A stretch of DNA of 37,947 nucleotides from Drouetiella hepatica Uher 2000/2452 (GTDB lineage: Bacteria; Cyanobacteriota; Cyanobacteriia; Elainellales; Elainellaceae): the NCBI GenBank assembly GCA_019359505.1, contig JAHHHD010000047.1, positions 1-37,947 of the forward strand, written 5' to 3'. Each line of letters opens with the position of its first letter. Within the stretch, counting starts at the first letter, position 1. The notes beneath the pieces are model-generated. The model was not told where the DNA came from and did no database searches. It saw nothing but the letters and a program-made list of their open reading frames with translations. This document shows positions 1 through 37,947 of this stretch, piece by piece. Both the position numbers and the translations under genes were made by a program.

Positions 1-117
1 ATTGAACACTGGTGGAGCGTGCTAAAGAATTGGATGCGACAGCGATGGGATGAGTTTGATACCTTTCGAGATTGCGTTGATGCTGCCTTTAAAGAGTGTC
101 CTAACGTATGTGCGTAG
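1..117 (+). CDS. IS630-family transposase, C-terminal fragment (cut by window edge)
   Basis: Frame 1 is open from the first base to a TAG at 115-117 and gives 38 residues starting IEHWWSVLKNWM and ending in KECPNVCA. This ending, with HWWSVLKN followed by a short helical tail containing FRDCVDAAF, is typical of the DDE transposases of cyanobacterial IS630-type elements, where it lies just after the last catalytic acidic residue. The stop codon sits inside the terminal inverted repeat of the IS. The N-terminal part, including the catalytic residues, is outside the window, so whether the enzyme is intact cannot be judged. The family call rests on the C-terminal motif and on the TA-type end. Confidence 0.7.
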   Translation: MEHWWSVLKNWMRQRWDEFDTFRDCVDAAFKECPNVCA

Positions 118-126
118 CGCTATACC
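1..126 (+). mobile_element. Right end of an IS630-family insertion sequence
   Basis: This is the 3' end of an IS that begins before the window. It carries the transposase C-terminus and an outer terminal repeat: CGTAGCGCTATA occupies 113-124, and its reverse complement TATAGCGCTACG recurs exactly at 37634-37645 in a MITE-like element. IS630-type elements insert at TA, consistent with the TA within the terminal TATA. The insertion cuts off the ATPase gene that reads into it from the right. Confidence 0.7.
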
Positions 127-530
127 TGCTGAAAAAACTGCGTCAGCCGTTGCGTTACTCCCAGATGACTCTGCGCTTCCCACCACTCTGCAATACCCGA
201 AGTTAACTCTAGCTGCTCGGCGACTAGCGCCAGCACCCCCCGATACCACTCTGCCGCACTCACCTGCGTCCCCACCTGCGTCAGGTCAATAATCACCACC
301 CGACTGCCATCTTCAATCAACTGCTCCGCCGTCCGAATCATCAGACTCGACTTGCCCATTTGCCGAGGCGTCAGCACATAGGCAAACGTCGATTCCCGAC
401 AGAGTCGCAGCAGTTCGCCATCCGCCTCTCGCGGAATATACAGCCCGCGCTCGTTTGCCTGAACCGTGCCCCCCACCGTGTAGACAGAAGGATTAGCCCC
501 AGAAGGATTAGCCTCAAAAGCATCAACCAT
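120..530 (-). pseudogene. AAA-like ATPase (PF14516 type), truncated by IS630 insertion
   Basis: The start ATG at 528-530 overlaps the stop of the upstream CHAT-TIR-ATPase gene in the motif ATGGTTGA, so the two were translationally coupled. The remaining 136 residues contain a P-loop, LTPRQMGKSSL, of the same PRQMGKSS form as the upstream protein, followed by a strand-helix segment (VVIIDLTQVG). Proteins of this AAA-like family usually continue for several hundred residues. Here the reading frame runs into the IS end and stops at a TAG contributed by the IS, leaving only the nucleotide-binding N-terminus. The product is probably non-functional, although a short protein could still be made. The original C-terminus may lie on the far side of the IS, outside the window. 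Confidence 0.75.
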
Positions 531-2619
531 GCAACCGCTCCCGAAAATACTCTGCATAGAGCCGACAGCGCGGCAACACCACTTGGCTATCTCGGTACAC
601 CAAACCCGCCGCACTCAGCAACCGCAAAACGCGCTGATCGACACAGGTCTGCTGCCCAATCACCTGCCTCAACCCAGCAATCAGATCCTGGCGATCGTTA
701 ATCCGAAACAAATGATAGCGAAGATGATCGCCAAAGGGACCGCGATCGTCGATCGCCCGTGCAAACAACTCCGTCACGGTCAACTGTGCACTCGCCACCA
801 AATACAATGCCTTCCGCACCAGATACGGATGCCCACTCAACCAGTCCATGAGCTGCTGTGCTTGGCTATCGGTGAAGCAATCGCCATGCTTCCGATTCAA
901 CTCCGCAATCTGCTCCAGCGTAAAATCCGCCAGCGTAATTACTTCCCCTACATTGAACGGCGACTGGTTCAAATTTGCAATCAGATGATACGGCTCCGTC
1001 GCCGTCACCAAGGCCAGATCCAAATTCTTCCAAACCTTCGCCATCGGCAGTGCCCGCTTGTTATGCCAGCTCCGCAGCATACTGAAAAAGTCAGAGCCAA
1101 ATGTCGTATCAAACATGCGATCGACTTCATCCATCGCCAGTAGCAGTGGTGTTTGCAACTGTTTCAGCACGTACTGGAGATAGTCCGTACAGCGTTGCAC
1201 ATTGCTGACCTGCCGCTGCCAATACTCCTCCACCCGATTCTCCAACTCCAACTGATTCGTCACTTCATGACAGAACTGCCGGAAAAACGTATCCGCATCC
1301 GCTAACGTCGGCTGATCCAAAAGCTGAAAATCTAGAAACACCACCTGTTTCTCAGATCGCATCGCCGCATCGATAATCCTGATTAGCAGAGAACTCTTGC
1401 CCATCTGCCGAGGTGCTTTAATCGTGATGGTCACCCCCTTACGCAGAATCGCCGTCAGCGCTGTACTATCACCCGATCGCACCACATAAAACTGCGATTC
1501 CGCATCCATTGTCCCTTCTGGCGATTCCATCTGAGCCGCAGGAAACGGGAATCCCTGCTCCACCAGATCAACAGCATCCGTTAGCTCCCGCTTCGATGCA
1601 TCAGTGCCGATCGACAGTGGTTGACCCGCGATCGCCTGCCGCAACTCCTCGACTAGGCGATCGGTATCCGCCGGACTATCCCAAAACGCCCAGTTGATCC
1701 CATTCAAATACTCACTCAGCGGATAGGCAAACGGGTCGCGATAGCCTATCCGGATTGGCAAAATCATCGGCTTTTCCTGCGATTTAGAGCGCTGATGTGC
1801 CATCTCAATTTCTGCCCGCACCATCTCGCTATGCACTGACTTTGCCGACAGCAACGTAATCAAAAAATCCGACTGGCAAATCTCTGTCTCAATTCGCTCT
1901 GCCCATCGAGTTCCTACTGGCATCGTTTGGTCAATGAACACGTCATGGTCTTGGCTCAACGATCGAAAAATCTCTAAAGCAACCTGTTCATCTGGCTCAA
2001 CCCCACGCTTATAGCTGATGAAAATCCGCGATCGCTCCTTGCTAATGCCTTCAATCAAAATCGGAGTTTGATCCTCCGCAATTCCCTGCAACTGCATCAC
2101 ATTACAGCCCAAACGGAAGGCAAATCCAACCTTCTCTCCAGCCCCCAGCGCATCATAAAAACTGACCGCAAACTCAATTGCGGCTCTGTCACCAATGGAT
2201 TGGTTCATGCCAATCACTGAATTAATGTGTTGGGCAATCGCCTGCGCCTGAACTTCCGAGTAACAGGCATTTAGCAATACACAGTCAACCTGTCCAGCAA
2301 ATAGTTCAAACAAACTGGCTAACGCTGCCGTGCTGACAAGTTTCGGCTTGCCGCTTTCATCCTCCAGTACCAGTCCCTTTTCGCCTTGTCCATGTCCACA
2401 GAAATGAACCACTTGGGGCTTTTCATCTAGCATCGCCCGCTGCACATCTCTCGGACGAGCCGCAGATTTGTACTTCACCACAAACCTATCGCGATGACGT
2501 GATCGCCGCAGCCCTTCTTCAATTTCACGCACTTCCTCATCTATTCGTAGCGGTGCAGTTCCCTTGGGATTTGCCGCTAGGATAAGGATCTTTGTGACAT
2601 GTTGGGGTTCATCAGTCAT
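523..2619 (-). CDS. CHAT protease-TIR-AAA ATPase fusion protein, likely defence or signalling effector
   Basis: This 698-residue protein has three recognisable modules. Residues about 8-180 are a CHAT caspase-like domain with the catalytic His in HFCGHG (H76) and Cys in LLNACYS (C119), so the dyad is intact. Residues about 197-330 are a TIR domain starting RIFISYKRG; the SEMVRAE segment at 264-270 may supply the catalytic glutamate (E270) of an NADase-type TIR. Residues about 380-690 are a PF14516-like AAA domain with P-loop APRQMGKSS (402-410) and Walker B LLLAMDEVD (D497, E498). In known families CHAT and TIR domains act as regulated effectors, and the ATPase is a likely sensor or switch; this role is inferred. 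It is first in a two-gene unit whose second gene is the IS-truncated ATPase. Confidence 0.8.
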   Translation of the reverse strand: MTDEPQHVTKILILAANPKGTAPLRIDEEVREIEEGLRRSRHRDRFVVKYKSAARPRDVQRAMLDEKPQVVHFCGHGQGEKGLVLEDESGKPKLVSTAALASLFELFAGQVDCVLLNACYSEVQAQAIAQHINSVIGMNQSIGDRAAIEFAVSFYDALGAGEKVGFAFRLGCNVMQLQGIAEDQTPILIEGISKERSRIFISYKRGVEPDEQVALEIFRSLSQDHDVFIDQTMPVGTRWAERIETEICQSDFLITLLSAKSVHSEMVRAEIEMAHQRSKSQEKPMILPIRIGYRDPFAYPLSEYLNGINWAFWDSPADTDRLVEELRQAIAGQPLSIGTDASKRELTDAVDLVEQGFPFPAAQMESPEGTMDAESQFYVVRSGDSTALTAILRKGVTITIKAPRQMGKSSLLIRIIDAAMRSEKQVVFLDFQLLDQPTLADADTFFRQFCHEVTNQLELENRVEEYWQRQVSNVQRCTDYLQYVLKQLQTPLLLAMDEVDRMFDTTFGSDFFSMLRSWHNKRALPMAKVWKNLDLALVTATEPYHLIANLNQSPFNVGEVITLADFTLEQIAELNRKHGDCFTDSQAQQLMDWLSGHPYLVRKALYLVASAQLTVTELFARAIDDRGPFGDHLRYHLFRINDRQDLIAGLRQVIGQQTCVDQRVLRLLSAAGLVYRDSQVVLPRCRLYAEYFRERLHG

Positions 2620-2707
2620 GAAGGCTGCAATCTACCAGGACAGATTGACCTGACTTTACCCCAAATTCTCTTGAGTAAGGGCAAATGTTCTAAGTAATTT
2701 AATCAGA

Positions 2708-2920
2708 CTATTGAAGTGGCTTTCTTTCACTAGCTGATTCCAGAGGTTCAATAGCCACATCAAAAATGATTTCACACTCGATCATTGGCTCAAGTTGACG
2801 GAGAGTTCGCAGATGCGCTTCAGCATCATTGCGACGCCGGAAACGGCAGACAACCAAGCGTTGCATCTTAGGTAGGAGCCGGATAATGCACCAGGGATGT
2901 AAGCGATCGTGATAGGTCAT
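2708..2920 (-). CDS. Small protein of unknown function (70 aa)
   Basis: The frame is open upstream to 2959, but the ATG at 2918-2920 is preceded by a clear AGGAGAG ribosome-binding site, so I start there. The 70-residue product begins MTYHDRLHPWCIIRL and is basic in the middle (CRFRRRNDAEAHLRTLRQL), then acidic and hydrophobic. It reads like the short proteins found beside cyanobacterial accessory genes in which a turn is followed by a helix, but I recognise no named family and see no catalytic motif or membrane segment. It lies alone between the CHAT-TIR gene and a terminator, on the same strand as both neighbours. No function is proposed. Confidence 0.6.
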   Translation of the reverse strand: MTYHDRLHPWCIIRLLPKMQRLVVCRFRRRNDAEAHLRTLRQLEPMIECEIIFDVAIEPLESASERKPLQ

Positions 2921-2966
2921 AGTTCTCTCCTGTGGATGTGTGGATAGATTCAAACGCAAACAATGA

Positions 2967-2992
2967 AAGCCACCTTAGCGAGTAGGTGGCTT
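2967..2992 (-). terminator. Hairpin, possible second terminator or leader structure
   Basis: AAGCCACCT (2967-2975) pairs with AGGTGGCTT (2984-2992) around an 8-nt loop. On the minus strand it is followed by TTTCATTGTTT, so it may back up the stronger terminator at 2996-3016. It could equally sit in the leader of the 70-aa gene that starts at 2920. Confidence 0.4.
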
Positions 2993-2995
2993 GCG

Positions 2996-3016
2996 AAAAA
3001 ATAGCGCGGCGCTATT
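2996..3016 (-). terminator. Intrinsic terminator of the 3942-3032 gene pair
   Basis: On the minus strand AATAGCGC, a single C, and GCGCTATT form a perfect 8-bp stem followed directly by a run of T. It begins 15 bp after the stop of the HTH-like gene (3032). Confidence 0.7.
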
Positions 3017-3031
3017 GACTTTTTTAAGAAT

Positions 3032-3343
3032 CTAAATGCGTTTATCTTCCAGGTCAGAAAAACACAAGACATCCCTGAGCGGTTCAGGAATTTGCTCAAA
3101 ATGTTCCAGCAAAAAATCCATTAGAGCCAAATGCCGCAAATCTGCTGTGGCTGGACGACGATAGCTGCTGCCTCGTCGAAACCAGCAATGCACAGTGGAG
3201 ACCGATCGAGAACAGATGGCAGCGATCGCCTCCTGATTCACTTGCCATTTGGCATAGAACTGCTGGGGTGTCATCCCAAGCTGGCAATAGCTGTAAAGTT
3301 CGATCAGGTCTTGTTCTCGTTGAGTTAGAGGACGAGGGTTCAT
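3032..3343 (-). CDS. Helix-turn-helix-like small protein (103 aa)
   Basis: The 103-residue product has an N-terminal segment with MTPQQFYAKWQVNQEAIAAI and then RSVSTVHCWFRRG. This is the pattern of a DNA-binding helix-turn-helix in which WF and arginines follow the recognition helix. The C-terminal half (LRHLALMDFLLEHFEQIPEPL) is helical and may mediate dimerisation. The ATG overlaps the stop of the upstream 200-aa gene by 4 bp (3340-3343), so the two are translationally coupled, and a terminator follows 15 bp downstream. It is probably a regulator or a partner of the 200-aa protein. The exact family is not recognised; DNA binding is inferred from pattern only. Confidence 0.6.
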   Translation of the reverse strand: MNPRPLTQREQDLIELYSYCQLGMTPQQFYAKWQVNQEAIAAICSRSVSTVHCWFRRGSSYRRPATADLRHLALMDFLLEHFEQIPEPLRDVLCFSDLEDKRI

Positions 3344-3942
3344 AGAGCATCCTCCGTTTCTAGCAGTTCAAGGTCGCTTTCCCAAGCAGTGTCAGCAGTG
3401 ACCCAAGCTGAGCTAGGAGAATCTGGATCAAGCCAGATCAGGTAACACCACGCCCAACGGCAGCAGTGAGGCGCAAAGCTGTAGAATCTGCCGATCGCAA
3501 TTCCCCAATCGGTTGCTTGACCATTGGAAATCCAGCGCAGGCGATCGCCATACAGAAAACGAGGCATTTCTACGTCAGGAAACTTAGAGGGTAAGTCCAA
3601 CGCTGGCTGAGATAATGCCAAGCTAGAGAGACGGTTGGATGCATCAAATTTACTGTGACGCATCGCTTCTACATAGCGGACGAAGAGTTGAGCGTCGAGA
3701 TGGGCAGTTAAGGCTTGGATGAGGATAGCAGCGAGAGTTTCTGCTTCCTGCTCTTCCAAGGCAACCCATGCCCCATTGGAATCGTCGCGATCTTTCAGGT
3801 GATGTAGTAGTTGAGTGACCGCAAAATCATGTAAGGCTTGCTGGTAGCCTTTTTGATATAGCTCTGTGGGCGAAGATTTAGGTAGGCTACACAGCTCATT
3901 AGAGTTGCCCGCTGGCGCATCTGAAATTAGATCCTTTGGCAT
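3340..3942 (-). CDS. Uncharacterised protein (200 aa) coupled to the HTH-like gene
   Basis: The product is a soluble 200-residue protein with a helical N-terminal two thirds (for example YQKGYQQALHDFAVTQLLHHL and a Glu-rich EEQEAETLAAILIQALTAH) and a Trp/Cys-rich C-terminus containing FAPHCCRWAWCYLIWL. No signal peptide, membrane span or catalytic motif is obvious. The ATG lies at 3940-3942 and the stop overlaps the HTH-like gene in ATGA. The pair forms its own transcription unit, ending at the terminator at 2996-3016. I do not recognise the family. The arrangement, with a larger unknown protein followed by a small DNA-binding-like one, would suit a toxin-antitoxin or regulator-partner pair, but nothing in the sequence proves it. 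Confidence 0.6.
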   Translation of the reverse strand: MPKDLISDAPAGNSNELCSLPKSSPTELYQKGYQQALHDFAVTQLLHHLKDRDDSNGAWVALEEQEAETLAAILIQALTAHLDAQLFVRYVEAMRHSKFDASNRLSSLALSQPALDLPSKFPDVEMPRFLYGDRLRWISNGQATDWGIAIGRFYSFAPHCCRWAWCYLIWLDPDSPSSAWVTADTAWESDLELLETEDAL

Positions 3943-4074
3943 ACGATTGAAGTAGCTCCTATGTGATGGGAGTGAGTGCCAGACCCAGTGCCGTCCAAAG
4001 CTGTGGGTCTGGCATTTAATTTATTCAGCCAACGAACATTTTCGTAAAGCCCATAACATAGGCATTTAGTTAAT

Positions 4075-4174
4075 GCGCGTATACTGAATATTCAAGATTA
4101 TAGAACATGCGCGTTAACTGAGGAAAAAGTAATGATGATAGGATAATTCCGAGAAGACGCGCATAAACTCAGGA
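4075..4174 (+). promoter_or_regulatory. Three GCGC-WWACT direct repeats upstream of the RHH-like gene, possible operator
   Basis: GCGCGTATACTGAAT at 4075, GCGCGTTAACTGAGG at 4109 and GCGCATAAACTCAGG at 4159 share the form GCGCRTWWACTSARK on the same strand. The last copy also supplies the AGGA ribosome-binding site 5 bp before the ATG at 4180. Repeated sites in front of a small ribbon-helix-helix-like gene suggest autoregulation; this is inference. Confidence 0.4.
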
Positions 4175-4179
4175 CAGCT

Positions 4180-4434
4180 ATGCCGAAGGGGAAAAAGCGG
4201 ACGAAGGGAGAACCCGTCTATCACGACGAACTCAAGAAAAGCCTCAATCTGACAGTTACTCCCACTGGGGCGCAAGGATTAGAAAAGTTGGCTGAAGAGC
4301 TAGGGCTTCACTCTAAGAGTGAACTGGTAGATAAAATTGGGCGTCGGTTGCTTTCGGTATCTCCTATGGCGTTCACCGAGGAGGATAGGCATGAGATATC
4401 CAAAAGTTCTCAACCAGCAAATTGCCCTTGCTAG
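4180..4434 (+). CDS. Ribbon-helix-helix-like small protein, possible antitoxin or repressor (84 aa)
   Basis: The start ATG at 4180 is preceded by AGGA at 4171-4174. The 84-residue product opens with a basic tail (MPKGKKRTKGEP). It continues with a strand LNLTVTPTGAQGLEKLA and a helix pair ELGLHSKSELVDKIGRRLL, the order of a ribbon-helix-helix DNA-binding domain. A charged tail follows. Three repeated GCGC motifs lie upstream and could be its operator. A second small frame starts inside its 3' end in another phase. The gene is transcribed toward the end of the restriction operon, convergently. Similar small proteins are common in cyanobacteria as antitoxin-like regulators; the specific role is not known. 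Confidence 0.55.
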   Translation: MPKGKKRTKGEPVYHDELKKSLNLTVTPTGAQGLEKLAEELGLHSKSELVDKIGRRLLSVSPMAFTEEDRHEISKSSQPANCPC

Positions 4435-4561
4435 AAACGAGTTAGCAGGGCAGGGAGTTTATGAAGGGAGAAATGCGGAAGGCGATCGTCGTCAGGAGCT
4501 AGAACGGCAGATTGAAATCTGGGAAGTTTTGCAGACAAAGTTAGCCGAGTATTCCGACTGA
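4391..4561 (+). CDS. Small protein overlapping the RHH-like gene (56 aa), possible partner
   Basis: The ATG at 4391 follows a GAGGATAGG ribosome-binding stretch inside the 3' end of the RHH-like gene, 44 bp before its stop, so the two could be translationally coupled. The 56-residue product (MRYPKVLNQQIALARNELAG, then a charged helix with GDRRQELERQIEIWEVLQTKL) is predicted to be almost entirely helical. No family is recognised. The overlap and gene order fit a small two-gene regulatory or toxin-antitoxin unit, but the protein has no recognisable toxin fold and could be an accessory peptide. The frame ends at 4561, 155 bp before the convergent end of the YgjP-like gene. Confidence 0.45.
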   Translation: MRYPKVLNQQIALARNELAGQGVYEGRNAEGDRRQELERQIEIWEVLQTKLAEYSD

Positions 4562-4716
4562 GTAAATGTGAAGTTCAGCTAGGGTGATAGTCTGCTGCTA
4601 TCTCTTGAAGAAATGCTGTTCACGGCAGTCGATCGCCGCTTTGCCGCGCATAATTCTGATGCCCCTAAACGAGTTCTTGCTCTTCGCAATTGGTGGCCAT
4701 CTGAGAGTCAATACAT

Positions 4717-5043
4717 TCAAGATTGCGACTGGCTGGCGATCTTAGACAAGGCAGCTTCATGCTGTTCGTAGTCGCCCAGGTAAGCCATCATAAGGGCTTT
4801 CCAGACTTTGCCGTGATTCGGTGCGCGGAAGTGGAGAAGTTCGTGGACAATGACGTAATCCTGGAGGTCGGGCTGGAGGTCTAGTAAGGCGTTGTCAAAA
4901 TTAAGGCGGCCATTGGTGGAACAGGACGCCCACTTATTTTTCATGGGACGAATTGAGATCGAAGCAACGCGAATATCCAGCTTTTCGGCCCATTCCTGGA
5001 CGCGCCGCTTGAAGTTGGTTTTACCTTTTGAGGCAACGGTCAT
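4717..5043 (-). CDS. YgjP-like (SprT/M48-type) zinc metallopeptidase
   Basis: The product has 108 residues and carries the zinc motif HELLH (H67, E68, H71) within YVIVHELLHFRAPNHGKVW. NHGKVW supplies the third ligand region (H77), as in YgjP/PF01863 proteins. The family is often about 220 residues long, so this is a compact version that keeps essentially only the catalytic part and the KWASCS strand upstream. It starts 7 bp after the hsdR stop and is the last gene of the operon. Proteins of this family are very often encoded next to type I restriction genes, but their contribution to restriction is not established. An antisense overlap of 55 bp exists with a short plus-strand frame, which I do not call. 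Confidence 0.8.
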   Translation of the reverse strand: MTVASKGKTNFKRRVQEWAEKLDIRVASISIRPMKNKWASCSTNGRLNFDNALLDLQPDLQDYVIVHELLHFRAPNHGKVWKALMMAYLGDYEQHEAALSKIASQSQS

Positions 5044-5050
5044 AGATGCT

Positions 5051-8002
5051 CTAGTTGAGTTTCGCCAGTAAGGTGAAGAGTTTTTCTACTATATCAGCGA
5101 CTTTGTCTTCGTTGTCTTCTTCAGCAAAAATCGCAAAGGTGGCTTCCTGGCGAACTTGACGGAGATCTTTTTCGCTGCGTTGCCAATTTGGGAAGTCAAT
5201 AAATGCCTGCCCGATTTGCTTGCTGACTTCATCGGTGTTAGGGACATTTTCATCAAGTAGCGTGCGGTAGACAAAGTAGGTCAGAGCGTTAAACCCTTTC
5301 TCAGCTTGTTCCTTCTTATGGCGTTCGTGCTCTTCGATCGCTTGGCAGAGATCAGTCAAGGCTGCTTGAGTTGTGGTTTGTCGCTCTTCATAGATTTCCT
5401 GAATCGCTTTGGCTCGCGCAGACAGCAAGATCAGGGTAGGATCGTCGCTCTCTTCGTCGGCTTTCTTTTCAATGCTTTTGATCAGGTTAATGACTTTTGT
5501 AGCTGCGCCTTTGTCTTGCTGGCTAATGGTTTCGATCGTTTGGGCATTGATTTCAATAAAATCTGTGACGTTTGGAATATCAGTGCTATCGATATGAGCC
5601 TGGACGAGGGCGTTAGTTTTGCGTTGGAATTCGCGATCGAGGTTGATGCGCTTGGTGTAAGCTTGGCGGACGACATCATAGATCGATGAAAGGGTAGCGT
5701 AGTCGTCCAAGTAGGGACGCAGAAAGGCATCGGGGGAGATGATTTCGTAGAGCATCTCGATCTCTTTGTATTCTTTGAAGAACGCTTTGCGACGGTCTGG
5801 GTCGCGGAAGTGCTCAAATAGGATATTGAGATCGCGATCGTCAAAATTGTGTTCAAGTAACTGGATATAGGGAGGAGCTTTTTCCTCCATCTTGATCTTG
5901 AAGAGGGCTTTCAGTAGTTTGATATCTTTGAGAACAGCCTCAATTTCTTTGCTGTCAAAGGCAAGAGCTTTCGACAGTCGTTTGAAAATGCCCACGTAGT
6001 CAAGTACAAAGCCGTGGGGTTTGACCATTTCCTGTGCTTCGTTTTCGTAGGGGCGATTGACGCGCATAATCGCCTGGAGCAGGGTGTGATCGCGCAAGGG
6101 CTTGTCAAGGTACATAGCATAGAGGATCGGGGCATCGAAACCTGTCAAGAGCTTCTCGGTCACGATCAGAATTTTGGGGAATTCGCCAGGTTTAGTAAAG
6201 CTTTTGCGGATTTGCTTTTCGCGTCTGGGGTCTAAATGAAAGCGTTTGAGGCGTTCGTTATCGTTGTGGTTGCCCGTGTAGACAATCTCGGAATATTCAG
6301 GGGGTAGGAGCTGGTCGAGGGCGTCTTTGTAGTAGGTGCAGGCTTCGCGATCGACTGCGACAAGAAAGGCTTTATAACCCAGAGGTTCAACATTTTGGGT
6401 GTAGTGTTCAACGACAGCCTTAGCTACTTTTTCAATGCGCTTTTCGGCTTTGAGGAAGTTCTTGAGGTTGACGGCTCGATCGAGGATTTTGTTGAGTTCG
6501 TCGATGTCGGAAATGCCTTCAGTTTCAGCTAGGGAGAGGAATTCTTGCTCTAGGACTTCGGCAGGAACCAGAAGCTGGTTGGGGGCAAGATTGTAGTAGA
6601 GGGGCAGCGTAGTTTGGTCTTCAATGCTGTCGCGCATGGAGTATTTGTGCAAATACCCTGGCTCGTCAATGGCGGCACCCTCTGCGTCCATATTGAAGGT
6701 TTTGAAGGTGCCTTTACCGTGGGCGGTTCTGTCGATCGGGGTGCCCGTGAAGCCGATGAAGGTCGCATTTTTGACGGCAGCCATTAAGAAGTTGCCCAAG
6801 TCGCCGCCCGTGCTGCGGTGGGCTTCGTCGATCAGAACGTAGATGCTAGAGCGAGGATTGATGTCGGGCTTCATGCCTCGGAATTTTTGGACGGTGGAGA
6901 CGATGATGCCGCGATAGTCGTTTTCTAGCAGCTTCTCCAGCGCTTTGATCGTATTAGCGTGCTCTACATTTTCTAACCCCAGGGCTGCCAGGTTCTTCAG
7001 CATCTGATCTTCGAGTTCGTTGCGATCGATCATCAGCAAGATCGTGGGTTTATCGCCTGCGTTAGCCTTGAACAACATTTCAGCGGACTTGATCATGGTG
7101 TAGGTTTTACCGCTGCCCTGGGTATGCCAAACGAGTCCACGAGTCTTTTGAGGATCGAGTGCTCTATCCAGTACTTTTTCGATTGCCGTAGTTTGGTGCT
7201 GTTTGAGAATGTATTTGTTAAGGTCTTCGTCTTTTTCGGCAAAAACGATGTAGTTTTTCAGCAGCCCTAACAGGTTGGGAATATCGCAGAAGGTTTTGAC
7301 TTTGGCTTCCAGGTTGCCGATCTGTTCGCTTTTCCAATTAAAAATGTTGCGCCGTACCATGTTCCAGGTGACGCCGTAGGCAAAGCCGATCGCCTCGGTG
7401 GCGGTGAAGAGCTGATAGGGGACAAGTAGCTCAGGGGTTTCGTTGTGGTAGCGGCGGAGCTGGTCAATGCCAATCGCGATTGCTTCCTCTTTATTGGCGT
7501 TTTTGCATTCGATTACCAGAATGGGGATGCCGTTGATCAGAAAGACGACATCGGCTCGATTGCCGTAATGCCCGTTATGGAAATAGAACTCTTCGGTGAC
7601 TTCATAGCGGTTGCGCCGCTGGTCTGGGGATGCGGTGAGGTCGCCGTAGTCAATCAGGTTCAGATCTAGCTCTCGATTCTCTTCCACATAGAAAAATTTG
7701 CCTTCGTTGCGGAGATACGAGAGGAAGTTGCGGTTGCCATAGATGTCGGCTTTGAAGCTGCTGAGTTGAGCAATTAGGACTCCAGCCGTTTCGGTATAGT
7801 TGGGGTTAAAGGTTTTGACTTGCTGATAGAGCACGTCATCAAAAAACAGAGAAGCTGCTTTGCAAGCTTCTTGGGGAGAACCTTTGGTCGAGAAGCCCCG
7901 CCGTTGTTGGGCTTCGGCGCGGGGAACAAACGTCCAGCCAATCTCCTCAGCGTACTTGAGGAGGCGAGCTTGAACGGTCTTGTGTTCTCCGGGTTTAGGC
8001 AT
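5051..8002 (-). CDS. hsdR: Type I restriction endonuclease, motor/nuclease subunit HsdR
   Basis: At 983 residues this is the usual size for HsdR. An N-terminal PD-(D/E)XK nuclease is visible with D151 in GNRADVVF and E165/K167 in LVIECKN. The SF2 helicase follows: Walker A HTQGSGKT (about 293-300), motif II IDEAHRS (391-397), motif III FIGFTGTPI, and RVNRPYE as motif VI. The C-terminal third is helical and probably docks onto HsdM/HsdS. HsdR uses ATP to translocate DNA from unmethylated target sites and cleaves at a distance. Its ATG is 1 bp from the stop of the DUF262 gene, so it belongs to the same operon as hsdM and hsdS although five genes lie in between. All key residues appear intact. 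Confidence 0.95.
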   Translation of the reverse strand: MPKPGEHKTVQARLLKYAEEIGWTFVPRAEAQQRRGFSTKGSPQEACKAASLFFDDVLYQQVKTFNPNYTETAGVLIAQLSSFKADIYGNRNFLSYLRNEGKFFYVEENRELDLNLIDYGDLTASPDQRRNRYEVTEEFYFHNGHYGNRADVVFLINGIPILVIECKNANKEEAIAIGIDQLRRYHNETPELLVPYQLFTATEAIGFAYGVTWNMVRRNIFNWKSEQIGNLEAKVKTFCDIPNLLGLLKNYIVFAEKDEDLNKYILKQHQTTAIEKVLDRALDPQKTRGLVWHTQGSGKTYTMIKSAEMLFKANAGDKPTILLMIDRNELEDQMLKNLAALGLENVEHANTIKALEKLLENDYRGIIVSTVQKFRGMKPDINPRSSIYVLIDEAHRSTGGDLGNFLMAAVKNATFIGFTGTPIDRTAHGKGTFKTFNMDAEGAAIDEPGYLHKYSMRDSIEDQTTLPLYYNLAPNQLLVPAEVLEQEFLSLAETEGISDIDELNKILDRAVNLKNFLKAEKRIEKVAKAVVEHYTQNVEPLGYKAFLVAVDREACTYYKDALDQLLPPEYSEIVYTGNHNDNERLKRFHLDPRREKQIRKSFTKPGEFPKILIVTEKLLTGFDAPILYAMYLDKPLRDHTLLQAIMRVNRPYENEAQEMVKPHGFVLDYVGIFKRLSKALAFDSKEIEAVLKDIKLLKALFKIKMEEKAPPYIQLLEHNFDDRDLNILFEHFRDPDRRKAFFKEYKEIEMLYEIISPDAFLRPYLDDYATLSSIYDVVRQAYTKRINLDREFQRKTNALVQAHIDSTDIPNVTDFIEINAQTIETISQQDKGAATKVINLIKSIEKKADEESDDPTLILLSARAKAIQEIYEERQTTTQAALTDLCQAIEEHERHKKEQAEKGFNALTYFVYRTLLDENVPNTDEVSKQIGQAFIDFPNWQRSEKDLRQVRQEATFAIFAEEDNEDKVADIVEKLFTLLAKLN

Positions 8003-8003
8003 G

Positions 8004-9809
8004 TTATACCTCGCTGTACAGTTCCGATGGACTCAATTGCCGACCGTCTATTAACTTGTTCACTGCTGCCATGACTAGGTCAGCCCGTTTGCGTAGGAAG
8101 GCGTCAAAATCCTGCTTGAGCTTAGTAGTCTTTTCTTCATCGGAAAGATTTTCATAGCCGCCATTTGCCAGTTCTGGGATAGGGATGAGGTGAGCTTGAA
8201 GGCGTTCCTGTACGATCGCCTCAGAAGTCCAGGTATAGCGATCTTTGAGATATTTCAGAGGGTCTTTGCGCCCAATGGTGAGATTAGTGTTGTCTTTGAT
8301 CAGCGCACAGTTTAGAGCCAAGAAGCTGGGAATCCCCGCTTCTTTAAGCAGCGCATCGGGATAGACATGGTGATAATGACGGGTTTCTATTGTTTTAGCA
8401 TCTAGCCGCTCTCCCGTAGCGAAATCCAAAGCTCCCAGGCGACAGAGCACAGCGAGAACACCTCGACCCCGAATGGTGGCACGCTTGGGCCATTCAGCAG
8501 TGAGAATTTCCTCAACTTCGACCAGGTTATGGTTGGCAAAGATGGGGACATCATCAGTGCTGGAAGGAGTACCGTCTGCCTTAATTTGATTGGTAATAAT
8601 TTTTTTGAGGGCGTTGAAATCCGCAAAGGCATGGGTGGCTGCTGAGTTTTCGTAGCGATCGGTAAAAAAGGCGCGCCAGAGATATTTTTTTAGCAGCAGT
8701 TCATCGCGACCGCGTTTATCGCCTGCATCAGGGATATTGGCATAGAGGGAGGCAATTACAGCCAGCACGGCATTGGTAGGGAGGCGCTGGGCGTCATAAA
8801 TGCCCTCGTTGTTGAGGAACTCTGCCATGTGGTTGAGACCGCGCTCTAGGGTATCCCAGTGCTCCACCATGCGCTTCTTGTCCATATTCCAGGCACCCTT
8901 CTGGTTAGGTAAATCGTCCTGAAGTAAGGCAGAGGTGGTGAGAATTAGGTCAGAGAGGGGCGCGTAGCGGGCAATGTGGGGATGGCGTTGATGGAGTTTG
9001 GTTTCTAGGTCATGGAGCGATTGACCCATGACACTTTCGACTTCGGCAACGATGATGTCGTAGGTAGACAGAGGCTTGCTGTTGGTATTCATGTTGATGA
9101 ATACGCTCAGAGCAACGGACTTGTCGGTATGGGCTGGGAGGGCAAGATAGGGCAGATTGTAGTTGGCAACACTGGCCCGCAGGTCTTTGATCTGGTCACT
9201 AACCTGTTGCCGCAACTCAAAATATCGTTGGAGTTCATCCATCGCGGAGTCGGGTGATGGCTTAGGTAAGGCTTTATTCAACCAGTCATCGATGTCGCTT
9301 TGAATGTCTTCAGGGCGCAAAAGGTGAGTGGGAATAAGACCCCGCTGCAAGCATTGATCAGGTTTATCGCACCAGAGGGGAAATCGTTCGCCAGTACTTT
9401 GCTTGATGTAGCGTCCCTTCCAATAAACGCTCAGATTGTCGCGGGATTTATCCTTAGCGTAGCTATCAAACGCCTGGATATAAATGAAATAGGCTGTCCA
9501 TTCATAGTTATTGTGGAGTACGCGCCAGAGGGCTGTAAGGCGTTGCTGTCCGTCTAGCAAATGCTCATAAACCTTATTGTGTGTTTCTGGGGCAGTTTTA
9601 AGATAGCGAGAGATAAATTTTTCTGATTCACCCACTTCGAGGATGAGGGTAATGCCCAGAGGTAAGTTTTGGATGACCGTCTGGATGAGGCTGGCAATCC
9701 GCTGCTGATCCCAGGCTTCAAACCGCTGGAAACGGGGCAGCTTGACTTCACCTCGCTGAACCTTACCGTACCAATCTCGGATATTGCGATTACGAGCTTC
9801 CACTATCAT
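8004..9809 (-). CDS. DUF262 / HNH (GmrSD-like) restriction nuclease
   Basis: The 601-residue protein has an N-terminal DUF262 (ParB-like, GmrS-type) domain with LPRFQR at 24-29 and the hallmark DGQQRLTAL starting at D86. A long helical middle follows. In the C-terminal part HYHHVYP (H480, H481) followed later by NLTIG resembles the HNH nuclease of DUF1524 (GmrD). The layout therefore matches single-chain GmrSD-type enzymes, which use NTP to cleave modified (for example glucosylated) phage DNA. Because it sits inside the hsd operon, 1 bp before hsdR, it may complement the type I system against phages with modified DNA; that is inference. An accessory role to HsdR is the alternative. The HNH assignment is less certain than DUF262. 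Confidence 0.8.
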   Translation of the reverse strand: MIVEARNRNIRDWYGKVQRGEVKLPRFQRFEAWDQQRIASLIQTVIQNLPLGITLILEVGESEKFISRYLKTAPETHNKVYEHLLDGQQRLTALWRVLHNNYEWTAYFIYIQAFDSYAKDKSRDNLSVYWKGRYIKQSTGERFPLWCDKPDQCLQRGLIPTHLLRPEDIQSDIDDWLNKALPKPSPDSAMDELQRYFELRQQVSDQIKDLRASVANYNLPYLALPAHTDKSVALSVFINMNTNSKPLSTYDIIVAEVESVMGQSLHDLETKLHQRHPHIARYAPLSDLILTTSALLQDDLPNQKGAWNMDKKRMVEHWDTLERGLNHMAEFLNNEGIYDAQRLPTNAVLAVIASLYANIPDAGDKRGRDELLLKKYLWRAFFTDRYENSAATHAFADFNALKKIITNQIKADGTPSSTDDVPIFANHNLVEVEEILTAEWPKRATIRGRGVLAVLCRLGALDFATGERLDAKTIETRHYHHVYPDALLKEAGIPSFLALNCALIKDNTNLTIGRKDPLKYLKDRYTWTSEAIVQERLQAHLIPIPELANGGYENLSDEEKTTKLKQDFDAFLRKRADLVMAAVNKLIDGRQLSPSELYSEV

Positions 9810-9859
9810 TTCCTCGGCTACGGTTGCGATGTACTACTTTTTGGATAAGCTGTCTGACG

Positions 9860-9924
9860 CTCCAGATTAGAAGCGTTGCACTCTCCAGATAAGCTAGCTT
9901 TCCCCGTTTTACTCTCCAAATTAG
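9860..9924. repeat. Three short direct repeats CTCCARATWAG in an intra-operon gap
   Basis: CTCCAGATTAG (9860-9870), CTCCAGATAAG (9883-9893) and CTCCAAATTAG (9914-9924) lie in the only sizeable gap (111 bp) inside the restriction operon. The last copy overlaps the stop of the 137-aa gene. Their role is unknown; a translational or RNA-processing element, or a recombination scar, is possible. Confidence 0.45.
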
Positions 9925-10334
9925 AAAGGCGTTGAAGGTGGAGGGATGAGTTTAGTAGCAGATGCAGCCAGTTTGAGGGCGATCGCTTTCTGGTCTTCTT
10001 TCGCAGTCGGCCACCCTTCAATATCGGCGTGATTGGGGTTATCAGGAAAGGGTTGGGCTGTCACTCGCAGGGAGTCTACCAGGCAATTCTTAGCCGGAAT
10101 ATCCGATCGTCCGTGAAGGATTCTCTGTTGTTGCGTTGCTACGTTGACCCCTGCCTGCCAAATTTCTGCTTCTGTTGCGTCGCGATGGCGGGTGACGGAC
10201 AGCTCTTGGTAAGGATGGGGGATGAACAGGTTGGGCTTTATGGTGCGATCGCTCCGAAAATGACCATTCTGCATCACGTAGCGGGCGAGTAACTCGGTCT
10301 CCTCAACAGGGGGAATATTCTCTGGATCGAGCAT
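9921..10334 (-). CDS. Uncharacterised protein (137 aa) in the restriction operon
   Basis: The product starts MLDPENIPPVEETELLARYV and contains a conserved-looking strand block KPNLFIPHPYQELSVTRHRD, then IWQAGVNVA. It ends in a helical segment and a Pro-rich tail. I have the impression of a widespread but unnamed bacterial family with the core KPxxFxPxPxxELSVTRH, but I cannot name it or give a function. No metal or nucleotide motif is certain, although the His/Arg/Asp cluster in SVTRHRD could be functional. Its ATG lies 6 bp from the stop of the 154-aa gene upstream. It appears to form a unit with that gene and with the TIGR04255-like gene, embedded in a type I restriction operon. Confidence 0.7.
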   Translation of the reverse strand: MLDPENIPPVEETELLARYVMQNGHFRSDRTIKPNLFIPHPYQELSVTRHRDATEAEIWQAGVNVATQQQRILHGRSDIPAKNCLVDSLRVTAQPFPDNPNHADIEGWPTAKEDQKAIALKLAASATKLIPPPSTPF

Positions 10335-10340
10335 GAACTT

Positions 10341-10805
10341 CTAATTCTTGGATAGAGCAACTTCCTGAATTAAGCTGAGAAGCCTTTTGGGAATTTCCCC
10401 TAGAAATGGCTCTGAGCCACGCGGGTCGCTGTTTCCCAAAAGAGCCGCGTAATAAAGGACACCTTCGGGGCTGACGCTGACTGAGATTGTCCAGTGGGGA
10501 TCGCGATACCAGTCTAGAGTCAAGTGACCATCTGGTTCTGCCCCTACAGAAGGTAAAGGAAACCCCAAAGGCAGAGCCTGAATCACAGCGTAGGCGTAGT
10601 TCAGAGTTGATTCTTTCACTGGGAACGCATCATAACCATCCCAATTAGAGGTTTCACATTCTGCCCAAGTCGCTGCCAGCTCGTCAATAGCGGGTTGCTT
10701 GCTGAAGGCTGCGGTCTGCGCGAAGTACTGCTGATTGTTTTGACTGATTTTGTCGATGTACGCCGCAGTGGAACTATTGCCTCTAGACATGATGGTTGTG
10801 GTCAT
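10341..10805 (-). CDS. Uncharacterised protein (154 aa) coupled to the TIGR04255-like gene
   Basis: The ATG overlaps the stop of the TIGR04255-like gene by 4 bp (10802-10805), which shows translational coupling. The 154-residue protein has a Ser/Thr/Gln-rich N-terminus. A segment ELAATWAECETSNWDGYDAF comes next, then strands in LTLDWYRDPHWTISVSVSP and YYAALLG. The W-D-G-Y and DWYR elements suggest a small alpha/beta fold with strands facing aromatic residues. I recognise no named family or catalytic site. Coupling to both neighbours implies that the three proteins work together, possibly as a complex; this is inference from gene arrangement only. Confidence 0.7.
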   Translation of the reverse strand: MTTTIMSRGNSSTAAYIDKISQNNQQYFAQTAAFSKQPAIDELAATWAECETSNWDGYDAFPVKESTLNYAYAVIQALPLGFPLPSVGAEPDGHLTLDWYRDPHWTISVSVSPEGVLYYAALLGNSDPRGSEPFLGEIPKRLLSLIQEVALSKN

Positions 10806-11590
10806 GGTGTGGCTCCAAATCGTGCTAGGGCAGTGTCAGTGATGCAGCTAAAGAAGACCTTATTTTTGAGCCAGCGCATTTCCTTCAATTGTTGAATCAG
10901 GGTGTCCTGATCTAATTGAAGCAGTTCAGTCGTAAAAACGTCGATATCAACAATTAGCGCCCGTCCATTAGCTGGGTCTGTCCCTTCAGGCTGAATGGTT
11001 CTGACCCAATTGATGTGATAGGGGTAGCCGGGAACCCGATAGGTATCCTGATGGAAAAAGGACTCTGTAGGAAGTTCTAGCCCTGATGGGGCGGGAGGGA
11101 CGGTGTTTAGATAAAGGGATGGCTGTTCGCCATTATCCAGAGGAATGCGGTTGATGTAGCGCACGCCTAAGCGCTGAATGACGGTTGGCTCTGCTAATTC
11201 CAGGAAAATATGCCAAAACCGGAAGGCTTCGGTTTGGAAGCTTATCCATTCTTCGTAGGGTTCCAACCGACTGAAGGCAACTCCATTAAGGGTGAACTGT
11301 GCCACATGGCGATTCTGCTCATCCTGGAGGCGAAAACCGCTCCACTGTATCCGCTGAAAGACTTCAGAAGAACCATCAGGTGCGCCTACAGCACCAATCT
11401 GGACATCTTGCTGAGGCTGAAGGATGGGATAGTCTGGTAAACGCTGGGTCAGTTCTGCTTTGAGGGCTTCAGATTCTAGCTTTTTGCCAGCATGAGCCTG
11501 CCAGTGAATCACCGCCTCAATGCTGGGGGCGGCTTTCAGGCGAGGAAATTCCTCGTTGAGATTGAGGCTGAACTTGGGCAGCGGACTCAT
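10802..11590 (-). CDS. TIGR04255-family protein (262 aa)
   Basis: The protein begins with the family-like opening in which a short leader is followed by PSIEAVIHW. It has a central Trp/Phe-rich region (EEWISFQTEAFRFWHIFLEL), then IQRLGVRYINRI, and ends in IQQLKEMRWLKNKVFFSCIT, all typical of TIGR04255, a family of about 250 residues with patchy distribution. The function of the family is unknown, and it appears in variable genomic regions. Here the gene follows hsdS by 37 bp and overlaps the next gene by 4 bp. The long gene has no signal peptide or membrane span, so a cytosolic role is likely. A place in defence is suggested only by location. Confidence 0.75.
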   Translation of the reverse strand: MSPLPKFSLNLNEEFPRLKAAPSIEAVIHWQAHAGKKLESEALKAELTQRLPDYPILQPQQDVQIGAVGAPDGSSEVFQRIQWSGFRLQDEQNRHVAQFTLNGVAFSRLEPYEEWISFQTEAFRFWHIFLELAEPTVIQRLGVRYINRIPLDNGEQPSLYLNTVPPAPSGLELPTESFFHQDTYRVPGYPYHINWVRTIQPEGTDPANGRALIVDIDVFTTELLQLDQDTLIQQLKEMRWLKNKVFFSCITDTALARFGATP

Positions 11591-11627
11591 GGCGGTTGGC
11601 TAGGGTTCTGAGTATGGATTATATCTG

Positions 11628-12932
11628 TCAGCTTGATCCCTGGATAGAACCTTGTGGGGTGATATTTTCTAGGTCATCGAAGCCAGGGAGGTCGATGTCG
11701 TGAACGCGGATTTGAGCAGTCATGAGTTGGTGGAGAAGGGTTTGAAAGAGATCTTGTAATACATCTCGCTTGCTCGCGTGAACTTCAATCTTTTTGATAA
11801 GGCTTGCAATTATCCGAATAATTTCCTTTTGTTCATCAATTGAAGACGGTAGCGGAATTTTGAAGCTTCCTAAAAATCCTAAGTTCAAGTGAGATATATG
11901 CCCTTCCATTCCAGAACTTCGTAAACGCGAATACTGACTAAGCAAATAGTAGTAGAGAAATTCAGGAATTATGGAATTACGAGGAGTAATAGCACCAGCA
12001 TTCTGCGTAATTGAAGCTGCTATATCTAGAAGGGCTACCTGCCCTCTAGTTTTACCTTGTCCATACATGGCAACTAAAACCGTACCTGGAGGAAATATTT
12101 TTAGATTGTACTTATCGACGGCTTCATCACTCACGAGAATTTCTGCTTGAGAAATTTTGGAATTAACGATTTGATTTGTTTTTATAAATGGATTATTGCC
12201 AACATAATAATCGGCGTTTTTTGTCGATGGAGTAGTACCAGTAGATAATTCACAACAAGAACTAAGTTCAACAACATCCCAACTTTCAGGAACCAGCCCG
12301 ATCGCCGTCTCTTTCTGTTTCTCTCCGTGCAGTCCTTCGGTGAAAAGCTTGTGCATCAGGGCTTTTTTCAGCTCTGTGGTGGTCTGGATGAGTTGCTCTT
12401 GTTGGGCGATCGCCCTTTGCACCGTCGAAAGCACATAAGCAATTTTCTTCTGCTCGTTTAAAGGGGGAAGCAAAATCTCTAGGGCTTTTATTTGCGCCAG
12501 TGCCAGTTTTGGTTGTGCATTCTTTGACTTTCTGGCAGTAATATTTCTTTGAACTTCAGGACTGGCGAGGTAGTACACAAGAAATTCTCTGTCTACTTCT
12601 TCTGAGTAATTCAGAACTATTCTCGCAGCATTCTCTGTCAGATTTGCTCCATCTAAACATGCGGGAATTGCGCCTACTAATCCAATAGTTCCAGCGATCG
12701 AAATGTAAACGTCTTCTTTATTTATGATGTATCTACTGATCGGACTTTGAATCTCTGGTGTTAAGTATTTAAGATTTGATGTGTCAACTGAAAAATTCTT
12801 GAAGTCTGATACACGAATGTATGGAAAAGGAGTTGGCTTATCAGAGAATTTCTCTCCTTTCTCTAAGCGCTTTCCTCCCTTGACCGCCGCCAATTCATTA
12901 ATTTGGCAAGAGTGCCATTCATTTCGATTCAT
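11628..12932 (-). CDS. hsdS: Type I restriction-modification specificity subunit HsdS
   Basis: The protein of 434 residues has two target-recognition halves. The first begins near NEWHSCQINELAAVKGGKR and ends in LPPLNEQKKIAYVLSTVQRA. The second begins VPESWDVVELSSCCELSTG and ends in LPSSIDEQKEIIRIIASL. This duplicated TRD plus coiled-coil layout is that of HsdS, which reads the bipartite target and holds two HsdM and two HsdR subunits. Its start overlaps the hsdM stop by 4 bp. The base composition of the TRD coding parts (about 11750-12300 and 12480-12850) is visibly more AT-rich than hsdM, as expected for exchangeable recognition domains. The target sequence cannot be predicted from here. 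Confidence 0.93.
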   Translation of the reverse strand: MNRNEWHSCQINELAAVKGGKRLEKGEKFSDKPTPFPYIRVSDFKNFSVDTSNLKYLTPEIQSPISRYIINKEDVYISIAGTIGLVGAIPACLDGANLTENAARIVLNYSEEVDREFLVYYLASPEVQRNITARKSKNAQPKLALAQIKALEILLPPLNEQKKIAYVLSTVQRAIAQQEQLIQTTTELKKALMHKLFTEGLHGEKQKETAIGLVPESWDVVELSSCCELSTGTTPSTKNADYYVGNNPFIKTNQIVNSKISQAEILVSDEAVDKYNLKIFPPGTVLVAMYGQGKTRGQVALLDIAASITQNAGAITPRNSIIPEFLYYYLLSQYSRLRSSGMEGHISHLNLGFLGSFKIPLPSSIDEQKEIIRIIASLIKKIEVHASKRDVLQDLFQTLLHQLMTAQIRVHDIDLPGFDDLENITPQGSIQGSS

Positions 12933-14530
12933 AGCACTACCTTTTTAAGGATAGCCATAAGCTGTTTATCTACCTTGGCGGATTCTTGTTCAATTAGTTC
13001 TAGTTCAGAAATAATTTCCGAAAGTGGTCGAAAATCTTCTTCTTCTCTCGTATGGATATATCGACTCGGCGAAATATTATAGTCATTCTTCCGAATCTCC
13101 GCCCTGTCCACAATCTGACAAAACTTCTCCTCCTCCCGCCACTCCACAAACGTCCTGGCAATCCGCTCAATCCCCACATCCGGGATAAAGTTCTTCGGGT
13201 CGCCCTTCTCAAACACCAAACTGGCATTGATCAGCAACAGCTTATCCTTCTGAGCCTGCGGCTTGTCCCGATTCAAAAACAACAAAATTCCCGGCGCACT
13301 GGTGTTATAGAACAGGTTTTCCGGTAGGTAAATCACCCCTTCGATCCAATCCTGCTCCACAAAATACTTCCGCACATCTTTTTCCTTACTGGTGCCTGCA
13401 TTCCCAGAGCCTCGTGACGCTGCGCCCGTATCCAACACCACTGCCGCCCGTCCCGTCCCATTCAAACTCGCGGCAATATGCTGCACCCAGCCCCAATCTG
13501 CCGAAGACTTGCCCGGAAAACCCGCCTCTTTGGGAAACCGATTCAGCTCATCCGCATCATAATCCGTCTCCGTAAACCAATCCTGATTCCACATCGGATT
13601 TGCCACCACCCGATCAAACTGTCGCACCCCACCTACCTGCCGAAACTTGGGCTTGCGGAACGAATCGCCAATCTCGATCTCTCCTTGCAGGTCGTGGATG
13701 ATCATGTTCATATTCGCCATCGCCCAGGTATTGGGCGTGTACTCCTGCCCATAGAGCAACAGTGGCGCATACTGCTCCTTGCCCGCCAACTGCATCCGCC
13801 CCTCCAGCTCTAGCTGACACTTAATCAGCAGCCCCGCCGACCCACAGCACGGGTCAAAAATTTCCATCCCCGGCTCTGGCTGCATAATCTTCGCCATCAC
13901 CAGCCCCACCTCCAGCGGCGTATAAAACTCCCCCGCCTTCTGTCCGCTATTTTCGGCAAACTTGCGAATCAGATACTCATAGCTGCGACCAATAATATCC
14001 GCCTCCACATCCTCCAACCCCAGCCGCTTCTCGCTGATTTTTTCAATCAGGTTGCTGAGGCGATCGTCATCCAGATCCCGCTGCCCGTGGGTGGTGGCAT
14101 TGAAATCGACGCGATCGATAATCCCCTTTAGCAGGGTGTTTTCCTTGGCAATATCTTTCAGATAGGTGGTCAGCGTCTCCCCAATTTTGTCTGTAAGCTG
14201 ACGAATCACCGACCATACAGGCTGCTCTGGATCTTCCGGCTGGAGTGGCAAATAGAAGCGCACCAGCTTCTTATCCGCCTTGACCATGCGGAACGCCTTT
14301 TCACGGGTCTTCACCTTCTTGGCGATCCGGTTCAGCTCATCGTCAAACACGTCACAGAGGCGCTTGACGAAAATCAACGGCAGAATGAAGTCCTTATATT
14401 TCGCGGCTTCCTGCGCCCCACGAATCGAGCAAGCCGCATCCCAGATCCACGACTCCATCGATTTTTCGGTGCCGCCATTAGCATCCGCTTTAGATTTGCC
14501 ATTCCGGGTTTTCTTCTGGGTTGCAGTCAT
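12929..14530 (-). CDS. hsdM: Type I restriction-modification methyltransferase subunit HsdM (N6-adenine)
   Basis: The product has 533 residues. An N-terminal helical HsdM domain (WDAACSIRGAQ onward) precedes the methyltransferase core. There, GEFYTP (200-205) is motif X, FDPCCGSAG (225-233) is the AdoMet-binding motif I, and NPMW (311-314) is the catalytic motif IV, a variant of NPPF. The protein methylates adenine at the target read by HsdS and is needed for both protection and restriction. It is the first gene of the eight-gene operon that runs to the YgjP-like gene, and hsdS overlaps it by 4 bp. The promoter should lie in 14531-14690, between it and cvkR. The N-terminal basic stretch (TATQKKTRNGKSKADANGG) is unusual but common in close homologues. 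Confidence 0.95.
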   Translation of the reverse strand: MTATQKKTRNGKSKADANGGTEKSMESWIWDAACSIRGAQEAAKYKDFILPLIFVKRLCDVFDDELNRIAKKVKTREKAFRMVKADKKLVRFYLPLQPEDPEQPVWSVIRQLTDKIGETLTTYLKDIAKENTLLKGIIDRVDFNATTHGQRDLDDDRLSNLIEKISEKRLGLEDVEADIIGRSYEYLIRKFAENSGQKAGEFYTPLEVGLVMAKIMQPEPGMEIFDPCCGSAGLLIKCQLELEGRMQLAGKEQYAPLLLYGQEYTPNTWAMANMNMIIHDLQGEIEIGDSFRKPKFRQVGGVRQFDRVVANPMWNQDWFTETDYDADELNRFPKEAGFPGKSSADWGWVQHIAASLNGTGRAAVVLDTGAASRGSGNAGTSKEKDVRKYFVEQDWIEGVIYLPENLFYNTSAPGILLFLNRDKPQAQKDKLLLINASLVFEKGDPKNFIPDVGIERIARTFVEWREEEKFCQIVDRAEIRKNDYNISPSRYIHTREEEDFRPLSEIISELELIEQESAKVDKQLMAILKKVVL

Positions 14531-14689
14531 GCGATCGCGTTACAAGTAAACAACCAAAGTGTACTGAAAGAAGCTGCCTTAGCTCAGAAAATCAACCTCC
14601 TTGCTGAACGAAGGCATCGGCACTCAACTCTAGCAGTTCTATGTAGCAGTCACGCACTCCTTGTGTGCAGCCTTTGGCTCACCCCTTCG

Positions 14690-15154
14690 CTAGGCAGAGA
14701 GCGATCGCCTAAATTTCTTTAAGTTCTCAATCAATCGCGATCGCACCTTATCGCTTCTAAAAGGAACCACGGCTTGCTCCTGACAAAGGGCTGTAAACGC
14801 CGCTTTCTGATCAAACGCTGTTAGCTCCAACTGTTGCTGATTCGAACAGACTGATAGAAACATCAACTGTTTTACCTCTTTCGGTTTCACCGATGCTTCA
14901 AACAACCAAGGTTCGCTAGCTCTCAACGTCTCCAGCGCTTTGCAACAGAGTTCAAAATTTAGCCCGATCGACAGCAAATATTCCATCACCGTCAGCGCCA
15001 GCAGATCGGAGACAGCATAGTAAACGTTTCGCCCCTTGCCAGTCGCGTTAACTGTAGGTACTACAACCCCTCTCTCCCGCCAATACTGCAATTGCCGCCG
15101 AGAGCATCCAGTAATTTCGGCAGCTTCTGTACTTGTAAAGAACTTCTCTTCCAT
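14690..15154 (-). CDS. cvkR: CvkR, MerR-type repressor of the V-K CAST
   Basis: From the ATG at 15152-15154 the protein is 154 residues. In-frame starts at 15163 and 15190 are possible, but MEEKFFTSTEAAEITGC matches the known family start. Residues about 5-45 are a MerR winged helix-turn-helix (TSTEAAEITGCSRRQLQYWR, then VVVPTVNATGKGRN as wing). The C-terminal part is a small helical dimerisation region without the metal-binding cysteines of classical MerR proteins. In characterised V-K CASTs this divergently encoded protein binds the cas12k promoter region and represses cas12k. Here it is also divergent from cas12k, with a matching operator at 15202-15216. It lies next to hsdM, on the boundary between transposition module and cargo. 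Confidence 0.9.
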   Translation of the reverse strand: MEEKFFTSTEAAEITGCSRRQLQYWRERGVVVPTVNATGKGRNVYYAVSDLLALTVMEYLLSIGLNFELCCKALETLRASEPWLFEASVKPKEVKQLMFLSVCSNQQQLELTAFDQKAAFTALCQEQAVVPFRSDKVRSRLIENLKKFRRSLSA

Positions 15155-15201
15155 AAAGTCCATCGTACAAAAACCTGTCAAAAAACACATCTACCCTCTT
15201 G

Positions 15202-15216
15202 AAAACATTATGTGTT
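15202..15216. promoter_or_regulatory. CvkR operator between cvkR and cas12k
   Basis: AAAACATTATGTGTT is a complete fit to the CvkR motif AnnACATnATGTnnT, recalled from work on the Anabaena CAST. A second inverted pair, AACACAT at 15184-15190 and ATGTGTT at 15210-15216, flanks it. The site lies 43 bp before the cas12k ATG, over the likely promoter (TTGAAA at 15199 and TATAGT at 15217 are nearby, but with a short spacer, so exact promoter elements are unsure). Confidence 0.8.
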
Positions 15217-15258
15217 TATAGTACTCTTGTTCCATCGACTCAACTGCAAGAGAAGTTT

Positions 15259-17166
15259 ATGAGTCAAAGTACCATCCAGTGCCAGTTAACAGCTAACGAA
15301 GCCACTCGGTCTTATCTCTGGGCGTTGATGGCAGAGAAAAATACTCCTCTGATCAACGAACTCATCGGGCAAGTCACCAAACACTCTGACTTTGAAACCT
15401 GGAAGCTTAAAGGCAAAATTCCCTCCAGTGTGGTTAGCCAACTCTGTCAGCCCCTCAAAACTGATCCGCGTTTCATAGGTCAACCTGCCCGGTTTTACAC
15501 ATCAGCCACTCATGTCGTAGATTACACCTTCAAATCCTGGCTAGCGCTGCAAAAACGCTTAAGCGATACATTACAGCGAAAAATTCGCTGGTCAGAAATG
15601 CTCAAAAGTGATCCAGAGCTAGTTGAACTAAGCGGATGTAATTTAGCAACCATTCGAGCTAAAGCTGCTGAAATTCTCGCGGTTGCTACAAACAAATCTC
15701 AGCAGGGAGGGACTGAACCTTCTCAGAAAACTAGGAAATCCAAGCAGCCCAAAGATTCTGCTCCTGGTCGAACAGTGTCCAGCTTGTTGTTTGAAGCTCA
15801 CCGCAACACCCAAGACATTCTCAGCCAATGTGCCATTTGCTATCTGCTTAAAAATAGCTGTAAAGTTAGCGATCGCGAAGAAGATCCCGACAAGTTTGCC
15901 AAGCGTCGGCGCAAGGTCGAGATTCAAATTCAACGGCTCCAAGACCAAATTGAAGGGCGACTGCCTAAAGGACGCGATCTAACAGGTCAAAGTTGGCTCA
16001 ATACTTTGGCGATCGCCACCTCAACGGTTCCTGTAGATAATGCAGAAGCCAAACGCTGGCAAGACAAACTTTTGACCCAATCTACCTCTTTGCCTTTCCC
16101 TGTCTCCTTTGAAACGAATGAAGACTTGGTGTGGTCAAACAATCAGAAGGGGCGTATCTCTGTTCGCCTCAACGGGTTAGGTGAGCATACCTTCCAGATT
16201 GCCTGCGATCAACGACAGCTTCCCTGGTTCAAGCGCTTTCTAGAAGACCAGCAAACTAAACGAGAGGGCAAAAATCAGCATTCCAGCGCTTTGTTTGCCT
16301 TGCGCTCTGGTCGCCTCGCTTGGCAGGAAGGCAAGGAGAAGGGTGAACCTTGGAAAGCAAATCGTTTAATCCTCTATTGCACCGTCGATACTCGCTTATG
16401 GACGGCTGAAGGCACAGAACAGGTTCGTAACGAAAAGGCAATAGAAATTGCCCAAACCCTCACTCGCATGAAGGAAAAGGAAGGTCTGTCACAGACTCAA
16501 CAAGACTATATCAAACGATTAGATTCCAGCTTGACTCGGATCAATAGCCCTTTCGATCGCCCCAGTCAATCTCTCTATCAACCTCTGCCTCATATCCTGG
16601 TTGGCATTTGTTTGGGATTAGAACAGCCTGCCACAGTTGTTGTTCTAGATATCAACACTAATCAAGTTCTAACCCACCGAACTGTCCGGCAACTGCTCGG
16701 CAGAAATTATGCCCTCCTCCTGAAACGGCGTCGCGAACAGCAGCGAACAGCCCACCAGCGTCACAAAGCTCAAAAACGAGATGCTCCTCGTTCACTGGGT
16801 GAGTCCGAATTAGGGCAATATGTCGATCGACTTTTGGCGAAAGCAACGGTAGAACTGGCTAGAACCCACAGAGCTAGCAGTATCGTCGTCCCCAAGTTAG
16901 GCGATATGCGGGAAATTGTTCAAAGCGAAATTCAAGCCAAGGCAGAGCAAAAAATTCCAGGTTCCATTGAAGCACAGCAAAAGTATGCCAAGCAGTATCG
17001 AATCAATGTTCATCGCTGGAGTTACAGCCGACTAATTGAAAGTATTCGTGCCCAAGCGGCTAAAGATGGAATTGCGCTTGAGGAAGGACGGCAACCCCTG
17101 CAAGGAAGCTTAGAAGAAAGAGCAAAAGGAGTGGCGATCGCAGCCTATCAATCCCGTAAAAAGTAA
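15259..17166 (+). CDS. cas12k: Cas12k, nuclease-inactive type V-K effector
   Basis: I start at ATG 15259, after an AAGAGAAG ribosome-binding site; the frame is open further upstream. The 635 residues match the normal length of Cas12k, and the N-terminus (MSQSTIQCQL, then ...NTPLINELIGQV...) and the block SVVSQLCQPLKTDPRF are nearly those of the Scytonema protein. The RuvC catalytic acids are missing: C451 stands in GICLGL where Asp is expected, P545 stands in VVPKLG where Glu is expected, and the C-terminal ERAKGVAIAAY segment lacks the last Asp. Cas12k with crRNA and tracrRNA therefore binds but does not cut its target, and recruits TniQ, TnsC and TnsB to insert the transposon. It is divergent from cvkR and precedes its tracrRNA. 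Confidence 0.97.
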   Translation: MSQSTIQCQLTANEATRSYLWALMAEKNTPLINELIGQVTKHSDFETWKLKGKIPSSVVSQLCQPLKTDPRFIGQPARFYTSATHVVDYTFKSWLALQKRLSDTLQRKIRWSEMLKSDPELVELSGCNLATIRAKAAEILAVATNKSQQGGTEPSQKTRKSKQPKDSAPGRTVSSLLFEAHRNTQDILSQCAICYLLKNSCKVSDREEDPDKFAKRRRKVEIQIQRLQDQIEGRLPKGRDLTGQSWLNTLAIATSTVPVDNAEAKRWQDKLLTQSTSLPFPVSFETNEDLVWSNNQKGRISVRLNGLGEHTFQIACDQRQLPWFKRFLEDQQTKREGKNQHSSALFALRSGRLAWQEGKEKGEPWKANRLILYCTVDTRLWTAEGTEQVRNEKAIEIAQTLTRMKEKEGLSQTQQDYIKRLDSSLTRINSPFDRPSQSLYQPLPHILVGICLGLEQPATVVVLDINTNQVLTHRTVRQLLGRNYALLLKRRREQQRTAHQRHKAQKRDAPRSLGESELGQYVDRLLAKATVELARTHRASSIVVPKLGDMREIVQSEIQAKAEQKIPGSIEAQQKYAKQYRINVHRWSYSRLIESIRAQAAKDGIALEEGRQPLQGSLEERAKGVAIAAYQSRKK

Positions 17167-17204
17167 ATGGGATTGCTTCAAAACATTTGCACCTTGAAAA
17201 CCTG

Positions 17205-17445
17205 AATATGTAATAGCGCAGCCGTTCATGTTGTTTACAGCCTCTGAACTGTAATGGGTTAGTTTGACTGTTGGAAGACAGTCGTGCTTTCTGACCCTGG
17301 TAGCTGCTCACCCCGATGCTGCTGTCTCTTGAGACAGGATAGGTGCGCTCCCAGCAATAAGGGCGCGGATGTACCGCTGTAGTGGCTACCGAACCACCCC
17401 CGATCAAGGGGGAACCCGCTTCCATTCTTCATTTCAACCATTGGG
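17205..17445 (+). ncRNA. V-K tracrRNA
   Basis: The 38 bp after cas12k lead into a segment closely resembling the known Cas12k tracrRNA: TAATAGCGCAGCCGTTCATG (17211), TAGTTTGACTGT, CTTTCTGACCCTGGTAGCTG, the TAGGTGCGCTCCCAGCAATA region and the final hairpin ACCCCCGATCAAGGGGG (17395-17411). After that hairpin, AACCCGCTT (17413-17421) and TTTCAACC (17432-17439) are anti-repeat candidates. The ends are approximate, set by resemblance rather than mapping. The RNA is needed for crRNA loading and serves as scaffold for Cas12k and the transposition proteins. It may be processed from a longer transcript, because 180 bp separate it from the first repeat. Confidence 0.88.
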
Positions 17446-17622
17446 AAACCGCAAATAATTTTGTGTGTTCCGCGCAACTTGGGAAACTCGTATGGTGATT
17501 GGTTTTGACCGTTCAACTAACAATGAGTTTCCCGAAAGAAATGGTTTCGAGAGGGACAGGTAACGTGAACCGCGCAAATAGCTCCTGATACTACTGATAA
17601 AAGGTTGTTTCAGAGGGGCGCT

Positions 17623-18311
17623 GTCGCAATCGCCTGTCCGAATTGGGGCAGGTTGAAAGCTATATGGCTGTTACAACTCCAAACACGATCGCTTGTCGCA
17701 ATCGCCTGTCCGAATTGGGGCAGGTTGAAAGCACAAGGTTTGCCTCTATCTAATCGTACGGAGTTCGTCGCAATCGCCTGTCCGAATTGGGGCAGGTTGA
17801 AAGGATCCTCCCGCGTATGGTACTGGGGATGTTGATAAGTCGCAATCGCCTGTCCGAATTGGGGCAGGTTGAAAGCTTTAGCGATGTCTCCGATATCTTC
17901 AATCCCTTGAAGTCGCAATCGCCTGTCCGAATTGGGGCAGGTTGAAAGATAGGCGGCGACCTCTTTAGCAATGTTGCGAACCGTCGCAATCGCCTGTCCG
18001 AATTGGGGCAGGTTGAAAGCATCCCAATGATTCCAAATTTGAGCGATAGCCGTGTCGCAATCGCCTGTCCGAATTGGGGCAGGTTGAAAGGTTGCAATTC
18101 GGCTCTAGTCGAAAGCGATCGCGATCGCGTCGCAATCGCCTGTCCGAATTGGGGCAGGTTGAAAGGACAGGAGAAGCTTAGAATCCCGAATAGGCACAAG
18201 CGTTACAATCGCCTGTCCGAATTGGGGCAGGTTGAAAGGTATCTGACAGCCAATTTCTAACTCTTGAAGGGGTGGTCGCAATCGCCCGTCCGAATTGGAG
18301 CAGGTTGAAAG
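17623..18311 (+). CRISPR. Type V-K CRISPR array: ten 37-bp repeats, nine spacers
   Basis: Repeats of 37 bp begin GTCGCAATCGCCTGTCCG and end GGGGCAGGTTGAAAG. They lie at 17623, 17695, 17767, 17839, 17912, 17983, 18054, 18129, 18202 and 18275. The first eight are identical. The ninth has GTTACAATCG at its start, and the tenth has CCCGTCC and GGAG changes, so decay increases toward the transposon end. Spacers are 34-38 nt. A tenth spacer-like stretch (18312-18346) leads to a decayed repeat at 18347. Spacer 7 (18091-18128) contains overlapping HIP1 motifs, so it probably derives from cyanobacterial DNA. No cas1 or cas2 is nearby, as usual for this type. The leader side should be at the tracrRNA. 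Confidence 0.98.
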
Positions 18312-18346
18312 CAGCCTGCAAACCGAGATGGCGAAGGCGACAACTG

Positions 18347-18382
18347 GTCGCGAGCGCCTATTCTAATCGAGAAAGTTGGAAG
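18347..18382 (+). repeat. Decayed eleventh CRISPR repeat
   Basis: GTCGCGAGCGCCTATTCTAA and the ending GTTGGAAG follow the array repeat with many substitutions and one missing base. Its position, directly after a spacer-length interval, shows common origin with the array. Processing to a crRNA seems unlikely because the GGCAGGTT part is lost. Confidence 0.7.
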
Positions 18383-18420
18383 CCCTTAGCTTCTCAGATC
18401 GAGGAAGTTTGATTTAATTA

Positions 18421-18453
18421 AAAAGCGGGTTGAAAGAGAGCACCACGTTGACA
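18421..18453 (+). ncRNA. Delocalised homing crRNA: half-repeat plus 17-nt tRNA-Val spacer
   Basis: AAAAGCGGGTTGAAAG (18421-18436) is a partial repeat sharing GGTTGAAAG with the array repeat. It is followed by AGAGCACCACGTTGACA (18437-18453), which equals 17 nt of the adjacent tRNA-Val gene; the match ends at 18454. V-K CASTs are known to carry such short, separate spacers for insertion near tRNA genes. The repeat part AAGCGGGTT is fully complementary to tracrRNA 17413-17421 (AACCCGCTT), while the array repeat has a mismatch and two wobbles there. It therefore looks like a functional guide kept apart from the array. Transcription from upstream array promoters is assumed. Confidence 0.9.
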
Positions 18454-18460
18454 CTCTAGA

Positions 18461-18571
18461 TGACACTAATTTGTCACTAGCAATTTAATGACACTAATTT
18501 GTCCAGATGACATTAAAGAGTCACCGACGACACTAATCTGTCACCGATGACATTTAATTAGTCACTGTACA
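18461..18571 (+). repeat. CAST terminal end with five TnsB-type binding sites
   Basis: Five copies of the form TGACACTAATTTGTCA lie at 18461, 18489, 18508, 18528 and 18548, with spacings of 28, 19, 20 and 20 bp. The element ends in TGTACA at 18566-18571. The inner order and the closing AATTAGTCACTGTACA resemble the PAM-proximal end of known V-K CASTs that also carries the homing spacer. The five bases after the end (ACAAC, 18572-18576) would be the target-site duplication if the other end shows the same. Confidence 0.9.
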
Positions 18572-18579
18572 ACAACTTA

Positions 18580-18653
18580 TGGACACAACTGGACTCGAAC
18601 CAGTGACCCCCACGATGTCAACGTGGTGCTCTAACCAACTGAGCTATGCGTCC
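18580..18653 (-). tRNA. tRNA-Val (anticodon GAC)
   Basis: Read on the minus strand, a 7-bp acceptor stem (GGACGCA with TGTGTCC), a D arm with AGTTGGTTA, anticodon stem CCACG/CGTGG with loop TTGACAT (anticodon GAC), and T arm ACTGG-TTCGAGT-CCAGT fold normally. The discriminator is A and CCA is not encoded. The gene is intact and serves as the CAST target, because insertion occurred 8 bp beyond its 3' end. Confidence 0.97.
18616..18636 (-). other. CAST homing protospacer and GGTT PAM within tRNA-Val
   Basis: On the minus strand GGTT (18636-18633) precedes AGAGCACCACGTTGACA (18632-18616), the exact copy of the homing spacer. The transposon end at 18571 is 61 bp from the PAM, within the usual 60-66 bp of Cas12k-guided insertion. 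After insertion the target stays intact, so guide and target now lie about 180 bp apart. Confidence 0.92.
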
Positions 18654-18897
18654 GGAACAGTCACTAACTGTAGCATAGTCAGAACAGAGGGAGCAAGAGG
18701 GTTTAACTTTCTAGCAGAGCAAACACGTACTCTAGATGTGAAGATCAGAGGTGATAATTTAGGAAACCACTCACGTTACAGCCCTCTCAGTCCTCTGTGC
18801 CCTTGCTCAAGACTTCAAACATCTGAGAAGACCCACGAGCAGAACGCTTAGTGGAGCATGAGAAATTTCCTGATGCCAATCTTCAGCGCTCCATGAA

Positions 18898-20739
18898 TCA
18901 GAGCTGTGAATTCCACTTCGCGATCGCCTCTTGAGCGGCAGCGTAGCTGGGCGTATTTTGAGGAATAAGCTGGGCTGCTTGGATCGCCAAATCATAATCT
19001 CCCTCTTGGGCACGATCTTCAGCCAAACCTAAGGTCAACTGGCTCCATTGGGCGATCGCCTGTTGAGCCTGGGCATAAATTTGGGGGTTGTCGTTAGGAA
19101 CAAGCTGCGCTGAGGCAATAGCGGCACCATAGTTGCTGGCAGCCGTGGGTGTAGAGCTACCATTTTTTCGATCGGCTCGCCCCTGAGCCATGTCCAAAAT
19201 AATCAGACTCCAGCGATCGATATCAATGTGGGCTTCTTCAAACAGCGGTTGACCCAGCTTGATCTGCCGAGCTTTGGCGATCGCATCAGCAAAATCAGAG
19301 GCTTGGTTTTCGGCTGAAGCTTCTCTCGATCGGCTGAGGATCGTCCGAGCTTCGCTCAGGATTCCTCGATTTGCCTGTTGCAGCAAGCTTAAGTAGTCGG
19401 CGTTTTGCTGCTCTTTTGGAATTGCCTGAAGCTGCCGCCTTGCGTCTTCATATTGTCCAGACTGAATGGCAATTTGCACCGACCCCAATGGCGATGCTGG
19501 ATCGATCGCAAGGCTTGCCGCAGGTGAGCCTAAATCCGACGAGCCTGGGTTAATGGCCTGTTGGGGTGCCTCTGATTTTGTTAGCGGAGAGGCTGTCAGA
19601 GTTTTCCAGTTGCGTGCTACGACGGATAGGAGAAGAACAGCGGCGATCGCCCCACCCCAAACCACTAGCCGCCGCCAAAATTGGGCATCCACTGCCTGAT
19701 TGGGTGCCTGATTAGGCATCGCGTGAGGTGAATTTTGAGGCACAATCACCTCATCAGTCGTAGCCTGGGCAGTTGCAGCCTGAGCCAGCGGCTCGATTTG
19801 CAGATTGAGTTGCGGCATCAGAATCGTCTCTGGGACAAGCACACTAGAGTCTCCTGGGAAGGGAGCTACGAGCGATCGCTCTAGCAAGGCTGCATCTGAA
19901 GAGGTGCTGGAAGCCTGGTTTTCGAAGCCTCGATAGACTGGAGGGGTTCCACCTACTGCCGCCCCCAAGAGCCGCCCTTCCACCAGTCCGGTAGCGGCAG
20001 CTGATTCAGGCACAATCAACTGATGCTTTTTCTCGGCAGGAACTGTTGCCAAGGGATCTTGTCGAGGTCGCCAGTGGTGTTCGCTCAGTTCAGGTAGGCG
20101 ATCGCTCAAATACTGGACGAGCTGTTCTAGCGATAGACAGCCGCGATAGCGCATTCCTTCAATCAAGGCGGCGGTAAATAAGCCCTGCCTTAAAGCCAGA
20201 GTCTCATGGGAAAACTGATCGGGGTGCGCCGACAAAATTGCCGCCATGTTTTGCTCTTGGGCTAGAAGAATTGTCTGATCGCCCACCCCTTCTCCTGTTA
20301 AGACACTCTGGCTGCGGTTTACATCGAGGGTTAACAAAACATTTTGAGTGGGTGCAGAAGCAAAGGTATTGAACAGAAACTCGATCGGGATAGCTGTGTA
20401 GGCGATCGCATCAGGGCTACCATCCGCAGGTATTAAATAATCTTTCCCCCCAAGCCGAACGCCATAGCCGCTAAAAAAGCACCAGAGAAAGTCTCCAGGC
20501 TGAAGCCTCGTGTGACAAAGCTGCTTAACGTAGGCTTGAATGATGTCGCGGCTGGGGTAAGTTGCCGTTTGCTCAATTGCTGGAGAAGTGTCGGTCAGCA
20601 GCAAACAGCGCTTGGGAGAGAACCCTGCCTCTCTAACCAAAAAATCTCGAAAGAGCTGGGCATCGCGCTCGGCATAGTTCAGCGGCTGGAAGTTGCGATA
20701 CCGATTAATGCCGATGGCGATCGCCCAATGGTTTGTCAT
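18898..20739 (-). CDS. Caspase-fold (C14) protein with substituted dyad, membrane-anchored
   Basis: The protein has 613 residues. The first 240 form a caspase-like domain (WAIAIGINRYRNFQPL..., LQPGDFLWCFFSGYG, LLTLDVNRSQS). The catalytic His is replaced by Tyr (Y92 in FFSGYG) and the Cys by Asn (N141 in LDVNRS), so peptidase activity is unlikely. Such Tyr-type substitutions are known among cyanobacterial orthocaspase homologues. One membrane span (about 358-375, LVVWGGAIAAVLLLSVVA) follows a low-complexity linker. The C-terminus has TPR-like helical repeats (YGAAIASAQLV, YDLAIQAAQLIPQ). It is probably a non-enzymatic sensor or scaffold. It lies just outside the CAST target and reads toward it. 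Confidence 0.85.
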   Translation of the reverse strand: MTNHWAIAIGINRYRNFQPLNYAERDAQLFRDFLVREAGFSPKRCLLLTDTSPAIEQTATYPSRDIIQAYVKQLCHTRLQPGDFLWCFFSGYGVRLGGKDYLIPADGSPDAIAYTAIPIEFLFNTFASAPTQNVLLTLDVNRSQSVLTGEGVGDQTILLAQEQNMAAILSAHPDQFSHETLALRQGLFTAALIEGMRYRGCLSLEQLVQYLSDRLPELSEHHWRPRQDPLATVPAEKKHQLIVPESAAATGLVEGRLLGAAVGGTPPVYRGFENQASSTSSDAALLERSLVAPFPGDSSVLVPETILMPQLNLQIEPLAQAATAQATTDEVIVPQNSPHAMPNQAPNQAVDAQFWRRLVVWGGAIAAVLLLSVVARNWKTLTASPLTKSEAPQQAINPGSSDLGSPAASLAIDPASPLGSVQIAIQSGQYEDARRQLQAIPKEQQNADYLSLLQQANRGILSEARTILSRSREASAENQASDFADAIAKARQIKLGQPLFEEAHIDIDRWSLIILDMAQGRADRKNGSSTPTAASNYGAAIASAQLVPNDNPQIYAQAQQAIAQWSQLTLGLAEDRAQEGDYDLAIQAAQLIPQNTPSYAAAQEAIAKWNSQL

Positions 20740-20899
20740 TTTCAGTCAGCCTAATTAAAACACCGTCAGAACATTCATCAACCTGACGACCTATTATATT
20801 TAACCCGGTGCGAAATGGGCGATCGACGCGAACCCTTCACATTTTTTTGGCTCAGCAGCTACTATAGTAAGACTGTGAAAAATTTCGGTACCTTCAGTC

Positions 20900-21073
20900 A
20901 TGGCTACTCCTAAGAAGAAAACCTCCAGCTCTAAGCGGGACAAGCGGAAAGCAACCTGGAAGCATAAAGCAGCTGTTGCAGCCCAAAAGGCGCTTTCCCT
21001 AGGTAAATCTGTCCTTACCAATCGCTCCACTGGGTTCGTATATCCCCAACCTGATACAGAAGAAGAAGAGTAA
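20900..21073 (+). CDS. rpmF: 50S ribosomal protein bL32
   Basis: The ATG at 20900 opens a 57-residue, strongly basic protein beginning [20 protein letters not shown], followed by [17 protein letters not shown], with an acidic end (DTEEEE). The N-terminal PKKKTS/SKRDKR pattern and size are those of cyanobacterial bL32, a component of the large ribosomal subunit near the peptidyl-transferase region. It lacks the zinc-binding cysteines found in some bL32 proteins, as is normal in this phylum. It is transcribed alone, divergently from the caspase-like gene, with a hairpin 44 bp downstream. Confidence 0.93.
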
Positions 21074-21116
21074 GGTTTGCTAGACGTAGGTCAGCGCTCA
21101 ATTTATTTTGTAGTAG

Positions 21117-21155
21117 AGTTTAGGTACGGAGAAAACAGTTTTCCGTGCCCAAACT
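21117..21155 (+). terminator. Hairpin downstream of rpmF
   Basis: AGTTTAGGTACGGAGAAAAC pairs with GTTTTCCGTGCCCAAACT around a single-base turn, with a few mismatches. No T run follows, so it may be a processing or weak termination signal. Confidence 0.45.
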
Positions 21156-21326
21156 TATGGAAATTTTTGAAGGGTCGAAATTTGCTGAAAATTTAGAATG
21201 CTGTCCCAAGCGTTGCTTCTCTCAGCGGCGTCTCAAGATTATTTCTCGGTATTATTAGAGTCAAAGACTGTCGGCTTCGTTTGTCTTCCACACTCACTGA
21301 TCTTCCACACTCACTGAGATCAACCT

Positions 21327-21923
21327 ATGCTGGGCAAATTCTTCCATAAGCCAGATCCTGAGCTTCAGAATCGCGTTCCGCCAGGGCAGCATCTTGCCAA
21401 GGGTTTTCCTGTCCTAACCTATGGTGATACTCCAACCGTTGCACCTGAAAATTGGGAGCTGAAAGTTTGGGGACTCGCACAGCCCAAAACATTTACATGG
21501 GCAGACTTGATGGCGATGCCTCAAAAGAGCTTCACGGCAGACTTTCACTGTGTCACCACTTGGTCAAAGCTAGACGTGGAGTGGACAGGTGTGACTGTAA
21601 CCGACTTCATGAAGCACATAGAGGTTGACCCCAAAGCCGTCCACATTATGGAACATGCCTACGGCGGCTACACCACAAATATTGCTATGGAAGATTTCCT
21701 ACGCGAGGAAAATTTCTTTGCCCACACGCTGTTTGGCGAACCCCTCCCTGCCGATCACGGTGGCCCTATGCGCTTAATTGTTCCTCACCTTTATGCTTGG
21801 AAGGGTGCCAAATGGCTGAACGGTTTGGAATTTCTGGAGCAGCCGGATCTCGGTTTTTGGGAGCGTAATGGCTATCACAAACGCGGCGAGCCTTGGGCAG
21901 AAGAACGCTATAGCTCTCGTTAA
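21327..21923 (+). CDS. Sulfite-oxidase-like molybdopterin oxidoreductase
   Basis: The protein of 198 residues has the PF00174 core: WELKVWGLAQPKTFTW, then DFHCVTTWS with the molybdenum-ligating Cys at about position 75, then HAYGGYTTNIAMEDF and GGPMRLIVPHLYAWKGAKW. This is the short, cofactor-only form of the sulfite oxidase / MsrP-like family, without a heme or dimerisation domain. No twin-arginine signal is visible, so it is probably cytoplasmic. Substrates of this subfamily are not established; sulfoxide reduction is one possibility. It is transcribed alone and followed by a strong hairpin at 21976-22000. Confidence 0.88.
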   Translation: MLGKFFHKPDPELQNRVPPGQHLAKGFPVLTYGDTPTVAPENWELKVWGLAQPKTFTWADLMAMPQKSFTADFHCVTTWSKLDVEWTGVTVTDFMKHIEVDPKAVHIMEHAYGGYTTNIAMEDFLREENFFAHTLFGEPLPADHGGPMRLIVPHLYAWKGAKWLNGLEFLEQPDLGFWERNGYHKRGEPWAEERYSSR

Positions 21924-21975
21924 GCTTTCTCTTGAAAAACTAAGCATTTCAAGCAATAAGCCTTTAAAACTCAGC

Positions 21976-22000
21976 GGGTCTGATCACTGTGACCAGACCC
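21976..22000 (+). terminator. Strong hairpin after the molybdoenzyme gene
   Basis: GGGTCTGATCAC and GTGACCAGACCC are near-perfect inverted arms (one A/C mismatch) around a single T, followed by TAAGGTTTTG. It lies 52 bp after the stop codon. Weak T tract, so efficiency is uncertain. Confidence 0.55.
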
Positions 22001-22413
22001 TAAGGTTTTGTTGATTGCACTCAAATTTAAGAGTAGGGTGGACGATAAACCACAGCATCCCTATCGCTTGGGGAGATAATCCTTACCTCTTTAGGAGGTT
22101 GTAGCTTTGGCGATTTGCGTTTTGGCATCTTGGGAGATAAAGGCTAGAAGCCAAGCCAGACGCAATATCTGCTTACAGGGTGATCATTTCGATCTGGTAG
22201 TATCTTTGCCACGATCGAATGCTGTGCTCGGAATTAAGCAGGAGGCACTAGGCTTAAACCGAGGAATGTTGGGGTTGCTTTTGTGTGCCTAGATTCAAAT
22301 TAGCACTGCTTCTGAGGAAACAAGCCTTCTGTTTGCCAAAGTTGGCAAAAGTTAGCAGAAATTTATCACTGCACAAAGAAATTTTTCATCTTAGGCAAGG
22401 TAGGTGAAGAGCA
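22001..22413. other. Intergenic stretch without a convincing gene
   Basis: About 410 bp separate the hairpin from the convergent peptidoglycan-binding gene. A 61-aa plus-strand frame (22107-22292) has no family resemblance. Short direct copies of AAAGTTGGCAAAAGTTAGCA occur near 22340. I see no RNA gene. Confidence 0.5.
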
Positions 22414-23334
22414 TCACCGTAGCAAGGCTGTCCAGGTTGCAGGGCCTACAATTCCATCGGGTTCTAAGTTGAAGCTCCGCTGTGCTGACTTGACCGCCTC
22501 TTGGGTTTCTGAGCCAAACACGCCGTCGATCGCTCCTTTAAAAGCGCCAATGGCTTTCAAACGCTCTTGCAGACCGTTCACAGCAGAACCGCGCATTCCT
22601 ACCCGCAGAATGGGCAGGTCTACTGAGACTGGAGCAGAAGGCTGGGGAGTGGGAGTCTGGGGAGCAGAAGGCTGGGGAGAACTTTGGGGGGCGGGAGTTT
22701 GGGAAGCAGGGGGTACGGCGGGGGTAGAAGCGGGAGGCGTGACTGAGGTAGAGGGTGACTGAGCCGTAGGCGACGGAAACGTTGAGCTTGGCGCAGCCGT
22801 TGGAGTGGGAAAAGAACTGCTTGGCGGAGTAGCACTGCTGTTAGCGATCGCTCCCCCATTCAGCGGAGAAGCCGCATTGGTAGACCCTGCGTCTGGAGCA
22901 GTTGCTGTGCTGCTGCCGCTGACGACGGGCGAGGGTGGCAGTAGGCGAGTCCAGGTTTCTGAGCCGACTATACCATCTGCCTGTAATCCAGCAGCCTGCT
23001 GAAACGCCGCAACAGCGCTTGTGGTGCTATCTTGGTACACGCCATCGATCGCTCCCCCATAAAATCCCAGCAATTTCAGCAAGGCTTGCAGATCAGAGAC
23101 AGCCTCGCCCTGACTACCCTGTTTCAAGATAGAGCGATCGCCAGATGCATCGCCTGAAACTGATGGAGTGGCAGTCGGAGAAGCAGAAGTTTGAGAACCT
23201 CCGGTTTGCTCTTGACCGTAGGTCGGTGAAGGATTCGATGCCACTATTAACATTAGGCTCAGAGAGGCGATCGCTCCTCTAAGCACAAACCGAGGATGAG
23301 CGAAAAAAGCGAAGAACAGTGCCTGAGATATCAT
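22414..23334 (-). CDS. Secreted protein with two peptidoglycan-binding domains
   Basis: The 306-residue product has an N-terminal hydrophobic segment (LRGAIASLSLMLIVASNPSP) ending near TYGQ, so it is probably exported. It has two PG_binding_1 domains, about 65-135 (GSQGEAVSDLQALLKLLGFY ... DGIVGSETWTRLL) and 240-306 (VGMRGSAVNGLQERLKAIGA ... DGIVGPATWTALL). A Ser/Pro/Thr-rich linker of about 100 residues separates them. No catalytic cell-wall domain is present, so it likely tethers to peptidoglycan or acts as a spacer protein. The gene is monocistronic and convergent with the upstream molybdoenzyme. Its Pro/Ala/Ser repeats explain the long shadow frames on the other strand. Confidence 0.88.
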   Translation of the reverse strand: MISQALFFAFFAHPRFVLRGAIASLSLMLIVASNPSPTYGQEQTGGSQTSASPTATPSVSGDASGDRSILKQGSQGEAVSDLQALLKLLGFYGGAIDGVYQDSTTSAVAAFQQAAGLQADGIVGSETWTRLLPPSPVVSGSSTATAPDAGSTNAASPLNGGAIANSSATPPSSSFPTPTAAPSSTFPSPTAQSPSTSVTPPASTPAVPPASQTPAPQSSPQPSAPQTPTPQPSAPVSVDLPILRVGMRGSAVNGLQERLKAIGAFKGAIDGVFGSETQEAVKSAQRSFNLEPDGIVGPATWTALLR

Positions 23335-23499
23335 ACGAACAGCCGTCTTTTAAGTAGTCTTGTGGATTCCAGTTTTTATTTCACAAGCTTATAAGCCGAT
23401 TCATAAGCTCATATTCTGGTTCGTAAGCTTATGAACTATAGCTCACTCTGATTTATTTGAAATAATTTACCTAAGATAATTTACTCGCCAGTTTGCTTA

Positions 23500-23583
23500 C
23501 CAGTTTGCTTAGGACATTTTTGGTGGGGCGCGCAGCGCCCCACCAAAAATGTCCCCATCCTAACCGCTTTGGCGGTTGCTATA
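23500..23583. repeat. MITE-like palindromic element, copy 1
   Basis: A 20-bp stem (GGACATTTTTGGTGGGGCGC, 3-nt loop) occupies 23512-23554. It is followed by a 25-nt end of the form CCTAAC, 13 bases, GCTATA (23559-23583). The same end occurs in the IS630 copy at 100-124. The element shares CAGTTTGCTTAGGACATTTT with copy 2 at 27797. Confidence 0.75.
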
Positions 23584-23610
23584 GGTCAATAACCCAAGAT
23601 TGTCTCTGCT

Positions 23611-24678
23611 ATGCGCCATACCCTATCGAGTCGATTTCAAGGTGGTTTCCTGGGTGCAGCAATTGGAGAGATACTGGCGGCTCGTTTGGCGGCTCATCCA
23701 TCTGAGGCAAGGGCTTGGGCTGAGATAGGCTTCGGGGGATCGCTTGGTGCGCCAGAGCCTTTAGCATCAGAGCCTTTAGCATCGCACTGGGGAAAATGGA
23801 CGATCGACCAAATGTGTCGCCTAACCCGTTCTCCTTCAGCGTTTTCTGAACCGCCGACCAAACCGCCGATGTCATTGGCAGGGCTGGCGATCGCTCTGCT
23901 GCCCCTGGCTTTTTTCTACCACGAAGATTCCCATTTATTGAACCGCCAAGTGCAGCGAAGGCTTGATCAGTGGCAGATGCCACGCGAAGCGGGGATGGGC
24001 GCGATCGCGATCGGTTACGCCATTAGCTTGATTCTTCGAGAGCAAGTTCAGCCTCTTGACCTAATTCCTCAAATTCTGGCAGAGATGCCTGACTCAGCTG
24101 CGCTGACAGACACATTGACTCAGGTACAGAGCTGGCTAGTTGAAGCCTCGATCGCCAGTCAGTTTTCAGCTCACAGGCTTTTTGGGGTTAATTCCCTGCC
24201 CGTTTCTATCTCAGTCTCTCCGACGCTGGTTTCGCTGGAGACAATTCCGATCGCCCTTGCCCTATATGCTTTTCTAAGTACGCCTGAAGATTTTCGTCTT
24301 TCCCTACTACGCGTTGCTCAGTTTCCGAGTCAGAATGCTTGTGTCCATCGCTTAACCTGTAGCCTAACTGCCGCGCTGTCGGGTGCGCACAACGGTAGGG
24401 GAGGATTGCCTCAAGACTGGCGTAGACTGCTTCGTGACGACCTATCTCGTGACAACCTAGCTCGTGACAACCTAGCTCGTGACAACCTAGTTCGTGACAA
24501 TCTAGAGAGACGATCGCCTCTCTCCCTTTCGTGGGATGTGAGATCTGAGAGTGAGCTTTTAGAGTGTGTTAACAGATTTGTCTCAGCTTGGTCAGGAATG
24601 CATAACCCAGTGCGCCATAATTTATACTCTAACCCCCCTGTGGCTGTGTCCATCCCTCGAATCATTCGACCTATTTGA
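23611..24678 (+). CDS. ADP-ribosylglycohydrolase-like protein, degenerate
   Basis: The 355-residue protein has the helical pattern of ADP-ribosylglycohydrolase-like (crystallin J1) proteins: an N-terminal FQGGFLGAAIGE, a helical middle, and SLTAALSGAHNGRGGLPQDW near residue 260. The usual metal-binding clusters (the DDT and DxDT motifs) are not visible, so catalysis is doubtful. Residues about 270-300 consist of five five-residue units, RDxLx, encoded by 15-bp tandem repeats. Homologues of this type occur in cyanobacteria as unexplained proteins. The frame starts 28 bp after a MITE-like element. No partner gene is evident. Confidence 0.65.
   Translation: MRHTLSSRFQGGFLGAAIGEILAARLAAHPSEARAWAEIGFGGSLGAPEPLASEPLASHWGKWTIDQMCRLTRSPSAFSEPPTKPPMSLAGLAIALLPLAFFYHEDSHLLNRQVQRRLDQWQMPREAGMGAIAIGYAISLILREQVQPLDLIPQILAEMPDSAALTDTLTQVQSWLVEASIASQFSAHRLFGVNSLPVSISVSPTLVSLETIPIALALYAFLSTPEDFRLSLLRVAQFPSQNACVHRLTCSLTAALSGAHNGRGGLPQDWRRLLRDDLSRDNLARDNLARDNLVRDNLERRSPLSLSWDVRSESELLECVNRFVSAWSGMHNPVRHNLYSNPPVAVSIPRIIRPI
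24433..24507 (+). repeat. Five 15-bp tandem repeats inside the ADP-ribosylglycohydrolase-like gene
   Basis: Units starting CGTGACAACCTAGCT lie at 24433, 24448, 24463, 24478 and 24493, the outer ones slightly diverged. They encode RDNLA-type pentapeptides and keep the frame, so copy number can vary without loss of the protein. Confidence 0.9.
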
Positions 24679-24961
24679 TTGTGTATATATCAATAGGTGA
24701 AACAATGGATTTCATCGAAATGTAGCTCAGGTATACTAAGACTGAAAAACGCTGATGTCTGCTGTTGCGAGGCGTGATCTGTTGTTGCAAGGCATGAGCT
24801 ATGGGAACTTTGCTTATAGGGCATCCTCCACCCGCATTTATCCGGCTCGTACACTCAGTTTGATATCAGATTTTGATAAGCCTAGCCCTTGACGAACTTA
24901 GATTTTGATAGACTCAGTTGTTTCGGTAGTTAACTTCAATATGGCTATTTAGTGCAGCTTG

Positions 24962-27496
24962 ATGAAACCCCTTCGATCGCTAACCCAGCGGATTGCTCAA
25001 TGGCGGCAGCAATGTCTCTCTTCAGATACTTCTGCTGTACCCACAATGTTTGAGCAGTTAGCGCTCAATTTAGTAAAAAAATGGATAGCTCAGGCAGCAT
25101 CCTTTGGCAAAAAAGCTCAGGAATACCTTCATCCTGACGTTTTGTTAGCTTCACTCCTGCGTCCCAATCCGCTACGGCGAAAGACCCGCCCCAATGAACG
25201 AGTGCGTTCGCGCCTGCTACTGCTCATTGCTGTGGTTTCTTTAACTAGCGCTATTGGCTACCGACTCTACAACGAGCCGCAGCTTGATGTGGATACGATC
25301 GCGCCCCAAACTCTGAGGGCAACGGCTTCAGTCAGCGTTGTCGATACCAAGACCACTGATGCCAGCCGAAAGGCAGCTCGTATGGCTGCAATTCCAGTAT
25401 TAGCCATTGATCCAGGGACGAATCAGGAAATCTATCGATCGCTGCAACGGTTGCTCGATCGCGGCGCGAAACTCCGTCAGGCGGCAGGTTCTTTTCCCTT
25501 TGTAGAAACTTCGGTGTTGTCTACGGCGGCGCAGCAGTATTTGCGGCAAGCGGAAGAATGGGATTGGCGATCGGCGATCGCGGCAGTGGAGGGAGAACCT
25601 GTAAACCTGAAGCGATCGGCAACTTCAGCCGCTAATGCTAAGCCCAATGCTCCCAGGAGTTCCTCTCTACAAATCGCCATTATTGAGCTTCAGTCCTATC
25701 GTCGTGCTTCTTCAGAAGACTTTTCAGCTTTGAAGGAGGCAATTATCCGCGCTCGTCACCGATACGGTAATGCTGTGGCTATCCTGTCAACAGATTCGCT
25801 CAACAAAGCAGATGCTCTCTATGATGTGAGGCTGCTCAATCTGACAGATGCTGAATGGGTCAGTACACAAACTTCGATTCGCACTGTCCTAGAACGTATT
25901 TTGAGGCAAGGCATAGCCGCAGGTATGCCTAAGCCCCTCCTGGAAGTGGCGGTAAAAACCCAGATAGAGGCAGAAGTAGAGTCGGATATCGTCGATTTGG
26001 CAACTCGTATCCTAATGGGAGTTCTTAAACCTAACCTTGTTCAGGATCAAGAGCAAACGAAGCAACTGGCTGAACAGGCAGCCCAAGCGGTTCAAGAGGT
26101 GAGAGTAGACATTCGGCAAGGTGAAGTCATTGTCGAGGCGGGTCAACCCATCACCCAAGAGGATTTTGTCCTGCTGGACTATTTTCATATGAGCCGCCGC
26201 CGTATCAATGGACTAGGGCTATTGGGATTTGGCAGTTTGGTGAGTGGCGCTGTTGGGCTGTTTTTGTGGGTAGAACGGCGATTTCACCCCGGACTACGCC
26301 ATCGCGATCATCTGTTGGTATTGCTGCTGACGCTAAGCACGCCTCTGGTAATGGCGCTCAACGTTCCGGTGACTAATCTACCTGCTGTGGGTTTGTTAGT
26401 GGGCAGCTTCTACGGTTCGGCATTGGGCGGCATCACGGTGGCTCTGTTGAGCGTGATCTTACCAGTGGGTATGGAGGTTCCCTGGACGAGTTTTATCGCT
26501 AGCGCTGTAGGTGGTTTACTGGGAGCAATGGTTGCGGGTCGATCGCGTTCTCGCGAAGATCTAGCGCTTTTGGGGGGCATCATTGGCATTACTCAGGGCT
26601 TAGTCTACTTAATCTTGACGCTGATTTCGAGTACGGCGACGACTCCTGTCTGGTACATTGTGCTGACTACGGCTGCTTTTCAAGGCTTGGTGGCGATCGC
26701 TTGGAGTGTGGTTGCCTTGGGCGTTAGTCCTTATCTGGAACACCTATTTGATCTGATCACGCCGATGCGGTTGGCTGAGCTTTCTAGCCCAAATCGTCCG
26801 CTGCTCAAGCGGATGGCTTCTGAGGCTCCCGGTACGTTTCAGCACACGCTGTTTGTGGCAACTTTGGCGGAGGCTGCTGCGCGGGTTTTGGGCTGCAATG
26901 TAGAGTTAGTGCGGGCAGGTACGCTGTACCATGACATTGGCAAAATGCATGATCCGCTGGGGTTTATTGAAAATCAGATGGGCGGTGCTAATAAGCATGA
27001 TGCGATTAATGATCCCTGGGAAAGTACGGTGCTGATTAAGAAGCATGTGAGTGAAGGGATTGTCATGGCGCGCAAATATCGTTTGCCTAAGGCAATCGAG
27101 GCGTTTATTCCTGAGCATCAGGGGACAATGGCGATCGCCTATTTTCATCACCAGGCGCAGCAGTTGGCTCAGGCTGAGCCAGGTATCGTGGTAAATGAGG
27201 ATTTCTTTCGCTACAAGGGGCCAATTCCTCAATCTCGCGAAACGGCGATCGTTATGCTTGCCGATTCCTGTGAGGCGGCTCTACGAACGCTAAAGGATGC
27301 CAGTTCTGAGGAGGCGTTGGCGATGGTCAATCGGATTCTTCGGGCGCGCTGGCAGGATAATCAGCTTATGGATTCGGGGCTGTCTCGTTCGGATATGACT
27401 CAAATTGCTGAGATTTTTGTTCAGGTGTGGCTTCAGTTTAATCATCAGCGGATTCCTTATCCGAAGGCGGTGATTGCGCCTGCGTCGTCTTCATAA
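24962..27496 (+). CDS. 7TM-HD phosphohydrolase, PgpH-type cyclic-dinucleotide phosphodiesterase
   Basis: The ATG at 24962 is directly preceded in frame by TTG; I prefer the ATG, giving 844 residues. A single membrane span (about 78-98) is followed by a long periplasmic 7TMR-HDED-type region, then seven membrane spans (about 415-605), and a cytosolic HD domain. This shows FQHTLFVATLAEAA, HDIGK (H657, D658), and PEHQGT. This is the architecture of PgpH-type proteins, which hydrolyse c-di-AMP and respond to an extracellular ligand or osmotic state. The substrate is inferred from the family. All expected metal-ligand motifs are present. It appears to be a single-gene unit, preceded by 283 bp with no gene and followed by palindromic repeats. 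Confidence 0.9.
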   Translation: MKPLRSLTQRIAQWRQQCLSSDTSAVPTMFEQLALNLVKKWIAQAASFGKKAQEYLHPDVLLASLLRPNPLRRKTRPNERVRSRLLLLIAVVSLTSAIGYRLYNEPQLDVDTIAPQTLRATASVSVVDTKTTDASRKAARMAAIPVLAIDPGTNQEIYRSLQRLLDRGAKLRQAAGSFPFVETSVLSTAAQQYLRQAEEWDWRSAIAAVEGEPVNLKRSATSAANAKPNAPRSSSLQIAIIELQSYRRASSEDFSALKEAIIRARHRYGNAVAILSTDSLNKADALYDVRLLNLTDAEWVSTQTSIRTVLERILRQGIAAGMPKPLLEVAVKTQIEAEVESDIVDLATRILMGVLKPNLVQDQEQTKQLAEQAAQAVQEVRVDIRQGEVIVEAGQPITQEDFVLLDYFHMSRRRINGLGLLGFGSLVSGAVGLFLWVERRFHPGLRHRDHLLVLLLTLSTPLVMALNVPVTNLPAVGLLVGSFYGSALGGITVALLSVILPVGMEVPWTSFIASAVGGLLGAMVAGRSRSREDLALLGGIIGITQGLVYLILTLISSTATTPVWYIVLTTAAFQGLVAIAWSVVALGVSPYLEHLFDLITPMRLAELSSPNRPLLKRMASEAPGTFQHTLFVATLAEAAARVLGCNVELVRAGTLYHDIGKMHDPLGFIENQMGGANKHDAINDPWESTVLIKKHVSEGIVMARKYRLPKAIEAFIPEHQGTMAIAYFHHQAQQLAQAEPGIVVNEDFFRYKGPIPQSRETAIVMLADSCEAALRTLKDASSEEALAMVNRILRARWQDNQLMDSGLSRSDMTQIAEIFVQVWLQFNHQRIPYPKAVIAPASSS

Positions 27497-27498
27497 AA

Positions 27499-27580
27499 TA
27501 GATATCTTGCAAATTAGGTTGAGTAGGGGCTGCGCCCCTACTCAACCTAATCCCAAAACTTTAATCTGCAAGAGGTTTAA
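27499..27580. repeat. Palindromic element with nested inverted repeats
   Basis: An 18-bp stem around TGC (27513-27551, ATTAGGTTGAGTAGGGGC) is flanked by a second inverted pair: TATCTTGCAAATTA at 27503 and TAATCTGCAAGAGGTT at 27562. This nested layout is MITE-like, but its end does not match the IS630-type terminus. It may also terminate the PgpH-type gene. Confidence 0.7.
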
Positions 27581-27592
27581 TATGGATGGCTT

Positions 27593-27628
27593 GGGCTTTG
27601 TAAATTTATAGGGCTTTGTGAATTTATA
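27593..27628. repeat. Two 18-bp tandem repeats
   Basis: GGGCTTTGTAAATTTATA (27593-27610) is repeated with one change at 27611-27628, and a third partial unit (GGGCTTAG) follows. A GC-rich stretch with runs of C and G follows at 27662-27722. No gene lies in the 412 bp between the PgpH-type gene and rsmB; the stretch is filled by these repeats. Confidence 0.8.
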
Positions 27629-27796
27629 GGGCTTAGCCTCAAGTGCTATCTGAAACCCAACAGCCTTGGGGGTCTCCCCCAAACCCCCGGCGGGGGACGA
27701 AGCACTTCCCCCACACCCCCTCCGCATTAGGTTTTAGAGGCGAGGCAGAGGGCGCGTTGCATGGGTGGGCGATCGGGCGGTCATTGGCTCGAAATC

Positions 27797-27886
27797 TATG
27801 GCTGTTGCCAGTTTGCTTAGGACATTTTTGGTGGGGCGCGAAGCGTCATGAATGTCCTTGTCCTAACCGCCTTGGCGGTTGCTATA
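27797..27886. repeat. MITE-like element, copy 2, with decayed palindrome
   Basis: The right end (27862-27886) is CCTAAC, 13 bases, GCTATA, differing from copy 1 by one base. The left end (27797-27824) is its imperfect inverted repeat (19 of 28 positions by eye). CAGTTTGCTTAGGACATTTT is identical to copy 1, but the second palindrome arm is diverged (AAGCGTCATGAATGTCC). Confidence 0.75.
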
Positions 27887-27908
27887 AAATCTAAGATCTA
27901 AAATCGTT

Positions 27909-29273
27909 ATGAAAGGTACGGCGCGGCAGGTGGCTTTTTTGGCGTTGCGATCGGTGAATCGGGGCGCGTTTGCGGATGTGGCGCTGGATCGGGCGCTGCG
28001 GCAGGTGAAGCTGGGGGAGAGCGATCGCCGACTTGCAACAGAGTTGCTTTATGGCGGGATTCGTCGTCAGCGGACGCTCGATGCTCTGATCGATCAGTTG
28101 GCAACTAAGAAGTCTCAGCAGTCTCCTGATCTGCGGCTGATCTTGCATTTGGGGCTATATCAACTTCGCTATTTAAATCAGGTGCCGAATAGCGCTGCTG
28201 TGGATACTACGGTGGAGTTGGCTAAAGCGAATGGTCTGGCGGGGTTGGCGGGATTTGTAAATGGTATCTTGCGGCAATATGCCCGACTCATGGAGGTGTC
28301 TGATCCGCTGGTTTTGCCTGACGATCCGGTGGGTCGAATTGCGGTGCAGCATAGCTACCCTGATTGGATGGTGCAGGTCTGGATAGAGCAGTTTGGCGAT
28401 CGCTCAACGGAGCTGCTCTGTGAGTGGCTAAATCGATCGCCTCAGATCGATCTGCGCATCAATCCTTTGCGCACGACCCTTGAGCAGGTCGAAATGGCGT
28501 TTAGGGAAACTGGCGTTGAGGTGTGTCGGGTTGCTTCTCTGCCTCAGGCATTACGGTTGCCGTCTGGGGCGGGGGCGATTCATCAACTGCCTGGATTTGC
28601 GGAGGGCTGGTGGGTGGTGCAAGATAGCAGCGCTCAGTTGGTTAGTCATTTGCTGGCTCCGCAGCCGGGAGAGGTGGTGATTGATGCTTGCGCGGCTCCG
28701 GGAGGGAAAACGACGCATCTAGCGGAGTTGATGCAGGATCAGGGCACGGTTTGGGGTTGCGATCGCCATGCCTCGCGGTTGCGCAAGCTGCACGAAAATG
28801 CCGCCCGGTTACAGCTTCATTCAATTCAAACAGTAGTGGGAGATAGCCGCGAGTTTACTCAGTTTACGGGACAAGCCGATCGCGTTTTGGTTGATGCGCC
28901 TTGTTCGGGCTTGGGAACCCTACATCGTCATGCGGATGCCCGCTGGCGACAAACACCTGAAACGGTACGGGAACTTTCGCACCTGCAAATGGAACTATTA
29001 ACTCACGCAGCTACCTGGGTTAAGCCGGGAGGTACTTTAGTCTATGCTACCTGTACGCTGCATCCGGCTGAAAATGAGGCGATCGTCCAGGCGTTCCTGG
29101 AGCAAAATGCTTCTGCTGATCAGCCCCATCAGCAAGCAACTTGGAAAATTGATCCGCCAGAGTCAGATCATCCGGCTTTTAGATTTATCACTCCGCAAGG
29201 CTGGCTCAAGGTATTGCCTCAGCAGGAAAACATGGATGGTTTCTTTGTGGCGAGACTGCGGCGATCGGCGTAA
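27909..29273 (+). CDS. rsmB: 16S rRNA (cytosine-967-C5)-methyltransferase
   Basis: The 454-residue protein has an N-terminal NusB-like domain (GTARQVAFLALRSVNRGAFA to about residue 150) and a C-terminal RsmB/NOP-type methyltransferase. This shows DACAAPGGKTTHLAEL for AdoMet binding, DAPCSGLGTLHRHADARW with Cys at 332, and YATCTLHPAENE with the second Cys at 382. The two cysteines are the catalytic pair of m5C enzymes. The enzyme acts on naked or early-assembled 16S rRNA. The gene follows the MITE-like copy 2 by 23 bp. The product is complete and of normal length. Confidence 0.95.
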   Translation: MKGTARQVAFLALRSVNRGAFADVALDRALRQVKLGESDRRLATELLYGGIRRQRTLDALIDQLATKKSQQSPDLRLILHLGLYQLRYLNQVPNSAAVDTTVELAKANGLAGLAGFVNGILRQYARLMEVSDPLVLPDDPVGRIAVQHSYPDWMVQVWIEQFGDRSTELLCEWLNRSPQIDLRINPLRTTLEQVEMAFRETGVEVCRVASLPQALRLPSGAGAIHQLPGFAEGWWVVQDSSAQLVSHLLAPQPGEVVIDACAAPGGKTTHLAELMQDQGTVWGCDRHASRLRKLHENAARLQLHSIQTVVGDSREFTQFTGQADRVLVDAPCSGLGTLHRHADARWRQTPETVRELSHLQMELLTHAATWVKPGGTLVYATCTLHPAENEAIVQAFLEQNASADQPHQQATWKIDPPESDHPAFRFITPQGWLKVLPQQENMDGFFVARLRRSA

Positions 29274-29386
29274 GTTCAAGTAGTTTTTTAAAGATTTAGT
29301 AAACTTGCCATCCAGTTGAGTTAAGTTAGTATCAAGAAAGACAACGACTAACCTTTAAGCGAGTAACAAGAACGCGAGTGACTACT

Positions 29387-29584
29387 ATGCAAATGGTAAG
29401 AATCCCCAGAGAAATCCTTCGGAACCTTGCTGAAGCTATCTACGCTCAGTCGAAGTCTGATGAAGAATTGAGCAAAGCCCTGGAGTCTCTTCGTCAACTT
29501 CCTGAAACCACAATTGGCTACGAAGTTGCCCGTTTTGTGGATACTCGCCGCGCAATGTCTCTTCCCACACTACGAGTAGGCTAA
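29387..29584 (+). CDS. Small conserved-looking protein of unknown function (65 aa)
   Basis: An in-frame GTG lies at 29378, but I prefer the ATG at 29387, giving MQMVRIPREILRNLAEAIYA and 65 residues. The product is mostly helical and charged in the middle (SKSDEELSKALESLRQLPE), with no cysteine cluster or membrane span. The coding pattern, the clean intergenic distances on both sides and its place before a regulator suggest a real gene. I recognise no family. The helical pair could mediate protein-protein contact. It is transcribed in the same direction as its neighbours, 77 bp before the HTH/GrpE-like gene. Confidence 0.6.
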   Translation: MQMVRIPREILRNLAEAIYAQSKSDEELSKALESLRQLPETTIGYEVARFVDTRRAMSLPTLRVG

Positions 29585-29661
29585 GCGCTCGACTCTAGAA
29601 GTTTCCATTACAGATCCACTACAGAGATTTGAGCAGCGGTTCGAGCCAATCATAGCTTTGA

Positions 29662-30372
29662 ATGAAGTCTAGTAGCAACTCAACCTATAGCGCTCGCCTG
29701 CGATCGCTGATGCAGGCTTCTGACATCGCTAGTTTCAAAGCCCTAGGTCGAGCTGCGCAAGTCTCAGATTGGCAGATTGATCTGTTGCGTCGGGGTCAAG
29801 CTGATCGGATGCGGCTTGCGGCTTTGAGTAAGCTGAGTCGCGCTCTGAGTATCCCCTTGGCTAGACTCCTAGAGGATTTTTCGGAGCTGCATAGCCTTGA
29901 AGCTGCTACCTCGAAGTCCATCCCGGATACTGAGTCAGACAGAGACGCATTAAGTGCTGATATTCTGCGTATGCAGCAAGAGTACGATCGCCTACAGCTT
30001 CAAATGGAGCAGCAGCGAGAAATCTTGCGGCACGAGTTTCAGCAGAGTTGCCTGCGATCGCTGGAGTCTTGGCTGATTCAGTTTCCAACGTTGGTCTACG
30101 CTGCCCAGCAAAATCCTCAATTTCCAGCTAAGAACTTTTTGCCGTTTATCCGTCCGTTAGAGCAGCTCTTGCAAGGTTGGGGGGTGGAGGCGATCGCGCC
30201 TGTAGGAGCAGAAATTCCTTACGATCCTCAAATCCATCAGCTTTTAGAGAGCCAAGCTGAGCCAGGAGATTTAGTCAAAGTCCGCTACACCGGGTATCGT
30301 CAAGGTGAGAAGCTGCTGTATCGCGCTAAAGTAAGCCCGGTGATCGCGGACAACCTCAATGAAGGTCGCTGA
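29662..30372 (+). CDS. HTH and GrpE-like fusion protein
   Basis: The protein of 236 residues has an N-terminal XRE-like helix-turn-helix (SFKALGRAAQVSDWQIDLLRR, then LAALSKLSRALSIPLARLL, about 20-75). A long coiled coil (about 95-125) follows. The C-terminus (FLPFIRPLEQLLQGWGVEAI ... GDLVKVRYTGYRQGEKLLYR) resembles the beta domain of GrpE. Cyanobacteria encode such proteins annotated as GrpE-like exchange factors. If it works as GrpE, it would release ADP from DnaK; if the HTH binds DNA, it may be a stress regulator. Neither is proved. It is transcribed alone or with the small gene before it. Confidence 0.7.
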   Translation: MKSSSNSTYSARLRSLMQASDIASFKALGRAAQVSDWQIDLLRRGQADRMRLAALSKLSRALSIPLARLLEDFSELHSLEAATSKSIPDTESDRDALSADILRMQQEYDRLQLQMEQQREILRHEFQQSCLRSLESWLIQFPTLVYAAQQNPQFPAKNFLPFIRPLEQLLQGWGVEAIAPVGAEIPYDPQIHQLLESQAEPGDLVKVRYTGYRQGEKLLYRAKVSPVIADNLNEGR

Positions 30373-30550
30373 GATTATTTCATCTCTGCGACTCTCGTTT
30401 GTGCGACAGAATTAAAGTTACAATCTGTAACCGGACATACAGTTAAAGGTAGTCCTGAAAGGGTGAGGCTTCTTCATCGCGTAGGCAAAGCTCACGCCGC
30501 AAAAACCTTTACGCAAACCACTGCCCAGTTAAATATGAGGGATTAAATCT

Positions 30551-30991
30551 ATGTCTCTGAAAGAAGGTGCAACGGCTCCCAGCTTCACCGTCAAAGATAC
30601 GAACGGCAACACGGTCTCATTGTCCGATCATGCGGGTAAAACGGTCGTGCTGTATTTTTATCCCAAAGATGACACCCCCGGATGCACTAAAGAAGCCTGT
30701 AGCTTCCGCGATAACTATTCTGCCTTCCAGGGCAAAGATATTGTGGTGTATGGAGTCAGTATGGACAGCGAATCTTCGCACAAGGCGTTTGCCGAAAAGT
30801 TTAATCTGCCCTTTCCCCTGCTGGCGGATGTAGATTCAGTTCTTACCCAATCCTATGATGTCGCAGGTGGCGGCTACTCTAAGCGCGTTACCTATGTAAT
30901 CGACGGCGAGGGCAAAATTATTAAGGTCTACGATAGTGTCAAGACAGATACCCATGCGACGGATATTCTGGCAGATTTGGGCATTGCTTAA
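30551..30991 (+). CDS. bcp: Thioredoxin-dependent peroxiredoxin, Bcp/PrxQ type
   Basis: The 146-residue protein shows the peroxidatic Cys in DTPGCTKEAC at position 45 and the resolving Cys five residues later (C50), the atypical 2-Cys pattern of Bcp/PrxQ. The thioredoxin fold is evident from VVLYFYPKDD and PFPLLADVD. It reduces hydrogen peroxide and alkyl hydroperoxides with electrons from thioredoxin, protecting photosynthetic cells. The start ATG follows a GAGG ribosome-binding stretch. A 178-bp leader without a coding frame precedes it, and an intrinsic terminator at 31088-31138 follows. Nothing is missing. Confidence 0.95.
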   Translation: MSLKEGATAPSFTVKDTNGNTVSLSDHAGKTVVLYFYPKDDTPGCTKEACSFRDNYSAFQGKDIVVYGVSMDSESSHKAFAEKFNLPFPLLADVDSVLTQSYDVAGGGYSKRVTYVIDGEGKIIKVYDSVKTDTHATDILADLGIA

Positions 30992-31087
30992 CTAGAGCGC
31001 GCCACCTAGTAAGGCTTAGCAATGCTAAGCCCCTACAGCAGGTCGGTTGTACCAGTTATTTAATCCACGATCCCAGGTATTGGTCAG

Positions 31088-31138
31088 ACTATTCATCCAG
31101 TGCTAGGCTTCTCTATGGCACCGGATGGATAGTTTTTT
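31088..31138 (+). terminator. Intrinsic terminator after bcp
   Basis: ACTATTCATCC pairs with GGATGGATAGT (one G-T), extended by GTGC/GCAC, and is followed by six T. Another short hairpin (GGCTTAGC/GCTAAGCC, 31013-31031) precedes it. It lies 26 bp before the next start. Confidence 0.8.
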
Positions 31139-31164
31139 AGTTATTTAGCTCGGCTTCCCACACT

Positions 31165-32058
31165 TTGACCCAAATCCCTATTATCGATTTTGCGCCTTTT
31201 ACCCAAGGCACTGCGGCTGACAAGCAGCGCGTGGTTGAGCAAATTTATGATGCCTGCCACGAAATTGGGTTCATGTATCTACGTAATGGCATCAAAAAAC
31301 CGCTGCTCGATCGCCTCCTCACTCAGTCGCAGCAGTTTTTTGATCTGCCTGTTGCGCTCAAAGAACAAGTAGCGCGATCGCCCCAAACGAACTGTGGCTA
31401 CGTAGGGTTTCAAAAAGAGCGCTTGGATGCCGCCAAGCCCTGGGACTTAAAAGAAGCGTTTAATGTGGGTCTTTACACCGTTTGGCCCGCTCAGCCGGAG
31501 AGCTTTCAGGCGGTCGTTTCAGAGTTTTATCGGTGCTGCACCACTATCTTAGCCCCCAACCTATTGCGGGCTTTTGCGATCGCCTTCCATTTACCCGAAA
31601 CATTTTTTGACGACAAGCATGGTCAAAACTATGTGCTGCGAATGCTCCACTACCCTCCCATTTACCAAACGCCTGAGCCAGGGCAACTTCGAGCTGGAGA
31701 GCATACAGACTATGGCAGCATCACGCTGCTCTTCCAAGATGAGGTGGGTGGCTTAGAAGTGCAGACTCGTCAGGGCGAGTGGATCGCGGCTCCCCCTATT
31801 CCAGATGCGCTATTGGTGAATGTGGGGGATGCCATGCAGCGCTGGACAAATGACATTTTGTGTTCAACACCGCACCGCGTCATCGTGCCCGAATTGGCGG
31901 CTCAGCGATCGCGCTATTCTGTGGCGCTCTTTTGCGATCCCAATCTAGACGTTGAAATTTCTTGTCTGGAGAGCTGTCAGAGTGCCGATCGTCCCTCTCG
32001 CTATCCCCCTATTTTGACCCACGACTATCTGGAGAGTCGGTTCGCAGAAACCTACTGA
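31165..32058 (+). CDS. 2-oxoglutarate-Fe(II) oxygenase, isopenicillin N synthase-like
   Basis: The likely start is TTG at 31165, because the first ATG in frame would remove conserved PIIDFAPF. The 297-residue protein has DIOX_N (IPIIDFAPFTQGTAADK, FFDLP) and a 2OG-FeII_Oxy domain with the iron triad H180, D182 (GEHTDYGS) and H237 (STPHRVI), and the 2OG-binding Arg at 250 (RSRYSVALF). The family oxidises diverse small metabolites; the substrate cannot be told. No ribosome-binding site is obvious before the TTG, which follows the bcp terminator closely, so translation may be weak. Position upstream of plsY may be fortuitous. Confidence 0.85.
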   Translation: MTQIPIIDFAPFTQGTAADKQRVVEQIYDACHEIGFMYLRNGIKKPLLDRLLTQSQQFFDLPVALKEQVARSPQTNCGYVGFQKERLDAAKPWDLKEAFNVGLYTVWPAQPESFQAVVSEFYRCCTTILAPNLLRAFAIAFHLPETFFDDKHGQNYVLRMLHYPPIYQTPEPGQLRAGEHTDYGSITLLFQDEVGGLEVQTRQGEWIAAPPIPDALLVNVGDAMQRWTNDILCSTPHRVIVPELAAQRSRYSVALFCDPNLDVEISCLESCQSADRPSRYPPILTHDYLESRFAETY

Positions 32059-32123
32059 TCTCCATTGCTGTCCTCAATTACCAGTAAACTAGGCTTGTGC
32101 CAAATTTGCTCAGATTAACGCCG

Positions 32124-32825
32124 ATGAGTAAACTTTTATCTGTAGTTTTTGGGTCAACGGATTCCGGGGCAGAGCTACTTTGGATACCTATCGGTCTACT
32201 TGTAGCCGCGATCGCCTATCTGCTTGGCTCTATTCCAACCGGGTACTGGCTAGGCAAGATCCTAAAAGGCATTGACATTCGAGAACACGGCTCTAAATCT
32301 ACGGGAGCAACCAACGTGCTGCGAACCTTGGGCAAAACCCCGGCGCTAATTGTGCTGCTGGTCGATCTGCTCAAGGGCATTGCTGCTTTAGCCTTTACCC
32401 GCTGGTTTTATGGGCTGGCGATCGCCTCTGCAATTCCTCCAACCGTTGATCCACAAACCTGGACAACTTGGGCAATCACACTGGCAGCGCTAATGGCAGT
32501 TCTAGGGCACAGCAAGTCAGTCTGGATTAAATTCACAGGCGGAAAATCGGCGGCTACAGGCTTAGGAGCGCTTTTCGGTATGGCTTGGCAGGTGGGCTTA
32601 GGGGGAGCGATCGTCTTTGGTGTGGCGCTGGCAATTTTCCGCATTGTTTCCCTTAGCTCGATCGCCACAGTCATAGCCGCCATGATTTTGATGGTGGTGT
32701 GGCAACAGCCGTTTGCTTTTCAGCTGGCAACGATCGCGGGTGGACTCTACGTCATCTGGTGTCACCGCGCCAATATCAAGCGCCTTTTGGCAGGAACAGA
32801 GCCTCGAATCGGGCAAAAAGTTTAA
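32124..32825 (+). CDS. plsY: Acyl-phosphate:glycerol-3-phosphate acyltransferase PlsY
   Basis: The frame also has a GTG at 32097, with AGG just before; I chose ATG 32124, which gives 233 residues, but either is possible. The PlsY motifs are present: LGSIPTGYWLGK, GSKSTGATNVLRTLG, and HSKSVWIKFTGGKSAATGLG, together with about five to seven membrane helices. The enzyme acylates glycerol-3-phosphate from acyl-phosphate, the first step of membrane-lipid synthesis, in the inner membrane. The gene ends 70 bp before a palindromic element. No operon partner other than the preceding oxygenase is evident. Confidence 0.93.
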   Translation: MSKLLSVVFGSTDSGAELLWIPIGLLVAAIAYLLGSIPTGYWLGKILKGIDIREHGSKSTGATNVLRTLGKTPALIVLLVDLLKGIAALAFTRWFYGLAIASAIPPTVDPQTWTTWAITLAALMAVLGHSKSVWIKFTGGKSAATGLGALFGMAWQVGLGGAIVFGVALAIFRIVSLSSIATVIAAMILMVVWQQPFAFQLATIAGGLYVIWCHRANIKRLLAGTEPRIGQKV

Positions 32826-32895
32826 TCTGCCTAGGTCTTGAAAAACACACTTTGTAAACTTGCCAAAACCCAAACCTGCATTCATTCTAGTGAAG

Positions 32896-32967
32896 AGATT
32901 CAGGGTGGCGCGCGGGGCGCGCGCCACCCTGAATCTCCCCGTTTTAACCTAGGTGAGTACCGCTATA
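32896..32967. repeat. MITE-like palindromic element, copy 3
   Basis: An 18-bp stem (AGATTCAGGGTGGCGCGC) with a 3-nt loop spans 32896-32934. The following 25-nt end (32943-32967) is TTTAAC, 13 bases, GCTATA, a diverged form of the same IS630-type terminus. It sits between convergent plsY and topA and could terminate both. Confidence 0.65.
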
Positions 32968-32985
32968 AATCTGGACAGCGTGACT

Positions 32986-35721
32986 TTACTCAGAAGGCTC
33001 AGACTTTGGGGATTTTGTTGACTTACGAGCCGTTGTCGATTTAGCGCTAGTCGTCGATTTTGTGGTCTTTGTCGATTTTGCAGCCGTCTTAGTCGTCTTC
33101 TTTGCGGTCGTCGATTTTGTGGTGCCTGTAGACTTTGTAGTGCCTGTAGACTTAGAGGTCGATCGCTTGCCCTTCTTCGTCGTCCCCGCCTTCTCAATCA
33201 GCGCCTGTACCGCAACTTCCATTGCGATATTCTCAACCGTTTCGCCCTCTGGCAGCGAGGCGTTCACTTTGCCATGCTTAATGTAGGCTCCGTAAGGCCC
33301 GTCATAGATATTGACCGGTTCGCCATCTTCAGGATGTGGCCCCAATTCTCGCAGCGGGGTCGTAGATTTGCTTCGTCGCCCAGCTTTGGGTTCGTTGAGC
33401 AGCTCCAACGCTCGTTCTAGGGTGACGGTCAAAACATCGTCCTCTTTTTTGAGCGATCGATAGTCTTTCCCTTCTTTGCCCTGGTCATGCACCACGTAAG
33501 GGCCAAATCGCCCAAGATTTGCCTGAATTCTCGCCCCTGTGTCGGGATGTGCGCCCAGCAATCGCGGTAGAGCTAGCAGATTTACCGCCATCTCTAGCGT
33601 CACATCCTGCGGATTTACCCCTTTGGGCAGCGAGGCACGTTTGGGCTTGGGATTTGCCTCGCTTTCGTCACCCAACCGCACGTAAGGGCCATAAGGTCCG
33701 ATCATCTGATAAATTGGTTCGCCCGTTTCTGGATGAAAACCAATCTTGTCAGGACCTTCAGTCTTTTGCCGAAGCAGGGTTTGCACCTGTTCTGGGTTCA
33801 GATCGGCAGGAGTCAAATCTAGAGGAATGTTGGCTTTCACCACGCCCTCTTCACCATCTATTTCGAGATAGGCTCCATAGCGCCCGATGCGAACCTTTGC
33901 CGGAAGACCTTCCAGGACAATCTTCCGAGCCTCGTTCGGATCGATCTGGCTATCTTGCTGCTTGACCTGCGTGTCTAGCCCAGTCTCGCCCAGGTAAAAT
34001 TTCTGCAAATAGGGCAGCCATTCGGCTTCGCCTGTAGAAATTTCGTCTAGGGTTTGCTCCATACGCGCTGTAAAGCTGGTGTCTACTAAATCGGGGAAGT
34101 AGGTTTCTAGCAGCGCTGTCACTGCAAATGCCGTAAAGGTGGGCACCAGGCTATTGTTGGTCATCTGGGCATAGCCCCGATCGATAATGGTGCCAATGAT
34201 GCTGGCGTAGGTGCTGGGGCGACCAATGCCCTCGCTTTCCAGAGTTTTGACCAAGGAAGCTTCGGTATAGCGGGCGGGCGGCTGGGTTTCGTGGTCGATC
34301 GCCTCTAGCTCCTGACACTCAGGATGATCGCCTACTTGCAGGCTGGGCAAAATTACTTCCTGATCTTCGATCGCCGCATCTGGGTCGTCCGAGCCTTCGA
34401 CATAGGCCCGAAAGAATCCCGCAAAGTCAATCCGCTTACCCGTGGCGCGAAATCCAGCATCCTCTGCCTGGATCTGCACCGTGATGTTGGTCTGACGAGC
34501 TTCTGCCATTTGGGTGGCAACGGTGCGCTTCCAGATCAGGTCGTACAGCCGCAGCTCCCGATCCTTGAGTCCTGTCTGCTGAGGCGTGCGGAAGGTGCCG
34601 CCTGCTGGACGAATTGCCTCATGGGCCTCCTGTGCACCCTTGCTCTTGGTGGAATACTGGCGCGGCTCAGGGCTGAGGTAGGCGGAACCGTACATTTGCT
34701 CGACGCATTCTCTGGCTGCGCCGATCGCCTGCTGCGACAAACTTACCGAATCCGTCCGCATGTAGGTAATGTAGCCCTGTTCGTAGAGGCTTTGCGCTGT
34801 CCGCATGGTGTCTCGTGCCGACAGCCGTAGCTTACGGTTAGACTCCTGTTGCAGCGTCGAGGTCGTAAAGGGTGGCGAAGGTTTGCGGGTTGTTGGACGC
34901 TCTTCTAGATTAGTCACCGTCCAAGCGCTGTCCTGTAGACGGGCTTGCAGCGCCAAAGCTTCTTCTTCACCCAGCAGCAAGACATTTCGACCGCTGATCA
35001 ACCCTCCGGTCGCTTCGTCAAAGTCGGCTCCGGTGGCGATCCGAGTGCCGCGCAGAGTCACCAGCTTGGCTTCAAAAGGGGCTTTATCTTTGCTCAAACT
35101 GGCTTTGAGATCCCAGTAGGTTCCTCTGCGGAAGGCGCGCCGCTCTCGCTCTCGCCGCACCAGCAGCCGCACAGCCACAGACTGCACCCGACCTGCTGAC
35201 AAGCCCCAAGCAATCTTTTTCCAAAGCAGGGGCGATAGGGTGTAGCCTACGAGGCGATCGAGAATTCGTCGAGTCTCTTGGGCATGAACTAGCTGTTCAT
35301 CTACGTCACGGCAGTCGGCTAAGGCTCTTTGGATTGCCTCTTCAGTAATTTCATGAAACACCATGCGCTTGATGGGCACTTTGGGCTTCAAAACCTGTAG
35401 CAGGTGCCAGCTAATGCTTTCTCCTTCACGGTCTTCGTCCGTTGCCAGAATTAGCTCGTCAGCTTCAGCCAATGCGTCTTTCAACGTCTTGACCGTCTTT
35501 TTCTTGTCCTGCGGAATGACGTAAAGCGGCTCAAAATTTGCGCCCACGTTCACCCCAATCTTCGCCCACTCCTCACCTTTTACTGAGGCTGGGATCTCGC
35601 TGGCAGACTGCGGCAAGTCCCGCACATGACCCATGGAGGCTTCGACACGATAGCCTTTGGGTAGGTAATTGCGGATAGTTTTGGCTTTGGTGGGAGATTC
35701 GACAATGACAAGAGTTGACAT
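32986..35721 (-). CDS. topA: DNA topoisomerase I
   Basis: The start is ATG at 35721 ([16 protein letters not shown]), giving 911 residues; the frame is open to 35763. The TOPRIM domain at the N-terminus ([17 protein letters not shown]) is followed by the active-site Tyr in [10 protein letters not shown] (Y320), and the C-terminus has repeated TopA C-terminal units with GPYGPYV and GPYGAYI. The last 60 residues are a Lys/Thr/Ser tail rich in TTKST and TAKK units. The enzyme relaxes negative supercoils via a 5'-phosphotyrosine intermediate. No classical four-cysteine zinc fingers are visible, as in other cyanobacterial forms. The gene converges on plsY. Confidence 0.95.
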
Positions 35722-36035
35722 GGGATCGATGGTGTTCCAACGACAATCTAAACGGCTGAACAAATTGAGAGCTGCTGCTGAGGCTTAATTGCCGCCTAAT
35801 TGCCAAGGTTAATTAGACTCAGAGCCAGACAGAACTGTCTCTAACTTACCCTCAATCTCATTCGCCCTCAATGATCTCTTTATAGTTGATATCAGTAAAA
35901 ACTAGGGTGAATTCTATAGATTGGTGAAAAAAATGGGTTAGAACTTACGCCAAATTTGCACCAAGATTTTGAGGGAATCTCAAGATTTTTGGGTTCCCAA
36001 GGTATGATTCACTCATATACCAGAAATTTATTCCT
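35722..36035. other. Divergent promoter region of topA and ndhB
   Basis: About 314 bp with no gene separate the divergent starts. The part nearest topA shows CTAATTGCCGCCTAATTGCC tandem copies (about 35784-35803), and an AT-rich tract near 35880-35940 may hold promoters for ndhB. No regulatory site can be named. Confidence 0.5.
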
Positions 36036-37628
36036 ATGGACTTTGCCAATCTTGCAGCTCAGTTGAATGCCAGAGCGATTCTGCCAGAAGCCATTGTGAT
36101 TGCCACTCTGCTCATAGTGCTGGTGGTTGATTTAATTACGGGACGGTCTTCTACTCGATGGACACCCTACCTGGCGATCGCTGGATTGCTTGGGTCGATC
36201 GCTGCCCTGTTTTTTCAGTGGAATAGCCTTGCCCCAATTGCCTTTCTTGGAGGCTTCAATAGCGACAACCTCAGCGTCATCTTCCGAGGCATTATTGCGA
36301 TTGCGGCAACAGTGACTATCCTGATGTCGATCCGCTATGTCGAGCAGTCTGGAACGTCTTTGGCAGAATTTATCGTGATTCTGCTGACAGCGACGTTGGG
36401 GGGAATGTTTCTCTCTGGTTCTGATGAACTGGTGATGATCTTTGTCTCGCTAGAAACCCTGAGTATCTCTTCTTATCTGCTTACTGGCTACATGAAGCGC
36501 GATCCGCGATCGAATGAGGCGGCGCTCAAATATTTGCTAATCGGTGCAGCCAGTTCGGCGATCTTCCTCTACGGCATGTCCATGCTGTATGGGCTATCGG
36601 GGGGTGAGACAAAACTGGGGGCGATCGCAGCTAGCATGCTTGCCCACAATGGGGAGCAGCCGCTGGGTGTAGTCATTGCCCTAGTGTTCGTAATTGCTGG
36701 AATTGCTTTCAAAATTGCAGCGGTGCCCTTCCACCAGTGGACTCCCGATGTCTATGAAGGTTCGCCAACTCCTGTGGTGGCTTTTCTGTCGGTTGGGTCT
36801 AAGGCCGCGGGGTTTGCCTTGGCAACCCGACTACTGGTCAACGCTTTCCCAACTGTAATTGAGCAGTGGCACTTTGTCTTAACTGCCCTGGCGATCTTGA
36901 GCATGGTGTTAGGCAACGTGGTGGCGCTAGCGCAGACCAGCATGAAGCGAATGTTGGCCTACTCGTCGATCGCTCAAGCCGGATTCGTCATGATCGGACT
37001 GATTATCGGCACAGATGCTGGCTACTCCAGTATGCTGTTCTACCTGATGGTCTATCTCTTCATGAACCTAGGCGGCTTTGCCTGCATTATTCTGTTCACT
37101 CTGCGGACGGGCACCGACGAAATTACTGAGTATAGCGGCTTGTATCAGAAAGATCCGCTTTTGACTCTGTGCATGAGTTTGTGTTTATTGTCGTTGGGTG
37201 GCATTCCGCCTCTGGCAGGTTTCTTTGGCAAGCTCTATCTATTCTGGGCAGGCTGGCAGTCAGGTTCCTATGGTCTGGTGCTGGTGGGCTTGGTGACGAG
37301 CGTCATCTCGATTTACTACTACATTCGTGTGGTGAAAATGATGGTGGTCAAAGAGCCGGAAGAAATGTCTGAGGCGGTCAAAAACTATCCGCCAACTCAA
37401 TGGAATTTGCCCGGAATGCGCCCTTTGCAGGTGGGTTTAATCGTTTGCCTGATTGCCACCTCGCTAGCAGGCGTTTTGTCTAATCCGCTGTTCACTCTGG
37501 CAAATGATTCGGTTGTTGGTACTCCTCTACTTCAGTTTGCTCGTGTCGCTCAGCCCGTAGCTCAGGATGCAAAGCTCAATGTGGCAGCAGAGGTCTCAGG
37601 CACAGAAGTCTCAGGTACAGATATCTAA
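36036..37628 (+). CDS. ndhB: NAD(P)H-quinone oxidoreductase subunit 2 (NDH-1)
   Basis: The 530-residue protein is a polytopic membrane protein with about 14 spans. The proton-pumping Nqo14-type core shows [20 protein letters not shown] (membrane Glu), [20 protein letters not shown] (Lys and the His/Trp loop), and [12 protein letters not shown] with SMKRM before it. It is a subunit of thylakoid NDH-1, involved in cyclic electron flow, respiration and CO2 uptake. The length and motifs are normal for cyanobacteria. It is transcribed alone, with a MITE and a strong terminator downstream. Confidence 0.97.
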
Positions 37629-37630
37629 AC

Positions 37631-37736
37631 AGGTATAGCGCTACGCGCTTAGATCCAATGAGTTATTTTTTGAGAGCCGCGCTCCGCGCGGCTCTCAAAA
37701 AATAACTCGTCCTAACTCAATTACGTAGGGCTATAT
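37631..37736. repeat. MITE of the IS630 type downstream of ndhB
   Basis: TATAGCGCTACG (37634-37645) and CGTAGGGCTATA (37724-37735) are terminal inverted repeats matching at 11 of 12 positions, and the first is identical to the end of the IS630 copy at 113-124 (reverse complement). Inside is a 23-bp stem (GAGTTATTTTTTGAGAGCCG onward) with a TCC loop at 37660-37708. The right 25 nt again read CCTAAC, 13 bases, GCTATA (37711-37735). The MITE begins 2 bp after the ndhB stop codon. Confidence 0.85.
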
Positions 37737-37752
37737 CTAAATAGAAGTCTCG

Positions 37753-37791
37753 AAAAATTGAGTGCTGTCCGGAGGACAGCACTCAATTTTT
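37753..37791. terminator. Bidirectional terminator downstream of ndhB
   Basis: AAAAATTGAGTGCTGTCC (37753-37770) is perfectly complementary to GGACAGCACTCAATTTTT (37774-37791), giving an 18-bp stem with a GGA loop and T runs on both strands. It should end ndhB transcription and the convergent transposase gene. Confidence 0.85.
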
Positions 37792-37871
37792 TGGATTATG
37801 CCAACTTATGGCAACCGCCTTGGGCTCTTCCCAACTTTTGGTGATCCTGAAATCCTTTTTCAGAAGGTTTG

Positions 37872-37947
37872 TTACTCTACAGGTACGGCCTGTGGAGTAA
37901 GGATAAAGCGTTTGCTCAGTAAGTCTAAATTGGCTCGTCCATACATC
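37872..37947 (-). CDS. Transposase C-terminal fragment, ISL3-like (cut by window edge)
   Basis: On the minus strand the last 76 bases encode MYGRANLDLLSKRFILTP and a short tail ending PVE at a TAA (37872-37874). The MYGRAxxDLL(x)KR pattern is typical of the extreme C-terminus of ISL3 (IS204/IS1001/IS1096/IS1165) family transposases in cyanobacteria and other bacteria. The rest of the gene lies outside the window, so the family and intactness are not certain. It converges on ndhB across the bidirectional terminator. Confidence 0.5.
   Translation of the reverse strand, partial: MYGRANLDLLSKRFILTPQAVPVE

Follow-up and report, generated by a model that had tools for sequence, protein, structure and literature searches.

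Which of its guides does the tracrRNA of a type V-K CRISPR-associated transposon (CAST) fit best, those of its own array or the single guide that leads the element home? The question is raised by the window, a stretch of 37,947 nucleotides from Drouetiella hepatica Uher 2000/2452 that makes up a whole contig (JAHHHD010000047.1) and in which the array side of such an element adjoins a tRNA-Val gene (Table 1). The gene for a MerR-type regulator stands next to cas12k, the position described for CvkR in PMC9938897, and the tracrRNA lies between cas12k and the array, where its conserved letters and terminal stem are present. Its ends are approximate, drawn from homology and from the start site that the same source reports for Anabaena 7120, 35 nt after cas12k (PMC9938897). 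The spacer behind the homing half-repeat (R*) matches tRNA-Val with 0 mismatches beside the PAM GGTT and is therefore a homing guide. Compared with the V-K layout published in PMC9938897, the window shows no departure: Cas12k, the MerR neighbour, tracrRNA, array, truncated repeat and a tRNA target with a GTN PAM are all in place, and the distance from the PAM to the transposon end falls inside the 46-82 nt reported there. At gathering scores, Rfam models found nothing but the tRNA in the window, and profiles found no TnsB, TnsC or TniQ among the 16 different window ORFs scanned; one TniQ match lies at the start of contig C24, a match that does not by itself establish a link to the window element. 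The window contig seems to start within the transposon. Its cargo on the minus strand (5051-14530) comprises the type I restriction-modification genes HsdR, HsdS and HsdM with a GmrSD-like gene between them, and weak TIR-type matches, far under their cut-offs, occur at 523-2619.

Table 1. Features of the window and loci with a tracrRNA joined to the homing half-repeat; positions are those of the window unless another locus is named.
Feature	Position	Strand	Basis or remark
MerR-type regulator gene, CvkR-like by position	14690..15190	-	Pfam MerR_1, 1.1e-14; divergent from cas12k
cas12k	15199..17166	+	NCBIfam NF038191, E 8.6e-281
tracrRNA, approximate ends	17200..17424	+	homology and start-site distance reported for Anabaena 7120
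Terminal stem CCCCC/GGGGG	17397-17401 / 17408-17412		
Anti-repeat AACCCGCTT	17413..17421	+	directly 3′ of terminal stem 17397-17412
CRISPR array	17623..18311	+	ten 37-nt repeats, 8 of them exact and 2 variant; hairpins predicted
Decayed terminal repeat	18347..18382	+	between array and homing half-repeat; read by eye
Homing half-repeat (R*), AAGCGGGTT + GAAAG	18423..18436	+	GAAAG at 18432-18436
Homing spacer AGAGCACCACGTTGACA	18437..18453	+	17 nt
Array-side transposon end	18454..18571	.	several GACACTAATTTGTCAC-like motifs; last letters TGTACA (18566-18571)
tRNA-Val	18580-18653	-	
Protospacer in tRNA-Val	18616..18632	-	PAM 18633-18636; ~61 nt from transposon end
Fused locus L075	11852-13150		after cas12k
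Fused locus L089	2595-3900		after cas12k
Other fused loci: L206, L208, L210, L217, L222, L227, L228, L244, L245, L247, L251, L252			
Target of L217	2242-2258		inside tRNA gene; placed by hand
Target of L227	2203-2219		inside tRNA gene; placed by hand

A preliminary description of this DNA had held that AACCCGCTT in the tracrRNA is fully complementary to the homing half-repeat and that the array repeat gives a mismatch and two wobble pairs in the same place. Both statements proved correct. AACCCGCTT sits exactly where it had been located, right after the terminal stem, and forms nine unbroken Watson-Crick pairs with the homing half-repeat in one register, whereas the array repeat in that register leaves a C.A mismatch at position 5 and two G.U pairs at positions 8 and 9. 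The sequence AAGCGGGTT is indeed present in the homing half-repeat, but it occupies 18423-18431, one base upstream of the 18424-18432 first given, and at position 10 the array repeat pairs again, C with G, which the earlier list had missed. Each strand of the window carries a single copy of AAGCGGGTT, and the one on the minus strand is the anti-repeat. For an anti-repeat of 12 nt the duplex energy is -14.1 kcal/mol with the homing repeat and -9.6 kcal/mol with the array repeat. This better pairing of the homing repeat is confirmed and is not unique to the window, which falls in a small group of loci with the array mismatch at position 5, not 6.

Could the array repeats find an equally stable partner elsewhere in the tracrRNA, the case that would have undone the original claim? 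If the own folds of the RNAs are ignored, the full 37-nt array repeat does have a duplex of -30.9 elsewhere in the tracrRNA, compared with -18.8 for the homing stretch of 37 nt. Once own folds are counted, the homing guide in the window has a net energy of -14.6, and the ten array guides lie between -8.2 and 0.0. When trimmed guides were co-folded with the tracrRNA, the homing guide reached -12.3 and the array guides ranged from -13.5 to -1.3 (mean -7.5), nine of the ten being weaker than the homing guide and the first one stronger (-13.5). An exact downstream complement of at least 8 bases to the 3′ end of the array repeat was found in the window only, that is, in one of the 103 loci described below, and there the trimmed array guide pairs with -10.4, more weakly than the homing guide does at the anti-repeat (-13.8). 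The objection is weakened by these results but retains some force. As to TTTCAACC, just 3′ of the window anti-repeat, it pairs with either guide and was rejected as a second anti-repeat, because across the loci such downstream complements do not exceed those of shuffled sequence in length (mean 4.34 vs 4.26).

The family-wide comparison rests on a panel of 103 V-K loci with an anti-repeat, an array and a target-validated homing spacer, divided into 51 discovery and 52 held-out loci. Loci were drawn from the best 80 of 129 relatives in genomes, from viral contigs, which yielded the single locus L031, and from further genomes. The 80 relatives, the window and L031 make up the 82 loci examined as the first set; 53 of these had an anti-repeat, at least two repeats and a validated homing spacer, and removal of two loci with fused guides (L075 and L089) left 51. 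The second set started with 151 loci (L112-L262), of which 52 were kept: 47 duplicated loci of the first set, 23 lacked an anti-repeat in this register, 12 had fused guides, 11 lacked a validated homing spacer and 6 had no array. As homing spacers we accepted 17 nt following a TTGAAAG-like handle with a nearby downstream match on the opposite strand, at most two mismatches and an NGTN PAM; the distance filter differed slightly between the sets (120-800 vs 100-1000). The handle, which was allowed up to two mismatches to TTGAAAG, covers duplex positions 1 and 2, and beyond it the rule is blind to tracrRNA pairing. In L239 the supposed homing repeat is identical to the array repeat of that locus and probably represents an array unit; the locus was retained in the counts. 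Many loci come from few clades, and the 103 loci reduce to 86 unique combinations.

Across the panel the homing repeat pairs better with the anti-repeat than the array repeat does, in the held-out set as well. Watson-Crick pairs are more numerous with the homing repeat in 82 of the 103 loci, fewer in 3 and equal in 18; counted over positions 1-10, the corresponding figures are 39, 3 and 9 among the 51 discovery loci and 43, 0 and 9 among the 52 held-out loci. Duplex energy favours the homing repeat in 86 of the 103 loci and disfavours it in 14. The difference turns on position 6, which forms a pair in 93 homing repeats but in 21 array repeats of the 103 loci; positions 1-7 are all paired in 87/103 vs 15/103. 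Guides carrying 14 nt of repeat gave a similar picture, the homing guide being better in 80 loci and worse in 17 against the anti-repeat only, and better in 76 and worse in 21 against the tail that starts at the anti-repeat and extends 60 nt beyond it. The rule holds often but not always, because 15 of the 103 loci have fewer homing pairs or a weaker homing duplex (L051, L082, L042, L032, L034, L039, L044, L069, L038, L077, L126, L230, L253, L258 and L262) and because a subclass with long tracrRNAs behaves otherwise. In four of the exceptions (L032, L039, L044 and L069) positions 1-9 are fully matched by the array repeat and not by R*. Ten loci of the long-tracrRNA subclass were tried and the tail was located in six, where the array duplex is slightly stronger than the homing duplex (-14.5 vs -13.3 in five, -12.4 vs -12.0 in one). 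L191-L203 have a much longer tracrRNA and another pairing register, and in those of them that were read the tail has no terminal stem of the usual kind.

Pairing is one side of the comparison; the other is the accessibility of the segment that pairs. Array repeats are predicted to fold on themselves with a mean of -14.9 kcal/mol, vs -2.9 kcal/mol for the homing stretch, and opening the pairing segment is predicted to cost 11.5 in the array repeat and 4.8 in the homing repeat. The predicted array hairpins bury the pairing segment, which the 5′-truncated homing repeat mostly does not, and the sum of duplex and opening energies favours homing in 101 of the 103 loci. These are predictions for short RNAs, and trimming of the array guide removes its hairpin. 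Drift of the array repeat, which had been offered as a possible origin of its poorer fit, is not favoured as the main cause: array repeats remain self-complementary hairpins, and their pairing at position 6 lies below the shuffled level.

Is the match between R* and the anti-repeat then maintained locus by locus? When partners were shuffled 5000 times among the 86 unique combinations, homing repeats fully paired at positions 1-7 in 31 combinations on average and 47 at most, compared with 70 observed, and chance is ruled out because this count exceeds those of all shuffles; at position 6 the observed 76/86 likewise lies above the shuffled maximum of 54/86. Array repeats behave in the opposite way. 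Their full pairing at positions 1-7, seen in 15/86, rises to 23 on shuffling (4998 of 5000 shuffles give at least the 15 observed), and pairing of position 6 with the own anti-repeat, 21/86, compares with a shuffled mean of 28.6 and is reached by 4982 of 5000 shuffles, a low value that rests on few independent events. Array repeats fit their own anti-repeats worse than those of others chiefly because A-type anti-repeats often accompany an array C and T-type ones an array T. Shuffles ignore relatedness, for which we accounted with pairs taken from a tree of the tracrRNA and the cas12k end, giving 25 independent pairs with 34 anti-repeat changes. At these changes the homing repeat was compensated in 19 cases, stayed paired without change in 10 and was broken in 5, whereas the array repeat was compensated in 4, stayed paired without change, by wobble, in 21 and was broken in 9. 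Position 6 differs in only 7 independent pairs, being paired on both sides in 5 for homing and in 2 for the array, too few for a separate claim on the array mismatch. This family-wide covariation, the check that the preliminary description had named, supports the assignment of 17413-17421 as the anti-repeat, with which the homing half-repeat co-evolves.

A second arrangement brings R* and tracrRNA still closer. In 14 loci, spread over 13 genomes and 4 families, a copy of the tracrRNA continues directly into the homing half-repeat and spacer as one stretch; these were read by eye and replace a loose motif count of 26 that included false positives. L075 (Prochloraceae cyanobacterium MO_167.B51) and L089 (Xenococcus sp. 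MO_188.B8) carry, behind the array, another tracrRNA of full length that is joined to R*. The spacers have a target with an NGTN PAM in 12 of the 14 loci, each of the 12 lying inside a tRNA gene. The fused tracrRNA copy pairs better with R* than the array tracrRNA does in 10 of the 11 loci with two copies and equally well in L252; in L222, L228 and L251 the only tracrRNA is the one joined to R*, and the stretch fetched for them yielded no array. Perfectly complementary 7-base arms with a 3-base loop occur in L208, L210 and L227. Folding of the isolated 3′ segment predicts the arm hairpin in 8 of the 14 (L210, L217, L222, L228, L244, L245, L247 and L251) and another fold in L206, L208, L227, L243, L246 and L252, despite the perfect arms of L208 and L227. 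Judged from sequence, the fused loci look like natural single-guide RNAs. Cas12k is engineered with a single-guide RNA in which tracrRNA and the 3′ part of the repeat are connected by a short loop, and the 14 loci look like natural versions of it with a homing spacer. Another natural RNA that unites tracrRNA and guide is the long-form tracrRNA of type II-A systems, which represses cas genes; unlike there, the duplicated tracrRNA of the fused loci precedes a homing spacer that targets a tRNA gene. The fused tracrRNA copies form three groups, with mixed support between groups in a tree built without L251, and these groups suggest that the fusion of tracrRNA and R* arose two or three times.

What might this difference in fit do for the transposon? 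On balance we favour a reading in which the window holds a V-K CAST that homed into tRNA-Val, with its array side visible, and in which the co-evolved R* makes homing the default over array-directed insertion, tracrRNA fusion being an alternative means. The homing guide is a 5′-truncated repeat in which, as the covariation shows, selection keeps an uninterrupted complement of the anti-repeat; array repeats are full-length, mostly hairpins and, in most loci of the panel, mismatched to the anti-repeat, mainly at position 6 (position 5 in the window). Because an unbroken, open homing repeat is set against a hairpin or mismatched array repeat, the homing guide should have an advantage over array guides both in annealing to the tracrRNA and in loading Cas12k, and array-directed insertion would be left as a weaker pathway. 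In several lineages a tracrRNA duplicated and joined to R* may have served the same end, if these RNAs are expressed and function as we infer. It is plausible that fit to the tracrRNA ranks homing above spacer-directed insertion, some lineages having the opposite order. For the more general statement, that V-K guides are graded by this fit, with array repeats hidden or mismatched, R* tracking the anti-repeat and natural single guides freeing homing from the array tracrRNA, we see about as much for as against.

The main rival predicts the same letters with no ranking role. According to this explanation constraint on R* is relaxed: the fit of the array repeat is compromised because it also serves the machinery that inserts and cuts spacers, and the homing repeat answers to the tracrRNA alone. 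We take it seriously as a possibility, though we would not choose it. Array hairpins do persist while anti-repeats change, array position 6 is paired within its own predicted hairpin in 56/103 loci, and the 21 of 34 anti-repeat changes that unchanged array letters tolerate by wobble agree with it as well. It accounts less easily for the loci with anti-repeat AACCCACC, in 28 of 30 of which array position 6 is a C, unable to pair with the A and kept though unpaired in most of the predicted hairpins (L061 is an exception); the fused guides, too, suggest selection for a tracrRNA of homing's own. Alternatively, a perfect duplex or a truncated repeat might let the homing guide mature without the array nuclease, complementarity then meaning stability and not rank. 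R* has about the length that a trimmed repeat would have, and PMC9938897 reports for Anabaena 7120 a joint precursor of tracrRNA and array, with cleavage as a later step; the array mismatch in most loci is left unexplained by such a role in processing, which we consider unlikely. That the matching half-repeat is an accident retained by kinship is very improbable, for all the loci that come from few clades and reduce to 86 combinations, given 19 compensated changes in 25 independent pairs, shuffles that stay at or below 47/86 vs 70 (positions 1-7) and 54/86 vs 76 (position 6), and held-out loci that give the same result.

How does the preferred reading, homing as the default through tracrRNA fit, relate to what is known of these elements? 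Saito 2021 and Hsieh & Peters 2021 are said to have described V-K CASTs with a truncated repeat (R*) and a 17-nt anchor spacer, and Petassi 2020 reportedly described atypical (categorised) guide RNAs of type I-F3. Both the truncated homing repeat with its short spacer and the idea of guide categorisation by V-K elements are established (PMC11406308, PMC9938897). Type I-F3 resembles V-K in that a distinct repeat class singles out the homing guide, which in I-F3 is reported to be hyperactive; in that system the diverged repeat is said to be recognised by TniQ and the effector complex (PMC11406308), whereas the reader that we propose for V-K is pairing with the tracrRNA. Co-evolution of homing repeat and anti-repeat and the hairpin contrast are absent from the published V-K description in the part of PMC9938897 compared. 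Neither the pairing rule nor a natural Cas12k single guide appears in the portions covered of PMC9938897, PMC11406308, PMC12719977, PMC8649781, PMC11656645 and PMC10293859. Natural V-K insertions are nearly always explained by the homing guide, according to PMC11406308, and fit to the tracrRNA is a candidate reason, at the level of base pairs, for this dominance in natural genomes. For the design of RNAs for CAST tools the natural homing guide looks preferable to the array repeat as a template and may bring an improvement, and single guides have seemingly evolved in nature more than once. In L077, R* lies about 75 nt after the anti-repeat, close behind the tracrRNA instead of behind the array.
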